A program made the position numbers and the translations under genes. Shown here piece by piece: positions 1 through 64,000 of a stretch of 64,000 nucleotides of DNA. How positions within the stretch are numbered: the stretch's first letter is position 1; every line of letters starts with the position of its first letter. The DNA is taken from positions 38,148,186 to 38,212,185 of the forward strand of contig OX381709.1 in the NCBI GenBank assembly GCA_947462335.1, read 5' to 3'. The notes beneath the pieces were generated by a model. It did not search any database and was not told the DNA's origin. It worked only from the letters and a program-made list of their open reading frames with translations. This stretch comes from Harmothoe impar. Lineage: Eukaryota > Annelida > Polychaeta > Phyllodocida > Polynoidae.

Positions 1-1074
1 CACAGAGAAAAAAGTGAGAGTCAGCTGGACTCTCCCCAGGGTCAGGCACTGCTTGACTCAGGTAGGAGAGTCTGCTGGACTTTCACTCCATTAATGGACA
101 GTCAGGCTGAGCCTCCTTTGATGGTCCCATAAAGTTACTCCTATTTGAGAGTAAGCCTGATCCTTGTATGACAGTCAGGGAAGACAGATGTTCATACCAG
201 AGTCAGGCTGACTTTCTAGCCACAGTCAGGCAATGTCTGACTTTGGGATAAGGGTCAGTTAGCCTGAGCCTTCTTTGGTTGCTACCAGGTGGGGACACAA
301 TACAATATTGGGATTTAATGGTAGGGTATAAGACACCATTTTTGTGGATTTTTGGAAATTATATATATTGAGATTCTGGGTATTACCTCTGACATATTTT
401 GGTACATGTATTATGGTGTTGTTACATACCTAAATAGCTGTTGGTCTGTGATTGCACACCCTTTCCTTTTCAGGAAAACATAACAATTTTGTATAGGATT
501 TATTTTCACAGATGTCAGGGAGGTAATATATATATATTTAAAAAGATCATTCCCCAATGCAAATAAGCAACTAGCCTTACTGTACAGAAAAGATTCCAGT
601 CATGCCTGACTTTCATTGAGGCCAAAGTCCAGCATTGCTAGACTCACATCCATATGTGAGTCCAGCTTGGCTTGACTCTCGATAGCCAGAGTGTAGCATC
701 GCTGGACTCTTGCTCTAGGTACAGTCCAGCATTGCCAGACTACCCTTGAGTATGAAAGTCAGGCAGTGCTGAACTTTCATATATGAGAGTCCAGCATTGC
801 CTGACTTTGACTGCAATGAAAGTCCAGCACTGCCTGACTTTCATCACAACGAGAGTCCAGCACTGTCTGACTTTCATCATAATGAGAGTCAGGCAGTGCT
901 GGACTGTGGAAAGGCGAAAGTCGGGCAATGCTGGACTCTCATTCTCATGAAAGTCAGGCAGTGCTGGACTATCTCTACAGTCAAAGTCAGCTAGACTCTC
1001 ACATGAGGGTGGTTTTGGCGACATGGGTCTGACTATGGCATGTGAGTCCAGGTGACTCTCACATTTCCTCTGTG
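1..1074. mobile_element. Foldback (long inverted repeat) element A, possibly cut by the window start
   Basis: The first 32 bases (beginning CACAGAGAAA, then GTGAGAGTCA and CTGGACTC) recur inverted at 1043-1074, so the two ends form terminal inverted repeats. The interior holds many copies of a 20-25-bp motif around CCAGCAYTGCCTGACT in both orientations (about 595-1000), and similar GTCAGGC motifs at 1-260. No transposase ORF is present. The short ORFs here lie in all frames and merely read through the repeats. It is non-autonomous and related to the elements at 1317-1766, 7379-7476 and 40491-40605. Confidence 0.75.
595..1000. repeat. Array of short inverted motifs inside element A
   Basis: Roughly a dozen copies of a motif near CCAGCAYTGCCTGACTTTCA occur, alternating with its reverse complement, so almost any two copies can pair as a stem. 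Spacing is irregular at about 25-40 bp. It resembles the internal arrays of Drosophila-type foldback elements. Confidence 0.7.
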
Positions 1075-1316
1075 TGCCCCAGTGTATCCTCGTGACATTA
1101 AATGACTGGTGCTGTACTGACTGCAATTATACCTCTTATTTGGGTATTCTAATAATCCTTGCATTAGTTGTCAATGGTCCTTTAGCCCTGCCGTTGCAGC
1201 ACCTAATTATGCAACTGGCAGGTGGCATGTACCATGTAGAAATGCGGCCCTTACCAGGTTATTTCCATAGAACAATTGCAAATTTGGAGCACACTGACCC
1301 TTGACACGAGGACTAC

Positions 1317-1766
1317 TACACAGAGGCAAATATCAGAGTCACCCAATGTCGCCAATACTACTCTCATACAAGGGTCAGGCACTGCTGGACTATAACAGAT
1401 GGGTCAAGGGCCATTCTAGTGAGGGTCAGGCTAGGCTGGACATTCAATAACAGGCTGGACCTTGGGAAACTTGCTTGAAAGTCTGGCCATGCTGGATCCT
1501 CATGCCATAGTCTGGCAATGCTGGACTCTTGGGAGAGTCTCTATCACCCTGCAAGAGTCCAGCATTGCCAGACTATGGCATGAGGATCCAGCATGGCCAG
1601 ACTTTCAAGCAAGTTTCCCAAGGTCCAGCCTGTTATTGAATGTCCAGCCTAGCCTGACCCTCACTAGAATGGCCCTTGACCCATCTATTATAGTCCAGCA
1701 GTGCCTGACCCTTGTCTGAGAGTAGTATTGGCGACATTGGGTGACTCTGATATTTGCCTCTGTGTA
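1317..1766. mobile_element. Near-perfect long hairpin element (2 x 214 bp arms, 22-bp loop)
   Basis: Bases 1317-1530 and 1553-1766 are reverse complements of equal length (214 bp). By eye I find only two mismatches (near 1369 and near 1399). The loop is 1531-1552. The ends, CACAGAGGCAAATATCAGAG with ATGTCGCCAA further in, match the family of element A. GGACTACTAC occurs just outside both ends (1310-1319 and 1771-1780), although a few bases separate the right copy from the arm. No coding capacity is credible. A transcript would fold into dsRNA. Confidence 0.85.
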
Positions 1767-2393
1767 CCCGGGACTACTACAAAGCCCCACATGACCTCAG
1801 GAGTCAGGGTTTTTGAGTTTGTTTAGTGTTTATTTCATAAAATGGTTTTCTAAACACAGCACATGTCAATGAGATGGTACAGTTATTACAGTTAGTAAGG
1901 TATGCAGTGAGTAAAACGAAAAACTTAAGTAACGGCAAAGCAAGTAGCGCGTATTCAGGTAACGGCTAGCAAGTAGCGCGTATTCAGGTGTGACTACTGC
2001 GTTGGTAGGGCTATATTAATGCAGAAAAACGAGAAAATTGCCATAACAATGCAATCCATTTAAACTGGAATCGGTTGCAAACCTCTCTGGTGCCTGGCCC
2101 CGTGATAAAGGAGTAAGAGCAGCTTCCAAAAATAGATTAAGGTACTCAAATTAATGGAACCTTGCAAGAGGAGAGGACATGGTCACCGACCTGCCGCCAT
2201 TGGTGTTACATTGTTCCCCCTCCGGTTTGGCCTGTTAGTGTCAGTGAAAAAGGGCAACAACCAAGTTAAAATTAACCGTCTTAATTAACGGGCGGAACTA
2301 GATGGGCATTGACTGATCACAAAAAGAAAGGCCTCAAGAACTGCTCGAGTGGGTTGGAATGGCTCTTACGACTTAAGTGTTTTTAGGGTACTA
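1767..2393. other. No recognised feature
   Basis: Low-complexity-free AT-rich sequence. GTAGCGCGTATTCAGGTAAC is nearly duplicated in tandem around 1944-1990. No gene was seen. Confidence 0.5.
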
Positions 2394-2510
2394 TCCCAGT
2401 GAACAAAAAACGTTTTACAACCTTATATAACCCCTTATCATGGCAAAACGTTTCAGTAACGTTAAAAACGGTAATTTCGACGTACAATGATTATATTTTG
2501 TTCGCTGGGA
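2394..2510. mobile_element. Short MITE with CCCAGYGAACAAAA ends
   Basis: The left end TCCCAGTGAACAAAA is repeated inverted at the right end (TTTTGTTCGCTGGGA). The element is 117 bp, contains AACGTTTT-type inverted motifs and has no coding capacity. This is the typical form of a non-autonomous DNA transposon. Confidence 0.75.
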
Positions 2511-5500
2511 TTGCAGTGGTAACCAGGAAGAGGAGTCTATGGAGGAGGACATGAGGGGAGACATGGGGGGAGAAAATAAAAAGACCGAGAGGAGTTAGGG
2601 TTCAGATGCCGTTGTCAATTTGCCCAATGATTCTGGTCCCTCTGGTATCGTTTTATAGAACTCGATCTGCCTCCTTCTGAAGCTGTCTACCCACTAAATT
2701 TGTGTTATACTGCGTGATGATGTGTGAGGTGTGTACTAACACACGCCACGTGCATCCTCACGCAGGAGGACGCTGATTTTCTGGGTAGCGACCTTATAAG
2801 TAGGATCAGTATGTAAGACTGTAATGTAAGAGCCTAATAAACCCCAGGATCAATCACAGAAGGAGTGAATGCTACAATATCTGAACCAGATATATTGGCG
2901 TATATTGGAGGCCTATCGTGTAGCTCCATCTAAGCCCTACTCTTAGCCTCTGTGCGTAACCGGCTAGCTTAGAAAAATGTGCAGTTAGCTTTCTATTTGG
3001 ATTCCGAAAATGCGACCTCGTTTTCTTTTATCATGAAATTCAACTAGCTATAATTTCAAGTAGCTATTATTTTCAAATAGTTTTCTTATGATTTCACCAC
3101 ATTCACATCGTATTCATTTATAACCGGCCGTAAGATTTATTCACATAACCCTTAAAGACTTAGGCTTTCGGTAAATTGTCTGCTCATGCACTCAAAAAGT
3201 AAACTCGTCTGCAGACTCTTCTAAGTGACAAGAGAGTGGGTCCTCTAGCTGTAGTTGTCAGATAGAAGATACACTTGGTATGTGCCAGCCCAAAACCTGA
3301 CTCATGCCAGCCCTAGACTCGTCAACCGGGGTCTGATTCAGGATTGTCCCTGTAGGTGGCATCAGTATAACATGCATCCTGTATAAAGTTGGGGAATGAA
3401 TTGCATAATTTCTATGTTGATTTTAATCATATTTATGAGAATACACATTCATGTTATGGAAAATCCTGAGATTTATCTATTGGGGATGCTAGAAAAGGTA
3501 AAGGAATCAATGTTTTGATATAATTGAGACAAAACAAATATGTGTAGGGCACATACACCTCTTTTGTGGTTATTTCTATGGTACAATAGCTGCAAGGAAA
3601 CTCCCATTGGTATGACATCCACATATGTGTTAGCAGTCTGTATAACTAAAGGGTAGAAATACTCTCAATATAGACTTGGGGATATGGCAGGAATTCCCCT
3701 CACCTACATACCTCTATGTTTGTATGAATTAGCTATCATAAACCTCAAAAATATACAGACATGAACAACAATTATGCCTAGGCAGAACCCAGTTAGCTCC
3801 ACCTGCAGTGAAGTAGAGGTTATATTGCACAGGTTAACCCTCTAAGGGGTGCATAGTGCTTTAAGGTGCCATGCTCTATGTGATCATAATACATGAATTC
3901 AGCCTTGGCAAGTATACTCGCCCAACTGTTGATTCATTTCCAAAGGTGCATGAATGCAGGCTTGGCGAATAGACTCACCAGGGCTACAATCATGCATCAT
4001 GCTGACAAAGGGATTCAAGCACATTTAAAGCAGTTTGCAGCCAATAAAGGGTTAACTATTCTGGGTTGTGAATTTGACGACCTTAGACTTGTCACTTGGA
4101 GTGGGCCACTGCCTGGGCTAACATTGTCAGTTAGATGACCCTAGTCTTGTCTTGTGGGATGGTAACCGGACAGTTCATCAAATAGACAACCTTTAACCTT
4201 ATTTTATGACCGTCACTTTAAAGACCCTAAACTCTTCTTATAAGACGACCTTTTGACAAGTTTGGATCCCTTCATTTTATCAGTGTGTATCAGAACTCTA
4301 CTTTTTAGATACAGAACAAACAAACACAGTGACGAAATAGTCAATCCTCCTTTTCCCATTGACTGTAGCATCAATATTGTTCTGTGGATGCCAGTGATTG
4401 ATAGTCACAAAACCCATGCAAGCTTGTGAGTTGTACTAATTGCACTGAATAGTTGTCGGAAGAGCAGCGACTGAAGAAAAATCTATAGACAATAAGAAAT
4501 GGAAGCATACGAAGGATGAAGTTCCTAGCTGGGTGGTTAGTAAAATAAGGACAGTATTATCTACATATTATGTACTTCCCTATTATTGTGTTCTGTTTCG
4601 AAAAAGGGAAACTGTCTACTGTTAACACTATCTGTAATAATTACAGATAATAATGTTTAATGGATGCCTCTGATTATACTGTTTATTAGAACTCTAGATA
4701 AATCTGCCGGCATTTCCCTCATATCCTTAGATGAATGTCCTCTTGACTCAAGTAAATGGTCGTCTGAAGTTGACATCGGTGAGAGCTTTAACGATGCAAT
4801 ATGGTGAACGATCCCTATCACCCCTGCCCCCTCCCCACCGGCCCCGGTATAACAGCAGATACATTAGTAGAACACACAGGCTGCCATTAGCCTCTGAAGG
4901 CAACCGGAAGTCGACCTGGCGTTCATTAGGCGCCTGTAGAACAGGACCAGTTGTCTGCGCATGTGCGGCCATTTACCTATTGTTCCCACAAGCCATTACC
5001 CGCCGCCGGCCGCTCACCTGGTGTCAGTTCAAGGAGTTGATATGGGGTTATGTTAATGGAGGAGGCACCGTTTCTGTATGGGGAAAGTTGGGCCGCAGTG
5101 CATGTAGAGGGATAGCCATTGGGACTGTTGTTTTGTAAGAGTACGGATATTGTTTTGTGAATTGTGGCCTGATCCTTATATAGGGCCTATGTCAAAATGG
5201 TGAAATGATTAGTTTCAGGCCCTGAATAATATTGTGTTTTAGAAGCAATGACAATATTATTTGTACTCTTCTCGGAAGTTTATATGACCTAAAAGAAGCA
5301 TCAAAACTATATCATATTGCCCTAGCTATGACATAGTCCTTATGGAAATGCACTTGACTCTCGGTGGCTCAGATCTATCCTTGTTGCGATTAGGAAATGA
5401 TGCTAACATGAATACGGGTAGGTCTGATTAAAATCATATTGCAGTATAATACGAAGTTCTCTTTGACTGGGAAATGAATATAGCTAATACAACCAAAATG

Positions 5501-7378
5501 AACTTTAAATGTTAAAGCACATTATTCTCGTCACGAGAATCTTCTCCCTATTGGCTTTCAAGGGTAGATGACCCAACCGTAGAATGACATGACTGTGGAG
5601 CAGTAATGAGGGTGTATCTCATTAGTAAGGTCTGATCAAACAGCCTATAGCCTGACAGGAATAAGGAGCATCTCTACATCATAACCTAAATACATCCCAT
5701 CTATTAGATCGGGCAGCCAATTGCGTCACCGAGAGAAAGGAGGAATATGCAGTCCTTTAAAAAGGACACCCATTACCAACCAATATGCATATAATGAGTT
5801 TGGCCAAAGGGGAAATAACTTTGATTATCAGGCAGGAAAGAATGCTTTGAGCCACGTCAAAATGAAGTAGCACATCGCAATTTGCATAGGTGGTTCTATT
5901 ATTTATTCGATCGACTATGTATTTCTGACAGTGACATCTACAATGCAATGTGATTAATGTGTAATATAAAATATGCTATTTCTCAAATCAAATTAATGTC
6001 ACTTGAATCATATTATCCGTAGCTTTACATAATATGGTTTAGATCCGATTTCGGGCAGAAATAACTATGCTGAAACACCTAACCCAGCAGGGATAAAAGT
6101 AGCCTTGCTTAACGTTTACATTTCACATAGCAATTCAGAAACTAACCATGTATTTGGTGAAGTTTGGTTTGGGCCCTTTTAATCTATTGTCTTTATATTA
6201 TATCTATAATTTCGGACGACTGTTTCTACAAGCCGATATATGATCTATCTTTCTTCTTTTCTTTTTTAAAGGTTTTTATTGGGTCTAATAATACATTCAA
6301 AATACGTAGTAGATATGACATGTATTAATAACCAGCATATTGGCGCATTGCCCTCCCTCCGCTGGCACCCCTGATGAGAACATTATGTATTTTAGAGTAG
6401 TTTCCAGTTTCATGTTATTGTATTGTTATTGGAAACGAGTGCTTCTCTGGTTACAATGGCTCATCTGGCGATTCTGTAAAAGTTAAACGGCCAACTTCTA
6501 CCTGAGCAATTACTGAGCACGTCCTAAACATACCCTGGGCATCGCCGGGCATCGCCACCATACTATCCACATGCCTAATTAACAGAGTGTGTCTGCTGAT
6601 GGATATGTGTTACCAGGTATAAGGCGGTGGCCTTTTAGCGCTGTCATGGGATTTCTGTTCTTCTTTGGCCTTGTCAGGGTGTGAGAACGCTCGCTCTTTT
6701 ATTCCTTTTACACACATCGACATTAGAATAACAACCTCTTATGTGTGTCTATATCCTCTTACGGTTTTTAATGTTGGACAAGCTATTAAATTTTGTCGCT
6801 AGGGTGGCACTATATCTATCAACATCTTAGGATAAAGCACACTACCCCACAAGAAACACCACACACACCTCAACCTTCTCTATCTCATCAATGAATAAGG
6901 TCCTAATGAGGGGACCCACCTCAACCATCATTTACACACTCAGAAAAAGGAGTGGATGGATGGGACATGAGTGCCCCTCTATTGTTGGGGAGACAGGTCT
7001 CTGCCAGGGTTCTAAATGATAAATTATAACCTCAATAGTGCTCTGTGTGATCCTCTGAAATGTGTGGTAAACAGACATATATATTAGTGCAGCCATTTAG
7101 TCCCTACTCAGGATGATGCATGCTGTTTAGATATGGAATAATTCATCTGCAGCATCTATAGGTACCGGTTATTTTGACCGACCTAGGCATTCAGCCGTCT
7201 TGTGACAAATAAGACCGATGGTCAATCTGGAAATTGACATAAGGGAAATGTTGTGTAAAATAGATACAACCAATATCCATCAAACATTCACCTGTTATAT
7301 AGTATGTAACTGGGAAATACTTATCCAAAATGTTTTCGTTTTTTCATTGGAATTGTCAGAAGGTAGATACTTGCTACG
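2511..7378. other. About 4.9 kb without a recognised gene
   Basis: AT-rich with only short ORFs. A locally GC-rich patch at 4800-5050 contains CTGCGCATGTGCGG (resembling an NRF1 site) and an open frame of 135 codons (4731-5138) with no recognisable domain. I do not call it a gene, but the patch could be a promoter or a conserved non-coding element. Confidence 0.4.
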
Positions 7379-7476
7379 CACAGAGAAATTATGAATGTCA
7401 TTGACGCCAAAACGAGCACCTTCTGAAAGGTAGGTAGTGCCTGTTTTGGCGACAATGACTCACTGTTTTCTCTGTG
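7379..7476. mobile_element. Small MITE of the CACAGAG/GTCGCCAA family
   Basis: CACAGAGAAA at 7379-7388 pairs with TTTCTCTGTG at 7467-7476. Further in, TGACGCCAAAACGAGCAC pairs with GTGCCTGTTTTGGCGACA. Total length is 98 bp. Ends and inner motif match elements at 1-1074, 1317-1766 and 40491-40605. Confidence 0.75.
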
Positions 7477-8767
7477 TAAGTACAACTTGAGGCATACTAT
7501 GGTATTACCTCTCCATTCGAAAAGGTTATTGGCTATATTAGGAAAATCCCACAGGTATTGATCAGGCTTATTAGAATGAAATTCAGTGAACAGGTCGATG
7601 ATCAATAGTGAAATTGAACGCCCTTAGCTTGGGAAGGTCATGTCTACCAATTTTATTGACACCAATAGTGTACAGACACTCATCCTACTCCGAACAGCAC
7701 AGAAAAGGATCTCTCATGTTTACGTTCTCTTCAAGAATTGGGCTCTCTCACCCATGAGCTGTAACAAACCAAGCTGTCAAAGTGTCATGTCCTGTAGAAA
7801 GGCCTGTAGATATTCGTATCAAATATGAAATCCCAGGTAGGATTACTACTGACACGAAATGTGACAGTCTGACATCTTCGCACTTGTATTTTCCCCACAA
7901 GCATTTAGGCAGAAAGTTCACATCCACAAGACTTACATTGAAATGTAGCGGATACTGCATGACAGGTATGGTTTCTCAGTAGCAATCACTCAATGAGAAC
8001 AGCGTATAGTATGATAACGTTATACCTCCAATACCTGGGCTGATATTAATTTTGGCAAACGTCGACCGTCCTGATAAGAAGATTAGGGACCTTTAGCAAC
8101 CACGCAGTAACTCATAAAACGTAGATGTAACGTAGGTTTTTACCATTGCCACCAATGCACGTACAAGGACCTACCAAATTTACGTTTTTGTAAGGTTATT
8201 TCGCCTCCTAAATGTTACTTTAATAGGAAACCCTGTAGAGGGTGCCAGAGTGTGGCATTAACACCTGTTTTACACCCCACACATTGAAGAAATCTTACTT
8301 TCACCCACAACCCACCCAGTGTGCGGATAAGAGCTCGTATTCATAAGCTGAGGGCGTGTGAATAACGGGCGCTATACCCACGCCCCATGACTGTGTGCGG
8401 ATAGGATCGACCTATTTTAGTATCAGATTTGAATTTATCTAAATGAGACAAGCAATCTGGCAATGTGTTGCCGCTAATTGGTACCTCATGAGCAGCTTAT
8501 CATTTGCTAACCATGTTTAATATAGTACGTGGCATGCACATCAGATTCATCGGCGAAGGTTGATATTGGTTTTCCCCCAAACATTGCTGCGACCTTCAAA
8601 ATCAAATCCTGATTATATGAAAGTGATATTTATTTTTTGGGTGATCACAGCGCTGAAAAAGCTGCATTTAGCATAACCCCCACTATTAATGACCTGAATA
8701 TAGTTCCTGCAATCCAAGACCATTAGTCTCCGGTGGGAATCAATTTCCTTTCTAAGGTTTGGTACTA
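7477..8767. other. No recognised gene
   Basis: AT-rich non-coding sequence. A duplicated GTGTGCGGATA occurs at about 8317 and 8393. Overlapping ORFs of 60-70 codons on both strands (7640-7982) show no domain. Confidence 0.4.
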
Positions 8768-9118
8768 CACTCTAAAAAAGGTGTTTGACTTTAAACACCA
8801 TATTTCCTAAACGCTGTTTAAATCCTAAACACAGGCAGGATCTAAACACTTGATGTTTAAACACCTACACACTTAATCAAGTGTTTAGCATTTAAATACT
8901 TTTCAGTTAAACACATAAACACTAAGTGTTTAAGTGTTAAGCTTTTAAACACTTGTAAATTAAACACCTAAACACCTGGTGTTTAAGTGTTAAGCATTTA
9001 AACATGACAATGTTTTAACTTGAACATGTTTAATTTTAAACACAACTTATCTAAACATGTTTAAAATTAAACATGTCTAACCAAAAAAAGTGTTTGAAGA
9101 CTTGGGACAAAAAAGTGT
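8768..9118. repeat. Array of GTGTTTAA / TTAAACAC palindromic motifs
   Basis: Over 350 bp, GTGTTTAA or its complement TTAAACAC occurs more than twenty times, in both orientations, with many local palindromes such as TGTTTAAACA and AAGTGTTTAAGTGTTAAGC. There is no fixed period, so it is neither a simple satellite nor a microsatellite. It has no coding capacity. Confidence 0.8.
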
Positions 9119-10564
9119 TTAACAAAGTTATTGGCTCAAAGTACATAATACAGATTAAGTCTTTCAACAATAGCCAAAGCAACAGTGAGGTACACCACAT
9201 ACGAAATTTATTATTGATAATACCATCATCCAATCTCACATAGAAATACATAACACATTAAATCAAAAACTGTCGGACCCTTCTTCATTAAGGGCAGAAT
9301 ATTTCGCCTCGATCATATAGAAAATGTCTGTAGTTCTTTGACAATATCATCCTTCGTACTTTCTAATACAAAATCTCCATAGTCACATAGTGGCAATATC
9401 ATCTGCTCGTAAATAAGCAGCGTCAAATCCTTCCCTGCATGTTTCCTTAGATTCCTCAGGTTTTGTAGTCTGTACCTGTATGCATCTAGGGTAAAGGCAC
9501 CCTGACTTGGACAGATACATTTGAGTCGGACACCACTGGTTTTGAATTACATAGTTGATATACACATGTAACTGTAGTCAATTATAAACACTAATATAGT
9601 GTGCTGAATACTTAGGTCAGTTAGAAAGCCGTAGCTACATGCAAACATAACTGCGTGTTGAATGAACAGTTCATCTGATTGGGGACCATTATTATATGAT
9701 ACTGGGGGTCTATAAATAGAAAAAGAAAACAGTTTCAAAAACATAATAGGCCTATGATATTTTTCGCCCAAGAATATTGTATTTACTGTCAAGCATACCT
9801 ATCAGGCCAATGAAATGACAAGTGTTCAACTCATTTCTGGCATGAAGTGTCTGACTTTAGGTGTAGTTTAATCTTTTTGAAATCAAGATCAAGGTGTTTA
9901 TTTCAACAGGCAAAATTGATTGCCTCTTCATTGTCAAGGAGCGTCCGAAAGGGGTGCCTTTACCCTACATGAACCCTTATTGATTCAAAATGCCCTACAG
10001 TGCAATGATGGCACTGCAGTGTCACCAACTATCCTGATTATGGACTGTGCTTCCATCTTCTTACAGAGATACTGAGATGCTATCAAATGTTTTACTGATT
10101 TCCTGTGGCTTGCAAGCTCTATGTTTGTTCCAACAGAAATATACAGAAGGAGAAGATGGACTGCTATCTTAAGGTGTCCAGCCTTTGTGTAAAATCAGTT
10201 TTCGTTTGTATATAAGCGACATGGAATACGTTTCACATTATATTGTTTAAAATTGGGCATCCAAAGCTGTATGATAATTATATTCAATTGTGTTTTGTAC
10301 TGTGTAGTGCGTTTATTTATTCATTCTGAAACACTCTTGAATGTGTTCCTTTATGTTTGTCATTATATCCGAATTTGCATAGGCCCTCCAACCCAGTGAG
10401 TGGGGGGCATGAGTAGGTAAATGAGGAGACAAATGAACCCATAAGACCTGGCATCATTCCGCAAGAAACACCGTCTTATTTGCGTTTACAATTATGCTTG
10501 AATCCTTTGATTATAATTAGTCGATTCCCAAAGCTACAATGCTCGATTTCTGTGGCATGCCTGG
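9119..10564. other. No recognised gene
   Basis: AT-rich. Minus-strand ORFs of 60-81 codons at 9051-9792 have no recognisable domain. Confidence 0.4.
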
Positions 10565-10792
10565 AAGATCTTGCATCGAATAATGTTGGTCATTGGAACT
10601 GACGCAGCAGGCACCTAAGACATTGCATTGGTCCCAGTAGGGCTATCACCAAGGAAACATCATGGAATAAGGTTGACAGCTCAGCAGTCGGATGGTCATT
10701 ACATGTGAGTCGGGTATTTTCTATTTAAGGCACTCATATATGCAATGGCACTATAGTGACCGATATATTGGGAAACAATAGGACAATCAACA
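10565..10792. repeat. Local duplicate, copy 1
   Basis: Aligns by eye with 11545-11752. Shared stretches include GATGGTCATT-CATGT, ATGCAATGGCAC-ATAGTGA and ATATTGGGAAACAAT, in the same order and strand. It is non-coding, and the divergence implies an old duplication or two copies of one dispersed repeat. Confidence 0.7.
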
Positions 10793-11544
10793 TCCACAAA
10801 ATGAGATAAAGAAACCTACCGATAAATAACAAAAGATCCTTACAGATACTGTAGTTACTTCATGACAGATATACACTTCTTATGTTTCTGTTACTCGATG
10901 TTCCAACATAGTTAAACAATGAGATAACGTGTTTACTAAGAGAAAATGAAGGCCCTATTAACTGGTTCCTGGCTCCATTATCCAGGCTCTTATATGGTTA
11001 TTAACAAAAGAAAGCTACTAGGCCCTGGCGTAAGGCTTGCTATAAACATGTTCTAGATCACATCAATTGTCCCCACGGTGGTTGCTGTTGGCCTCCCTCT
11101 TCAAAGCATTGTTTGAACCTAACGGGTAACGACATGATTATATGGAATTTACATTCATGTTTCTTTACTAAATTCATGGTCAGGTAGTAATCTATAATTC
11201 CACAAGTAATACCCTGAGGAATTCAAAAGCAGACCTCATGGCCTAGCCACCACTATTGTACATGAAAGGCACTTTGCATAATTGCACCTACATAAACTAT
11301 TATTGACTCACAATATATTTCCTGTGGGGCCATACGGAAATGCAGTTCCAACACCATGGAAATCTGTGAATTCGCCTGGTGAGGATCTCCAAATGTGTGC
11401 GACCACTTCATTAGGTAGACCTATTATGATTATAAATCCATAAATCAAGCCTTATTGATGCTAAGACCTTATGACATCAATGTTTTCAATGATACTTTTA
11501 TGCTCCAAACATATTGGACGAAAAACACCTGGTCTCTATAATAT

Positions 11545-11752
11545 GGCTAAAAGACTTTGATGCGAATAATAATTGTTATTGAAACTGACTCTGCAACCCA
11601 TTAGAACATTCCGAGGGCAACCATTAAGTGACAAAGCTGGCAGCAGCAGGAAGATGGTCATTTCATGTAAGCCAGCTTGTGTGGTGAAGGCTCCCAGACA
11701 TGCAATGGCACCATAGTGAGCAATATTGGGAAACAATGGAGCAATCAATAGC
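11545..11752. repeat. Local duplicate, copy 2
   Basis: Direct-orientation partner of 10565-10792, about 0.97 kb downstream. Similarity is strongest over its last 100 bp (ATGCAATGGCACCATAGTGA, then ATATTGGGAAACAATGG). Confidence 0.7.
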
Positions 11753-12720
11753 TGTAATTGGGGTAGAGCAAAGTTACAAACGAGTATAGTTTCTGTTGGG
11801 GACGAATCTAGATCTACAGGGCTTTTTTTGTGTTCTCTGTCGGTAGTGAAGGATTATTTCCAGGATGGATTTCACGTGCCTTTTTCTCATCTATGATATG
11901 ATACATCAGGTAGGTATAACCACGAGATTGAATTATAAACGTGACCCACCTTAATCAAGTCCTATTAACTGAGACATCGCCCACAGAAATAGACTTCATA
12001 AAGCATCTTTGTTTTTATGACAACTAATCTTTACCCAAATGAAATATCAGCTAATTTGATCGCTGCCCCGAATTAATTGAGCTCTAAAAGCGTCATACAA
12101 TATGTATACCTGTATACAGAGGAATACTATACGCTGAAGTACAATCACAATCACCAAGGGAATAAGTATTGGGCGTTTTGGAAATGAAGTATGGAAAAAA
12201 TAAAAAGGAGAAGCTGTATGCATTCTTCATGGAGCACTAGTAATTTGTAATTAAGATCATCCCACTGATTACTACTGATCCCTATTGTTTCCTCGTCCAT
12301 CTCTTGTTGAACATCTTTTAGAGAACCCACTCACTGCATGGGAAATAGGAGGTGTCTTCCTGTAACAAGAGATTCTTGAATTAGGCCCCGGGCAGATGAT
12401 TAAATCAGAGTCTGGTGTCAATGGGTTTCGCGTATTTCTTCATATCCCCGGGTAGTTCCTGGCTTGGTAGATTCACATCCACCTTGTAAATGGCTTATGA
12501 GGATATTTATCATGTGCATGACCAGGTATGTTGGTAGTTTACTGTATTATGGTATGTGATTTTGCTTTGACAGAGACGAATAAAGGGAGAGCGAACATGT
12601 GTGCAGGCAAGCAGAAAGAATACTCTGTTCGGGATTAATATCATTCTAGCTACATGGGGCGCTACCATGGCCTAAAATGGGAGAAACAAATTACAGAAGT
12701 ATAATACAAAAGACCACTGA
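11753..12720. other. No recognised gene
   Basis: AT-rich sequence with no ORF of note, repeat or RNA motif that I can identify. Confidence 0.4.
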
Positions 12721-13067
12721 TCAGAGGCGTAGGAAGCAAATCTTCATTGGGGGGGGGGGGCAAGGGGGGCCCACTCCAACCAAGTTAAAGTAGGCCTATC
12801 GGTTTTTATGCATGATGTATCATATATATGCTTATATTAGATTGTATGGAAAAGTAGTATTTGAGTCCCCTTTAAGTCTGATGTGGGGGCCTGGCCCCCT
12901 CTGCCCCCACTTTTCCCTATGCGGGAGAGTTAAGGATTGAAAATTGTGTGTATTATATTACAGGTCTTGACAGATTTTGGGGGGGCCCAAACATATTCAG
13001 CCCCCCCCCTCCTTAGTGATTGGGGCGGGCCCCCCTGCCCCCCCCCCCACTTTTCCTACGCCACTGT
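12721..13067. mobile_element. MITE with GGCGTAGGAA ends and poly-G/poly-C flanks
   Basis: CAGAGGCGTAGGAAGC at the left is inverted at the right as TTTTCCTACGCCACTG. Long G runs follow the left end and C runs precede the right end, and a further CCCCCACTTTTCCCTATGC copy lies inside near 12905. Length is about 350 bp, with no coding capacity. Confidence 0.7.
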
Positions 13068-16059
13068 TGATAAATGATTTATAAAGGTTACTATAAATGC
13101 TCAAAACATATTTGTTTAGATTACCATTTTAGATCCTAATCTATGACCTAAATGATCAGGATGTATGATAATTTACGAATTATCATATTTATGCTAATTG
13201 CATCTTGAAAACAATTCGCTTTTGAGCATTGGAAACTTTGGAATATTGAATAGGGCAGTGCTCAGGCATGTTCGAGAGCCCATTAAAATAATTGCCTCAA
13301 AAATAAGAATTGTATCTCCTTGTATTATACATCACCGGAAAGCTTTTATCAATTTTAAACGTGACTTTTTCATTGGAGGACATTTTCCCTTTTATTTGCA
13401 CACAGATGCCGAACTGAGGAGAAACAAGCAGGTGAGCGATAATGAATAAGAATGACACAAAAAAAAGGTAGCAGGTATGATAAAAGCACCTCCCATCAAT
13501 GTTCAAAAACCTACCATCAGAATAAGCAAAACTTCAACAGTGGCATCCGTCACTTTATTTTACGGAGATTCCCAGAACATCTCATTTCTGTTTCCTGAAC
13601 ATGACCAAGGTTCTTAGTCCAGTGATGGTTTGTGGAGTAAACACCAGTCTCGTCTCCCTCCAACTGACAGTTCAATTCTCCTCAAAAAATGCAAACGTTC
13701 TTTTATCAGAGTGTTTACCGAAAATTAATGTCAAGTCCAGCATCCTTTATTTAATGATTGGGCCATTGGCGGATGGAACGTGTTGCATTCACCTTCACAT
13801 TCCATTACCAATACCCTCTAATGGGTCACCTCAAAGGAGTTAATTAATGTCTTATAAATCCTTGCAATATTAAAACATAGTGTAATGGTGATTAGATACA
13901 TGCAGTTTAGAAGTCGAAATGTACATGACCACCAGATTGAAGTATATGCTGCGGAGATATCTACCAGCAATAGTCAAGCATACTTTTATATATATCAACA
14001 ACAATCAAGCCACTGTCATAATAGTGTCTTACTGTTCAGACTGGTGTAGGTTAACTATTAATACACATCTTTAACAGCTATGTAGATGGAGCCCCGTGTC
14101 ATCTACGTGTCGTTAAGCATTGTCACTCCAATCCTAACTAGTCATTTAGATCTATGTCATATTTCTTGGTAGAATGACCACTCCCACATTCTCTATTAAC
14201 TTCCGATAGTCCTCAATTGTTTCTTCCATTCTTGTTACAGGTGTTCCACGTTGTGGGGACTTCTTCCACGGCGGTAGATCCACAGCTGTGAAATCTGTAT
14301 TGGATTAGTGTGCTGATGGAGGCCCCTCCGAATTAGCATCACATGTAGGGTCATGAGGCAAAGATAAAGGACTGCTATACAAGAAATATTTACATCTGTC
14401 TCAACAGAAATACTTATAATAGGACATGCCTCATGGGGTATGGTTTACATGAAACTACATGGCTTTCCAATAAAGTGTGCATATGAACGGAATCCTGGTC
14501 CACATTTGAGCATAAGTAGGATTTGAGAAAGGCACATGAACCTTGTCTTAGCCATCCTTAAGAATCATCTGTTCTTGCTGTATCTGTACTCAGTTGCTCT
14601 GAGAGCAATTCACGATTCTTGAAATGGTAGGGCTATATTAAGAGAGCGTTCATTGCTTTTTATCAATTAAGGCGAGGGGTGGTCGATTAACATTAAAGAG
14701 GGGGCCCAACAAAATATGAGACCAAGAAAATGCTAACTCCTTGATAGGGAAAGGATGAAATAGGTTTCACCCATTCTTAACACAAATAAACGGCAGAGCA
14801 TTACAATTGCTTGTTTCGCTCCCTTCGATCACTTCCTAAAGTGATGCTGAGGGCAGCAGAAACTGGGAGACATGGACGTAACTGGGAAGGTTGCTGAATA
14901 TACAACTCTACCAGTGCTAGAGAAGGAGAGAGAGTTCCAAGTAATAGAAATAATAAATACATACAGGAAAGTTTATACTTAACAAGACAGCCAGACAGAT
15001 AATACATTTATGGGACTTGGCAGATGGCAGTTAGCTGGTGATTGTCTGGGCTGCCAGATGGGGCCCATTTGGGCTTGTCCCACAAACTCAATAGCTCATA
15101 TCTACATATGCAATCCAGTGATATAAACTGGTGACATGACTAGTTTCTTGTTGTCATGCACTTCATAGACCTTGTGATCCGAAACGTTATTTGATATCAT
15201 TGCCAGCCGTGCGATTGTCTATAGCCTAGTCGACCCCCTGGTCCTGGCATTTGTTGACATTTTGTTCTGGTATCATGTGAATTATTCTTGTAGTTATGAT
15301 GTTCTTTTACTTGGCTTGACAATGTCATATTGAATATCACTCTACAAGTATTGATTCAACGGTGAAATGAAACTAATGTCTTCTATATGTACAGACTACC
15401 AGATTTAAGTGGTTGGAAAGTATCAAAGAGATAACCCGGAATAAGCTCACTGCATTTGAGAATTATTGATATGAAGGCATGATAAATGGCAATTATACTT
15501 TTGGATTAAGCCTAGTTTTAGGAGTGGCATGGATTTGTTCGGCTTTGAAAGGAGAATCTATGTTGACAGTTATCTATATAGTTTCTACATGTGTAGGTCT
15601 CTCTTGCCCTCTTCCTGTGTCCAATTATTTTTACTTTAAATTGCATTGTGTAAAGAGGCGAGCGAGGTGAATGAAATCACGCTTGGAAATCGGATGAATG
15701 TAGTCAAAGCAAAGCAATAAAGCGGTTTCTCAACAGGTCATCCTTCTCTGAGGGTCATCATGACTTTAACAGGTGTTAATGATAAGAAATAGGTCTCATT
15801 TCCCAGTGTTCACGGATTTTAAAAACTCTGAAATTGCTGACAGTTTACCAGAAAGGTCCCTGGACAACGACAGGAGATTTTAATTATTTCCTGATGTCAT
15901 TTTAAATGAGATTTAATGGAAACCCGTAAGAAAGGACTGTAATCAACTCATGACGGATCGATATTTACCGTGAGCGAAAATCAAAATCACCCGGGGCTAG
16001 CATTAAGTGGTACTAAAGTACTGAATTGTAAAGACAGACGTACAATATAACACATCTAT
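13068..16059. other. About 3 kb without a recognised gene
   Basis: AT-rich. ORFs of 60-83 codons (for example 13198-13449 and 13601-13843) lack domains, and I could not join them by splice sites into a convincing product. Confidence 0.4.
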
Positions 16060-16250
16060 TAGAAAGGAACTATCACGAGAACTGATGTGCATTAGCCATT
16101 TTCCTTAGACAAGTCCTATTCCCATGACTTCACAGGAAGGAATCCCACCTGAGACCAGGGAGTGTCAAAGATTTGCTAGGTGGGAGACAAGAGCAGCCTG
16201 GGGGTAGGATGCTGCTTGAGTTATATAAGATGAGGAGGCCTTGTCATCAA
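16060..16250. repeat. Dispersed repeat R2, partial third copy
   Basis: CACCTGAGACCAG-GAGTGTCA with its flanks matches 19010-19110, and the preceding AGCCAT...ACAGGA segment matches 36090-36150. Similarity is lower than between the other two copies. Confidence 0.5.
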
Positions 16251-17858
16251 AGATGTGTCACACGCAGTCTATGGAAACTCCTGTACATTGACAATTTCAG
16301 CCTCGGAAATGTACATTCTACATGCATTAAACTATGTTTATCTCAACACTAAGAATAATTGCTATTCTGATTTAGAGGAGTTTGATGGGCTGAGATGCAT
16401 ACATGTGCACTGCTCTCTCACGTCATGCTCCGGCTGGAGGATAGACCTAAAGCTGCCTCGTTACCTGTCACATTAGTGATGTGGCCTGGGGCTGAGTCAC
16501 TACAAACTGCTGACGTTCTCTGAGACGTACAAACAATCGCTGCCTGTGAACGCCCTCTGCACACTATCGCTGCCTAATGATGATAATGATGGCCTGCACT
16601 ATATACCTGAATCCACTTGTTAACCACAACCACTTATCCTGCTGCTCACCAGTCCTTTCCCACAGCATCCGTCACCTACTTGCACCTGTTCCCTAGAGCT
16701 ACTCTGTCCCATTCAATCTGTAAATTGGATATGGGAGCAAAATAAGAGAGATCTCATACCAGTTCCTACAACCTAATTACATTTACTCTAATTGAATATG
16801 AAACGTTTCAAATAACATTAGATGTAATCTGTATTGTTATCTTTTACTCCCACTCCCCGCCATGATTATATCTCACAGTCACGGGGAACTTTGTACCAAT
16901 TAAAATATTTAAAGCTCAGCCCGATATGGCTTCTATATTATTGAATGAAATCCAACAGTCAATTTCCACGTTGACGACAGTCACGATGATATCAAATCAT
17001 CACTGGATTGACTATTCAGATTCTACATCTAGAGAGGTTTATTTCAGCCATGCTTTCATATTAATCAAACACCACGACTTCCAAACATGTCCATTAACAC
17101 AACTGCAAAACTCATCAAAGGCGGTATTTATATTCACATATCGGAGACGGGTCCTTTGATTTCTGGTTCCATGTGAATAAAAATCAGTTCAGCCCAAATT
17201 AGAATCAAAATGACTCAGAGTCTGATCAAATCTGACTACACGCCAAATTAACAACTTCTCATAGAACTCGTGCAGCCATTTTGACTGTGTGATTAGGTAA
17301 TATAATACTAATGCTGGCAAGAGATATTATTAATAAACCAATATAGAGTCAATAATTGTAAGCGCCTTCATTGCCCTTGTCGATTCGGACCATTCCCCAT
17401 GGTAGTATTTCTTTTCAGAAACCTGACAAATCCTGTGCCACAGAGACCATATTGAATTAACATTACATATCAATATTGGCGTACGGACAGCTTATGATGC
17501 CTTTATAGATAGTTGTAGACGCCAAGAAGGGATGTATGCGCTGCTCGGTTCTGCTTACCAACTACAGGTGTACGCTACTTTATCCCGAGCAAAAGTCTAA
17601 AGCATGTGATAAGCTGTGGGCTATGTCCTATTGTTGTAAAGGATGTAGAGGTGAGGTGTGGTGGGGGAGTGCAAGGGTTACACTAATTATGGAGCATTAG
17701 TATACTGGCACGTTATACCTGGGCCTGGGGTTTGCTTGGAGGATGACCTTAACCCTTACAATACACCATCTGCATCAACACACTGTTTGAATCATAACTC
17801 TCTGTAAAGTCATAGACGGACATAACCGATCAAAGACTGATGCTATTTTTACGGATAT
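16251..17858. other. No recognised gene
   Basis: AT-rich. ORFs at 16255-16476 and 16926-17159 (73 and 77 codons) carry no recognisable domain. Confidence 0.4.
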
Positions 17859-18713
17859 ATAAATGTTAGTACAAGATTACATGAGGCACCTGTATTATAT
17901 AACTTTATACCACATTGTGAATCATACAAGAAAAGTGCTGAATACAGTATATCAGTTTTATGGAACGAACTTGACTCTAGTTTAAGAAATATTCAAGAAT
18001 TACAATCATTTAAAAGTAGGGTTAAATGTGAACTAAAATCATTACTTCCTGAAAAGGTTGATAGATAATTATGGTAGTGTGTGAGTGTATTAGTCGTGAC
18101 ATTAAATAACTAAAGTAATAATTTATTATTGTACACTGTTGTAATAGGTGAATGTTAATTTTTCCCCACTGTAAATAATCACTGAATAACCATTTTTAGA
18201 GTCACTGTATTGTCCTGTCATGTATCGTACCCTGGAGCAAACTATTGGAGTTAAATTGATGTGGAATTTTGAAATAGTGATAGAATTATATTAGTGAACA
18301 CTAATTTATGCGATATGAGCTTGTATATCAAATTATTACTACCTTGATTGTAATTAGATTCAATATTTAACCTAAAGTCTAATAGTTTATGTAAATTTTT
18401 CATACATTAATCTGTTAATATAAACCATAAATTTAGATCAAATTGTTAGATAAATTTGTTATATAAATCTACATTGTAATATAAACAAAATGGAAATATA
18501 AAGGTGGCTTAAGCAAACTGGCATACCTGCCAAAGAGCAGCCTATTCACATAAGTTCATATAGGGAACAGAATACTCAGTCAAGGGAAAATGATACATGT
18601 ATTGAGGGTGAATTGTAATGTATGCTGATAAGCAAAATATTGAAATATTGTACTATAAACCGTTGAACTTATGATTGAATAAATTTTACCAAACTTGAAC
18701 TTGAACTTGAAAG
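17859..18713 (+). mobile_element. 5'-truncated LINE: ORF2 C-terminus plus 3' UTR
   Basis: The frame 17859-18068 encodes about 69 residues that fit the C-terminal end of CR1/L2-type LINE ORF2 proteins: a Y-S-I-S-V-L-WNEL core followed by an I-QELQSFKSRVK-type helix, ending at a natural TAA. An AT-rich 3' UTR follows and ends in a short (ACTTGA)n tail at 18692-18713, as in many CR1/L2 LINEs. The 5' truncation is typical of incomplete reverse transcription. Nothing of the RT core remains. Confidence 0.7.
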
Positions 18714-18839
18714 CATATGACTCTATCAACATGTCTTATCTAATACAATGATTATTCAATTAGGCCTATAGTTTGCTAATAAGCACTGAGGCAGCTTTGA
18801 TAGCACTGCCAGCTAGTTCTGAATATAGTATACAGACAA

Positions 18840-19075
18840 CCTTGAGGTGGCATTAGGGCTATCATCTTACCATCTCCAAAAGACCCCACTAGATAGTGTT
18901 AATGAAGGAAGCCTCTGACACCCCCTCTGGTGTCTCTCTTATCGCCACCACCCGAACACCCTTAAACACGCCTCCCCGGGTAATTGGACAGATGATACTT
19001 CAAGGACCTCGCAGGGATGATTCACACCTGAGACCAGAGAGTGTCACATCTTGATTTGCTTACGGGGAAAGGTAA
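18840..19075. repeat. Dispersed repeat R2, copy 1
   Basis: Aligns with 35965-36185 over about 220 bp in the same orientation. Shared blocks are GGTGGCAT-GGGCTATCATC, ATAGTGTTAATG, GCCTCT-ACAC, TCTCTTATCG and AATTGGACA. It is not coding. Confidence 0.7.
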
Positions 19076-21123
19076 GAGCTCCTCTCTACCTCAGCGATAT
19101 AATATGAGATTACTAGTCTTTATAAATTTTAAATCCTTGTTATATTAGACAATAATAAACATTCTAATCTATTATTGGACCAGACATCAGTCCTTTTATT
19201 CACCTATTTTCCCATTATGATTTACATGATGTAGCTATTACTACAACTGATTACTTCTGTGCACGAAAAGGGTAGGGTTTAGTTAGCATCCATGAGAGAT
19301 TTATTATACGACCCCAATGAACCAGCATTGAAGTAGAGGGACAATTGATTCATGATTGCAACGCTTTCGCATAGTCTGATCTCTTTTGTCCAGTTGTAAT
19401 CATCTTTCTTATCTTGTTCATGGCCTGTTTGAACCCAAACAATCTGTGCTTCTCACCCTGATGGACACGAGCATTTAGGAGATGTGTTGTAATCAAGCTC
19501 AACGTACCCTCGCCGACCCTGGCCAAGACATTTTCCACTGGTGCATCATAGATGGATTGAAACAACAACTGTCACAGTTTGAACGTCATTGTACATGTAT
19601 GGATTACTGAAGAAGAGACATGTAGCTAGTTCACCTGGGGAAATTTCATTCTTAGAATTCGTGGTTTTAAATAATGTACTTTAAATAGGGAATATCCATT
19701 TCTTGCACTTGGATTCAGTTTGACAACTAGTCTTTGTGATGCAGCTTGTTCAGTTCCTACTGCTCATAAAAAAGGGTGTGCTTCAGGTTTGCCCTCCCTA
19801 AGTCTCAAAGTCGCCCTACCTAGATTTTTTTTCACCATATCTGGACTTTTTAAAAAGAAAACATTTTGAACTGGAAACATGGGACATGTGCCATGTTTTG
19901 TGGATGGGAAAATGTAGAGACCAGTCTATATTGACAAAATATGGGTATCCCTTGCAAATAGGCAAGATTCAGGATGCAAGCCATGAGGCCAAGGTCCACA
20001 GCACAGGGTCAAGGCAACCAGGGAAATGGGATGTCCCCTTGCTATTTGACAAGCCCTAAAAACGGTCAAACTTAAAAGATCAAGCAGAAAAAACGGCAAA
20101 ATTAGCCAGAAATCACCCTTGCCCCCCCCCCCCCTACCTTGAAACTGTTTGCCACACCCTTGCAGCAGTAGAATCACTGATATACTATTGCTTATTTTGA
20201 TATGTCACCATGGCCTTAGGGCTTGAATGCATAAAACCATATGGGTAATAACTAGCGTTATTTGTGACAATAGACTATGCAACACATGGTGCAAAAATCT
20301 CTTATCTATAAGAAACTTCTCTGGATTGCTGGATTTTCTACATGACACCTATACTGTATCAATGTAAGCAGTTGATCATTCCTCAACCATATGGGAGTGG
20401 TGCATTTTTGCAACAGTAGGGTTAAATTTGTTTGTCCCTGATTACTTTTCTGCCCCCATCTAGCAATTGAAAATTGGCCGACCCTGTTCATTCTGAAAAC
20501 TTAAAGTGACCGAAGTTTAAAATCAGCTTTTTAGAAAGCAGACATTAAATCTAATTTTCTTAAAAGCCCAATTTCTTTATTTTTGTAATGTTGGTACCAA
20601 TATTTCCCAACAACCACAAGGGAAAAGTACTGTCTTGGTAAAAACAAAACGGGGGCTTTGAATTTGATCTTTCATAATTTCTAACATAACCCACTGGAAC
20701 CAAACCTCTAGGGTGGATTTAACAACATTGTCAATGTCTAGGTGCGGGTAATTTCTTTTTTTTAAAGTATACTTCAGCATTTTCAGGCCCCAGGTATGGG
20801 CCACTGTGCTCTCCCAAAGTTGGGTGCAGATCATGATATATGCGAGATACCCAATCCACAAGGAATTTTTTCCACAGATGTTTTGGGAAATCTGAGTGGA
20901 CAAAAGTGGAAAAAAATTAATTCCTTGCTTTGCAATTGGCCAAATTTCTCTGGCCAAGATGGGTAATCCAAGCTATCAGATTCAAATGGCCAAACGCCCT
21001 GCAGATATGGGTATTGAGCAAAATTAATATTTAGCTAATAGCCACTCCACTGACAAGGGAAAGGATGAGAGGGGTGGGGATGGGTGCTCCAGTACCTTTC
21101 TTCGTGATTGATGCAGATAAATC
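19076..21123. other. About 2 kb without a recognised gene
   Basis: Contains a 126-codon minus-strand ORF at 20577-20957 and a 72-codon minus-strand ORF at 19350-19568. I recognise no family for either. A stretch at 19790-20960 has the texture of an old repeat. A poly-C run lies near 20125. Confidence 0.4.
20577..20957 (-). other. Unrecognised 126-codon ORF, doubtful as a gene
   Basis: The frame is open for 126 codons, with no signal peptide, membrane span or familiar motif that I can see. Residue composition is mixed, with many W, I and K. There is no splice-site context that would make it an obvious exon. It is listed only because it is longer than expected by chance in AT-rich DNA. It may be a fragment of an unknown transposon or pure chance. 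Confidence 0.15.
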
Positions 21124-21304
21124 TACCGTAAAACCTTACGTATAAGCCTGACTCAACATTGGGAATATCATAAATTATAAGCCTCACAGGGATCTGAATA
21201 TGGTGATTTTAATAGTGTAAGATACCTCTAAAAACTCACATATGAGTCACACCCCGATCTGGTGACCTGACGCAGCCGCAGCCTATACACAAGGTTTTAT
21301 GGTA
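21124..21304. mobile_element. MITE family F, copy 1 (TACCGTAAAACC ends)
   Basis: TACCGTAAAACCTTACGTAT at the left is inverted at the right as ATACACAAGGTTTTATGGTA. AAGCC/GGCTT and ACTCACATATGAGTCACACC motifs lie inside. Length 181 bp. The second copy is at 50630-50855. Confidence 0.8.
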
Positions 21305-22261
21305 CCATTAAAAGTTTCACCAAAGGGGTATTTAGATATAAAAACAAACCATGAAAGACTTCTGTAAAAGCTCAATTACAATCTAACTTTTAACTAATAG
21401 TGATGTAATCACATTAGTTTCTCTATCATTAATGATTGATAAGACAGTGTTTTCTCCGTGTATCAGCAATTACCAATGGGGGGGGGGGGTTTGTAGGGTC
21501 ACTATTAGAATATTCCTTGTGAAAAACTATATAAAATGACCATTCTACATTCTATTCCTACTCATATTCAGCACTCGTAACTCAGATAGAATATTCCAGA
21601 ATTATAATTCCTTGTGAAACAGCTTCCAGGTAATGGATCCCATGGACATTTGACCTGGGAAACACAAAAACACATACCCTTATATATCCATATAGAACTA
21701 TAGGCTGATTCCGTGTCAATTCAACCAGCTGCAGAGGCTCCCGGAAGACCAACTCCAATTTCCATGTTAATTTTCTCTCATTGCCCTATGCCCATATTGT
21801 CTCCCCAAAATTTCTAATCTAAACTCCACATAGTTTTTGAATACTGGCTCGCTCAGTTGGGGCGGGGTGTCTGCTCTGGTAAGAAAGACCTCAATTCTAG
21901 CCATTTTCAAATGACTACCATGGAAAAGCTCTCAGGGTTACAGGTCCATATGTCTTTACATAGGTGCTACTTATACTAGAGATCAGAAAAAAAATATCAA
22001 ATCATACCTCTTGTGTTATGTCTTGATGCACAGAGGCTCGGAAATAGGATATAAATGGATGGAAATGAACAAAACTTTAAACAATCAAAAATTTGTCAAA
22101 ATTAGAATTGTATCCCTAGCAGCTTAATCTTGAGGCTAGTAACTAAGATAGATGTGGGGCTTGTCGAGGTATGGTACTTGTTCCTTGGAATAGTTCACAG
22201 GTGGCACCACTGTTGGCTAAAGTTCTCTAAATTCTCTAAAATGACCTAGTTTTAGTGGCCA
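21305..22261. other. No recognised gene
   Basis: AT-rich with a poly-G run near 21480. No feature was recognised. Confidence 0.4.
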
Positions 22262-22274
22262 TTACCCAGCAAAC

Positions 22275-22560
22275 TGGGGTCATGCATTGTCTGCATGGGT
22301 CATCCATGCGTTGGGTCATAACGCAGTGGGTTGGCCTGGGTCATCTCCTGTCATCCTGACCCAGCATGACACATTCTGACCCATTTGACAATAGGGGTCA
22401 GAATGCATTGGGTCAGTATGAGTCACCCCCAGTCAGCCCTAACCCAGTATAGCGCATTCTGACCCATCTCATTACAGTGGTCATGATGCACTGGGTCAGT
22501 CTGGGTCAGTCCCCATCAGTTTTGATGCAGCATAGTACATTCTGATCCATGACACAATCC
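22275..22560. repeat. Left subterminal GGGTCA array of element I
   Basis: Repeated TGGGTCA, TTCTGACCC and GGGTCAG-type words at roughly 20-40-bp spacing. The counterpart in the right arm is 24260-24420. Confidence 0.75.
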
Positions 22561-22589
22561 AGTGGTTGCATATATTTTTATATATGATC

Positions 22590-23095
22590 AGCTACGCTAT
22601 TGACAGTTCAAACTGTCAATAGTGGAAAATATTTCTGTTATGGACAGTTCACACTGTCAGCAGTGGAAATTATTCGTTATTGACAGTTCCTCTTGTGAAC
22701 TGTCAATAGTGGAATATTTCTGCCTGGCATTGGAGTCAAAAAGTGTTATTCATCATAAAGTGTTTTATTCGCAAAAAAGTGTTTTTTCACCAAAAATATT
22801 ATTTTTGTTGCCAAAAGTGATTTTGCCCTCGGAGTCGGTTTTTCCCTCCAAATCGGGTTTACCCTCCAAATCAGTTTTACCCTCCAAATCGATTTTCCAT
22901 CAAAATCTACCTTTCCATCAAAATCGTTCTCAGGTTTATGGCAGTGATGACATTGACAGGAACTGTCAATAAGACAGGAAATTCTCACTATTGACAGTTC
23001 ACTGAAGAGCTGTCAATAACGGTATAATTTATCACTATTGAACTGTCAATAAAAGAGAAATATCCGACTATTGACAGTTTGAACTGTCAATAAGG
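22590..23095. repeat. TATTGACAGTT palindrome blocks
   Basis: At least ten copies of TTGACAGTT or AACTGTCAA occur at 22590-22720 and again at 22950-23095, often as tight hairpins such as TGACAGTTCAAACTGTCA. The intervening 22740-22940 holds GTGTTTTATTCGC-like and CCCTCCAAATCG-like short repeats. Confidence 0.75.
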
Positions 23096-23344
23096 GAATT
23101 ATATCTTATATCTAATTATGTATGATCATGATAGTTATTTTATCTAATTATAATCTAGTATTATTTAATTGGGCTCTCCCCTTATCAAAATGTATACTAA
23201 TTTCTCCCCCCCCCCCCCACCCCACCCATCCCCTCCCACCCCCCACACACAGGCTTGTACTTCCCGCCATCCAGGTCACGTGGTGACGCCATCCAAGCGT
23301 GGGTGACGCCATCTTTGCCTTCCCCCACAAAGGAGGGCCATGGA

Positions 23345-24110
23345 GGAGTGCTGGAGGATGCTACCAGGGAGGAGGACGCCCAGAGGCCGGGGAGAGGACT
23401 GAGGAAGGCTGGACAATGTTAAAACGGAAGGAGAACGCCCAGAGGCCGGGGAGGTGACTGGGGAAGTGCTGGACAATGCTACAATGGGAGGAGGATGCCC
23501 AGGGGCAGAGGAGAAGACTGGGAAAGGGCTGGACAATTCTACAACGGAAGGAGGACGCCCAGGGGCAGAGGAGAAGACTGGGGAAGTGCTGGACAATTCT
23601 ACAACGGAAGGAGAACGTCCAGAGGCCGGGGAGAGGACTGGGGAAGTGCTGGACAATGCTACAATGGGAGGAGGATGCCCAGGGGCAGGGGAGAAGACTG
23701 GGGAAGGGCTGCACAATTCTACAACGGAAGGAGAACGTCCAGAGGCCGGTGAGGACTGGGGAAGTGCTGGACAATGCTACAATGGGAGGAGGATGCCCAG
23801 GGGTAGGGGAGAAGACTAGGGAAGTGCTGGACAATTCTACAACGGGAGGAGAACGTCCAGAGGCCGGGGAGGACTGGGGAAGTGCTGGACAATGCTACAA
23901 TGGGAGGAGGATGCCCAGGGGCAGGGGAGAAGACTGGGGAAGTGCTGGACAATTGTACAACGGAAGGAGAATGTCCAGAGGCCGGGGAGAGGAGAGAGGA
24001 AGTGCTGGACAATGCTACAAGTGAAGGAGAACGCCAAGAGGCCAGGGGGACGACTAGAGAGGTGGTGGACAGTGCTACAATGGAAGGAGGACGCCTAGAG
24101 ATCTGCGAAG
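23345..24110. repeat. 60-bp minisatellite with alternating unit types, 13 copies
   Basis: Units start with GCTGGACAA at 23408, 23468, 23528, 23588, 23648, 23708, 23766, 23826, 23884, 23944 and 24004, with diverged ones at 23350 and 24064. Most spacings are 60 bp and three are 58. Two unit types alternate (GCTACAATGGGAGGAGGATG versus TCTACAACGGAAGGAGAACG), giving a 118-120-bp higher-order unit. Long ORFs on both strands arise because 60 is divisible by 3. The 58-bp units break every frame, so I do not regard it as coding. Confidence 0.85.
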
Positions 24111-24259
24111 ATTTCAAATTATGTTTTAAATAAAAGAAAATGATGAGACCAGAATATTGCTCCACACCCCCCCCCCACCCAATCCACCACATTGCCAATG
24201 ACCCCCCTCCCCTGTCCTATATAAAGTCAAATAGAGAAAATGATAATTGAAAATACAGT

Positions 24260-24420
24260 CATTTGGGTCAATCCTGGTCAGGCTTTGTCATGACCCAATG
24301 AGTCAACCCTGGTCAGTTTGGGTCATGACCCAATGTGTCCACTCTGGTTAGGCTGGGTCATGACCTGATGTGTCCACTCTGGTCAGGCTGGGTCATGACC
24401 CACCATGACCAGATTTCATT
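24260..24420. repeat. Right subterminal GGGTCA array of element I
   Basis: Tandem TGGGTCATGACCCAATG-TGTCC-CTCTGGTCAGGC units of about 40 bp, repeated four times with small changes. Each unit contains a self-complementary GGGTCATGACCC. Confidence 0.8.
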
Positions 24421-24484
24421 TCAACTAGCGCATTGGGACAGGGGGTGTCCCAGCCCTCACGCAACATGACCACAGTTTGCTGGG

Positions 24485-24692
24485 TAACCCATTGAGGGCG
24501 AATGTCGATTATAATCAACATCCATCCCTGGCCGGATGTCGATTATTTACTACACCATGTGGGGCCTGATGTTGATCATAATTGACTTAACTCTATGGGA
24601 TTTTGAAAACCCCCGGCCCCTGGGAAAAAAATTGAAAAAAAGTCCGGCCCCCTGGCTAGAATAAATTTTTCTTGTCCGGCCTCAATGGGTTA
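24485..24692. mobile_element. MITE family G, copy 1 (TAACCCATTGAGG ends)
   Basis: TAACCCATTGAGGGCGAATG at the left is inverted at the right as GCCTCAATGGGTTA. The inside carries GTCGATTAT/ATAATCGAC-type repeats and a CCGGCCCC segment. It abuts the right end of element I with a shared TAA. Other copies lie at 52439-52587 and 61508-61684. Confidence 0.8.
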
Positions 24693-24779
24693 AGGGCATG
24701 TGGTACCTTTTTTTTTTACTTGTAATGATTTTGCCCTGAAAGCTCTCTTCATTACCTTTCCATCGACCAACATGGACCA

Positions 24780-25250
24780 TATGATTGTGACATCCTATCA
24801 GATATCATCTCAGTTGAATTGTGCTGTGTTTAGAAAATCATCTTATGAACCATATAAACATGGATGCCTTTAAATCGAAATGGCATGTACTATGGACGCA
24901 TTCTGTCAATGATAAACAAGATTTTAAGGCTCATGTCATGATGCTCAGAGGTGTCCCACTGAACGTTGTGGACGAATATAAGTACCTGAGAGTAATCATT
25001 GATGGTTAATAGAGTCACTGTAAAAAGGAACTAATTCGGGTAATGTTAGACATGTCCATTTATGCCACTGGCCTCTTCAAGAGTTTCCAAACCATACAGA
25101 ACTACTGTTTACGCTACAATTTACAACTGACATATTTGATCCTATGGCTACAATGTCCTGCATTTTTATTGTAATTGTATTACATGTGATGATATCGGAT
25201 CTATGTCTAATCGGTGAGGAGATGAGAGACGGATTGTGCAATTTTCTCCT
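24780..25250 (+). pseudogene. LINE ORF2 remnant, RT palm-to-thumb region
   Basis: In the frame around 24860-25006, SVNDKQDF precedes VVDEYKYLRVIIDG, which fits the Y-K-YLGVIID motif after the RT catalytic core of CR1/L2-type LINEs. Stops follow at once, and about 25040-25170 still reads like the thumb segment (ATGLFKSF). The YADD core and both ends are missing. It is a dead fragment. Confidence 0.6.
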
Positions 25251-25829
25251 TTGATAAACTCTTTCAAACTCAAACTTTCTTTAAATTACTTTTACTTTAC
25301 AGACTCGAAATCTATTGATGATATTAAGTGTAAGAACACGGAGAAGAAGAAAAGGTATGGGCAAGCAAATTTGATGGCGTGCCCTTTACCAGTTTATTGA
25401 AAGGGTTGCTATCATGCAGTCCTTCCACAGTATTTGCCTTAGGCTGAACTTGATGTAATCTACCTCATGTATTCAACTGACACTGAAATGCTTACCAGGT
25501 ACTATTTGCATGCGTAGAGAGGCAGCTTTTTTATTAACGATGAAATGTTATTGATATGTATGATGAAAGATAGCATGCATATGACATTTAAGGCTGGCCA
25601 AATATGCAGGACCTGGGCAATGGAGAATGCTTATCATGCCCTGATCTATGAAGGAACAACATACTGTGCACTGCTTAAAGGAACATTAGGAGATTATGCA
25701 AACACAACTTGAGATTTCCTATGAATATTGTAATGTAAAACAATTATTTGTTATCTTTATCAGACTTATGACATGAAAACTGAATATATATAAATATATA
25801 CCCTGTATAAACATATACCCGCATAATTA
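25251..25829. other. Probable LINE 3' tail or unassigned sequence
   Basis: AT-rich with many stops. It may be the decayed 3' part of the preceding LINE. Ends in TATATAAATATATA-type low complexity. Confidence 0.3.
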
Positions 25830-25918
25830 TACAGAGCAGCGGGCGTGGCCACCCAAAGGCGCCCGGTAGGCTGGGTGAGGAACCCAGGGTTGGTTACTCT
25901 ACTCCCTGGAAATTGGCG

Positions 25919-25973
25919 CGTCACGTCACGTCACACGGCAACGGATCCATTTGTTGTAGTATCACTATTTAAG
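25919..25973 (+). promoter_or_regulatory. CRE-like triplet and TATA-like box in the DIRS leader
   Basis: CGTCACGTCACGTCAC at 25919-25934 is three overlapping CRE/E-box-like sites, and CTATTTAAG at 25965-25973 looks like a TATA box about 35 bp downstream. An ATG in a fair context follows at 26080. Promoter function is inferred from motif layout only. Confidence 0.35.
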
Positions 25974-26594
25974 GGCACTCCAGGGCGGATTCAAACCAGT
26001 TTCTGACCGCCCACTGCTGGAGGAACATCTCCACATCACTTTTTCCCAGAAATTTGAAGATAGAAGAAGTCTCCCGGGATGCCTAAGGTCTACCTCCCAT
26101 GGGGCACCAGTTTGCACCGGGGGAGATCAAGCTGCAAAATAGGGGGGCAAAGGGGGGAGCAGGGGGGTTGGTGTCAAAAATGCAATTACCCCCTGTTCCA
26201 ATGCCCCTACCTCCGTCCCTCCAGCGGGGATAAATTGTGTACAGAGTAGCGTGTGCTTTGATTCTATATTGAACCCATGTTGTAGTGTTTTTGCTCCTCA
26301 GTCCAGTTGGACATGGGTTAATGATTATATTGACTCTGGTGGTGACACCGTTTTGAGTCCTTTAGCGGCTACATTTGTTCCAGCTCAGAGCAGCTCATAT
26401 CATATTAAGGGGCTTGGGGCGGGGGAGTTGGTTTGAATCCTATGTGTGATGTGTTTCAACCACGAGTAGTATGTACAAAGGAACCTCTGCCCCAGGCCCC
26501 GGTCGCTCCTAACCTTGTAAGCAGTATAGGGAACGAGGGGTTGGGGAATTTGGAGCTGGCGACCGGACCGCAGCTGACCGATTGCTGCGGCCAC

Positions 26595-27000
26595 TGTAGT
26601 CCCCAGGACTAGGTGCCGCCGCCCGCTTTATTTACGTGTCTGCCACAGGCGTCCTCGCGCCTACCCCCCCCCCCCCTTGCCCCTGCTCCCCCATACCCTG
26701 ACTAGTTCTACTGGACTGGATATGGACTGTAACTTTTATAGTCCCCAGGACTATGTCTGTAGTCCCTAGGACTATGTCTGCAGTCCCCAGGACTATGACT
26801 ATAGTCTCCAGGACTACCATTTTAGTCCTCAGGACTATAACCTAGTATAGAGCTACTTACTGCCCACTTAGCATATCATATAGGGCCTCTGCTTGACTGA
26901 CTTCTAAAAGTACTGAACAATATTGGTGCATAGTCCTGGGGACTAAATCTGTAGTCCCGGGGGCCAGGACTACGGAGGAAGTCTTTAGGACTACAAGTGT
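26595..27000. repeat. Array of TAGTCCCCAGGACTA palindromes
   Basis: Short palindromes of the form TAGTCCYNAGGACTA occur at about 26596, 26739, 26760, 26781, 26802 and 26823, and diverged ones near 26704, 26931, 26952 and 26985. Five of them are spaced exactly 21 bp apart. It lies between the leader and the RNase H remnant of the DIRS-like element. Confidence 0.8.
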
Positions 27001-27074
27001 TAAACTTATGAGTGGTGGCCGGTACTCGCAGGTCTGAAAAGGTGGTGTAATTCTTTTCCAAATCCTAAATTAAA

Positions 27075-27290
27075 TGTGGTAACAGATAATAAGCAGGTTT
27101 TGGCCATGATTATTCTGGTCACCGCAAAAATAAGCTGTGCATGGAATGGTTGAGGGAATTATTTTGGGTGTGCTTTATTCATGATATTGAGCTCTTTGCT
27201 ACTTATAATATTAATATTATTACTAAAGACAATGTCTTGGCAGATCATTTATCTCCCATACAGGGGTACCGTAGCTAAGTGCAAGGCGTC
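27075..27290 (+). pseudogene. RNase H-like remnant of the DIRS-like element
   Basis: One frame reads NVVTDNKQVLAMI (the TDN-x-AV motif). After a frameshift near 27150 the next frame reads LRELFWVCFIHDIELFATYN and then KDNVLADHLS. This fits the LRELFW...A-x-H-I...N-x-LAD-x-LS pattern of DIRS-type RNase H C-termini. The frameshift and loss of the N-terminal catalytic part make it a pseudogene. Confidence 0.6.
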
Positions 27291-27575
27291 TCTGTCAAAG
27301 GCTAACATGTGTTGCTCTTGTTCCAGTCTCTTCCCTAGAGAGGTTGCAAAGTGCTCAGGCAGTTCTGGCTAGGGCCGGGGTGGCCCCTACCACTAGGAAA
27401 GCCCGCAGGGCGCAAGAAAATAGGTATAGAAAATTTTGTAATTAATTCAATGTCCATGTAGTGAGGAACAGGCTTGTATTTACGCCACCTATTTATCATC
27501 TGAATTATCTCTGGTCAGAGTCAGAGACTTATCCACTCTCCCTTAGGGATATGTTGAATAATTAGGGTCACATCC

Positions 27576-28049
27576 TTGATGAGCTTCAGAGGCTTGCTGC
27601 GAGTGTGCCATTCGACAGGTTCCAGTCACAATATTATAGCACGAGATGTGACTGATCAATTCGGTAGCAATCAACACTGTGTTTATCTTCAGGACCTCCC
27701 GGAGTCTCCCTGGTGTTTATCTCCCCTGCTGAAATATTGTTGGTGGGGGCAAAGGGGGATGAAGTTTTGGTCGCACATAGGCTGGGGGGTAGAGTTTTCC
27801 CTCAGTCATATGACTGTTAATGAAAAATTAAAACGGTGTTCTAGGGTTCTAGGGCTCCCCTCTTCTAGGGTCTCTACCCATTCTTTAAGGCACGGGGGTA
27901 CAACTATGTTGCAGGATTTAGGCCTACCGGTAGCTTCCATTTTGAGGAAAGGGAATTGGCGATCGTCAGTGGTTAAGAGATATCTTCACCAGTCAGCCTC
28001 TGAGTTAGCTGTACTGGAGGAATTGCCCTGTGGCTACATGGGGGGTTAG
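27576..28049 (+). pseudogene. Tyrosine recombinase (YR) C-terminal domain of the DIRS-like element
   Basis: Tyrosine recombinases cut and rejoin DNA through a catalytic tyrosine, and in DIRS-like elements they replace the integrase. The 157-codon frame contains THSLRHGGTTML (the H-x-x-R box), then LGLPVASILRKGNW and VVKRYLH, which supplies the catalytic-position tyrosine. Upstream residues (LPESPWCLSPL, MTVNEKLKRCSRVLGLPSSR) also fit DIRS/Ngaro YRs. The N-terminal catalytic arginine region is not in frame. Family assignment is from motif pattern. Crypton is an alternative, but the RNase H remnant just upstream favours DIRS. Confidence 0.7.
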
Positions 28050-28300
28050 CCTAGGCTAATGTAATGTTACATTGTGTATGGCGGGTGTGTGGCTGTTATT
28101 TGGTACTATATATTTTCCACCACACCCAATGCATTGTCTTCTCATTTAATGAATTATTCTAGGGCCAACATACCGGTATATCATTATGGCCAGTAATTGT
28201 AATATAATATTGAATAGTAACTTAAAAGTATTAATAGTATCCATGGAAACTGTATGAAAATTATATCATATTATATTAAGCATACTCCCACTTCGCTATC

Positions 28301-28478
<178 letters not shown>

Positions 28479-28633
28479 ATATCTAACCAGATAACAATAA
28501 TATATTATAAGCGGCGGCAAATGCTGGTACGCTCGTTATACCCCAGGGGGTGCCCCAAGCTGGCCCCACCGTGTACAGCCTCATGCTCGGTCAGTTCGCG
28601 GTAGCCAGCCGGTGTCACTCTGTGCGTCTCACA

Positions 28634-29045
28634 ATGCCGAAGTTTTGTGATGGATGTAAGGAAGAATATGACGGACGCAAGGCAGATTGCCCATATTGCA
28701 AAGACGATCGGGATTATAATGAGCAAAGAGAACGGAGAAAAAGTGAACGTGAATGGAGGGCATGATGGCGCAGTTGATGGCACGCATTCCAGAAAAGAAA
28801 GATGGCGCCCAGTCGTCAGTGCACCTGACCCAGAGGATGGCGGAGAGGATGTCATGGATGCCGCAGTTATGGATGGCGCTGAGTTGGAGGCAGGAATTGA
28901 CAATTTGGGAGGAAGACTGATCCAAAATTTGAGTAAGTTTGATCTGAGAAGATTTCTTCCGGCTGCTGAAAGGAGGAAGCCCCTTCATGTAGATGATCCA
29001 GAGAAATTGATCTATCTGTTAAAGCCTCAGTATCCTCGCATTTAG
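28634..29045 (+). pseudogene. Gag-like ORF with N-terminal zinc ribbon, frameshifted
   Basis: An ATG at 28634 opens a short frame starting MPKFCDGCKEEYDGRKADCP with a second C-x-x-C just after, i.e. C-x2-C-x10-C-x2-C, a likely zinc ribbon. It ends after about 43 codons. The overlapping frame continues as an acidic stretch (PEDGGEDVMD...) and ends FLPAAERRKPL...PQYPRI before a stop at 29043. A single frameshift near 28750 would make one product of about 135 residues. It could be the start of ORF1 from a DIRS-like element, given the YR 600 bp upstream, but I recognise no family with confidence. Confidence 0.35.
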
Positions 29046-30120
29046 ACACACCTTTTTGCTCCTATAGCTTGCTAATTTGCATTGTAAGGCCCGCCTACAT
29101 GTCACTATAGTTCAAGTTGGGCAGGTCTGTACACCCTGCACACCCGGATGGAGGCACTCCCTATATACCTTTGAGTGTTTGCTGTGATTACCTGCTGCAG
29201 AGGAGAATGCCCACCACCCGCCCTGCCAGCTATGAGGGTAAAATGGGGCAATATCGCACATCTAACCCTAAAATTGAGCCTGAATATTGGTTGGCATGAA
29301 TGATAGAATTAGGTACCACGGATAGTTTGAAGAAACCCTTCCCTGAACAAAATTGTTATACTGGTTAGGAAGCTGATAAAGAATGCTGAAGAATGATGGT
29401 AACTATGTTAAGATCCGTTCAGTAGTTAATTTTATATGAATTTTCCAAAAATAAAAGTTTCAGCCATTTAGCATCTTTCATTTTCAATAGCCAATGGGCC
29501 AATTTCAGAGTGATATTACACTTATTTTGATGACAATTCTCAGTTGAAAAAAGATATTTCCCAGTCAACTATATATGGACATTGCATAAATATCTTCAGA
29601 ATATGTTCAGACATATTTGTATTGAAATATTGTACCCTCTAACACGGCAGATATGCCAATCCCTTACCACTGAAAATGGCCATTCTGCCATTTTGACCCC
29701 ATACCTAGTTCAAGAAATACATACTTGAGGACTTTGGTATTACATGTAATGGATCTACATGTTACATAGAGCATGAATAATTTTTCTCAGATCATTTCCT
29801 ATGTGTATCTTTTGAGTCATATTCCTTTTAAAATGGCAAGATCACTAATATGTACGTTTATCACAAATGCTATACTGCAAATGGTGCCATAGATTTTTAA
29901 CTAGCAGTCCAATCCTCTTGTAATTCGAAACACATACTACCCATGACATGTCAACATCAATACCATAATAATTTTTTATGAAAATTAACTTTATTTTTTT
30001 CAAGCTTACCAGTATGCTATATAGGATTTGTATAGAAAAATAACTATGATTTAATTTTGCCACTGCACCATCCATAGGATTGCTTAGCTCTCTTCACATG
30101 ATTGTAATAACTATTTTGAA
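29046..30120. other. No recognised gene
   Basis: AT-rich. A 23-bp stretch at 29235-29257 (AGGGTAAAATGGGGCAATAT and three more bases) recurs inverted at 31178-31200. Confidence 0.4.
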
Positions 30121-30251
30121 CTTCAGTGTGAGGGGCGGGACGAACATTTTTTTTCAATAATAATATGTTTTTTAACCTATTATTTTCTATTAAATGCTAC
30201 AAAAGTAATAAATTTTAATAATTTTTGTTCGTCCCGGGGACCACAGTGAAG
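30121..30251. mobile_element. Short foldback MITE (GGGACGAAC arms)
   Basis: CTTCAGTGTGAGGGGCGGGA then CGAACATTTT at the left pairs with the right end reading TTTTTGTTCGTCCCGGGGAC and CACAGTGAAG. Length 131 bp, with an AT-rich loop. Confidence 0.65.
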
Positions 30252-31473
30252 CCTGATGTGTATCCTAATCAATGGTGCTGGTATATTTCATATGCAATGT
30301 ATGGTGCAATGGGAAATTCAGTTTATATGACAGAGAGTCAAATCAGCTGGAGGAAAACAGGTGACAAAACCTGTAAATTGACCCAAAGTGACCCCCAGTG
30401 AAGACCCATTTGCACATGCATAGCAAGTACAACCTACTTAATACTAATGATATTTCAAACTAGCAGATCCATATCTTTCTGTTGAGGGGTTTGAGATTTC
30501 TGTACATTAATTTTCCTGGCCTCTGGAGGCTTGTAAAGATTGACATTTTTGCTCTGAGGATCGGTGAATTCGCAGCTATGACTCGCTTATGCGCGGTACC
30601 TAATAGAATACGTGTTGCAGTTTTTTGCATACATTTTATGTACAATTACATTTGATAAATGCAAAACATCATTATATTATGTGTATGATCTACTTGCTCC
30701 TAGGGCATGGAGAAGATAGGTCCTATCTATGTTTTTCTTCAGGGTTACACGACAGTGTTATATCATGCACATAACAGGGTTATAACCTGCATCATACTTT
30801 ATTCACCAACATTCCATGAAAAGAAGTTTAATTCCCCCCATTATTTATTTCGAGGAGATATAAGAGCCATATCCAACTCTTGCTTATGTTAATGCCGTCT
30901 GAAGGTTGTAAGCGACTTTCCTTTTTATAAAAATATCCTATCTAATCAAAAGTTAGAAAAAGGGGTTAGGCCTACCACAGAGTTATATCATGCACCTAGC
31001 AGCCTAGTGCTTTAGTACCCCATAAAAGAGAGAGAAATTGAGGTAAAATGTTATTTCTTAATCTGATCGTATGCTATGGTAAAACAAGCTATCAGAACAT
31101 TTTTTACATTTTCTCTGTGATTATTTGCCTTCTGTGTGTTGCTATAGAAATTAAAAAGCATGATATAAACCAGGTGCGCGATATTGCCCCATTTTACCCT
31201 ACTGCTACACGTCGTCTTGCAGATTCGGCCACGAGCCACCCAGACCTGTGGTTTATCAGTCACACACCTAACCAAGGGCCTGTTACATCATCGGGGTAGG
31301 CATTGCTAGTCATAGCTATAATGACATGTTTGAATTGCCAATCCATATGCCCTTATGCCCTTATAAGGTACATATCATTGGAGGTATGCAAAGGTGGGGG
31401 GCACAAGGGTGTCACGGCAATGCCCTCTAGTGTTGTCCGAGCATGTCCAAACACGAGGATACTGGGGCTTTAA
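30252..31473. other. No recognised gene
   Basis: AT-rich. GTTATATCATGCAC occurs twice (near 30760 and 30980). Short ORFs only. Confidence 0.4.
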
Positions 31474-31699
31474 CAAGATTGTGACTATACATGGGTAAAA
31501 ATCGACACGTGTGACACGGCGACACGGGGGGTTGTTAAAATCGATACGTGCGACACGGGGGTTTTAAAAATCGACGGACACAATCAAGTAGACCATAATG
31601 CACTAAATAAAAATCGACACGGCGACGAGGCACTCTTGTTAAAAATCAACACGGCGACACGGTCAAAAATCTCGGCACCCATGTATAGTCACAAGATTG
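31474..31699. mobile_element. MITE with 8-bp target-site duplication and internal minisatellite
   Basis: The element 31482-31691 has perfect 15-bp ends TGACTATACATGGGT / ACCCATGTATAGTCA and is flanked by CAAGATTG on both sides (31474-31481 and 31692-31699). An 8-bp duplication is the hallmark of hAT-like transposition, although the terminal bases are not the usual hAT ones. The interior is a degenerate AAAATCGACACGGCGACACG repeat. It sits inside a gag-like frame. Confidence 0.8.
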
Positions 31700-31909
31700 A
31701 TGGAGGATTTGTCCAGCAGGGGGTTTAACATCTCAGGGTTGCTTCAGCACATCTCGTACATTTCTTGGATGGCTTCTACAGGCATATATGCTACTGAAGC
31801 CCTAGAGGAGTATGACTATGAGATGAGAGACAGGGCTCGTGAATTTGGGTGCAAAGCCTTTGTAGGGGGGGACACCCATTTGTCCAACATGTACCTAGGC
31901 AGCCCCTGA
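31697..31909 (+). pseudogene. Gag-like fragment, DIRS-type, interrupted upstream by a MITE
   Basis: A 70-codon frame includes GLLQHISYISWMASTGIYAT and ALEEYDYEMRDRAREFG, then ends in a stop at 31907. The helix with aromatic Y-I...Y and the EYD-x-x-x-R motif resembles the C-terminal part of DIRS/Ngaro ORF1 proteins. The same frame continues upstream of the MITE (ending KHEDTGALTRL before 31481) if the transposon and one target copy are ignored. Family is tentative, and there is no match I can confirm without a search. Confidence 0.4.
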
Positions 31910-32223
31910 CAGGTTGGAGAAGAGTAGCTTCAGAGAGGGGCATATGCTTCGACCATGCCCAGGGGCATAGATGTGATGGTTGTAGGTAAACTTACAAATA
32001 TTCCCTAAGGAGAGCCTCCACATATTAACCTTATCAGGGTGTTTAAACATTTTTATAGTGTTTTAATGCATTAAAACTTTTGCCCTCAAGGTGTGTGAAT
32101 GCAGATCTTACCCGCCCGGACTAAATAGATAAATTATGTCAGCTCTTCTGGGCTGTATAGACCCTTTTAGGGTCGGCAAGATGTCTCTGGACAACCCTGT
32201 ATATAGCCACATCTGATTTATCT

Positions 32224-32235
32224 GATATATATATA

Positions 32236-32299
<64 letters not shown>

Positions 32300-32316
32300 T
32301 ATATTTGTTTATATTC

Positions 32317-32382
<66 letters not shown>
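32224..32382. repeat. (AT)n microsatellite
   Basis: Long AT dinucleotide runs with short interruptions (TTAATATATATTTGTTTATA near 32295). Apparent ORFs reading IYIYIY on the minus strand are artefacts of this repeat. Confidence 0.95.
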
Positions 32383-32387
<5 letters not shown>

Positions 32388-32440
32388 CTAAATGTCCCAC
32401 AGGGAAACCAGTCTTTGAGTCAGCAGTTGTTGCAAATACG

Positions 32441-32967
32441 GGATAGCTCTCCCAGGTGTACAGACATACGTTAACAGCGCCATCTTAATCTTGCTCTTAC
32501 ATCTTAAAATGTCTTAATCTAAGGCAGTCCTGTTTTGTATTGAGACTTATATCTGCGACCTAGTGTCACATACCGACACTATGCTAACTGGAGTTTGCCT
32601 TTATAGTATATCCTACACCCAGACAAGACAACATAAAACATAAACAAAAAGAAGAAGAAAACGGGGTTGCGTGGCAGAGCCCCCTATTACATACTAGTCG
32701 ACTAGCCTATCCTATACAATGGACTGTGTAATCTTACTACTGCTAGTGGCGCCATCCTTATTTCCTTAGTAGCACTTTTAAGATAGTCTAAGATAGTTTA
32801 AGATAGGATAAAGATAGGTTAAGATAAGATTAATATTGCGCTCAGAATGTTTGTCCTCGGTGGTGCACTATATTGAGGAATAACAGTACTAATTTTAAGA
32901 TAATTAAGACAATCTTAATTCTTGCGCTGTTAACGTTTGTCCGCACACTTTAATAGGAGAGCTATCC
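32441..32967. mobile_element. Foldback element or LTR segment with GGATAGCTCTCC ends
   Basis: GGATAGCTCTCC at 32441 is inverted at 32956-32967. Nearby ACGTTAACAGCGCCATCTTA (near 32470) pairs with the inverted copy at about 32905-32935. The interior has a TAAGATAG-type minisatellite (32780-32830) and a purine run followed by GGGGTTGCGTGGCAGAGCCC. Alternatively these bases are part of a minus-strand LTR ending near 33093, where TGTAAGGGATGTAACAT follows a short purine-rich tract. I favour the inverted-repeat reading. Confidence 0.5.
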
Positions 32968-34431
32968 TGAGCGTGCGTAATTGTGTAACAAGACTCGTTT
33001 CTGTACCCTTACCACAATGCTCGGATTGGTCATAAGCATGCTTGCATTATGATGTAACATTACATAGCAAGTTTTATGTTACATCCCTTACACCGGCCCC
33101 TTCGGTCCTTAACTCTAATAAGAGTTCTTGGCGTGGAATAAGCACAAGGATGGGCGATAATTGAGCACTTAGGGAGCAGTTCTTGACAGGCCCATGAGAG
33201 GGCGCCACTTGTATTAGCTCGGGTCCAACAAGGTCAAGCAGTGTCTGATTACACGGGGTGGAAGGGAAAGTAGTGTGTCCACTTGTGCTGATGCCTTGTG
33301 ACATAAAGACCACACTTACAGTGTAGGTAAGGATGACTGATGGTACACATTATATAGATATGTAGCCGTTACTTGGCTTTAAGGTCAATAATCATCAGTC
33401 GATGAATGTCATGTAGCACATACTTGTGGGAAAATGGCATGTGTTTAAGCTGTGACGCCCACACGGCATTTCCAATACTTATCTATAGTGATAGAGGTGT
33501 CTGATATGAAACAAACGTCAATAGGCCTACCCACCATAATTTATGATGGATGGATAAACAAAGAACAGGTTTGGGATGTTGTATTTAGTACAAACCAGAC
33601 ATGGATTTGTTACTTATTTAAAGTCAGCTCAGTATCCAGCACTAGCTATGACGAATGAATAGATATATAACATGCCACTTTCAACAGCAAGGCTATAAAC
33701 TTGATCCAACCTTTTCTTTTAGCCCAAAGGTAAAGGTTCTCTGCATCATGAATCTACCATGCTAACCACTACTCTATGAGGGACAGGTGACAAAAGGTAT
33801 GCCCGGGTACAACCTACTCACAGTACTCACACCCTGTTTGTACCCTAATCTCGGACATAAGCTTTGGCTGAGCTGGTTGCTGGGGACTAGGGGGATACAA
33901 TTGGTCCCAGAGGAACACATGGTGATGCAACCAGTATCTAATAGAATAGGGATGGCCTTAGGGTGGACTACTGGTGCCTAAATGTAAAGGAGATAACACT
34001 GTTTCTCTCTGGTTACAGTGCTCTGCTGTACACTATGTGCAGCACAATTGTGGAGAACAATTATCTATCCATTGAACATGGTATACTGAGGGAAGACACA
34101 GATACGGCGTATGGACTATATATCAATATCAAACGATATTATCATAATACACGGCATCTGCGGAACAAAGGTCATCATATATCTACTTATACACCATTAA
34201 AAAAAGAACGACAATTCCAGTATATATAGTATTAAAGCAGGGACACGGTTACACTTGAATAATGGCATTTATGAAAGGTAAAGCTATAGGTTAGTCCGTG
34301 TTGTTCAGTATGAAGTAATGTGGTACGATTCATCATGCATACTTTAACAGTGACGCTCTGATTACATGACTCTACCTTGAGTAAATCTACAATTATTTCT
34401 CATCCCTTTGGTCTTTCATTCCAGACAATCA
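32968..34431. other. No recognised gene
   Basis: A minus-strand ORF of 79 codons (33074-33313) ends just before the TGTAAGGGATGTAACAT sequence and could be the tail of a retroelement polyprotein, but no motif proves it. The rest is AT-rich without features. Confidence 0.3.
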
Positions 34432-34990
34432 TTCCCTCCCTCGGCCCTTAATGTTCTGCCTTTTACGAATGCCTTGGGGGTATTGGCATTGTTGAAATGG
34501 CGGCAGCAGCCCTGCTCGTTTGATGTATTTGAATTGCATCCACTGGATTAATTCAAAGACTTGCGAACCCTGCTCGGAGCCCAAAGCCCAAAGTAATCAA
34601 TCAATGTATGACGGCTTTAGAATGGTTAATTGTGTTAAAGCAAACCAGAGTTGACTGCTGGGAGTGATGAGTGTGAAACAAGCAGGCTTAGGATGTGAGA
34701 AAAGATAAACATGTTGGGGGCCTAATGGTGGGAAAGGTGGTGGAGGTGGAGGCACGTGTAAGGTGGCCAAGGCGCGGACAATGACAGGCAACGGAGAACG
34801 AGGAAGGGGGAAGGGAAAATGGAGTAGAAGAGAGGAGAAGGGACGAGATGGGACGAGGAGAAGGCAAGGGGAGAAGGGAGGAGGAGAAAGGGGGATAAGG
34901 AGAAAGGAAGGAGGATATTAAGGGGTGGGGAATTGAGGGAGCAAGGGAGGCAAGGAGAGAACGAACGATGGAGGGAGAATTGGGGTAGGA
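34432..34990. repeat. Dispersed repeat R4, uninterrupted copy with purine-rich tail
   Basis: The first part (34432-34580) aligns with 43578-43778 (CCTTAATG-TC-GCC-TTTAATGAAT-like and GGGGGTAT-GGCAT blocks, then TCAATCAAT). The second part (34620-34690) aligns with 49384-49450 (AATTGTGTTAAAGC and TGAGTGTG). A G+A-rich tract follows at 34750-35000, as after 49500. The second copy is split by the LINE at 43779-49385. Confidence 0.6.
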
Positions 34991-35534
34991 GATAGAGAGG
35001 TTTGGTGAAGCATGGAGGGAGTAGGAATAGGGGAGACCAACAAGCATCATATATAGTGCATTGGCTATATAGGGACTGCCATCATAATCAAATATATACA
35101 ATAGGGCATACTTAGTTTTGATCCCCTCCCTCAGATCGGGGTCTATTAGGTCTACAACACCATGGACCACCCCCCTCAAGAGCGACCAAGGCTCCCCCGT
35201 CTGGTAATATATATGATGAGTATTTCTTTAATTTGCCATGTGCCCTTCAACAACGACAAATTGATACTCGATGCTCATTTTAATTAGGTACGCCATTACG
35301 ATCTATAGTCACTGGATCATGTGACTTGTACCGAGTAACTGGCTGAGCCTGTTCATGTAACACTGATGTGGCTTGACCTGGAGTTTAATCCCAGTGAGTT
35401 GTCACTTCTCAGATATTATGTGACATGTGCTGGGAAAAGGGGCCCCAGTACGACATGCATTAGGCCTAAGTAAGGACCTTTTTCGCAGATTGTGTCACAT
35501 ATGTTAGGTATTATATTAGGACTGAAGGGTGGAA
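34991..35534. other. No recognised gene
   Basis: A 163-codon minus-strand ORF (34688-35179) is mainly a translation of the purine-rich tract (Ser/Pro-rich) and is not considered a gene. Confidence 0.5.
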
Positions 35535-35830
35535 CTATATTCATTTATTTATTAATATTTCATCATCTCATGCGCAATTCCTACCCGCAAGTCACACACC
35601 TCCGCTACGGTGGTAAAAGGCCAATATATCTATGCTCAATCAACTTTTATCAGAGATATCAATCTTCATTGTTTTCTAGCTAACATTAGTGGTGTGGGAA
35701 AGCTCATGTTCGCCCTAGATGGGGTAGTAAGATGTAGCCCATGTGCATCCTAGACGGGGTAGTAAGACAGATAGAGGATGGGAGGATGAACGAGTGCAAC
35801 TGATAAATCTATGCTTTATAATTATTATCA
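35535..35830. repeat. Dispersed repeat R3, partial copy
   Basis: CCGC--GTCACAC-CCTCCGC, ATCAATCTTCATT-TTTTCTA and ATGGGGTAGTAAG match 51220-51380 and 55855-55990 in order. Confidence 0.6.
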
Positions 35831-35964
35831 GTTATTACCTGAGAGCTTACCAATTCTATCAGATTCAACAATAGCAGGAGGTTTACACCTTGCAGTGGAC
35901 AGTGAAAGTAAAATGGAGATCAGTCGGATGAATACTATTTTCAAGCATACAAGTTCTAATTTCT

Positions 35965-36185
35965 TACTAAAGGTGGCATCGGGCTATCATCATATCATCC
36001 ACACAGGGGATCAGAGATAGTGTTAATGGAGTAGGCCTCTAACACTCCTCTCTGGTATCTCCCTTATCGTTCCCAACCACACCTTTAGATCAGCCATACG
36101 GACAATTGGACAAGGGCTGTTTAAATGACACAGGAGAGAATGCCACGTAAGGGTAGCGAGTGCCACATCTTTCTTTGATGGGCTG
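35965..36185. repeat. Dispersed repeat R2, copy 2
   Basis: Partner of 18840-19075 in the same orientation. See that entry for the shared blocks. Confidence 0.7.
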
Positions 36186-39100
36186 AATAGCCTTTGATAT
36201 ACCTTAGGAGGTAGCACGCTGATCAGCTATGATTAGAACTGGGCCTATATATGTGTGGGTTCCTAGGTATTTCTAAGGTAAATATCATCAGCGTTCCCCA
36301 TCCAACCCTATTAGTGTATATCTCGGACATTTCCAACCCATCGTGTTTGGCAATTGTTAATGGCACCCCCCCCCCCGGGTGATAAATCCATGCACTGGGC
36401 TGTTCTGGAGGAAGGACACGGGGAAAGTCCCGGGAACACCATCACAGGCTGTTCCACGAAGTGACCTTTGAGGGCCGAGTCCTGACAGTAAAATATGGTA
36501 ACGGGAAGGGAGGCTTCCAGGTGCATCATGTGCCAGCTTGACATAGAGGAAGGCTAGAAGCCAATTACAATATATGACACAACTACTAAGTCATTACAAA
36601 CACAGTAAAGCTATTCAGGTTAGTAAAAATATATTGTATTAGAGTATGGTCCACCCTATTGGAACATCATCATTTACCTTAAAACGGCCTAGAACTACGA
36701 ATGGTTCATACGATATACACTTCATTATATCATGTATTAACAAAAACCGTTTTCATCAAGCAGAGTCATGTTCCAAATACATATATGCCATATGTGCTTA
36801 TTTTGCATACGTATATTAAAAGATTAGCTTGATGGAATGACGTGCAGCTTGTTCTAATATGGTAGAAAGGTCAGCTTTCAATTATGGTAGCCACTACATA
36901 AAATGTAACTGCATATCAGTTCTGAGTTCTTTTCTCTAGTAGACCTATTTCCCCCCTTCATATGGCCAATTCTATCCTGGTGCGTGCTATTGCATGACCC
37001 CTTACATTGAAGTTAAAAACATATCTAAACATGATAAAATATACAGGTGCCCCAATGACATATGACCTTTGATCCTAGGTGTGACTTCATCTTTTTACCC
37101 AAGCTTTGCCCTTTCCTCTGGTAAACAAATGATTGCTCTCAGTCGAGTAAAGGGTCACCTAGCACTGATCATATCCACTAGAGCACTGCATTTAGCTGTT
37201 CGAGTTTTACTAGGGCTGCTTTGGACTGTAGCACGACATGCTGTGCATAGCTTGGATACTATCGTGGTCATGCATTGTATGCAAGTGGCATTAAATGCTG
37301 TGAGACCGCATTCACCAATATGTGGTGGGTGTTTGAGTGAAAAGATATGAATCCACATGACGGTTTATGCTATCATTATGAATAAAGAAAGCATACCAGG
37401 ATCACATCGGATTCTCCAATGTGTAATGTAATATTAATGTTACATGGATATGCTGCCACCATAATAACAACAGGAGGCCCCCATATTTAGGGTCACACTT
37501 GAAATAAACCTGGATGTTCTGATAAGTTTTACAACTGACAAATGTTCTGTTACACATTGTAAGAACACCCATAATTATACTTGTGCTTTTATGGAAAAGG
37601 ATGATGTTATCATTAGCCGAAAACATATGTACAAAATGTGTTGATTCTGAAGTGAAGTGAATAAATCTTTGAAAGCTGGAAAACTAAAACATCCCATGCC
37701 CTTTGACAAATTTAGGGTATTTAGGAATGGGATATATTACCTATACCTAATTGTTGTTATGACTCAGTCCTTGATCTTATCCACATCTATGACTAAACAT
37801 ATCCTAACACTTGTATTCAACCCTGCATTGATGGCTGCTCAAAGCATTACCCAGTAGCATTTGCACCTGTAATGAGTAATGAGTTACCATAGCTATCACC
37901 GTCAGCATTTTATTTAATGATGAAGTCCCATTAACATGTCTGATCAAGGACTGTCCTAGTTTTTGAAGTAGGTATCCCAGGTCATTTTCAGATATTGTTG
38001 TTGCACATATGGAAAGTGGGTCGATGAGTAGACTATGTTGAATGAGGAATACAGTTTAAATTTCATAGAAATCAGTCCAGCAGTTTGGATTTGACAGCCA
38101 TTCGAAAATCTAAAAGTGTTGTTTGGACTTTAACTTTCATACAGACCCTCAAAATCATGATATATTACATATGTTCTCATAGATCTTGGACAGAATTGGA
38201 TGTATATATCTCAAATTTGGTAGAATCTCATTTTACCAATATGGCAGATATGCCTTTGGTTCTGTAGGTATTCTTTGTATAAGTCATGGGGAGTGTGCTT
38301 TTTTTTCCTGATCTGGATTACCAAGGTTGACTTTAGAATTTTCATTTAAAAATGAGGTAAATGCTAATTTTCCCAATGTTCTGAAACAGTGGAAATGACC
38401 AATCTTTAAATGAACACCACACAATAGTTGTTTCATATATCAAGTTGATTTCTGTTATAGGCATAGGTCAATATCATAAACATAAGTTCAGGCAATGTTT
38501 ATCATCTGGAAGTAGTATATTATACTACAAGAGTTGATAAAAAGCATGGATTTCCCTGAAATTGCTGAGAAATCACAGGTATTATAGCATAGGTGGGGTT
38601 GGACGAAGTTGTGGTACCTCCGCTACTACACTCAGAACTGAACAGGTAAGATTATTTTCCCGCTCTCTTGCCCTGCTTGGCATGACAGGTGATCACTTTG
38701 TCAGGTGTGCTGTTCACTAATTGGCTGGATGTCAGTTAATTAGGTCAATCAACATGTATCCTTCCCTCTGACAGGGATTCAAAACATAGTCCAGTGGTAG
38801 GCAGTCTTTAAAAGACCACACATTTACTGTGACTGGGGGTCTCCAAGAAGACAGATATCATAGCATCTTATACCAAAAGTTCTCCTTAATCTCTGTATCC
38901 AACCTTAGATATGAACTCATTTTATGCTATTCCTAGAATATGACAACACCACAATGTAAGTTATGAAACTATTAGGCCTATTATTATGATTTACGCATCC
39001 TGATATTGTGGTTTTCTGTGCTGAGTACAAATGGGCTTGTAATTTTTGGTTTGAAATTGTTTTATTGTCTTTTGAATTTGAATTTGAAATAGTGATTACA

Positions 39101-39481
39101 GACAATCTTCATATATCCATTGAGGCAAGGATCATTATTAACCAAGTATCGAGATGATATTGTGACAATCTTAAATGTCGCAAGTCATAAATGTTATATC
39201 CGAGTTAGGTACATACATCAGCAAAGCATAGGAAATAAACAGGAATACAAATGTCTAATTGAATTATCTTTAGTGGAATTTTTGTCTGAGTGTCCTAAGG
39301 GATCATTTGTATTGATAATGCATGTTATGTAACCTATATATAATATATCCAATATGGGAGGTGATGTGCCCTCAGACCTGGACTCTGGTATAGGGGTTTG
39401 ACTCGTTATTCTACTCTCACTTTTATGCTGTTATTCACACCAACTATGTAGTTGAGGCATCTCATAGAGAAAAAAATCCTT
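36186..39481. other. About 3.3 kb without a recognised gene
   Basis: AT-rich. An ORF of 93 codons at 37069-37350 has no recognised domain. A (TTGAAT)-like run near 39064-39090 resembles a LINE 3' tail, but no coding remnant precedes it. Confidence 0.4.
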
Positions 39482-39960
39482 TCAAATGACCCCAAATATG
39501 TGTATAAAACATTTCGAAAAAGGGCCATGCTTGCCCAAAGAGTCAGAAAATTCTTCTTTTTTATTTTATTTCAAAAATACTTCCAATAGCCCGACCCCAA
39601 CATGGCATACATCAAAATTTAGCCCTGAGTGTTCCGCTTACAGTGTTACACATCATGCGACTAAATCTCAATATGTGTGGGAGTGAGACCAGTGTGTATT
39701 CCGGGGCGTTGGGTGCTTTATACTGATTTCGCTCTTGCACCATGTATCACACGTTGTAAATGATCCCAAATATGTATATATATATATACCCTTTCCGAAA
39801 ATGGTCGAAAATTATTATTTTTGAATAAAAAAATACTTCCCATAGGCCTACCCCCACTTATAATACATCAAAATGACCGCCAGAGTGTCCTGCTTACACT
39901 GGTCAAACTCTTGATACTGCATCTTTAATTGGGTGGGAGCGAAATCAGTATATAGACAAT
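39482..39960. repeat. Tandem diverged duplication and MITE
   Basis: The segment from 39485 (ATGACCCCAAATATGTGTAT) recurs from 39759 (ATGATCCCAAATATGTATAT) with matching blocks ATACTTCC-ATAG, CCGACCCC/CCTACCCC, ATACATCAAAAT and GAGTGT-C-GCTTACA. The second copy lies between inverted ends TATACTGATTTCGCTC (39719) and its complement (to 39953). The first copy retains a diverged right end near 39678. Confidence 0.65.
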
Positions 39961-40309
39961 GTGGCATCCTAACTGCATGGCTACTCACTCACAGAGGTCC
40001 TGTTTTCCCATGTTTAGTGAATTTCATAGCATCAGTTGGGCTACTTAGCTTTATGATACAGCTTCTCTGATCAGGGTGATGCGGATGGATTAGATCTTTC
40101 ATAGGCATATTTCAGATAGGCAATACTCTAAGCTGGCCCACTCACACTGGACATGGGCAGTGGTGAATGTTATATCCTGATCCCTAAGTAGATGGTGTCA
40201 GGCGATCTCCCACCTGGAATTCTCCCTACCCGACCGGAATTCTCCACCCAGGATTCCTCCGCCCTGGAAATCTCCCACCCTGGAATTCTCCCCTCTGGAA
40301 TCCCCCTCC

Positions 40310-40460
40310 CCCCCCCCCCCAAGTCGGAATGTCTTTTCCTCTCTTCTTCAGAGGTAAATGGGTTCGGTTATAGTTCTGTTACGATTTCAGAGAAGAAAAA
40401 GAAAAAGAAAGAGAGAAAGAAAAGGGGGGTGCGGGGGCAGAGCCCCCGCTATATACATCA
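40310..40460. repeat. Poly-C, purine run and GGGGTGCGGGGGCAGAGCCC hairpin
   Basis: A C run at 40306-40320, then an AGAAAAAG purine tract (40388-40430), then a GC hairpin GGGGGCAGAGCCCCC. The purine run plus hairpin layout recurs near 32645-32690. Confidence 0.6.
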
Positions 40461-40490
40461 ATGTTACAGTTGTGCCATCTAGAGCATACT

Positions 40491-40605
40491 CCCTCAGAAA
40501 AGTGCGAGTCACTGTCGCCAAAAGCACTCTCACCTTAACGCCAGGCAGTGCCTTACTTTCAGATGAGAGTGCATTTGGCGACAGTGACGCTCACTTTTCT
40601 GAGGG
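40491..40605. mobile_element. MITE of the GTCGCCAA family
   Basis: CCCTCAGAAAAGTG then CGAGTCACTGTCGCCAAAAG at the left pairs with the right end (TTTGGCGACAGTGACGCTCA, CTTTTCTGAGGG). Length 115 bp. The inner GAGTCAC...GTCGCCAA motif ties it to the elements at the window start. Confidence 0.8.
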
Positions 40606-41339
40606 TGTAGGCCTGGAAACTGATTAAGATGAATGGAAAAGTGGGCTTTTTAATATTACAGGTAAAATAAGTGGCGTCTAGTCACTTGTCTGACACAGGT
40701 GGGGGAGGAGGGGGGAGGGGATTCCGAGTGGGGAAAGTTCCAGGGTGGGAGATTTCCAGGGGGGAGAAATCCTGGGGGGAGAATTCCGGGGGAGAGAGTT
40801 CCAAGGGGGAGAAAGACTAGCACCTAATTAGATGGTGTGGTTTAAAGGTACATTAACCTAAATTTAGTGAAATTTCTGTTATTCTGATGTTTGTATTATC
40901 AAGGATATGTTATCTCTGAACCAATTTGTAAAGCAATATGCTATCATTAAATCATTGAAATAGGGTAAAATCTGACAATTTGAGATATTGTCCTGCTGAG
41001 TACCTGTCCCGACTGCACTCCGACTGTTACTGGAGGGGCAGCAGGTTTTGCGCCTTTAAATGCCCCCGACCACATTGCATAATATACACCAAGGGTACCA
41101 GCTCCTCAAGACTAAGTACCTTTCATTGATTGCTGTGGTGAAGGCCATACACCCAGAAAGTGTTATTGCGGGAGCTAATGACTCTTCATGGACTACTGGG
41201 TGCAGGCTAGTGTGGACCAGTCTCGGGCCCTGACTGTACGTTTACAGTCTGGGAGAGTAATTAGACATATGTAACTACACTGGACCACATACCCTGCTAT
41301 ACTGTATAGGCCTACTTGTATCTGCAACCAGGGGAGTGT
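40606..41339. other. No recognised gene
   Basis: Contains GGGGGAGAAATCC-like short repeats at 40740-40810, complementary in character to CCTGGAATTCTCCC repeats at 40200-40300, so the 40200-40810 block is itself loosely foldback with element 40491-40605 near its middle. Confidence 0.5.
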
Positions 41340-41375
41340 GGGTTCGAACCCCACTCTGGCTTAATTGCTAGTACT
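41340..41375 (+). repeat. tRNA-like 3' half (B box GGTTCGAACCCC)
   Basis: GGGTTCGAACCCCAC is a perfect pol III B box, flanked by a short complementary stem (GAGTG...CACTC). No A box is visible upstream, so it is a remnant and not a tRNA gene. Confidence 0.35.
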
Positions 41376-41520
41376 GTTGATATCTGCATATTGCACCTAC
41401 ATTGAAATAATGTACCTCATCACATATCTAATAGCTAATGTAACTTTGTCAATTAAGGTGGATTTATGCTTCAAATTGGCTAAATAAATAATGTGAAAAA
41501 ACGAACCTACGTTTTTCCCA

Positions 41521-41608
41521 AGGTGGGATTCGAACCCATGAGGCCATACACAACCTCAGTCATGACCATGTGACCATAGCTGACCAATCAGTGAGCTACC
41601 TATCTCAT
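41521..41608 (-). repeat. tRNA-derived SINE head
   Basis: On the minus strand a TAGCTCACTGATTGGTCA A box is followed about 45 bp later by a GGGTTCGAATCCC B box, the layout of a pol III promoter. There is no acceptor stem pairing, so it is a SINE head and not a tRNA. Confidence 0.6.
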
Positions 41609-41676
41609 TAAGAAATGATCCAGGATCCCGGATCATTTTCTAAGTAGGACATAGTCTTCATTAGATACAAACTTGT

Positions 41677-41714
41677 CCAGGCCCATTACAGCCTGACGGC
41701 TGTAATGGGCCTGG
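41677..41714. repeat. Perfect 17-bp stem, 4-nt loop hairpin
   Basis: CCAGGCCCATTACAGCC, loop TGAC, GGCTGTAATGGGCCTGG. All 17 pairs are Watson-Crick. An imperfect hairpin AATGATCC...GGATCATT lies 40 bp upstream. No gene context is recognised. Confidence 0.85.
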
Positions 41715-42180
41715 AGAGCTCGAGACTGAGTGTGGACCTGCGTGGGTATAATTATGTGTATACACCTAGGAGGTGGTTATATTTAAGGTGGGTCAATCCC
41801 ATGGTGTAAAAGTAGCTAGATTTTCATCAGGTTTTCGCCATAAGACCATAATAGCATACCCTTTCCAACAAGGCTGAGAAAATAGGAGGGTCCCGAGCTC
41901 TTTTCTGAGATATTCAAGCCTTAAGTCAGTGTTTCATTTAATAGGAGTATATAGTGTTTTGCCACATATGTACATAAAATAGTATTGAAAAGTAGCTAAA
42001 TATCTATATAACTCTCTCAGGATATAGGTTTTAATGTTCTCTTTCTAGAGAATCCCTTTTGAACATATGGTCCCGGGCATATTTCTAAAGTTTTTGTCCA
42101 TTATAAAAAGAAAAGTTGAAAAGAAATAGAAATATACTAAGGGCTAGTTATGTATGACTTCTGAATGAGAGCCACCACCA

Positions 42181-42255
42181 CAGACTCTACAGCACAGTGG
42201 CAGAATGCATGCCTTCATATGCAAAGGTTGATGGTTCTCGCCCTGGTCAGGCAAC
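42181..42255 (+). repeat. Degenerate tRNA-like module
   Basis: CAGCACAGTGGCAGAATG resembles an A box, and GGTTCTCGCCC about 45 bp later a weakened B box. No cloverleaf is possible. Confidence 0.35.
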
Positions 42256-42420
42256 ACCTTTGTCCATTTTAGGACAATTTGATATAACTTGTTCCAATAT
42301 GACACAAAGGTCTCCTGGTGGTCTATGGTCAAACTAGAGAATGTACCTGCGCAGAAAACTGCGCAGTGAACGGAAATGGCATCATATTGACCCACCTTAA
42401 GAGCTCTTTTTCTCTTTGAG

Positions 42421-42501
42421 AGCCAGGGTATCTAGCAGGATCCGTACCCACAACCTCAGAACTCTTGAGGCCACCAGCCAACCAACTGCTCCATCGGGAC
42501 T
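42421..42501 (-). repeat. tRNA-derived SINE head
   Basis: Minus strand: GATGGAGCAGTTGGTTGGC (A box), an anticodon-arm-like CCTCA-7 nt-TGAGG stem, then GGGTACGGATCC (B box). The acceptor stem is not intact. Confidence 0.55.
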
Positions 42502-42691
42502 CATGCAATGATACTCATCACCCAAAAGTATATGTACTGCTTCTGCCTTTTGAGACCAATGAGTAACGCTATTGAAAAAAGTTGGGGGGTTTGAATCACA
42601 TTTGTCCCAATTCCAACGAGAAGTACCCTGTACCCTAGCAGCAGGACCACAAAAAATACACTTGCTCTTCTATGCTTTTTGTTTGGCTAAA

Positions 42692-43172
42692 ATGAATATT
42701 TACTTAGATATGAGACCGATAGCTACTAGAAGACACAAAGGCAAAAGGTTGTTGGTTCCCCCGTCATTAAGGCCTTTGGTCATAAGAAGCGCTCGCTATA
42801 AGGCAATTAACTTGTGGAATAATCTTAAGGCTAAATACACTCTAATTGAAGACCTTTCCGAATTTAAAAAGGCAATTAAGCTAGATATTGACTCTTGTTT
42901 TATGTAAAATGTGACATATAGTAATGTCATATTAGTAACCGTCATATGAACTCATCTCATCTCATCAATTCATTGCTAACTGTTATGTTAGAAACTTATT
43001 CTTTTTACCATAAACGCTCTGTTGCGATAATGTATATGACTGCTATGGCATGATTATTTTCTCATACTCCATCGAGACTGACGAAAGAAAGAGGTCTTGA
43101 TGGAAGAACGGCAACGCGCCGAATCATTGTAATTACATACGTAATTAATTACCTGAATAAACACATTTTTTT
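42692..43172 (+). mobile_element. 5'-truncated LINE: ORF2 C-terminus and 3' UTR
   Basis: The frame from 42692 to the stop at 42905 reads about 71 residues, including RHKGKRLLVPPS, RSARYKAINLWNNL and LSEFKKAIK, the typical CR1/L2-type ORF2 ending (surface loop, LWNNL, then a helix). The 3' UTR has the common GACTGACGAAAGAAAGAG...GGCAACGCGCC type block and ends at a T-rich stretch after AATAAACAC. It is dead by truncation. Confidence 0.7.
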
Positions 43173-43577
43173 AAAAAGTCCCATCAGACAAAGTTAAGAG
43201 TGCTGTTTAGTTGGTAGTCTAGATAGTTAGTAATTACTAAATAAAATGCGGAATCGCCAAGTATTGTTCTACAAAGGAAACGTTGAATTGGTTCCTGCTC
43301 CTACTGAGAAAATGACTTATGAGATGTAGCTTTCTAACCAAAGGGGGTGATGAAAAGTTTGGTTCATCAACTTAGAAATGGTATCCAATGACATTCAGTT
43401 AATAACTTGGAAGGTGTATTGGAAGGTATGTTGCATTGTATACGGGAGATATCTTAGTGTTGCAAAACATGTCTGGGCGGAGCTGAGTAGGGGCCTGGAG
43501 AAAAATGTCATTGCACTACATTAAATCAGACCAAACTTATTTGTCATCCGTTTATAATAATTTCCTCAAAAAAACAT
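43173..43577. other. No recognised gene
   Basis: AT-rich sequence with no ORF or repeat recognised. Confidence 0.4.
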
Positions 43578-43778
43578 TCATCCATCCGCCTTTAATGATC
43601 GGCTTTAATGAATACCCTGGGGGTATGGACATGTTTTGATGATGTTTATCTCTTACTCGATTGCATGATGTATCTGCCTTGCATCAACTGGACATGCTGA
43701 AAGGCATTAGTAAACGCTGTTGATTGCCCAACACTTGCGTAACAATCAATCAATCAACATAATATTATGTCGGTGGCA
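43578..43778. repeat. Dispersed repeat R4, left part of the copy split by the LINE
   Basis: Matches 34432-34600. The copy resumes at 49384 on the other side of the LINE. Confidence 0.55.
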
Positions 43779-44260
43779 ATACTTTTTTTCTTTTTTTGAT
43801 TTGAGATGGCGAAGAGTTGCCAATCCCGTTTATTATTTATACTGGACATAAAAAAGAGCTTGTTCAGCTCGATGAGTATTTTACATCCAGTTTTCACATG
43901 TAGTCGCTGTATCATAATACTATAATGAATATGTGAACAAGGAAAATAACAACAATGGATATGCCTGGTGATATTATACCATCCCCCAGGCTATCGTTAT
44001 GCTTTGTCAGGTTACTACTTAATAAACTAAATTTAGATATATAATCAAGTACAGATGACACGTCTATATTTCTATACCTCAGCAATATATATAATTACAT
44101 TGAAAATAATGTGATGGGATGAGACATTTAGGGGCGGGCACCCCATACATCTTGATAAGTCTATGCTTTATAAAGTGATTATTTACCGGTAATACTACAT
44201 GTAATTAAACTCATATGTAGCAAGAAAAGACACAATATACATAGCTATCCGATGCAGTCT

Positions 44261-47137
44261 TCATGTTAAGTTATAATTTGTACTGCCAAGCCATTTTTTT
44301 CTATTTAGCTTGAAGGCCTCATAGTCTAATATGTTTCTTATGTTAACAGTAAGGTTGTTCCAGGCCACTGCCCCCCTATACAGAGCGCTTTTTTTACAAG
44401 ATTCATTTTTTGGCTTGATGCATAGAAATAGAGGTGCGTCATGAGCACGGGTGAATACATTCCTAATATTTCTTATGTCCATATTATTTTTTTGCTTAAA
44501 CATAAAATTCACAAGGTGCATTACACGTCTAGGTTGTAGCTTTGAGATGCGCGCCTGTTGATGAGTTAATATAACCGGATATCTATAATCCAACCCTTAA
44601 CTCATACGCAATGCTCTATTCTCTACGACCTGAATTTTATCTAAGGTGGCCTTTCTTGCAACTCCATAAAAAATATCTCCATAGTCAGCATGTGGCAGCA
44701 CCATGGTCTTATACATATATAACATTGTGTCATTACTCATACAATCCCTTAGAACAGCCATTTGGTGTACCCGATAGACTACTTTTTTATATGCAGATTC
44801 AGCTTGCATATTAAAATTTAAAACAGGGTCCAAAATTACTCCCAGATATTTAAAGCTGATGCACCTGTCAATTTCTTTATCTCCAAACCAGACCCTATGA
44901 GCTATTATCTCTTTCAACCTCGATCTAAGACCAAAAATCATGTAATTTGTTTTTTTTGCATTTAAAGTCAGCTTATTTTTCCTAAACCATAGAGACAAAC
45001 GTGTCAGGTCCTGTTCAAGAGAGACAGTTAACTCATTAAGGTTGTGCCCTGTCATTGACACCACCGTGTCATCTGCATACAAGTAAGTTTTGGAGTTAAA
45101 AATGACATTTCTCAAGTCGTTTATATAGACTAGAAAGAGGGTGGGGCCCAGAATGGACCCCTGAGGGACCCCACAGACTACATCCCCTTCATCAGAGGTG
45201 ATTCCATTAGCAAAAGTTTTTTGTTTTCTGTTTTTAAGATAATTAGCCAGCCATTTATAAAGAAGACCTCCGACACCTAATTTTGATAATTTTTCTAAAA
45301 GAATAGAGTGATTTACGGTGTCGAAAGCCTTCTTTAAATCCACAAATACAGATAGAGTATAGTGTCTATTGTTAATGCCCCTATATATGTCGTCAGTAAA
45401 ATAGGCAACAGTAGAAATGGTAGAGTGATCCGCCCTAAAGCCACCTTGCTGAGTGTCCAATAGGTCGTTATCTTCAAGGTAACCTATTAATCTATTATTA
45501 ACTATTTTTTCTAATAGTTTACCTACAATAGGCAGTAATGTTACAGGCCTTAGGTTTGCCACGTCAGCCTTATTGCCTTCTTTCTGTAGGGGGATCACAG
45601 TACCAATCTTCCACTTATCGGGTATAACAGAGCTGGTGAATGTTTCATTAAATAAAACTGTCACCCTATCTGGAATAGCTAACATACAATCCTTAAGTGC
45701 TCTAGAGGATATGCCGTCAATGGCCGACGACTTATTCACCTCAATCTCTTTTATATATTTCAGGACCTCTGCCTCGTCCGTGCGTATGTCTCCTATACCC
45801 TCCTCCCTTAATAAACCATCATATGACCATTCATCGTCATAGGTTGAGGCCAGCTTGGGTCCTATGTTCAAAAAATAATTATTTATAAAATTTGGAGTGT
45901 CGTCTGGCAAAATATCTATATCATTTTCCTGGTCTCTTAAGTTAAAGTTGGAATGTTCGCGTTTACCTTTAATAATTGTATTAAGTATTTTCCAGAATTT
46001 CTTACTATCTTTTTGGTTCTCTTCTAGGCTATCTCTTATAAATTTGGCTTTAGCTTTTTTGATAATTTTATGTACATTATTGCGTAATTTACTTGCATTT
46101 TGCCAGTCGACAGGACTCTTAGAAACCTTTGCCCTTCTTAGCGCTAGATCCTTATCTCTAATTATCTCCAGGATATAATCAGTTATCCAGGGTGCTCTAT
46201 CTTTCCTCACCTTGAATGTTTTCTGAGGACACATATCATCTAGACATCTAGAAAGAAGACCAAGTATAAATTCCCATCTATTATTAACATTATTACAATC
46301 ATCCCACGGCCCCCAGTCCGCATTTTTTATACAAGCCTTAAATAATTCACTATCATATTTACGGTAAGTTCTGCCTGTAAAAGAGACCTTTTCATATGTG
46401 ACATAATTACCTAACAGAGTAATACCTATTAATAGATGGTCACTTATATTCCAATCTCTTGTGAAGGTCAAGTAGCTTTTAGCGGTATTTGTTATAACCC
46501 AATCCAAACAAGTGCTCGTATCCTCGGTAGATCTAGTAGGAACATCAATTAATTGTTTAAGGCCTAAAATATTTATGCATACCTTCATTAGTTTTGTTGA
46601 TACCTTGTTCACATTTAAAAAGTCGAAATTAAAATCCCCCATAATTATTAAGTCTTTTCTACGTAAATTGCATCTTTCAATCTGAGAGTTGAATGCCTCT
46701 ATAAATAGCGCCTTATTACCGTCAGGTGGTCTGTATACGTTTGCTACTACAATATTTTTTTTCCCATTTCTAACAATTTCTACCCAATGAATTTCTATAT
46801 CATTACTACTAACATTCAGGTGAGCATAGTTACTAGTTGAATACGATACATCATTTCTTATAAATAATCCAACTCCTCCTCCAGTCTTATCGTCACCCCA
46901 ACCCCTATTAAGACCTTCAAATGTGTAACCATCAATATGATACCTATGGCTAGCAGTTTCTTCATCTAGCCATGTCTCCGAAATGCCAAGGACTGCATCT
47001 AACTTATCCCACATATGTATACGTAATGTCTCTATTTTTGATACTAAACTTCTAGTGTTAATGTGGGATAAAGTGAATTCGTTCTTGCTATTTCTTTTTA
47101 TATTATTACCTGGCAGGATACCGTAAGGGTTTGCCCG
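44261..47137 (-). CDS. LINE ORF2: endonuclease and reverse transcriptase, one premature stop
   Basis: ORF2 nicks target DNA and copies the LINE RNA by target-primed reverse transcription. Numbering from the first ATG (47014): the AP-like endonuclease holds LGISETWLDE (10), TGGGVGLFI (~45), VANVYRPP (~90), IMGDFNFD (~126) and SDHLLI (~190). The RT holds FVDLKKAFDTVNH (~556), GVPQGSILGP (~617), YADD (~645) and FRKNKLTLNAKK (~680). The C-terminus has AWNNL (~885). A TAA at 44597-44599 interrupts the frame about 110 codons before the natural stop. The endonuclease's first strand (TLSHINTRSL) lies upstream of the first ATG, in a frame open to 47137 with no ATG, so the true start is unclear. Confidence 0.92.
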
Positions 47138-47785
47138 CTATGTCTCTTCCCATACATAGATTACATTTTATACAATAATAAAGCAGGTTATGACAACTAG
47201 TGTCCCCCACTGAGGGATTTCTCCCCATTGCTAGGCTTAGAGGCGCATTTAGTCAGCCAAATAAGATTAGAGAAAGCAATACCCCCCCCCCCTTTTAATT
47301 TTAATTGATAACCCTGTATAATATAATTTACCAGACTAACATGAAAATAAATTCATTATCAAAGATCTAAATTTTCAATAATCAACCACCCTACATGAGT
47401 AGTTCATTTGCACATACTTTTTATGTGAATCACACAGTTTAATAACATGTTATGGTATTACATACATTTGAAAATGACTCTAGCAGTGACCATGTGTTGT
47501 ATGAACCCATACTAATCTACCATACCGGTAGCGTCTAATATACAGACTGTGCGATCAGCTGATCGTCTTGAGGTGGCGCCATCTGGTGGTTCAAACTCAC
47601 ACTATGCTTTGAACTTCATGTCATACGGTATATAAAGGTACGCGCTATACATTATGTCCAAGTACAAATTATACATGTATGATAGCATATTCTTTACAGC
47701 GAAAGTAATGTAATACCGTGTGAGCAGTGATTATGCCCTAATGTAACCATTACACATAGCCTTTAAACCTCATACTGAATCACAT
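47138..47785 (-). other. Spacer between LINE ORF1 and ORF2, with a CTCF-like motif
   Basis: About 650 bp with no ORF and a poly-C run at 47281-47291. On the minus strand 47575-47589 reads CCACCAGATGGCGCC, which fits the vertebrate CTCF core consensus CCASYAGRKGGCRSY at all 15 positions, and CGATCAGCTGATCG is a 14-bp palindrome nearby. Binding is not established. Confidence 0.4.
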
Positions 47786-48259
47786 TCATGTTTTTAGTTC
47801 GTCTCTGAGTTCCATCAGCAGGTTTCCCATTTTGTTGCTTTTAACGCTTCTCGGTGTGATCTTGTCTACCTGTGAGATGGTGTATCCACAGCCCCAGCCT
47901 TTTTCTGTTGAAGCTTCGTATAGGGTACCGGTAGTCTCTAGCAGTTTGGCTGTGAGGTCTTCGTCTTGTGTGAATTTGAGTTTAATGCAGTCCGCCATAA
48001 TATCATACCTTTTGATGTGAGAGTCCTGCTTCGTGTAGGCTATCCTATATGATAGCTTTTTGGCCTCATAACCATCCTCGCTAAGCATTATAGCCTCTGC
48101 TGTGTCGAAGTCTTCATTATATACTGCCAGTCTGTACCAATATAATTGCTCTGACGAGAGCCAATTGGTGTTATCATACAATATAGTGCACCTATACATG
48201 TTGGACAGGAACGAATGATGAGATTGAAACGCTATGCCATGTTCAAAATGAACAGTTTT
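47786..48259 (-). other. NADAR domain within LINE ORF1
   Basis: Residues 322-478 of ORF1. The conserved S-E-x-x-Y/W box (LSSEQLYWYR), the K-x-T-Q/K-F-x-Q-D block (IKLKFTQDEDL), the E-A-S then WG-x-G (GWGCG) and the final N-x-MGNLLMELR match the family from start to end at the usual length of about 155 residues. Confidence 0.85.
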
Positions 48260-49222
48260 GGCAGCCTCCAGATCCACTCCTTCGGGTAGTTTGTGTATGT
48301 CTCTATACTGAAACACCTCCTGATCCACCTCTATCTTGTTCCCCTTCACTCTAGCAGCCATACCAAGGTCTCTGGCCACTGCACTTAGGCATCTCAGCTC
48401 CTTGCGCTCCTGTTGTTGTTCAAGCGACAAGTCGTCACTAATGAAGATCTTTTTCCATTTGTCTAGATCTCTCATTTTACCTATATTGGTAAATAGCTTC
48501 TGTTTTGAATCCATGTCCCTGAATTTAATTAATATATTTCTCGGGCTCGTAGCGTTGTTTCTCAGCTTACCAATCCTGTATGCACTTTCTAGATTTATTT
48601 TATCACCTGGAGTGCATGCCCCAATATCATTCATCAGATCCAATAGGATTTTTCGTGGGGTATCTTGTCCTTCTGGGAACGCCTCTATTATAATGTTTTT
48701 GCGTTTACGGTCTTCGTCTAAGGCTCTGACCCTCATTTTTTCCTTGTCCAGCCTGTGAGATAGTCTCTGATTAGAAATGTCCAGGGTTTTACACTCGTAA
48801 TTCCTCTCATCTAACAGCTTCTCTGCTCTTTCCATTCTAGAGGTGAGAGCCTCAATACAGGTCTCGGTGTCAGATTTAAACTGGTCGTATGTGGATATAT
48901 GTGAGACTAGTTTATTGTCATTAGACTTAATAGATGCTTCGAGCCCCTCAAACTTTGCTATCATGTCCTTATTGGACTTTTTGAGCTCTAACATGGATTC
49001 CAATAGCTGATCGTTAACCGACTTCTCACCCGCCATTGTTGTTGTGTCGCTGTCAGACCCTACAGGCCTGCTTTCAATAGGAGTCACAGTGCAGCTCGCC
49101 TTGACAGGTGTGTTGTTTACCTGCCGATCCTCACCTGACGCTGTTGACACCGTCCCGCGTCCGCTACCACTTCTACCTCGTCTCACCTGAGTATTAGCTT
49201 TCTTCAAAGTTGGTCCTGGCAT
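47786..49222 (-). CDS. LINE ORF1 with coiled coil, RNA-binding region and C-terminal NADAR domain
   Basis: ORF1 proteins bind LINE RNA as chaperones. The 478-residue product starts at ATG 49222 (MPGPTLKK); an earlier GTG is not needed. A basic N-terminus with GRSGSGRG (~18-25) is followed by a heptad-rich coiled coil (~75-175), then an L1-ORF1-like RRM region (KNIIIEAFPEGQ, SAYRIGKLRN, PRNILIKF, ~177-240) and a Q/E-rich segment (~265-310). Residues 322-478 are a NADAR (YbiA/DUF1768) domain: FLSNMYRCTILYD, WLSSEQLYWYRLA, TAEAIM, EAKKLSYRI, IMADCIKLKFTQD, LLETTGTLYEAS, GWGCGYT, KMGNLLMELRDEL. NADAR enzymes act on ADP-ribose-linked substrates; its role here is unknown. The frame has no disruption. 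Confidence 0.88.
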   Translation of the reverse strand: MPGPTLKKANTQVRRGRSGSGRGTVSTASGEDRQVNNTPVKASCTVTPIESRPVGSDSDTTTMAGEKSVNDQLLESMLELKKSNKDMIAKFEGLEASIKSNDNKLVSHISTYDQFKSDTETCIEALTSRMERAEKLLDERNYECKTLDISNQRLSHRLDKEKMRVRALDEDRKRKNIIIEAFPEGQDTPRKILLDLMNDIGACTPGDKINLESAYRIGKLRNNATSPRNILIKFRDMDSKQKLFTNIGKMRDLDKWKKIFISDDLSLEQQQERKELRCLSAVARDLGMAARVKGNKIEVDQEVFQYRDIHKLPEGVDLEAAKTVHFEHGIAFQSHHSFLSNMYRCTILYDNTNWLSSEQLYWYRLAVYNEDFDTAEAIMLSEDGYEAKKLSYRIAYTKQDSHIKRYDIMADCIKLKFTQDEDLTAKLLETTGTLYEASTEKGWGCGYTISQVDKITPRSVKSNKMGNLLMELRDELKT

Positions 49223-49383
49223 ATCGAATGTAATGGCTATTATACATTCCACGCATGCCTCAGACGTTTATGAAGATATGCTTTCAATTTCTGGTCATCT
49301 CGCTGCTCAAATACCCGTAGAGGTGGTGGTTCGCTCTCCCCGCACTTCTAGCTAACCTGTGCTTGCCGCCATTCTTTTTCTAT

Positions 49384-49660
49384 TCAACTCTGAATTGTGT
49401 TAAAGCTAACAAAAGAGTTTTACTTAATGTTGACTATTGGTATTAATGAGTGTGTGTACATGGGCGTGAGAATAGATGAACACGTTAACGGTTGAATGGT
49501 TGGACATGTTGGGATAAGGAGAAGCACAGTGAGAGAAGTCAAAGATGGAAGGAGCAATGGTATCAGAGGAGAAAGGCATGGGGTGACTTGCTGGCTGGCT
49601 GGTAAAATAGGGGGATAAGAAGAGGGAAGAATGGAGGGAAGGAGAGTGAAAAGCAGGGAA
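49384..49660. repeat. Dispersed repeat R4, right part of the split copy, with purine-rich tail
   Basis: AATTGTGTTAAAGCTAAC and TGAGTGTGTG match 34623-34680. A G+A-rich tract follows (49500-49660), as in the other copy. Confidence 0.55.
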
Positions 49661-50149
49661 TAATTGAATTGAATTAAATCTTTATTGGACGGTAGCATCT
49701 CTCGACACTTTCTACCAGAACAACTCCTTTAACATGTACTTTGACGTAGCGATGTTCCTCGGATCGATAATTCAGATTTAGATATTTTATATTTAGTTAC
49801 TATAATAATTTAGATGCATTCCAATGTACTGTTGACAGCCTAATTAGTTGCAATTATGCAGAGAATATAAATGTGGTCTTCTTTCTTCTTTCTTCTGTTT
49901 TCTTATTTCACCACTTATTCTCATGAGGATTCATATTCTCAAAATGTGAACATTTTCAAGTTATTCCGTTCATTAGTCGATTTTAGATTGATGTCCTAAG
50001 ATAAGTAGGGACTGCAAGAGATCATCCTCTCTCCCCTCGACACATGATTAGACTGTACGGTTAGAAACCTGCATGGCCACCCTACAGTGAGCTATACTTG
50101 TGGATCCCATTTAAAAACGCAGCTGGGCCGATGTTCAGCTTTATGTTCA
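49661..50149. other. No recognised gene
   Basis: AT-rich sequence with a (TTCTTTC)n patch near 49880. Confidence 0.4.
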
Positions 50150-50960
50150 CCCCAGGTACACTCCGCCATCTCATTAATAGTCCACCTCAGGTGAACAAGG
50201 AATTGACCAATCACAGAACAATCTCCTGCCCCCCGGCCCACCAGCAGATGGCGTTATCCAGCAGCTGTACATCCACACCCTACTGTACCCCAGGTACACA
50301 GCCACACTGTACTGTACATTAGGCACACAGCCACCCCCCAGGGCCTACTACATGTGTTTTTCTCCATCTAGAGATGCAATTGTAGGGGATGCTAGTATGA
50401 CATGTGCAACCACTGTGTACCTGCGATACAGTATCTAGGCAACCGCACTGTACCTGGGGTGCAGTAGCTAGACAACCACTGTGTTCCTGGGGTATAGTAG
50501 GTGACCACTGTGTACCTGAGGTACAGTAGCTAGGATACCCACTGTATACCTGGAGTACACTAGGTGACCACTGTGTACCTGAGGTACAGAATGAATACTT
50601 GAGTTGTGGTCTCTATAACTTAGTGTAATTACCGTAAAACCTCGCGTATAAGCCTAACTCGCGTATAAGCCGCACCCCGAGTTTGGTGCGATCCTATAAG
50701 CCGCAGAGGCCATCTGAGAATTGTTAATTTGGAACTATAGTATACTTATTAAAACTCTCGTATAAGCCGCACCCTATATAGGCATGTTTGGTATCAAAAG
50801 AAAGCTGAGCCTGATTCGCGTGCAAGCCGCGGCTTATACGCGAGGTTTTACGGTACTCAATTAGGCCCACTAGTAGTCTACTCTACCTCAGGTACACAGT
50901 GATCATCCTATATGTTTACCTGAGGTACACTATAAAGCTGATAGTGCTAGCTACTGCGAT
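50150..50960. repeat. Degenerate array of CTGTGTACCTGAGGTACAG
   Basis: The motif GTACCTGAGGTAC (a palindrome with one central base) and variants occur more than ten times, most regularly at 50400-50590 with CACTGTGTACCTGAGGTACA spaced about 35-60 bp. Weaker copies lie at 50150-50330 and 50870-50940. A family F MITE (50630-50855) is inserted inside. Confidence 0.75.
50630..50855. mobile_element. MITE family F, copy 2
   Basis: TACCGTAAAACCTCGCGTAT at the left is inverted exactly at the right (ATACGCGAGGTTTTACGGTA). TATAAGCCGCACCC recurs inside. Length 226 bp. The better-preserved ends suggest it is younger than the copy at 21124-21304. Confidence 0.9.
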
Positions 50961-51174
50961 CTCCGCTGATTCTCATATTAAAGCGTTGTTACTGAGGCTG
51001 ATTTATGCATAGATTGATTATGACCTTTGGGATCTGAGTAGCCATTTTAATGTATTCTTTAGAAAACCAAGTGCAATAAAGATACGTTGTATACTCAAAT
51101 TCTATACCTCATCGACTAAGCCAAACATATAACCAACATTGACGTGACGTGGTATGATATGATATGTGTACTTC

Positions 51175-51700
51175 ATTAGCTGTAGTTTATAGCATTTATG
51201 AGATATCAATCATAATAAGATTCGCCTGTCACGTCAAAACTGACATCCTGCATTTAAGCAAATGACAGTATCAATCTTCATTATTTTCTATTCAATACTA
51301 TATCTTCGGAAATGAATACTAGAAGCCCAAGGAAAATATGGCCCATATTCGCTTTTAATGGGGTAGTTAGAATGAATGACCTGGGAAAGAGCTATAGTGG
51401 CAGTGGAGGGAGCAATGCTGACATGTTGAATGGGAATGGGAGAAAGAGGTACTGATAGATCTACTGATGTCTGGGGGGGGGGTACGGATCTATTGCAGAA
51501 TCAGCTGAGTGCTCACCACTTCTATCTAAATTCAGTTGCATGATCCCGTTTGTAAGCAGAGCATCACCTCGAGGCTTTGAACCTTTAGGTAGTTATCATG
51601 TCTTTTAACTCTCTGCCTCCATTGGCTATTAATTCATGATAGGTAATATTTCTGTCAGTGCATCTGGTGAATGTGGGTTCCTGTTGGATCCTCAACACAA
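51175..51700. repeat. Dispersed repeat R3, copy 1
   Basis: Aligns with 55785-56275 along nearly its whole length in the same orientation. Shared blocks are CGCCTGTCAC, ATCAATCTTCATTATTTTCTA, TACTGATAG-TCT, GAGTGCT-ACC--ATCT-TCT-AATTCAGT-GCATGA, GTCAGTGCAT-TGGTGAA. Confidence 0.75.
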
Positions 51701-52438
51701 GAACACAATATGCCTTTTCAAGCAAATAATATTATGTACATGTCAGTATAATGAAAACGATAACTATTTTCTAAATGAGATTCCCGTGTCCGTTTAGTTC
51801 CACATAAAAGTATTTTTAGTTCAACCGTATCATAAGAAATATCAAACACGCACCAAAGGCTTTGGCTGAGGCAGACATTTCTGTTGTGATGAGTATTCAA
51901 CGTTCACAAAATACTACCATATTTATGATGGTTACATACTTTTGATGACTACCCTGGAACCTAATTCCCGTGAATTCCCCCTGAATAACACAGGTTGATC
52001 TTGGGTCAGACCTGGGAATAACCAGAGTTATAATATTTTCCCGTTATATCACGGGATTTTGTAAGCAGATATTCCTGTCATATCAGAGGATTCTGGTAAA
52101 GACTTCAGGTTGCCTGGGTTCGAATCCCGTCAATAAGAGGCGTGTTTCTCATTAAAGTGTACTGTGTAAAAAAATGATATTGCACACACTATATTGTAGA
52201 CTTTCATATAGGAGACCTGATAGGGACATCCATTGAGACAGTTACATGAACTGTGACCATTTTGAATTGATATGCATTAATCACTTTAGACCAAACGAAG
52301 AGAACAGTAAGTAAAATCAAATTGAATAAATCCTGCATGAGCATTGAACATTTTGAAGGATGTGTTCAGAGTGAAACCAGAACTTTTGTGCTGTGTGGCC
52401 AATGCATCTTTTACAGAAAGTATACTCCCATCGGCCCT
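51701..52438. other. No recognised gene; isolated B box
   Basis: GGGTTCGAATCCCG near 52117 is a perfect B box, but no A box precedes it. The rest is AT-rich without features. Confidence 0.35.
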
Positions 52439-52587
52439 TAACCCATTGAGGGTGAATGTAGACTATACTCTACGTCCACTCCAGGCCGGATGCATATGTA
52501 GACTATAGTCTACACCATGAGAATTTTTGGGGGGAAATCCTGCCTTCTAGCTAAAATTCATTTTCTTTTGCCGGCCTCAAAGGGGTA
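52439..52587. mobile_element. MITE family G, copy 2
   Basis: TAACCCATTGAGGGTGAATG at the left, GCCGGCCTCAAAGGGGTA inverted at the right. Inside are GTAGACTATA-type short inverted repeats. Related to 24485-24692 and 61508-61684. Confidence 0.75.
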
Positions 52588-52594
52588 CGACTGC

Positions 52595-53460
52595 TACGGT
52601 TGTCCTCCTGCCTAAAGCTGGTGACCTCAGAAAAGTCACGAACTGGTGCCCAGTGAGTCAACTAAATAATATTTTCCAAATGTATAGAGAATGATGTACA
52701 TACTCAGTTAATTTCCTATCTCTTATGATATTATTGACTCTCATCAGCTGGGTGCTCGACCACAGATACATGTTTCGGGCTCATACAGAAACTATATGAA
52801 TGTCGCAATAGGGGGGAGGTGGTTGCCGTTGTCTTCCTCGATCTGAGGAAGCTTTTGACACAGTAAATCACCTCCTCCTCTTCAATGAGGTATGTAATCT
52901 AGAGTGTAGTGGGAGGTCACTGAAGTGGTCCGACAGTTATTTTGTGGGGCTGTACCCAGACTACAAAGATTTGGCCAAGAACCCATAGACCGTGGTGTTC
53001 CGCAGAGGTCGGTCCTTAGATTACTTCTCTTCATAATTTATATGAATAATAATTATCGTTAGTAACCTATAGCATGCAACCTACTTTATGTAAGACCTAG
53101 CCATAGTGGATAGTCATACAGATCCATACATGGTACAAACACTGCTACAGCTGCAATCAGAAGTGGTCAGTGAATGGTGTAATAAATTAGAACTCACAGT
53201 TAATTCCGATAAAACTTTGTGTTTGGTGCCAATCTAAGAATGGTCTTCATAACTTGTCGGATTTCAACCTTAGACTCAAGGGTAATGTACTACATTGTAG
53301 TAGATAGGTTCAACTACCTTGGGGTGATGATCGACAAGCCAACTTTTCACAAGAGTGCTGAGTTCATGTAATGTAAAACTGAAACACCTAAGGGATCTCA
53401 AAAAAATATGTCTGGTATAATTAATTATGCAAGTATTATTATAAGACTAAGCTATAAGTG
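52595..53460 (+). pseudogene. Decayed LINE reverse transcriptase
   Basis: Readable in shifting frames: LPKAGDLRKVTNWCPVSQLN (the NWRPIS box), EAFDTVNHLL (near 52850, the catalytic-aspartate box), WCNKLELTVNSDKT (near 53180) and a YLGVMID-like motif near 53320. Numerous stops and frameshifts. It lies on the plus strand just after the family G MITE, and the endonuclease half is absent. Confidence 0.75.
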
Positions 53461-54030
53461 ACTCTGACTGGGTTAGGGTAGTTAGTCCCCCTCCCCATGT
53501 CTACTTTCAGGTTAACCGTGGCACTTCTTGTTATTTCCTGGAAAATAACCTCCTTGGTGACCATACCACAACAAACATTGACTCTCCTACCACCCGACCC
53601 ACAACAGCAAACTGGGGTCCTCCACTAAAATCCCTAAGGACAGCCACCTCTACCACTATACTGCACCCAGACCTGTAGGTGCACCTGAAGGCCAGCCTAC
53701 ACCTGGGGTCCCACACTCCCAGAGCGACCATACACGTCCATGGCCGGTATGTTGTCACTCACAACACCGTTTCTACACACTGATAGGGAGTATGCTGGGG
53801 TCCTACCTGTGTCTACTACACCCATAGCCTGGGGAGGAGGATATACCTGTGGTAAAGGACTCAGAGGAGGAGGATCTCATTAAGCAGGTCCAGCAGCTTC
53901 AATATGAAAAGAGAAAGACTGCTCTGAAGGAGAAATAAGGATTATGCAGGAGAGGGCCAAGAACCCCCTTCAGCCCCCAGCAGCAGGAGGAGCTACACCA
54001 GGCCATAATTATATGGATGAGGATTTAAAT
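53461..54030 (+). other. Unassigned sequence inside the LINE remnant
   Basis: Contains a Thr/Pro-rich reading frame at about 53520-53670 and a charged EEEDLIKQVQQLQYEKRK-type stretch near 53855-53910 that could be a coiled coil from another retroelement. No family was identified. It separates the RT part from the C-terminal part at 54031. Confidence 0.3.
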
Positions 54031-54200
54031 CCATCTTGATGTACAAGCAAATGATCGTCCTCATGTTTGAGTATTGCGACTCTGTTGTTGGAAACGGGCC
54101 TGGCTGGGCTAGTGAGTGGTTTACAGTTGTGTAATTACCTAGCATAGAAAGTATAGAATAGAAAGTATAGAAGCTGTTAAACATGGCTTATGTATTATAA
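54031..54200 (+). pseudogene. LINE ORF2 C-terminal fragment
   Basis: LMYKQMIVLMFEYCDSVVGN fits the LYKTLILPLLEYCD-VW motif that follows the RT core in CR1/L2-type LINEs. It is probably the continuation of the remnant at 52595-53460. Confidence 0.6.
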
Positions 54201-55784
54201 ATGCTTGAAGCTGCTCCATCCATGTATGAATTCTGCCTGCTCACTTCATTTCCCATGTGTAATATTGCCGTGTTTTCTGTGTAAGCCTGACGTAGCTGAT
54301 ATAGCAGACGTACATTCACATTTATGACAAGCACTGTTCTATGTATTCAATTGTCACCATAATAAAGTTGTCAAATACATGTTTCTCTTGTCTGGTATTC
54401 TATGACATATGTCTTCATCAACTTCCGTATAGACTTGAATTCCCTACCACACTTCAATAGGATTAATGGCCCAACAAATTAAATGGACCGGCTTGCAAAA
54501 GGAAAAGCATTTCTGGAATAGAATGCAAATATCCGCATGTTGCTGTCTGCTCTAGCTTCAATAGTATTAATCCAAGTTTAGGACTAAGTCACATCATTCT
54601 GATCGGAATGGAAAACTCCAAAGTCGCGGTAGACATTAGCATATTTTAGTTTATAAAGCTCCACATAATATTCTGAAACCTCATTTATTACTATTTAGGA
54701 ATTTTCCTTGATATAAAAGTTAATATATAATGATGCATCTAATAATGTAAGATACGTATAAAGACTCAATTTGGATGGTAAAAGTGTTGACTTTATGAGA
54801 TTTAGCAACCAGGCGCTTGTTATTCTTGTCTCTGAAGGTTTTAACATTTTACTGTACAATGTTGCTGACTCTAAAGTTGGCAAGTTGGCAATTGCATTTT
54901 GATGACATATCACGTTGTTGAAAGGCACTATAGAATGGAAGTTCCAAGATGATTGCAAGGCCATTATATGTATTTTTTATAATATACTTTAGGCCGTTAT
55001 TATCTGAAGGTTATTTCCCTACTTATCAGGCAATCATTGAGAGCTTTTTAAATTGTGTCCTGCCAAGACACCACAGAACAATTAACCTGATATAGACAGC
55101 CCGCTGTCCTATCTTTTAAGTGACATGATACTACATTTTGATTTTCTTGTTCAGTAAAATAGTGAATATACAATCGATGTATCTTTTGACGGCGCTCAGC
55201 AGTGCAGGTAAACACCATGCTATTGCTTCTCGTGTTTATTCTCATGTTTCCCATTCTGAGTAGGTTAGGAGACTATATATACTATACTTCATGTGTTTTT
55301 CTGTGTTTACTTCATACTGGTCATTTTATCTAATTCAGTCAATAAAGGCAAGAAGATTGCTATTCTCTTTGGCAACCTATCTCCCGTCTGTAAGATCCTG
55401 ACTAAAGCACACAATGTAATGTGGCTCGTTAGGCTGCCTTTTTGGCATAGTCTAATGGGGGAACCTGTTTACCTCAGAGTAATGGTTGAAAACATAATAA
55501 TATTATGAGAACACCTGGTCTAGAAAGAGTGCTAACGTGTTAAGCTGTCTCTGTGTGACCTTTTATCATTACCATAATGTACTGGCGTATATATGTAAAA
55601 CAATGTATAATCTGAATGTATTCTTTCAATGTATGTGTCACCATTCAATACCTATCGTGGTTGTTTTAGTAGTCTTACATTCATAACTATAAACATAGAG
55701 TGTAAAATGATTGCTGCTATCTCCTGATTCGATTTTAAACCTGGCTAGAGTTGACAGTTCTAGTATCATTAATATGTTATAACC
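54201..55784. other. No recognised gene
   Basis: AT-rich. Minus-strand ORFs at 54695-54964 and 55048-55254 carry no recognised domain. Confidence 0.4.
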
Positions 55785-56275
55785 GGCCGTGGATAACATG
55801 GCTTAATATTTCATAAGCTGTTTATATCATTTGTAAGAAGTTGATGAGAGTTAATATCCGCCTGTCACATTCCTCCACCGCAATAGTGGTAGACTAATAC
55901 AGGCTACCTGAATCTAATCGACTTTTAATGCAAGCACCAATCTTCATTATTTCCTAGTCAATGCTAGATCATGGGAAATAAAAACCAGCACATGTGCACA
56001 GCAGATAGTAGTTACAATTCATGACCAGAGAGAAGAGGTGTCAGGGGAGGAGATATGAAGGAAGAGTGCTACTGATAGGTCTTATACCAGTCCAGCTATC
56101 GCTTGAGTGCTTCCCACATCTGTCTGAATTCAGTCGCATGACCATATTTGTATGCAGAGCAATCAAGTTAGAGGTTTGAATCTTTCACTAGGCACTGTTT
56201 TTTTTAAACAGACTCTTATTTATATCAGCCACTATGGTTGTCAGTGCATTCTGGTGAACCTGTGTTTTGTGAGAG
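55785..56275. repeat. Dispersed repeat R3, copy 2
   Basis: Direct-orientation partner of 51175-51700, 4.6 kb away. See that entry for shared blocks. Confidence 0.75.
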
Positions 56276-56654
56276 TTTACATATAAGTAGGGCCTCTATG
56301 AGACTATGTCTTCAACTAAGAAAATGAATCGAATTAAATGATCGGGGTAATGTTTTCCCTTGCTTCGTGCATTCGGATTTTAATATTGCATGATCGAAAA
56401 TTGATAGGGGCGGTAATTAATTTTGTTCTCACCATGATTACAGAAATTCGTCTGTGCCCATAATGAAATGAAATCGCCTTGAGAATTCAAGTAAACAGAA
56501 AAGAATACCATTTACACTTTGGTGCAAGCATTGTATTACGGGTATGTGGTAGGTCTAGGTTAGCGCAATCTGATCTGCAGACCTATCTGTCTCTCTCTCT
56601 TTGATTAATTTAGGTGTCCCCGCCCCCTTTCATCATCTCCTGTTCCTTTCCACT

Positions 56655-56775
56655 TTATTCTTCCCTCCCTCCCTCCCTCCCTCCCTCCCACCCCCCTCCC
56701 TACCTCCCTCCCTCCCTTTCTTCCTTCCTTCCTTCCTTCCTTCCATTTCCATTCTTCCTTCCTTCCACCCCTCTC
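56655..56775. repeat. (CCCT)n / (TTCC)n pyrimidine microsatellite
   Basis: CCCT repeats followed by TTCC repeats. The Pro/Ser/Leu-rich ORFs over it are artefacts. Confidence 0.95.
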
Positions 56776-59700
56776 ACCCCAACCTCCAAACCCATCCTTC
56801 CCTTACAACATTCCCTGCCTAGCCACTTCCTTTATCATTTTTTCCCCTCTCTTCATTCCTTCCTTCCTCTCCCCACCTGTACCCACTATTACCAATATAG
56901 TCAAAATCGAAGACGTCTGACACCAGAAACCACCTGTTTTTTCTCTGCGACCTCAAAAAGCTGGGTGGCGATGAGTTTTATTTAGATTATGTAGTTATTT
57001 ACATTATCAACATTGTTTCTGAAAACAAAAATGGCCAACATTATATACGGACGCCGACCACTTGGCCGTGTTAGTGAGTCCTCGTGATTCAATAATGGCT
57101 CAGACTTAGTTGCAAGCAGATATGTATAATAAAGCCCATTTGATATCATTTCAAAAAAAGGTAAGTAACTATCAGAATATAATATTATTGAGGATCGTGG
57201 GTGCATGTATACCACCTTCACATAATGGATATAAGACATCTGGTTGCATTCTCAGTGTATGTGGCTCCTTTTTTCCGTATCTTATCAAAGCCACTTGCAT
57301 TTTCAGTCCAAGTCTCCTAGTACACAATTGTCAGCCAGCAAGAACAGCTGTGGGTGTTTTCCTTGACAATGGGCCCATTCAATGTAGGTGTGGTGCACAG
57401 TAATTGGCGGCCGGACAGGACATAGCCGTCATGCCCGTTGTCCTGTTCTGACTGCTGCTGTGGGATAATTGTCGTCGCTGAGAAGTGAGAGCTCATTACT
57501 CACACAATGTACCAGCCACACCACTGGGGCACCGAACCACTGAGTGTGATACAAACAGTGGCTGGTGTACCACATAGATGGTAATTGACGTCCTGATTGA
57601 TGGTGTCAGATGGTATTTGATACACACTCAATAATGCGTAAATACTATTAATATAATGTATAACGCAGTGTCAGCAGAATATGGTGGGTGGGGTTACAGC
57701 TGCAAGTTGTGCTAGACCTTCTGCCACTTGGCCATGATGTGCAGCAACCTGGAACATGTCATGTCTCCACGCCATAAGAGAGGTTGTAAAACCAGAAGAG
57801 AGCCTGATTTAATGACAATCATTATGTATCATAACTTTTATAACCTACATTAAACTACTAAGTGCTATAACATGTAGGTTTGGCAGTTACACTGACCCAA
57901 CTATCCTTGTATTGTGAACAGTGCACCTGGCATTTCTCACTTTTTCTCATCTCAAGAGATTTAGCAAACCTGTTGAGACAGTGACTTGTACACAATTATG
58001 CACACATATATATAGTCGTTTGCCCTTTATACATTCCTGAAGCTTCTGCCCAAGTGTTATTATCTATCAATTTTCTTTCTATCAAGTTCTCATCTCTCTG
58101 CTTTGAATGCCTTTGGCTAAGGTCCACCACCTTCTGGCCCACGCCCACCTGGGTATATGGATTCACACCTCTGACCTGGGTCGAATCCTCCTGGGCATAT
58201 AGACTTACTTCTCTGAATACGCAAGATGTCGTAGAATGGAGTGCCCCTGCGCTTCCTGCTTACATGATTGTATACTATGTATTCCCCCGAAAATAATATC
58301 ACCTGTTATATTCTTCGTCTGCAGAGACTTGTATTGCTATAGTATGGAGATGTTAATTACATATTCTGTTCGTTCAATGGCTGTAATATCCCAGGGGAAA
58401 GGTTACCCTCCCAACACGTCAGCGCTATTTCAACTAGGGAAGTAGTATATAGAAATATGTGTTTTGAGCGGGTAGCATGTTGATGCAAATAAAAGATGGA
58501 TATGAGTTATACATTCGCAGATGCCATTCCGAAATTAAGAATTTGTAGACGACAAGAGGTCTGCTTTCACAGAAATGCACACCATTTGTAAGTAGATGTG
58601 TAGATACGGATTTATCGGTTGGTTGGATGTACGTTGTATGGGTTGCACGGAACGTGTTCTTCTAATAGATAATGTAATTGATTATTGGAATGTAGTCAGC
58701 GGGTTGTCTCTCAGCCTTAGCAAACATTACCATACCTGTGGTGTCATTGGATGTGATTGGATGTAATTGCCTTACGTTCACATTGCTGCCAGGGCTTCAT
58801 GTTTGACCACCTGACAGAAATGCACAATGTAGTCCTATATCATACCCGCACCCAGCTCACACCCAGCCACTTTGTATACATTACTCGGCATCCCCTCACC
58901 AGGGTCTACCCCGGAAACTTAACCCTTTAAGGACAGGTCATGCCTCAAGTTTTATGTTCTTCACTTCTCGTCATGATGCACCGACGCAACCCCTCTGAAT
59001 AACCCCACTCCGTCGACTCCTCATGAGTATCGACCCGTAGGATCGGCATGATGTATGAATACAGCCCCGGTGAGTTACCTGCCAGGGCTGCATCCATGCA
59101 TCGTGACAACACAGGGGCATAGCTATTAAAAGGCTAGTAGTAGAACGTCCCAGCTACTGAGCACGTCAGCTTCAGTCCTGATTGGAGGCATTAGTCAGGC
59201 TGGATTACAGCGTATTGCGACAGGAGAGCGAGGAGCGCGATACAGGTTGTTAGGCTAACTTAGATCAATGTCGGATCAATACTTGAATCAATATTTGGGT
59301 AACGAGATGAGTGTTGATTGCACAATAACACGCCTAAAGACATCGGGTAATGACCAATCAAGGCGTCTAGTCTGGGATTGAGTAGTATATAAGTAGATTC
59401 TGCAACGTAATACTTTCCGTGAATTGGTTAATTAATTATGTAACTTTTGTTGATAAATTTCCGATCTTTGGAGGTGTAGTATATGAAACATCAGTGTAAA
59501 CTCTTTGCGTAACTAATTTACAGAAGTGGATTTGGTTAGGGTATGCCTAACATTTAATTCATGAATGTGTTAGAACTTAGATAAACCCTCATCCGCCTTC
59601 GTCAGATGTATATTACTTTGTAAAAGAGACCTATCTGTAAAGGAATTGGCTGAAACAAACAAAAAGTAATCACACTTAAGACAATAACTATGTGTACTTA
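56776..59700. other. About 2.9 kb without a recognised exon, probably intron 1 of the receptor
   Basis: Lies downstream of the splice donor of the minus-strand receptor exon. I searched both strands for transmembrane segments 5-7 of a GnRH-type receptor (for example an NPVIY-like motif) and found none. ORFs at 57110-57403 and 58054-58296 have no domain. Confidence 0.4.
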
Positions 59701-59702
59701 CC
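59697..59702 (-). promoter_or_regulatory. Splice donor of the receptor exon
   Basis: Minus strand CAG|GTAAGTAC, which matches the consensus donor at every core position. The intron break after SLPQ in TM4 keeps codon phase 0. Confidence 0.85.
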
Positions 59703-60298
59703 TGGGGTAGACTGGCTACTCCACTGAAGAGCCAAGCTAGTATCAGCATGATCTTGCCTCTTCTTTCTGCATCACTCATGCTGAGGGGATGGAGGATGGC
59801 GAAGTACCTGTCAAGACTGATAACCACCAGTATGAAGGAAGACAGGTAGAGGCCAAAGGCACGAAAGAACATAAGGAGGCGACAGGCAATGTCTCCAGCC
59901 CTCCAGGAAACGGTCATGTGCCAGATGGTTTCTAGAGGCAGCATGATGAAGGTGACGATCAGGTCGGCCAGTGACAGGTGCATGATGAAGAGGTTGACGC
60001 GCGACTTGCGGTGACGGTTGCGAAAGAGCGTCAAGAACACGGTGAGGTTGCCAACAGCGGCAGCAACAAAGAGGAGGCAATAAACGACAACAGACATAAG
60101 GTTGTCCTCATCAAAGGTCATATCAGGGGGGAGGATGGTGGTGTCTGAACCCTCCTCCAGGGTGGAAGTTGCACATTCCACAAAAGGTAAGCTCCCCAGA
60201 CCTGTCACCCCTCCTCCACCACCGTTACCTGTTGGCCAAGGTGAGGGGCTGGAACTTAGATTGAGGCCGTCGTCACACGGGTAGACCATGTTTGACAT
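59702..60298 (-). CDS. First coding exon of a GnRH/AKH/corazonin-type G-protein-coupled receptor
   Basis: Rhodopsin-class peptide receptor at the plasma membrane. The 199 codons run from ATG 60298 to CAG at 59702 and then GTAAGTAC, a strong phase-0 donor. The ATG at 60289 has a better Kozak context (A at -3, G at +4). The N-terminus has an NLSS glycosylation site (~13). TM1 ~68-92 (VGNL), TM2 ~104-126 (HLSLADLIVTF), ECL1 W (VSWRAGD), Cys139 at the start of TM3, TM3 ~139-165 ending ISLDRYFAI, and TM4 ~183-199. SRVNLFIMHLSLADLIVTF and CRLLMFFRAFGLYLSSFILV are characteristic of invertebrate GnRH/AKH/corazonin receptors. Which subtype is not resolvable from half the receptor. TM5-7 must lie in other exons, not found here. 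Confidence 0.88.
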
Positions 60299-60900
60299 AT
60301 CACCAAAAGAAAGCACTAGCTTAAAATCTTCACGTAGGTTTCTTGAGAATTCTGATTACAATGGAAATTCCTAACTACTTCTTTTCCTCGCAATAGAATG
60401 ATCCAGGAACATTTCTCTTAAAGCCACATTATTCCTTCCATCAGGTTATATACTCGTTCCTGTTAGTCCTCTTGTTCTTCAATTATGAATGTCACTTTAA
60501 TTAAATTCCCTCCGGGTGATGAATAAATGAAATAGCAGCTGGGGCTGACAGTGCAGCCCACTCCTTATTTGCTGTAGATCCAAAGTTAAACTGCGCACCT
60601 TGTTGGGCTGTAACCACTAGCAGACCCAGTCCTGCAGCCTAGTGCCTGCTGCTGGGCTCTCCCTCTGAGCTGCTCTCCTTCTACCACTACTTCTGGCTGT
60701 AGCCTCGTGAGCAACTCACCTCCGTCCCTGCCACCAAGTGCTACCGTCACAGTGGCGCCATCTGGCCTTGCGCCGTGGGAATTGTGGGTTGGAGACAATG
60801 TGCAGTGCAGTCCTCGAGAGCGTGGCCGTTACTGCATGCATGCCTCAGAACTGTGCCTCTGCACTAATCTGATTGGTGGTGAGATTTTCGTTTCTTTTCA
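60299..60900 (-). promoter_or_regulatory. 5' flank or 5' UTR of the receptor gene
   Basis: An in-frame TAA lies upstream of the ATG. The region 60560-60850 is GC-richer than its surroundings. It holds CAGCTG-like E boxes, a minus-strand CCAAT box near 60872 and a CCAGATGGCGCC motif (60754-60765), also found in the LINE spacer. A promoter is inferred and the transcription start is unknown. Confidence 0.35.
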
Positions 60901-61507
60901 CTTTATCTCCATGAGAATTAGTATAATAATTGTGTTTGATTATGCATAGCGAATGGCACGTGTAGGGGGTAAGTATATAACATAATGGAATTTAATATAC
61001 CATGCTGCAGTGGAAGACGCCAATGGGACACAATGTAATTAGAATAAATTAATCTTAATAATTAACATTTTACTGATCTACTAAAGAAAGACTGGTTATT
61101 CGGGTTTACTGTATTCTAGTTCACATATATGATGTTACTTTGTTGTTGATATAATGCTCGGCTATCTGTAAGATAGTAAGTAAAGCCTGTCAGTGGTTCT
61201 GGCAGAGATGCAACTGCACCATTAGCACAGTCCAGTTGGAGAGTGTGGTGTGAGGTGAAGGGTGTGGGAGGAGGCAGGCCGGCCAACTGGCAGCAGGGAT
61301 GCCTGGTTGGCAGAGGCCATCCATAAAAGAAAGTGTTTACAGACCCTTTGCCGTCATCTCCAATGTAACTGTTGATGGTCAGTTTCCAATAACCGATTTG
61401 GGTGCAATATGCGGATGCACCCACAAACAACCCCCCCCCCCCCCACACACACACACACACACACTGTCGATATCAATAAAAGGGTGACTTGATGACACTG
61501 TTATACT
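60901..61507. other. No recognised gene; (C)n(CA)n microsatellite
   Basis: A C run followed by CA repeats spans about 61429-61464. The short ORFs over it are artefacts. The rest is unremarkable. Confidence 0.6.
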
Positions 61508-61684
61508 TTAACCCTTTGTGGGTGAGCATCAGCTATAGTTGATGCCATGGCAGGGCGAGCATCGACTATTGTCATCATAACTCAATGGGATTCAACAAAG
61601 CCTCGTCTCTAGAGAAAATTTCTTCAAAAATGCTCGCCTCCATGGCTAGCTGTAACAAATTTTGGGCGGCCCTTGAAGGGTTAA
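61508..61684. mobile_element. MITE family G, copy 3
   Basis: TAACCCTTTGTGGGTGAGCA at the left and GGCGGCCCTTGAAGGGTTAA at the right, with CATCGACTATTGTC and ACTCAATGGGATT inside, as in the copy at 24485-24692. Confidence 0.7.
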
Positions 61685-62569
61685 AAAGACAGCCTATATG
61701 AAAATGACTTTATTGACAAGCATATCTAATCAACTCGATTAACTTTGACAGACTCTGATCACCCAGATGCCTTATGATGAATTGACTCAGTACTAATTTT
61801 TTCTCCTATGACAACTTGGGAAGAATGTGATTGTATTTCATGAGATTATTATGTCAATAAAACTTTCTTTCTAAGAGAATAAGCCTTAGAATCACATTTT
61901 AAGCAATCATAAGGATGCTTGGAATTAGGTGGTGTCGTCTCCCCACGCCACAATTTAGTGACGCCCCGTCATCGGTTTATAGAGGTCATGGCTTTATGTA
62001 TTCTTGGTGACCAGTGATATAGGGCTATTACTTCTACATTTTATCAGATCCATACTATTCTAAATTCCGTGCTCAATGATGTGTTCGTGACACCACCTTC
62101 AAGCCTGATTCAACATGTTTCAGACCCACCCGTTCACTTAATGTAAATGTGTACGCCCACTTACTTATTGGGTGGTGCCTTACATCTGTGTCTAAATGCG
62201 GCTTTCCACTGGAACGTGTTAAAGTTGGAAAGGCCAGGTATTGACAGATATTTAGCTAAGGTCCCCTATTGAACAAGTGTGTGCTATAATGCAAATACCC
62301 GCTCAATTATTTGCAAAAGGGGAAGTATCTGAAATGATACATATTGTATTGAATTCACGTGGTTGTCATACAATCATGGAAAATCAACTTTTTTTGGCAA
62401 ATCACACCTAGAAGAGAAAATGGGTTATAATTTTGTTCTAAATGTTCTTCATGGTGGTTGCCACGACATTCATATAAATGAAACGATGTGATTATCTTTT
62501 TAATAGCCACGTGTATATGCACAATAATATCTAAAGGAAATAATTAGATAAAACCACAATGTGATTCTA
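61685..62569. other. No recognised gene
   Basis: AT-rich, without ORF, repeat or RNA motif recognised. Confidence 0.4.
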
Positions 62570-62697
62570 GATGAATGCCCACAAGGCAGTATTCTTGGCC
62601 TTGTCTTCTTCACCTTATACGTTTATCCTGGTGAGCAGTGCCCAAACCCCAGAGGCCGCTGCTGCCAAACTACAGACAGACTTAGACTTATATATCG
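62570..62697 (+). pseudogene. LINE reverse transcriptase fragment (PQGSILG box)
   Basis: The frame reads CPQGSILGLVFFTLYV, the RT domain 4 motif of CR1/L2-type LINEs. A stop ends the frame before the YADD position. No flanking part is recognisable. Confidence 0.65.
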
Positions 62698-63324
62698 ATA
62701 TTGATCATAATGGTGGTGATATTATTGACAGGACTACCATGTTATAGTAGCTGAAATATCAATTGAATGAGAACAAAGTGGATGTCAAAATTAATGAACA
62801 AAGGGTTGACCCCCCCCCCCTACGATGAACAGTTAAGCTTAAATTTAACAAAAATAAATAAATGATTAAATCTTCACCCAAAATCAACTTTCAGGAGGTG
62901 GCAGAATCAAAAGTGTGTTTTGCCATATTATGATCGAAAATATGTGTTTCAAAGGAAACTAAATATGATTCAAAAGAGGCATTTTTTTGATTTTGGGTGC
63001 CATGGTTACCAAAAATGGTCATTCTAATCTTTAACTTTCTAATAACCTTCCTGTGTAAAAAAGAAAAGAAAAAGAATGATCCTCCACTATACCTGCCGGA
63101 TGTCACCTTTCTACTTTAGAATGTCCCGATTATGACATCATAACTCCTTTATCAATATAATCAAAGAATAAAAGGTGTGTTGTAGGTTACATAGCCTAGG
63201 GTAGGTAGGTCGGATTTTTTTTAATTTCTTTTTTACTTTGGCCTGAAAAGTACCCGATATTTTACTTGCGAACTACAGCGCGGACAGCCCCAACTCGTGG
63301 ACTATGAAATTGACTCTCTAATAT
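62698..63324. other. No recognised gene
   Basis: AT-rich with a poly-C run near 62811. Nothing further was recognised. Confidence 0.4.
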
Positions 63325-64000
63325 GTTGTTTCCCTTATACATAGCATTTCATTTCCCCCAGTTAATATTTCGTTTCCCCCAGTTGATATTTCGTTCCCCC
63401 GAGCTAGTAGCTATGACAGGGCCTCATTAGGTGAAGCCCCCACCTGACTGTAGCACATATCATTCACAACGATGATTTCATTAGGTGTAGCCCCCCCCAA
63501 CCTATTATATATGTATGCATTAGGTGTAGCCCCTATAGGACACAGCATAGGTCCCATTAGGTGCATAATTATGTACATAGGTAGGGGCTACACCTAATAC
63601 ATATACGTATTATGAATAGGTGGGGGGGCACATTGAATGGGATCATCTTGGCGCCTGACTTGTCCTATAGGCAGACTGATACCCCTTAATGCATACATCA
63701 ATAGGTGGGGGTTACATATCTAATGGGATCATCTTGGTGAATGATATGTCCTATAGGGGCTACACCTAATGCACATTTACATCTAGTGGGGAATACACCT
63801 AACACCAAGTCACAGCTACAGCTAAATGGCTTTTCTATGGGACTACATCTAATGTACATACATAGATGGGGCTACACCTAATGGCATAGCTATTAAGTGG
63901 GGGAAACGAAATATTAAGTGGGGGAAACAAAATACTAAGTGGGGGAAACAAACTATTAAGTGGGGGAAACGAAATATTAAGTAGGGGAAACAAAATATTA
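63325..64000. mobile_element. Foldback element J with tandem-repeat ends, cut by the window end
   Basis: The right end has five 21-bp units of AAGTGGGGGAAACGAAATAT (63892-64000), and the left end has about three inverted units (63350-63405). Inside each arm lies TAGCTATG/CATAGCTA, then many copies of CATTAGGTGTAGCCCC on the left and its complement GGGGCTACACCTAATG on the right. GGGATCATCTTGG and TGTCCTATAG occur twice in the centre. The plan matches Drosophila-type FB elements. The right array continues past base 64000. Confidence 0.8.

What the first reader, a model, noticed from the sequence alone, without database searches (positions are those of the whole stretch)
47786..49222. LINE ORF1 fused to a NADAR (ADP-ribose-processing) domain
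Seen: an undisrupted 478-codon frame with a coiled coil and an L1-type RNA-binding region, ending in a full NADAR domain (LSSEQLYWYR, IKLKFTQDE, GWGCG, KMGNLLMELR). Known: NADAR-family enzymes act on ADP-ribose-linked substrates, including reversal of guanine ADP-ribosylation of DNA, and partner some DarT systems in bacteria. Inference: the element may carry an enzyme that strips ADP-ribose from its RNA, cDNA or target DNA, a possible counter to host PARP-type defence, or that uses NAD-derived molecules. I cannot tell from memory whether such LINE-NADAR fusions have been described.
Basis: partly seen in the sequence, partly recalled or inferred. Interest (0 to 1): 0.92.

Follow-up and report, generated by a model that had tools for sequence, protein, structure and literature searches.

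The report
Jumping gene carrying an ADP-ribose domain
An animal jumping gene (a LINE) makes an RNA-coating protein that ends in an ADP-ribose-processing-type domain; the fusion is kept by selection in many related elements of the same genome, but in this element's own branch the ligand pocket has been rebuilt, so what it now binds or cuts is an open and testable question.

Summary
ORF1 (47786-49222) is an intact 478-codon frame: coiled coil, L1-type RNA-binding region (profile hit to human L1 ORF1p, E 2.1e-8) and NADAR (Pfam 7.3e-20). It belongs to a ~5.6-kb LINE (43787-49381) with an EN-RT ORF2. It is no one-copy accident: 74 of 89 scored genomic matches are open frames that include NADAR, and NADAR shows dN/dS about 0.045 in 13 copies, like the RNA-binding part. 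Seven further families, picked by their NADAR hits, also have NADAR in an ORF1-like frame followed by EN and/or RT. The essential Lys and a conserved Trp are absent in 36 of 36 clade rows, present in 24 and 25 of 25 other rows; both ribose-contacting Glu remain except in one copy. Guanine-ADP-ribose hydrolysis is doubtful here, plausible in sister families. The fusion is in print in one sentence (oyster Tx1 LINEs, PMC12477816). Hence a new variant of a known kind.

The parts
43787..49381 (-). Whole LINE element, about 5.6 kb, with an A-rich 3' end
   Evidence: The 5' boundary of homology falls at window 49379-49383 in 14 copies (L002-L012, L016, L018, L019); L013 runs to 49403; the other loci compared are truncated or too diverged to tell. 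Flanks differ between copies. 3' boundary at 43787 against L031 and 43791 against L032. No target-site duplication recognised by eye in the two copies looked at.
47786..49222 (-). ORF1, 478 codons, coiled coil - L1-type RRM/CTD - NADAR
   Evidence: Open frame; Pfam; profile vs PDB
48728..49012 (-). Coiled-coil region, residues about 71-165
   Evidence: Weak coiled-coil hits; dN/dS 0.030; limits set by eye
48260..48727 (-). L1-type RRM + C-terminal domain, residues about 166-321
   Evidence: Profile hit to human L1 ORF1p 2ykp E 2.1e-8; dN/dS 0.042; limits set by eye
47792..48223 (-). NADAR domain, residues 334-477; ribose-contacting E358 and E436 kept; Lys position is L365, Trp position is S401
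   Evidence: Pfam PF08719 7.3e-20; residue tables
47015..47785 (-). Inter-ORF stretch, 771 bases, apparently non-coding
   Evidence: Divergence within about 15% of that of ORF1 codon position 3 in 7 of 12 comparisons
44597..47014 (-). ORF2: endonuclease + reverse transcriptase, 805 codons up to an in-frame stop; the frame goes on to 44261
   Evidence: PF00078 9.4e-33, PF03372 7.7e-9; the 111 codons after the stop match all six longer relatives, L031-L036

Best explanation
A copy of a LINE whose ORF1 protein carries a resident C-terminal NADAR module. Shown: the fusion, its linkage to EN-RT, its spread in many copies and families, purifying selection, and the changed pocket. Inferred: like L1 ORF1p (trimer and RNA chaperone, recalled), the protein coats the element's RNA and thereby concentrates the NADAR pocket on the RNA, its cDNA or the proteins bound to it. 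There the pocket recognises, and perhaps cleaves, a ribosyl N-glycoside derived from NAD/ADP-ribose, removing a host-made mark or a blocked RNA end. In sister families the pocket is complete at the key positions and ordinary ADP-ribose hydrolysis is plausible. In this clade the ribose-contacting side is kept while the phosphate-contacting side is changed and new residues are fixed (Trp362, Ser391, Thr397, Lys398, Lys441, Cys445), so the likeliest state is a working pocket of altered specificity, not a dead relic.
For: First ribose-contacting Glu and the W133 equivalent kept in 36 of 36 clade rows, second Glu in 35 of 36. Newly fixed residues: Ser at G78 and Lys at 131 in 36 of 36, Lys at 86 in 35 of 36 (Lys at 86 also occurs in 6 of 25 other rows, Lys at 131 in 1). 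NADAR dN/dS 0.045 (95% 0.024-0.075) over 13 copies, as low as the RNA-binding part. Against L014, synonymous change saturated with NADAR pN 0.064, below RRM 0.085 and coil 0.134. Codon positions 1 and 2 are roughly three-fold or more below position 3 in 11 of 12 comparisons (not L002, which has too few changes). 74 of 89 scored matches are open and reach the NADAR end. Seven more families with NADAR frames followed by EN and/or RT. NADAR protein SNA-3 of nematodes acts in RNA metabolism, and mutation of key residues in its second and third NADAR impairs or abolishes function (PMC9303266, abstract and passages). NADAR fused to Pfam domains PF03291 and PF03919, recalled as mRNA-capping domains, in other proteins.
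Against: The catalytically essential Lys and the Trp found in 25 of 25 other rows are lost; D130, Asp in 23 of 25 others, aligns with Glu next to a one-residue deletion. No structure or ligand test: whether Lys398/Lys441 face the pocket is unknown. One open full-length copy (L008) has Lys at the second Glu. The dN/dS sample was taken among the best-scoring open copies, which lowers the ratio. In the small sister family L041-L044 the few changes (at most 7 synonymous and 5 non-synonymous in NADAR per pair) are too few to test selection.
Confidence: 0.5

Rival explanations
1. The NADAR fold in this clade is a non-enzymatic module: it binds RNA, a partner protein or other ORF1 proteins, and the old pocket has been given up.
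For: Loss of the essential Lys and of the conserved Trp; NADAR domain 1 of nematode SNA-3 also lacks the key residues (PMC9303266 passages).
Against: The ribose-contacting Glu residues (36 and 35 of 36 rows) and the WG.G motif are kept, which a mere scaffold need not do.
Confidence: 0.33
2. One reading: an enzyme that removes ADP-ribose from guanine of RNA or DNA, countering host PARP-type defence.
For: NADARs do this (PMC11543638, section 12 read); the sister LINE families L041-L051 keep Glu, Lys, Trp and Glu in every row tabulated. ZAP restricts human retrotransposition (title of PMC4441479, search listing only; that ZAP is a PARP-family protein is recalled).
Against: K95 of E. coli C7 NADAR is essential and its equivalent is never Lys or Arg in this clade (0 of 36). 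A basic residue stands one place earlier (E+6) in 9 of 15 representative rows, the window included, and might stand in; but none lies at E+1 to E+8 in L023, L024, L027, L029, P0003 and P0004.
Confidence: 0.14
3. A decaying passenger domain, or a chance join in this copy.
For: None beyond the residue changes.
Against: Same join in 74 open frames of 89 scored; dN/dS 0.045; kept between families 43-52% identical in ORF1.
Confidence: 0.02

Closest known systems
ORF1 of several Tx1 LINE families of the oyster Crassostrea gigas (PMC12477816, passages only)
   Same: LINE ORF1 with a YbiA-family NADAR domain
   Different: Reported in one sentence as divergent Repbase hits; no copies, selection or pocket analysis in the passages seen. 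Whether the present RT is Tx1 could not be tested: it scores alike against L1 (55.8 bits) and R2 (51 bits) chains
NADAR-bearing Gypsy LTR elements of Ectocarpus (PMC12477816, passages)
   Same: Retrotransposon with a conserved NADAR domain
P. nicotianae NADAR 8BAU and E. coli C7 DarT1-associated NADAR (PMC11543638, section 12 read)
   Same: Same domain; E43 and E125 equivalents kept
   Different: K50 and W89 equivalents lost in this clade; G78 is Ser and R79 is Tyr or His, though R79 is Arg in only 8 of 25 other rows too
Type II (L1-type) ORF1 of L1, CR1, L2 and R1 elements (PMC4120745, abstract and passages)
   Same: Coiled coil - RRM - CTD
   Different: That survey of 448 Jockey-superfamily elements has no 'NADAR' or 'DUF1768' in its main text
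Type IV ORF1 with esterase domain (PMC4120745 passages; PMC3905857 search listing only)
   Same: An enzyme-type domain in ORF1
   Different: Unrelated domain

Membership tests
NADAR domain family (PF08719) | Sequence match above the curated cut-off | tested here: met
   72.3 bits against 35.1
NADAR, YbiA subfamily | Glu at the E125 position (PMC11543638, section 12) | tested here: met
   E436 in the window; 35 of 36 clade rows
NADAR, riboflavin-intermediate N-glycosidase (TIGR02464) | NCBIfam equivalog model above cut-off | tested here: not met
   67.7 bits against 73.7
Guanine-ADP-ribose hydrolase | Lys equivalent to K50/K95 | tested here: not met
   0 of 36 clade rows, 24 of 25 others, the exception being P0014
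Guanine-ADP-ribose hydrolase | De-ADP-ribosylation in vitro | not testable with these tools
   Needs protein
APE-type LINE | EN and RT in ORF2 downstream of ORF1 | tested here: met
   Window. A match to window ORF2 lies downstream within the 1.5-kb flank in 26 of 30 loci L001-L030 (in L008 over 40 residues only; not L011, L019, L020; L022's match lies upstream), and in all 6 longer stretches L031-L036
APE-type LINE | Multicopy, defined ends, target-site duplication | tested here: inconclusive
   Copies and ends yes; no duplication recognised by eye
Type II (L1-type) ORF1 | Coiled coil, RRM, CTD | tested here: met
   L1 ORF1p profile hit E 2.1e-8; the coiled coil rests on weak hits only
Tx1 clade | RT groups with Tx1/L1 | tested here: inconclusive
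   No Tx1 reference at hand; L1 55.8 and R2 51 bits

The most novel reading that the evidence does not exclude
NADAR is a standard, repeatedly kept ORF1 module of a whole set of animal LINEs that edits the chemistry of the element's own RNA, for instance taking NAD/ADP-ribose-type caps or marks off its 5' end or cDNA, and one clade has evolved a second, new specificity by rebuilding the phosphate side of the pocket while keeping the ribose side. That would be a class of retrotransposon that processes NAD-derived nucleic-acid marks, with two enzyme types living in one genome.
Probability: 0.25. Interest if true: 0.88.

Novelty: new variant of a known kind. Interest (0 to 1): 0.62.

Why it matters
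It ties LINE mobility to NAD/ADP-ribose chemistry. It offers a natural comparison, complete and rebuilt pockets in ORF1 proteins of one genome, that makes the question 'what does NADAR do for RNA in eukaryotes' directly testable. NADAR is described as rarely found in animal proteins (PMC9303266 passages), yet here 150 scored places pass the Pfam cut-off, and of the 15 that I opened 11 are ORF1-like frames.

Tried and rejected
Close viral relatives: a scan of viral contigs with the window NADAR found 10 pattern matches and no relative; this reaches close relatives only, so a viral origin is not excluded. Host gene as donor: the four standalone NADAR frames L037-L040 group with bacterial NADARs (with Paenibacillus at 85/79) and not with LINE NADARs, so I do not take them as the donor. 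Single origin of all LINE NADARs: not rejected (p-AU 0.121) but not shown. Rfam: nothing at gathering threshold in 43700-49500. Host phylum by molluscan haemocyanin PF14830: 0 hits, but the control rang nowhere, so uninformative. A mitochondrial marker search (PF00115) did not complete. Structure prediction was never accepted, so no fold comparison was made. Naming the RT clade from solved structures failed for want of references. Alignment shift as the reason for the missing Lys: rejected for the six representative rows without a basic residue at E+1 to E+8, not for the nine with one at E+6.

Full report
What is there. The interval holds, on the minus strand, an ORF of 478 codons from 49222 to 47786. 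Pfam gives NADAR at residues 334-477, 72.3 bits, cut-off 35.1; the solved NADAR 8BAU matches at 1.2e-13. A profile of 12 sequences (the window and 11 relatives) hits 8BAU at 1e-18, human L1 ORF1p at 2.1e-8 and YbiA 2b3w at 1.5e-5; the single sequence reached only 0.23 for L1 ORF1p. So the L1-type RNA-binding part is real but needs a profile to be seen.

The element. Downstream on the same strand is ORF2, with RVT_1 9.4e-33 and an endonuclease domain 7.7e-9. Its 805-codon frame ends at an in-frame stop (44597-44599), after which the same frame continues for 111 codons that match all six longer relatives fetched. The 5' boundary of homology lies at 49379-49383 in 14 copies and at 49403 in L013, with different flanks; the 3' end is near 43787 in an A-rich tail. 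I saw no target-site duplication by eye.

Copies. The genome search scored 89 of 3473 first-look candidates. By my count 74 of 89 have an open frame of at least 420 aa without stops and a match that reaches the NADAR end: 13 at 94-100% identity, 1 at 80%, 44 at 49-52% and 16 at 43-46%. A match to window ORF2 follows within the fetched flank in 26 of 30 loci L001-L030, in L008 over 40 residues only, and in all 6 longer stretches.

Selection. Over 13 open copies (78 pairs) dN/dS is 0.045 for NADAR (bootstrap over codons, 95% 0.024-0.075), 0.042 for RRM+CTD, 0.030 for the coil and 0.188 for the N-terminus. Third-position divergence is within about 15% of the inter-ORF stretch in 7 of 12 comparisons (L006-L010, L012, L013); the inter-ORF is lower for L003-L005, higher for L011, and L002 has almost no changes. 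Positions 1 and 2 are roughly three-fold or more below position 3 in 11 of 12, not in L002. The copies were the best-scoring open ones, so the ratio is biased low. L014, 80% identical, gives synonymous change beyond correction with NADAR pN 0.064. The sister family L041-L044 has too few changes to test.

The pocket. Numbering follows 8BAU as in PMC11543638 (section 12 read): E43 and E125 contact the distal ribose; K50, R79, W89, R93, W133 and, through water, D130 the pyrophosphates. Over all 61 rows of at least 110 residues (36 of this clade, near-identical copies included, and 25 others): K50 0 of 36 against 24 of 25; W89 0 of 36 against 25 of 25; E43 36 of 36 against 25 of 25; E125 35 of 36 (L008 has Lys) against 25 of 25; D130 is Glu in 35 of 36 against Asp in 23 of 25; W133 36 of 36 against 22 of 25. 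R79 is Tyr or His in the clade but Arg in only 8 of 25 others, so its loss says little. Fixed in the clade: Ser at G78 and Lys at 131 (36 of 36), Lys at 86 (35 of 36); Lys at 86 also occurs in 6 of 25 others and Lys at 131 in 1. On a thinner set of 15 and 14 rows the same holds. The one other row without K50 is P0014, the sister of the clade, which has Cys but keeps the Trp. Among 16 later proteins 14 have Lys and P0017 and P0021 have Arg there. SNA-3 work names Glu, Asp and Trp homologues of residues critical for YbiA (passages); their match to my columns is my inference from spacing.

Not one family. PF08719 in the genome scored 150 of 3484 candidates, all 150 above cut-off. I opened 15 of these loci (L037-L051). 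Four are standalone NADAR frames of 183-268 aa. Eleven are ORF1-like frames of 217 to 1331 aa, of seven families by eye. Pfam was run on one of each family and gave NADAR in all seven, and each of the seven is followed by an endonuclease and/or RT match to the window ORF2. These loci were picked by their NADAR hits, so they do not tell what share of the LINE families has the domain. The RT of L098 is the most distant (25.8% over 430 aa). All tabulated rows of these families keep Glu, Lys, Trp and Glu.

Origin. A tree of 47 NADARs puts this clade with P0014 on a starred branch (100/98). Deeper links of LINE NADARs are unresolved, and many end branches are long. One origin for all LINE NADARs is not rejected, p-AU 0.121. 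The standalone frames lie among bacterial NADARs.

Mechanism. Shown: fusion, linkage, spread, constraint, residue changes. Inferred: ORF1p brings the pocket to the element's RNA. NADAR fused to PF03291/PF03919 (recalled as mRNA-capping domains) and SNA-3's link to the CBC-ARS2 complex (abstract and passages) make RNA ends a sensible place to look.

Prior art. PMC12477816 (passages) reports NADAR in Ectocarpus Gypsy elements and, in one sentence, in ORF1 of several oyster Tx1 LINEs, and suggests RNA processing. My searches were NADAR/retrotransposon (20 of 104 listed), NADAR domain (15 of 15), Tx1/non-LTR/NADAR (10 of 36), YbiA/transposable element (2 of 2), DUF1768/retrotransposon (10 of 15,538 holding either term, none listed with DUF1768) and NADAR/ORF1/LINE (9 of 9). 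The listings showed me no other paper on LINE-NADAR; the library is open-access only. PMC9503650 (passages) covers viral NADARs and has no 'retrotransposon' in its main text; PMC11125620 was seen as abstract and outline.

Limits. Structure prediction was never accepted (last try). The host was not identified; a 7tm_1 receptor frame in the window fits an animal. The RT clade is not named.

Noticed in passing
window 44597-44599, minus: In-frame stop in ORF2 of this copy; the same frame goes on for 111 codons that match six relatives.
   Followed up: partly
window 47015-47100, minus: By eye the endonuclease frame seems to read in upstream of the first ATG of ORF2, so ORF2 may start without an ATG.
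   Followed up: no
L037-L040: Standalone NADAR frames uninterrupted over the domain that group with bacterial NADARs; L037 is 60% identical to a Paenibacillus protein and 57% to a Bacteroidetes one. Possible gene transfer from bacteria.
   Followed up: partly
L046:4503-5381:+, L047:1004-1798:-, C-terminal part of L049:1539-3812:-: Frames beside or fused to NADAR look SGNH/esterase-like by eye; Pfam gives no such hit.
   Followed up: partly
P0019, P0022, P0023, P0025, P0028-P0032: NADAR together with PF03291, and in P0030 and P0032 also PF03919; recalled as mRNA-capping domains, perhaps giant-virus proteins. Relevant to a role at RNA 5' ends.
   Followed up: no
window 49360-49381, minus: Element 5' end begins AGAAAAAGAATGGCGGC; ATGGCGGC recalls a YY1 site as in human L1 (recalled, no call).
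   Followed up: no
L031:2503-2878: ORF2 of the copy nearest to the window is split by about 375 extra bases.
   Followed up: no
L008: An open full-length ORF1 copy with Lys in place of the second ribose-contacting Glu.
   Followed up: no
window 27576-28049, plus: Weak Phage_integrase match (E 0.001, 19.3 bits, below the cut-off of 27.1), perhaps a remnant of a tyrosine-recombinase element.
   Followed up: no
window 59570-60316, minus: Frame of a rhodopsin-family receptor, 7tm_1 1.1e-27.
   Followed up: no
window 23347-24100: Minisatellite of 12.7 copies of a 60-base unit that yields long frames on both strands.
   Followed up: yes
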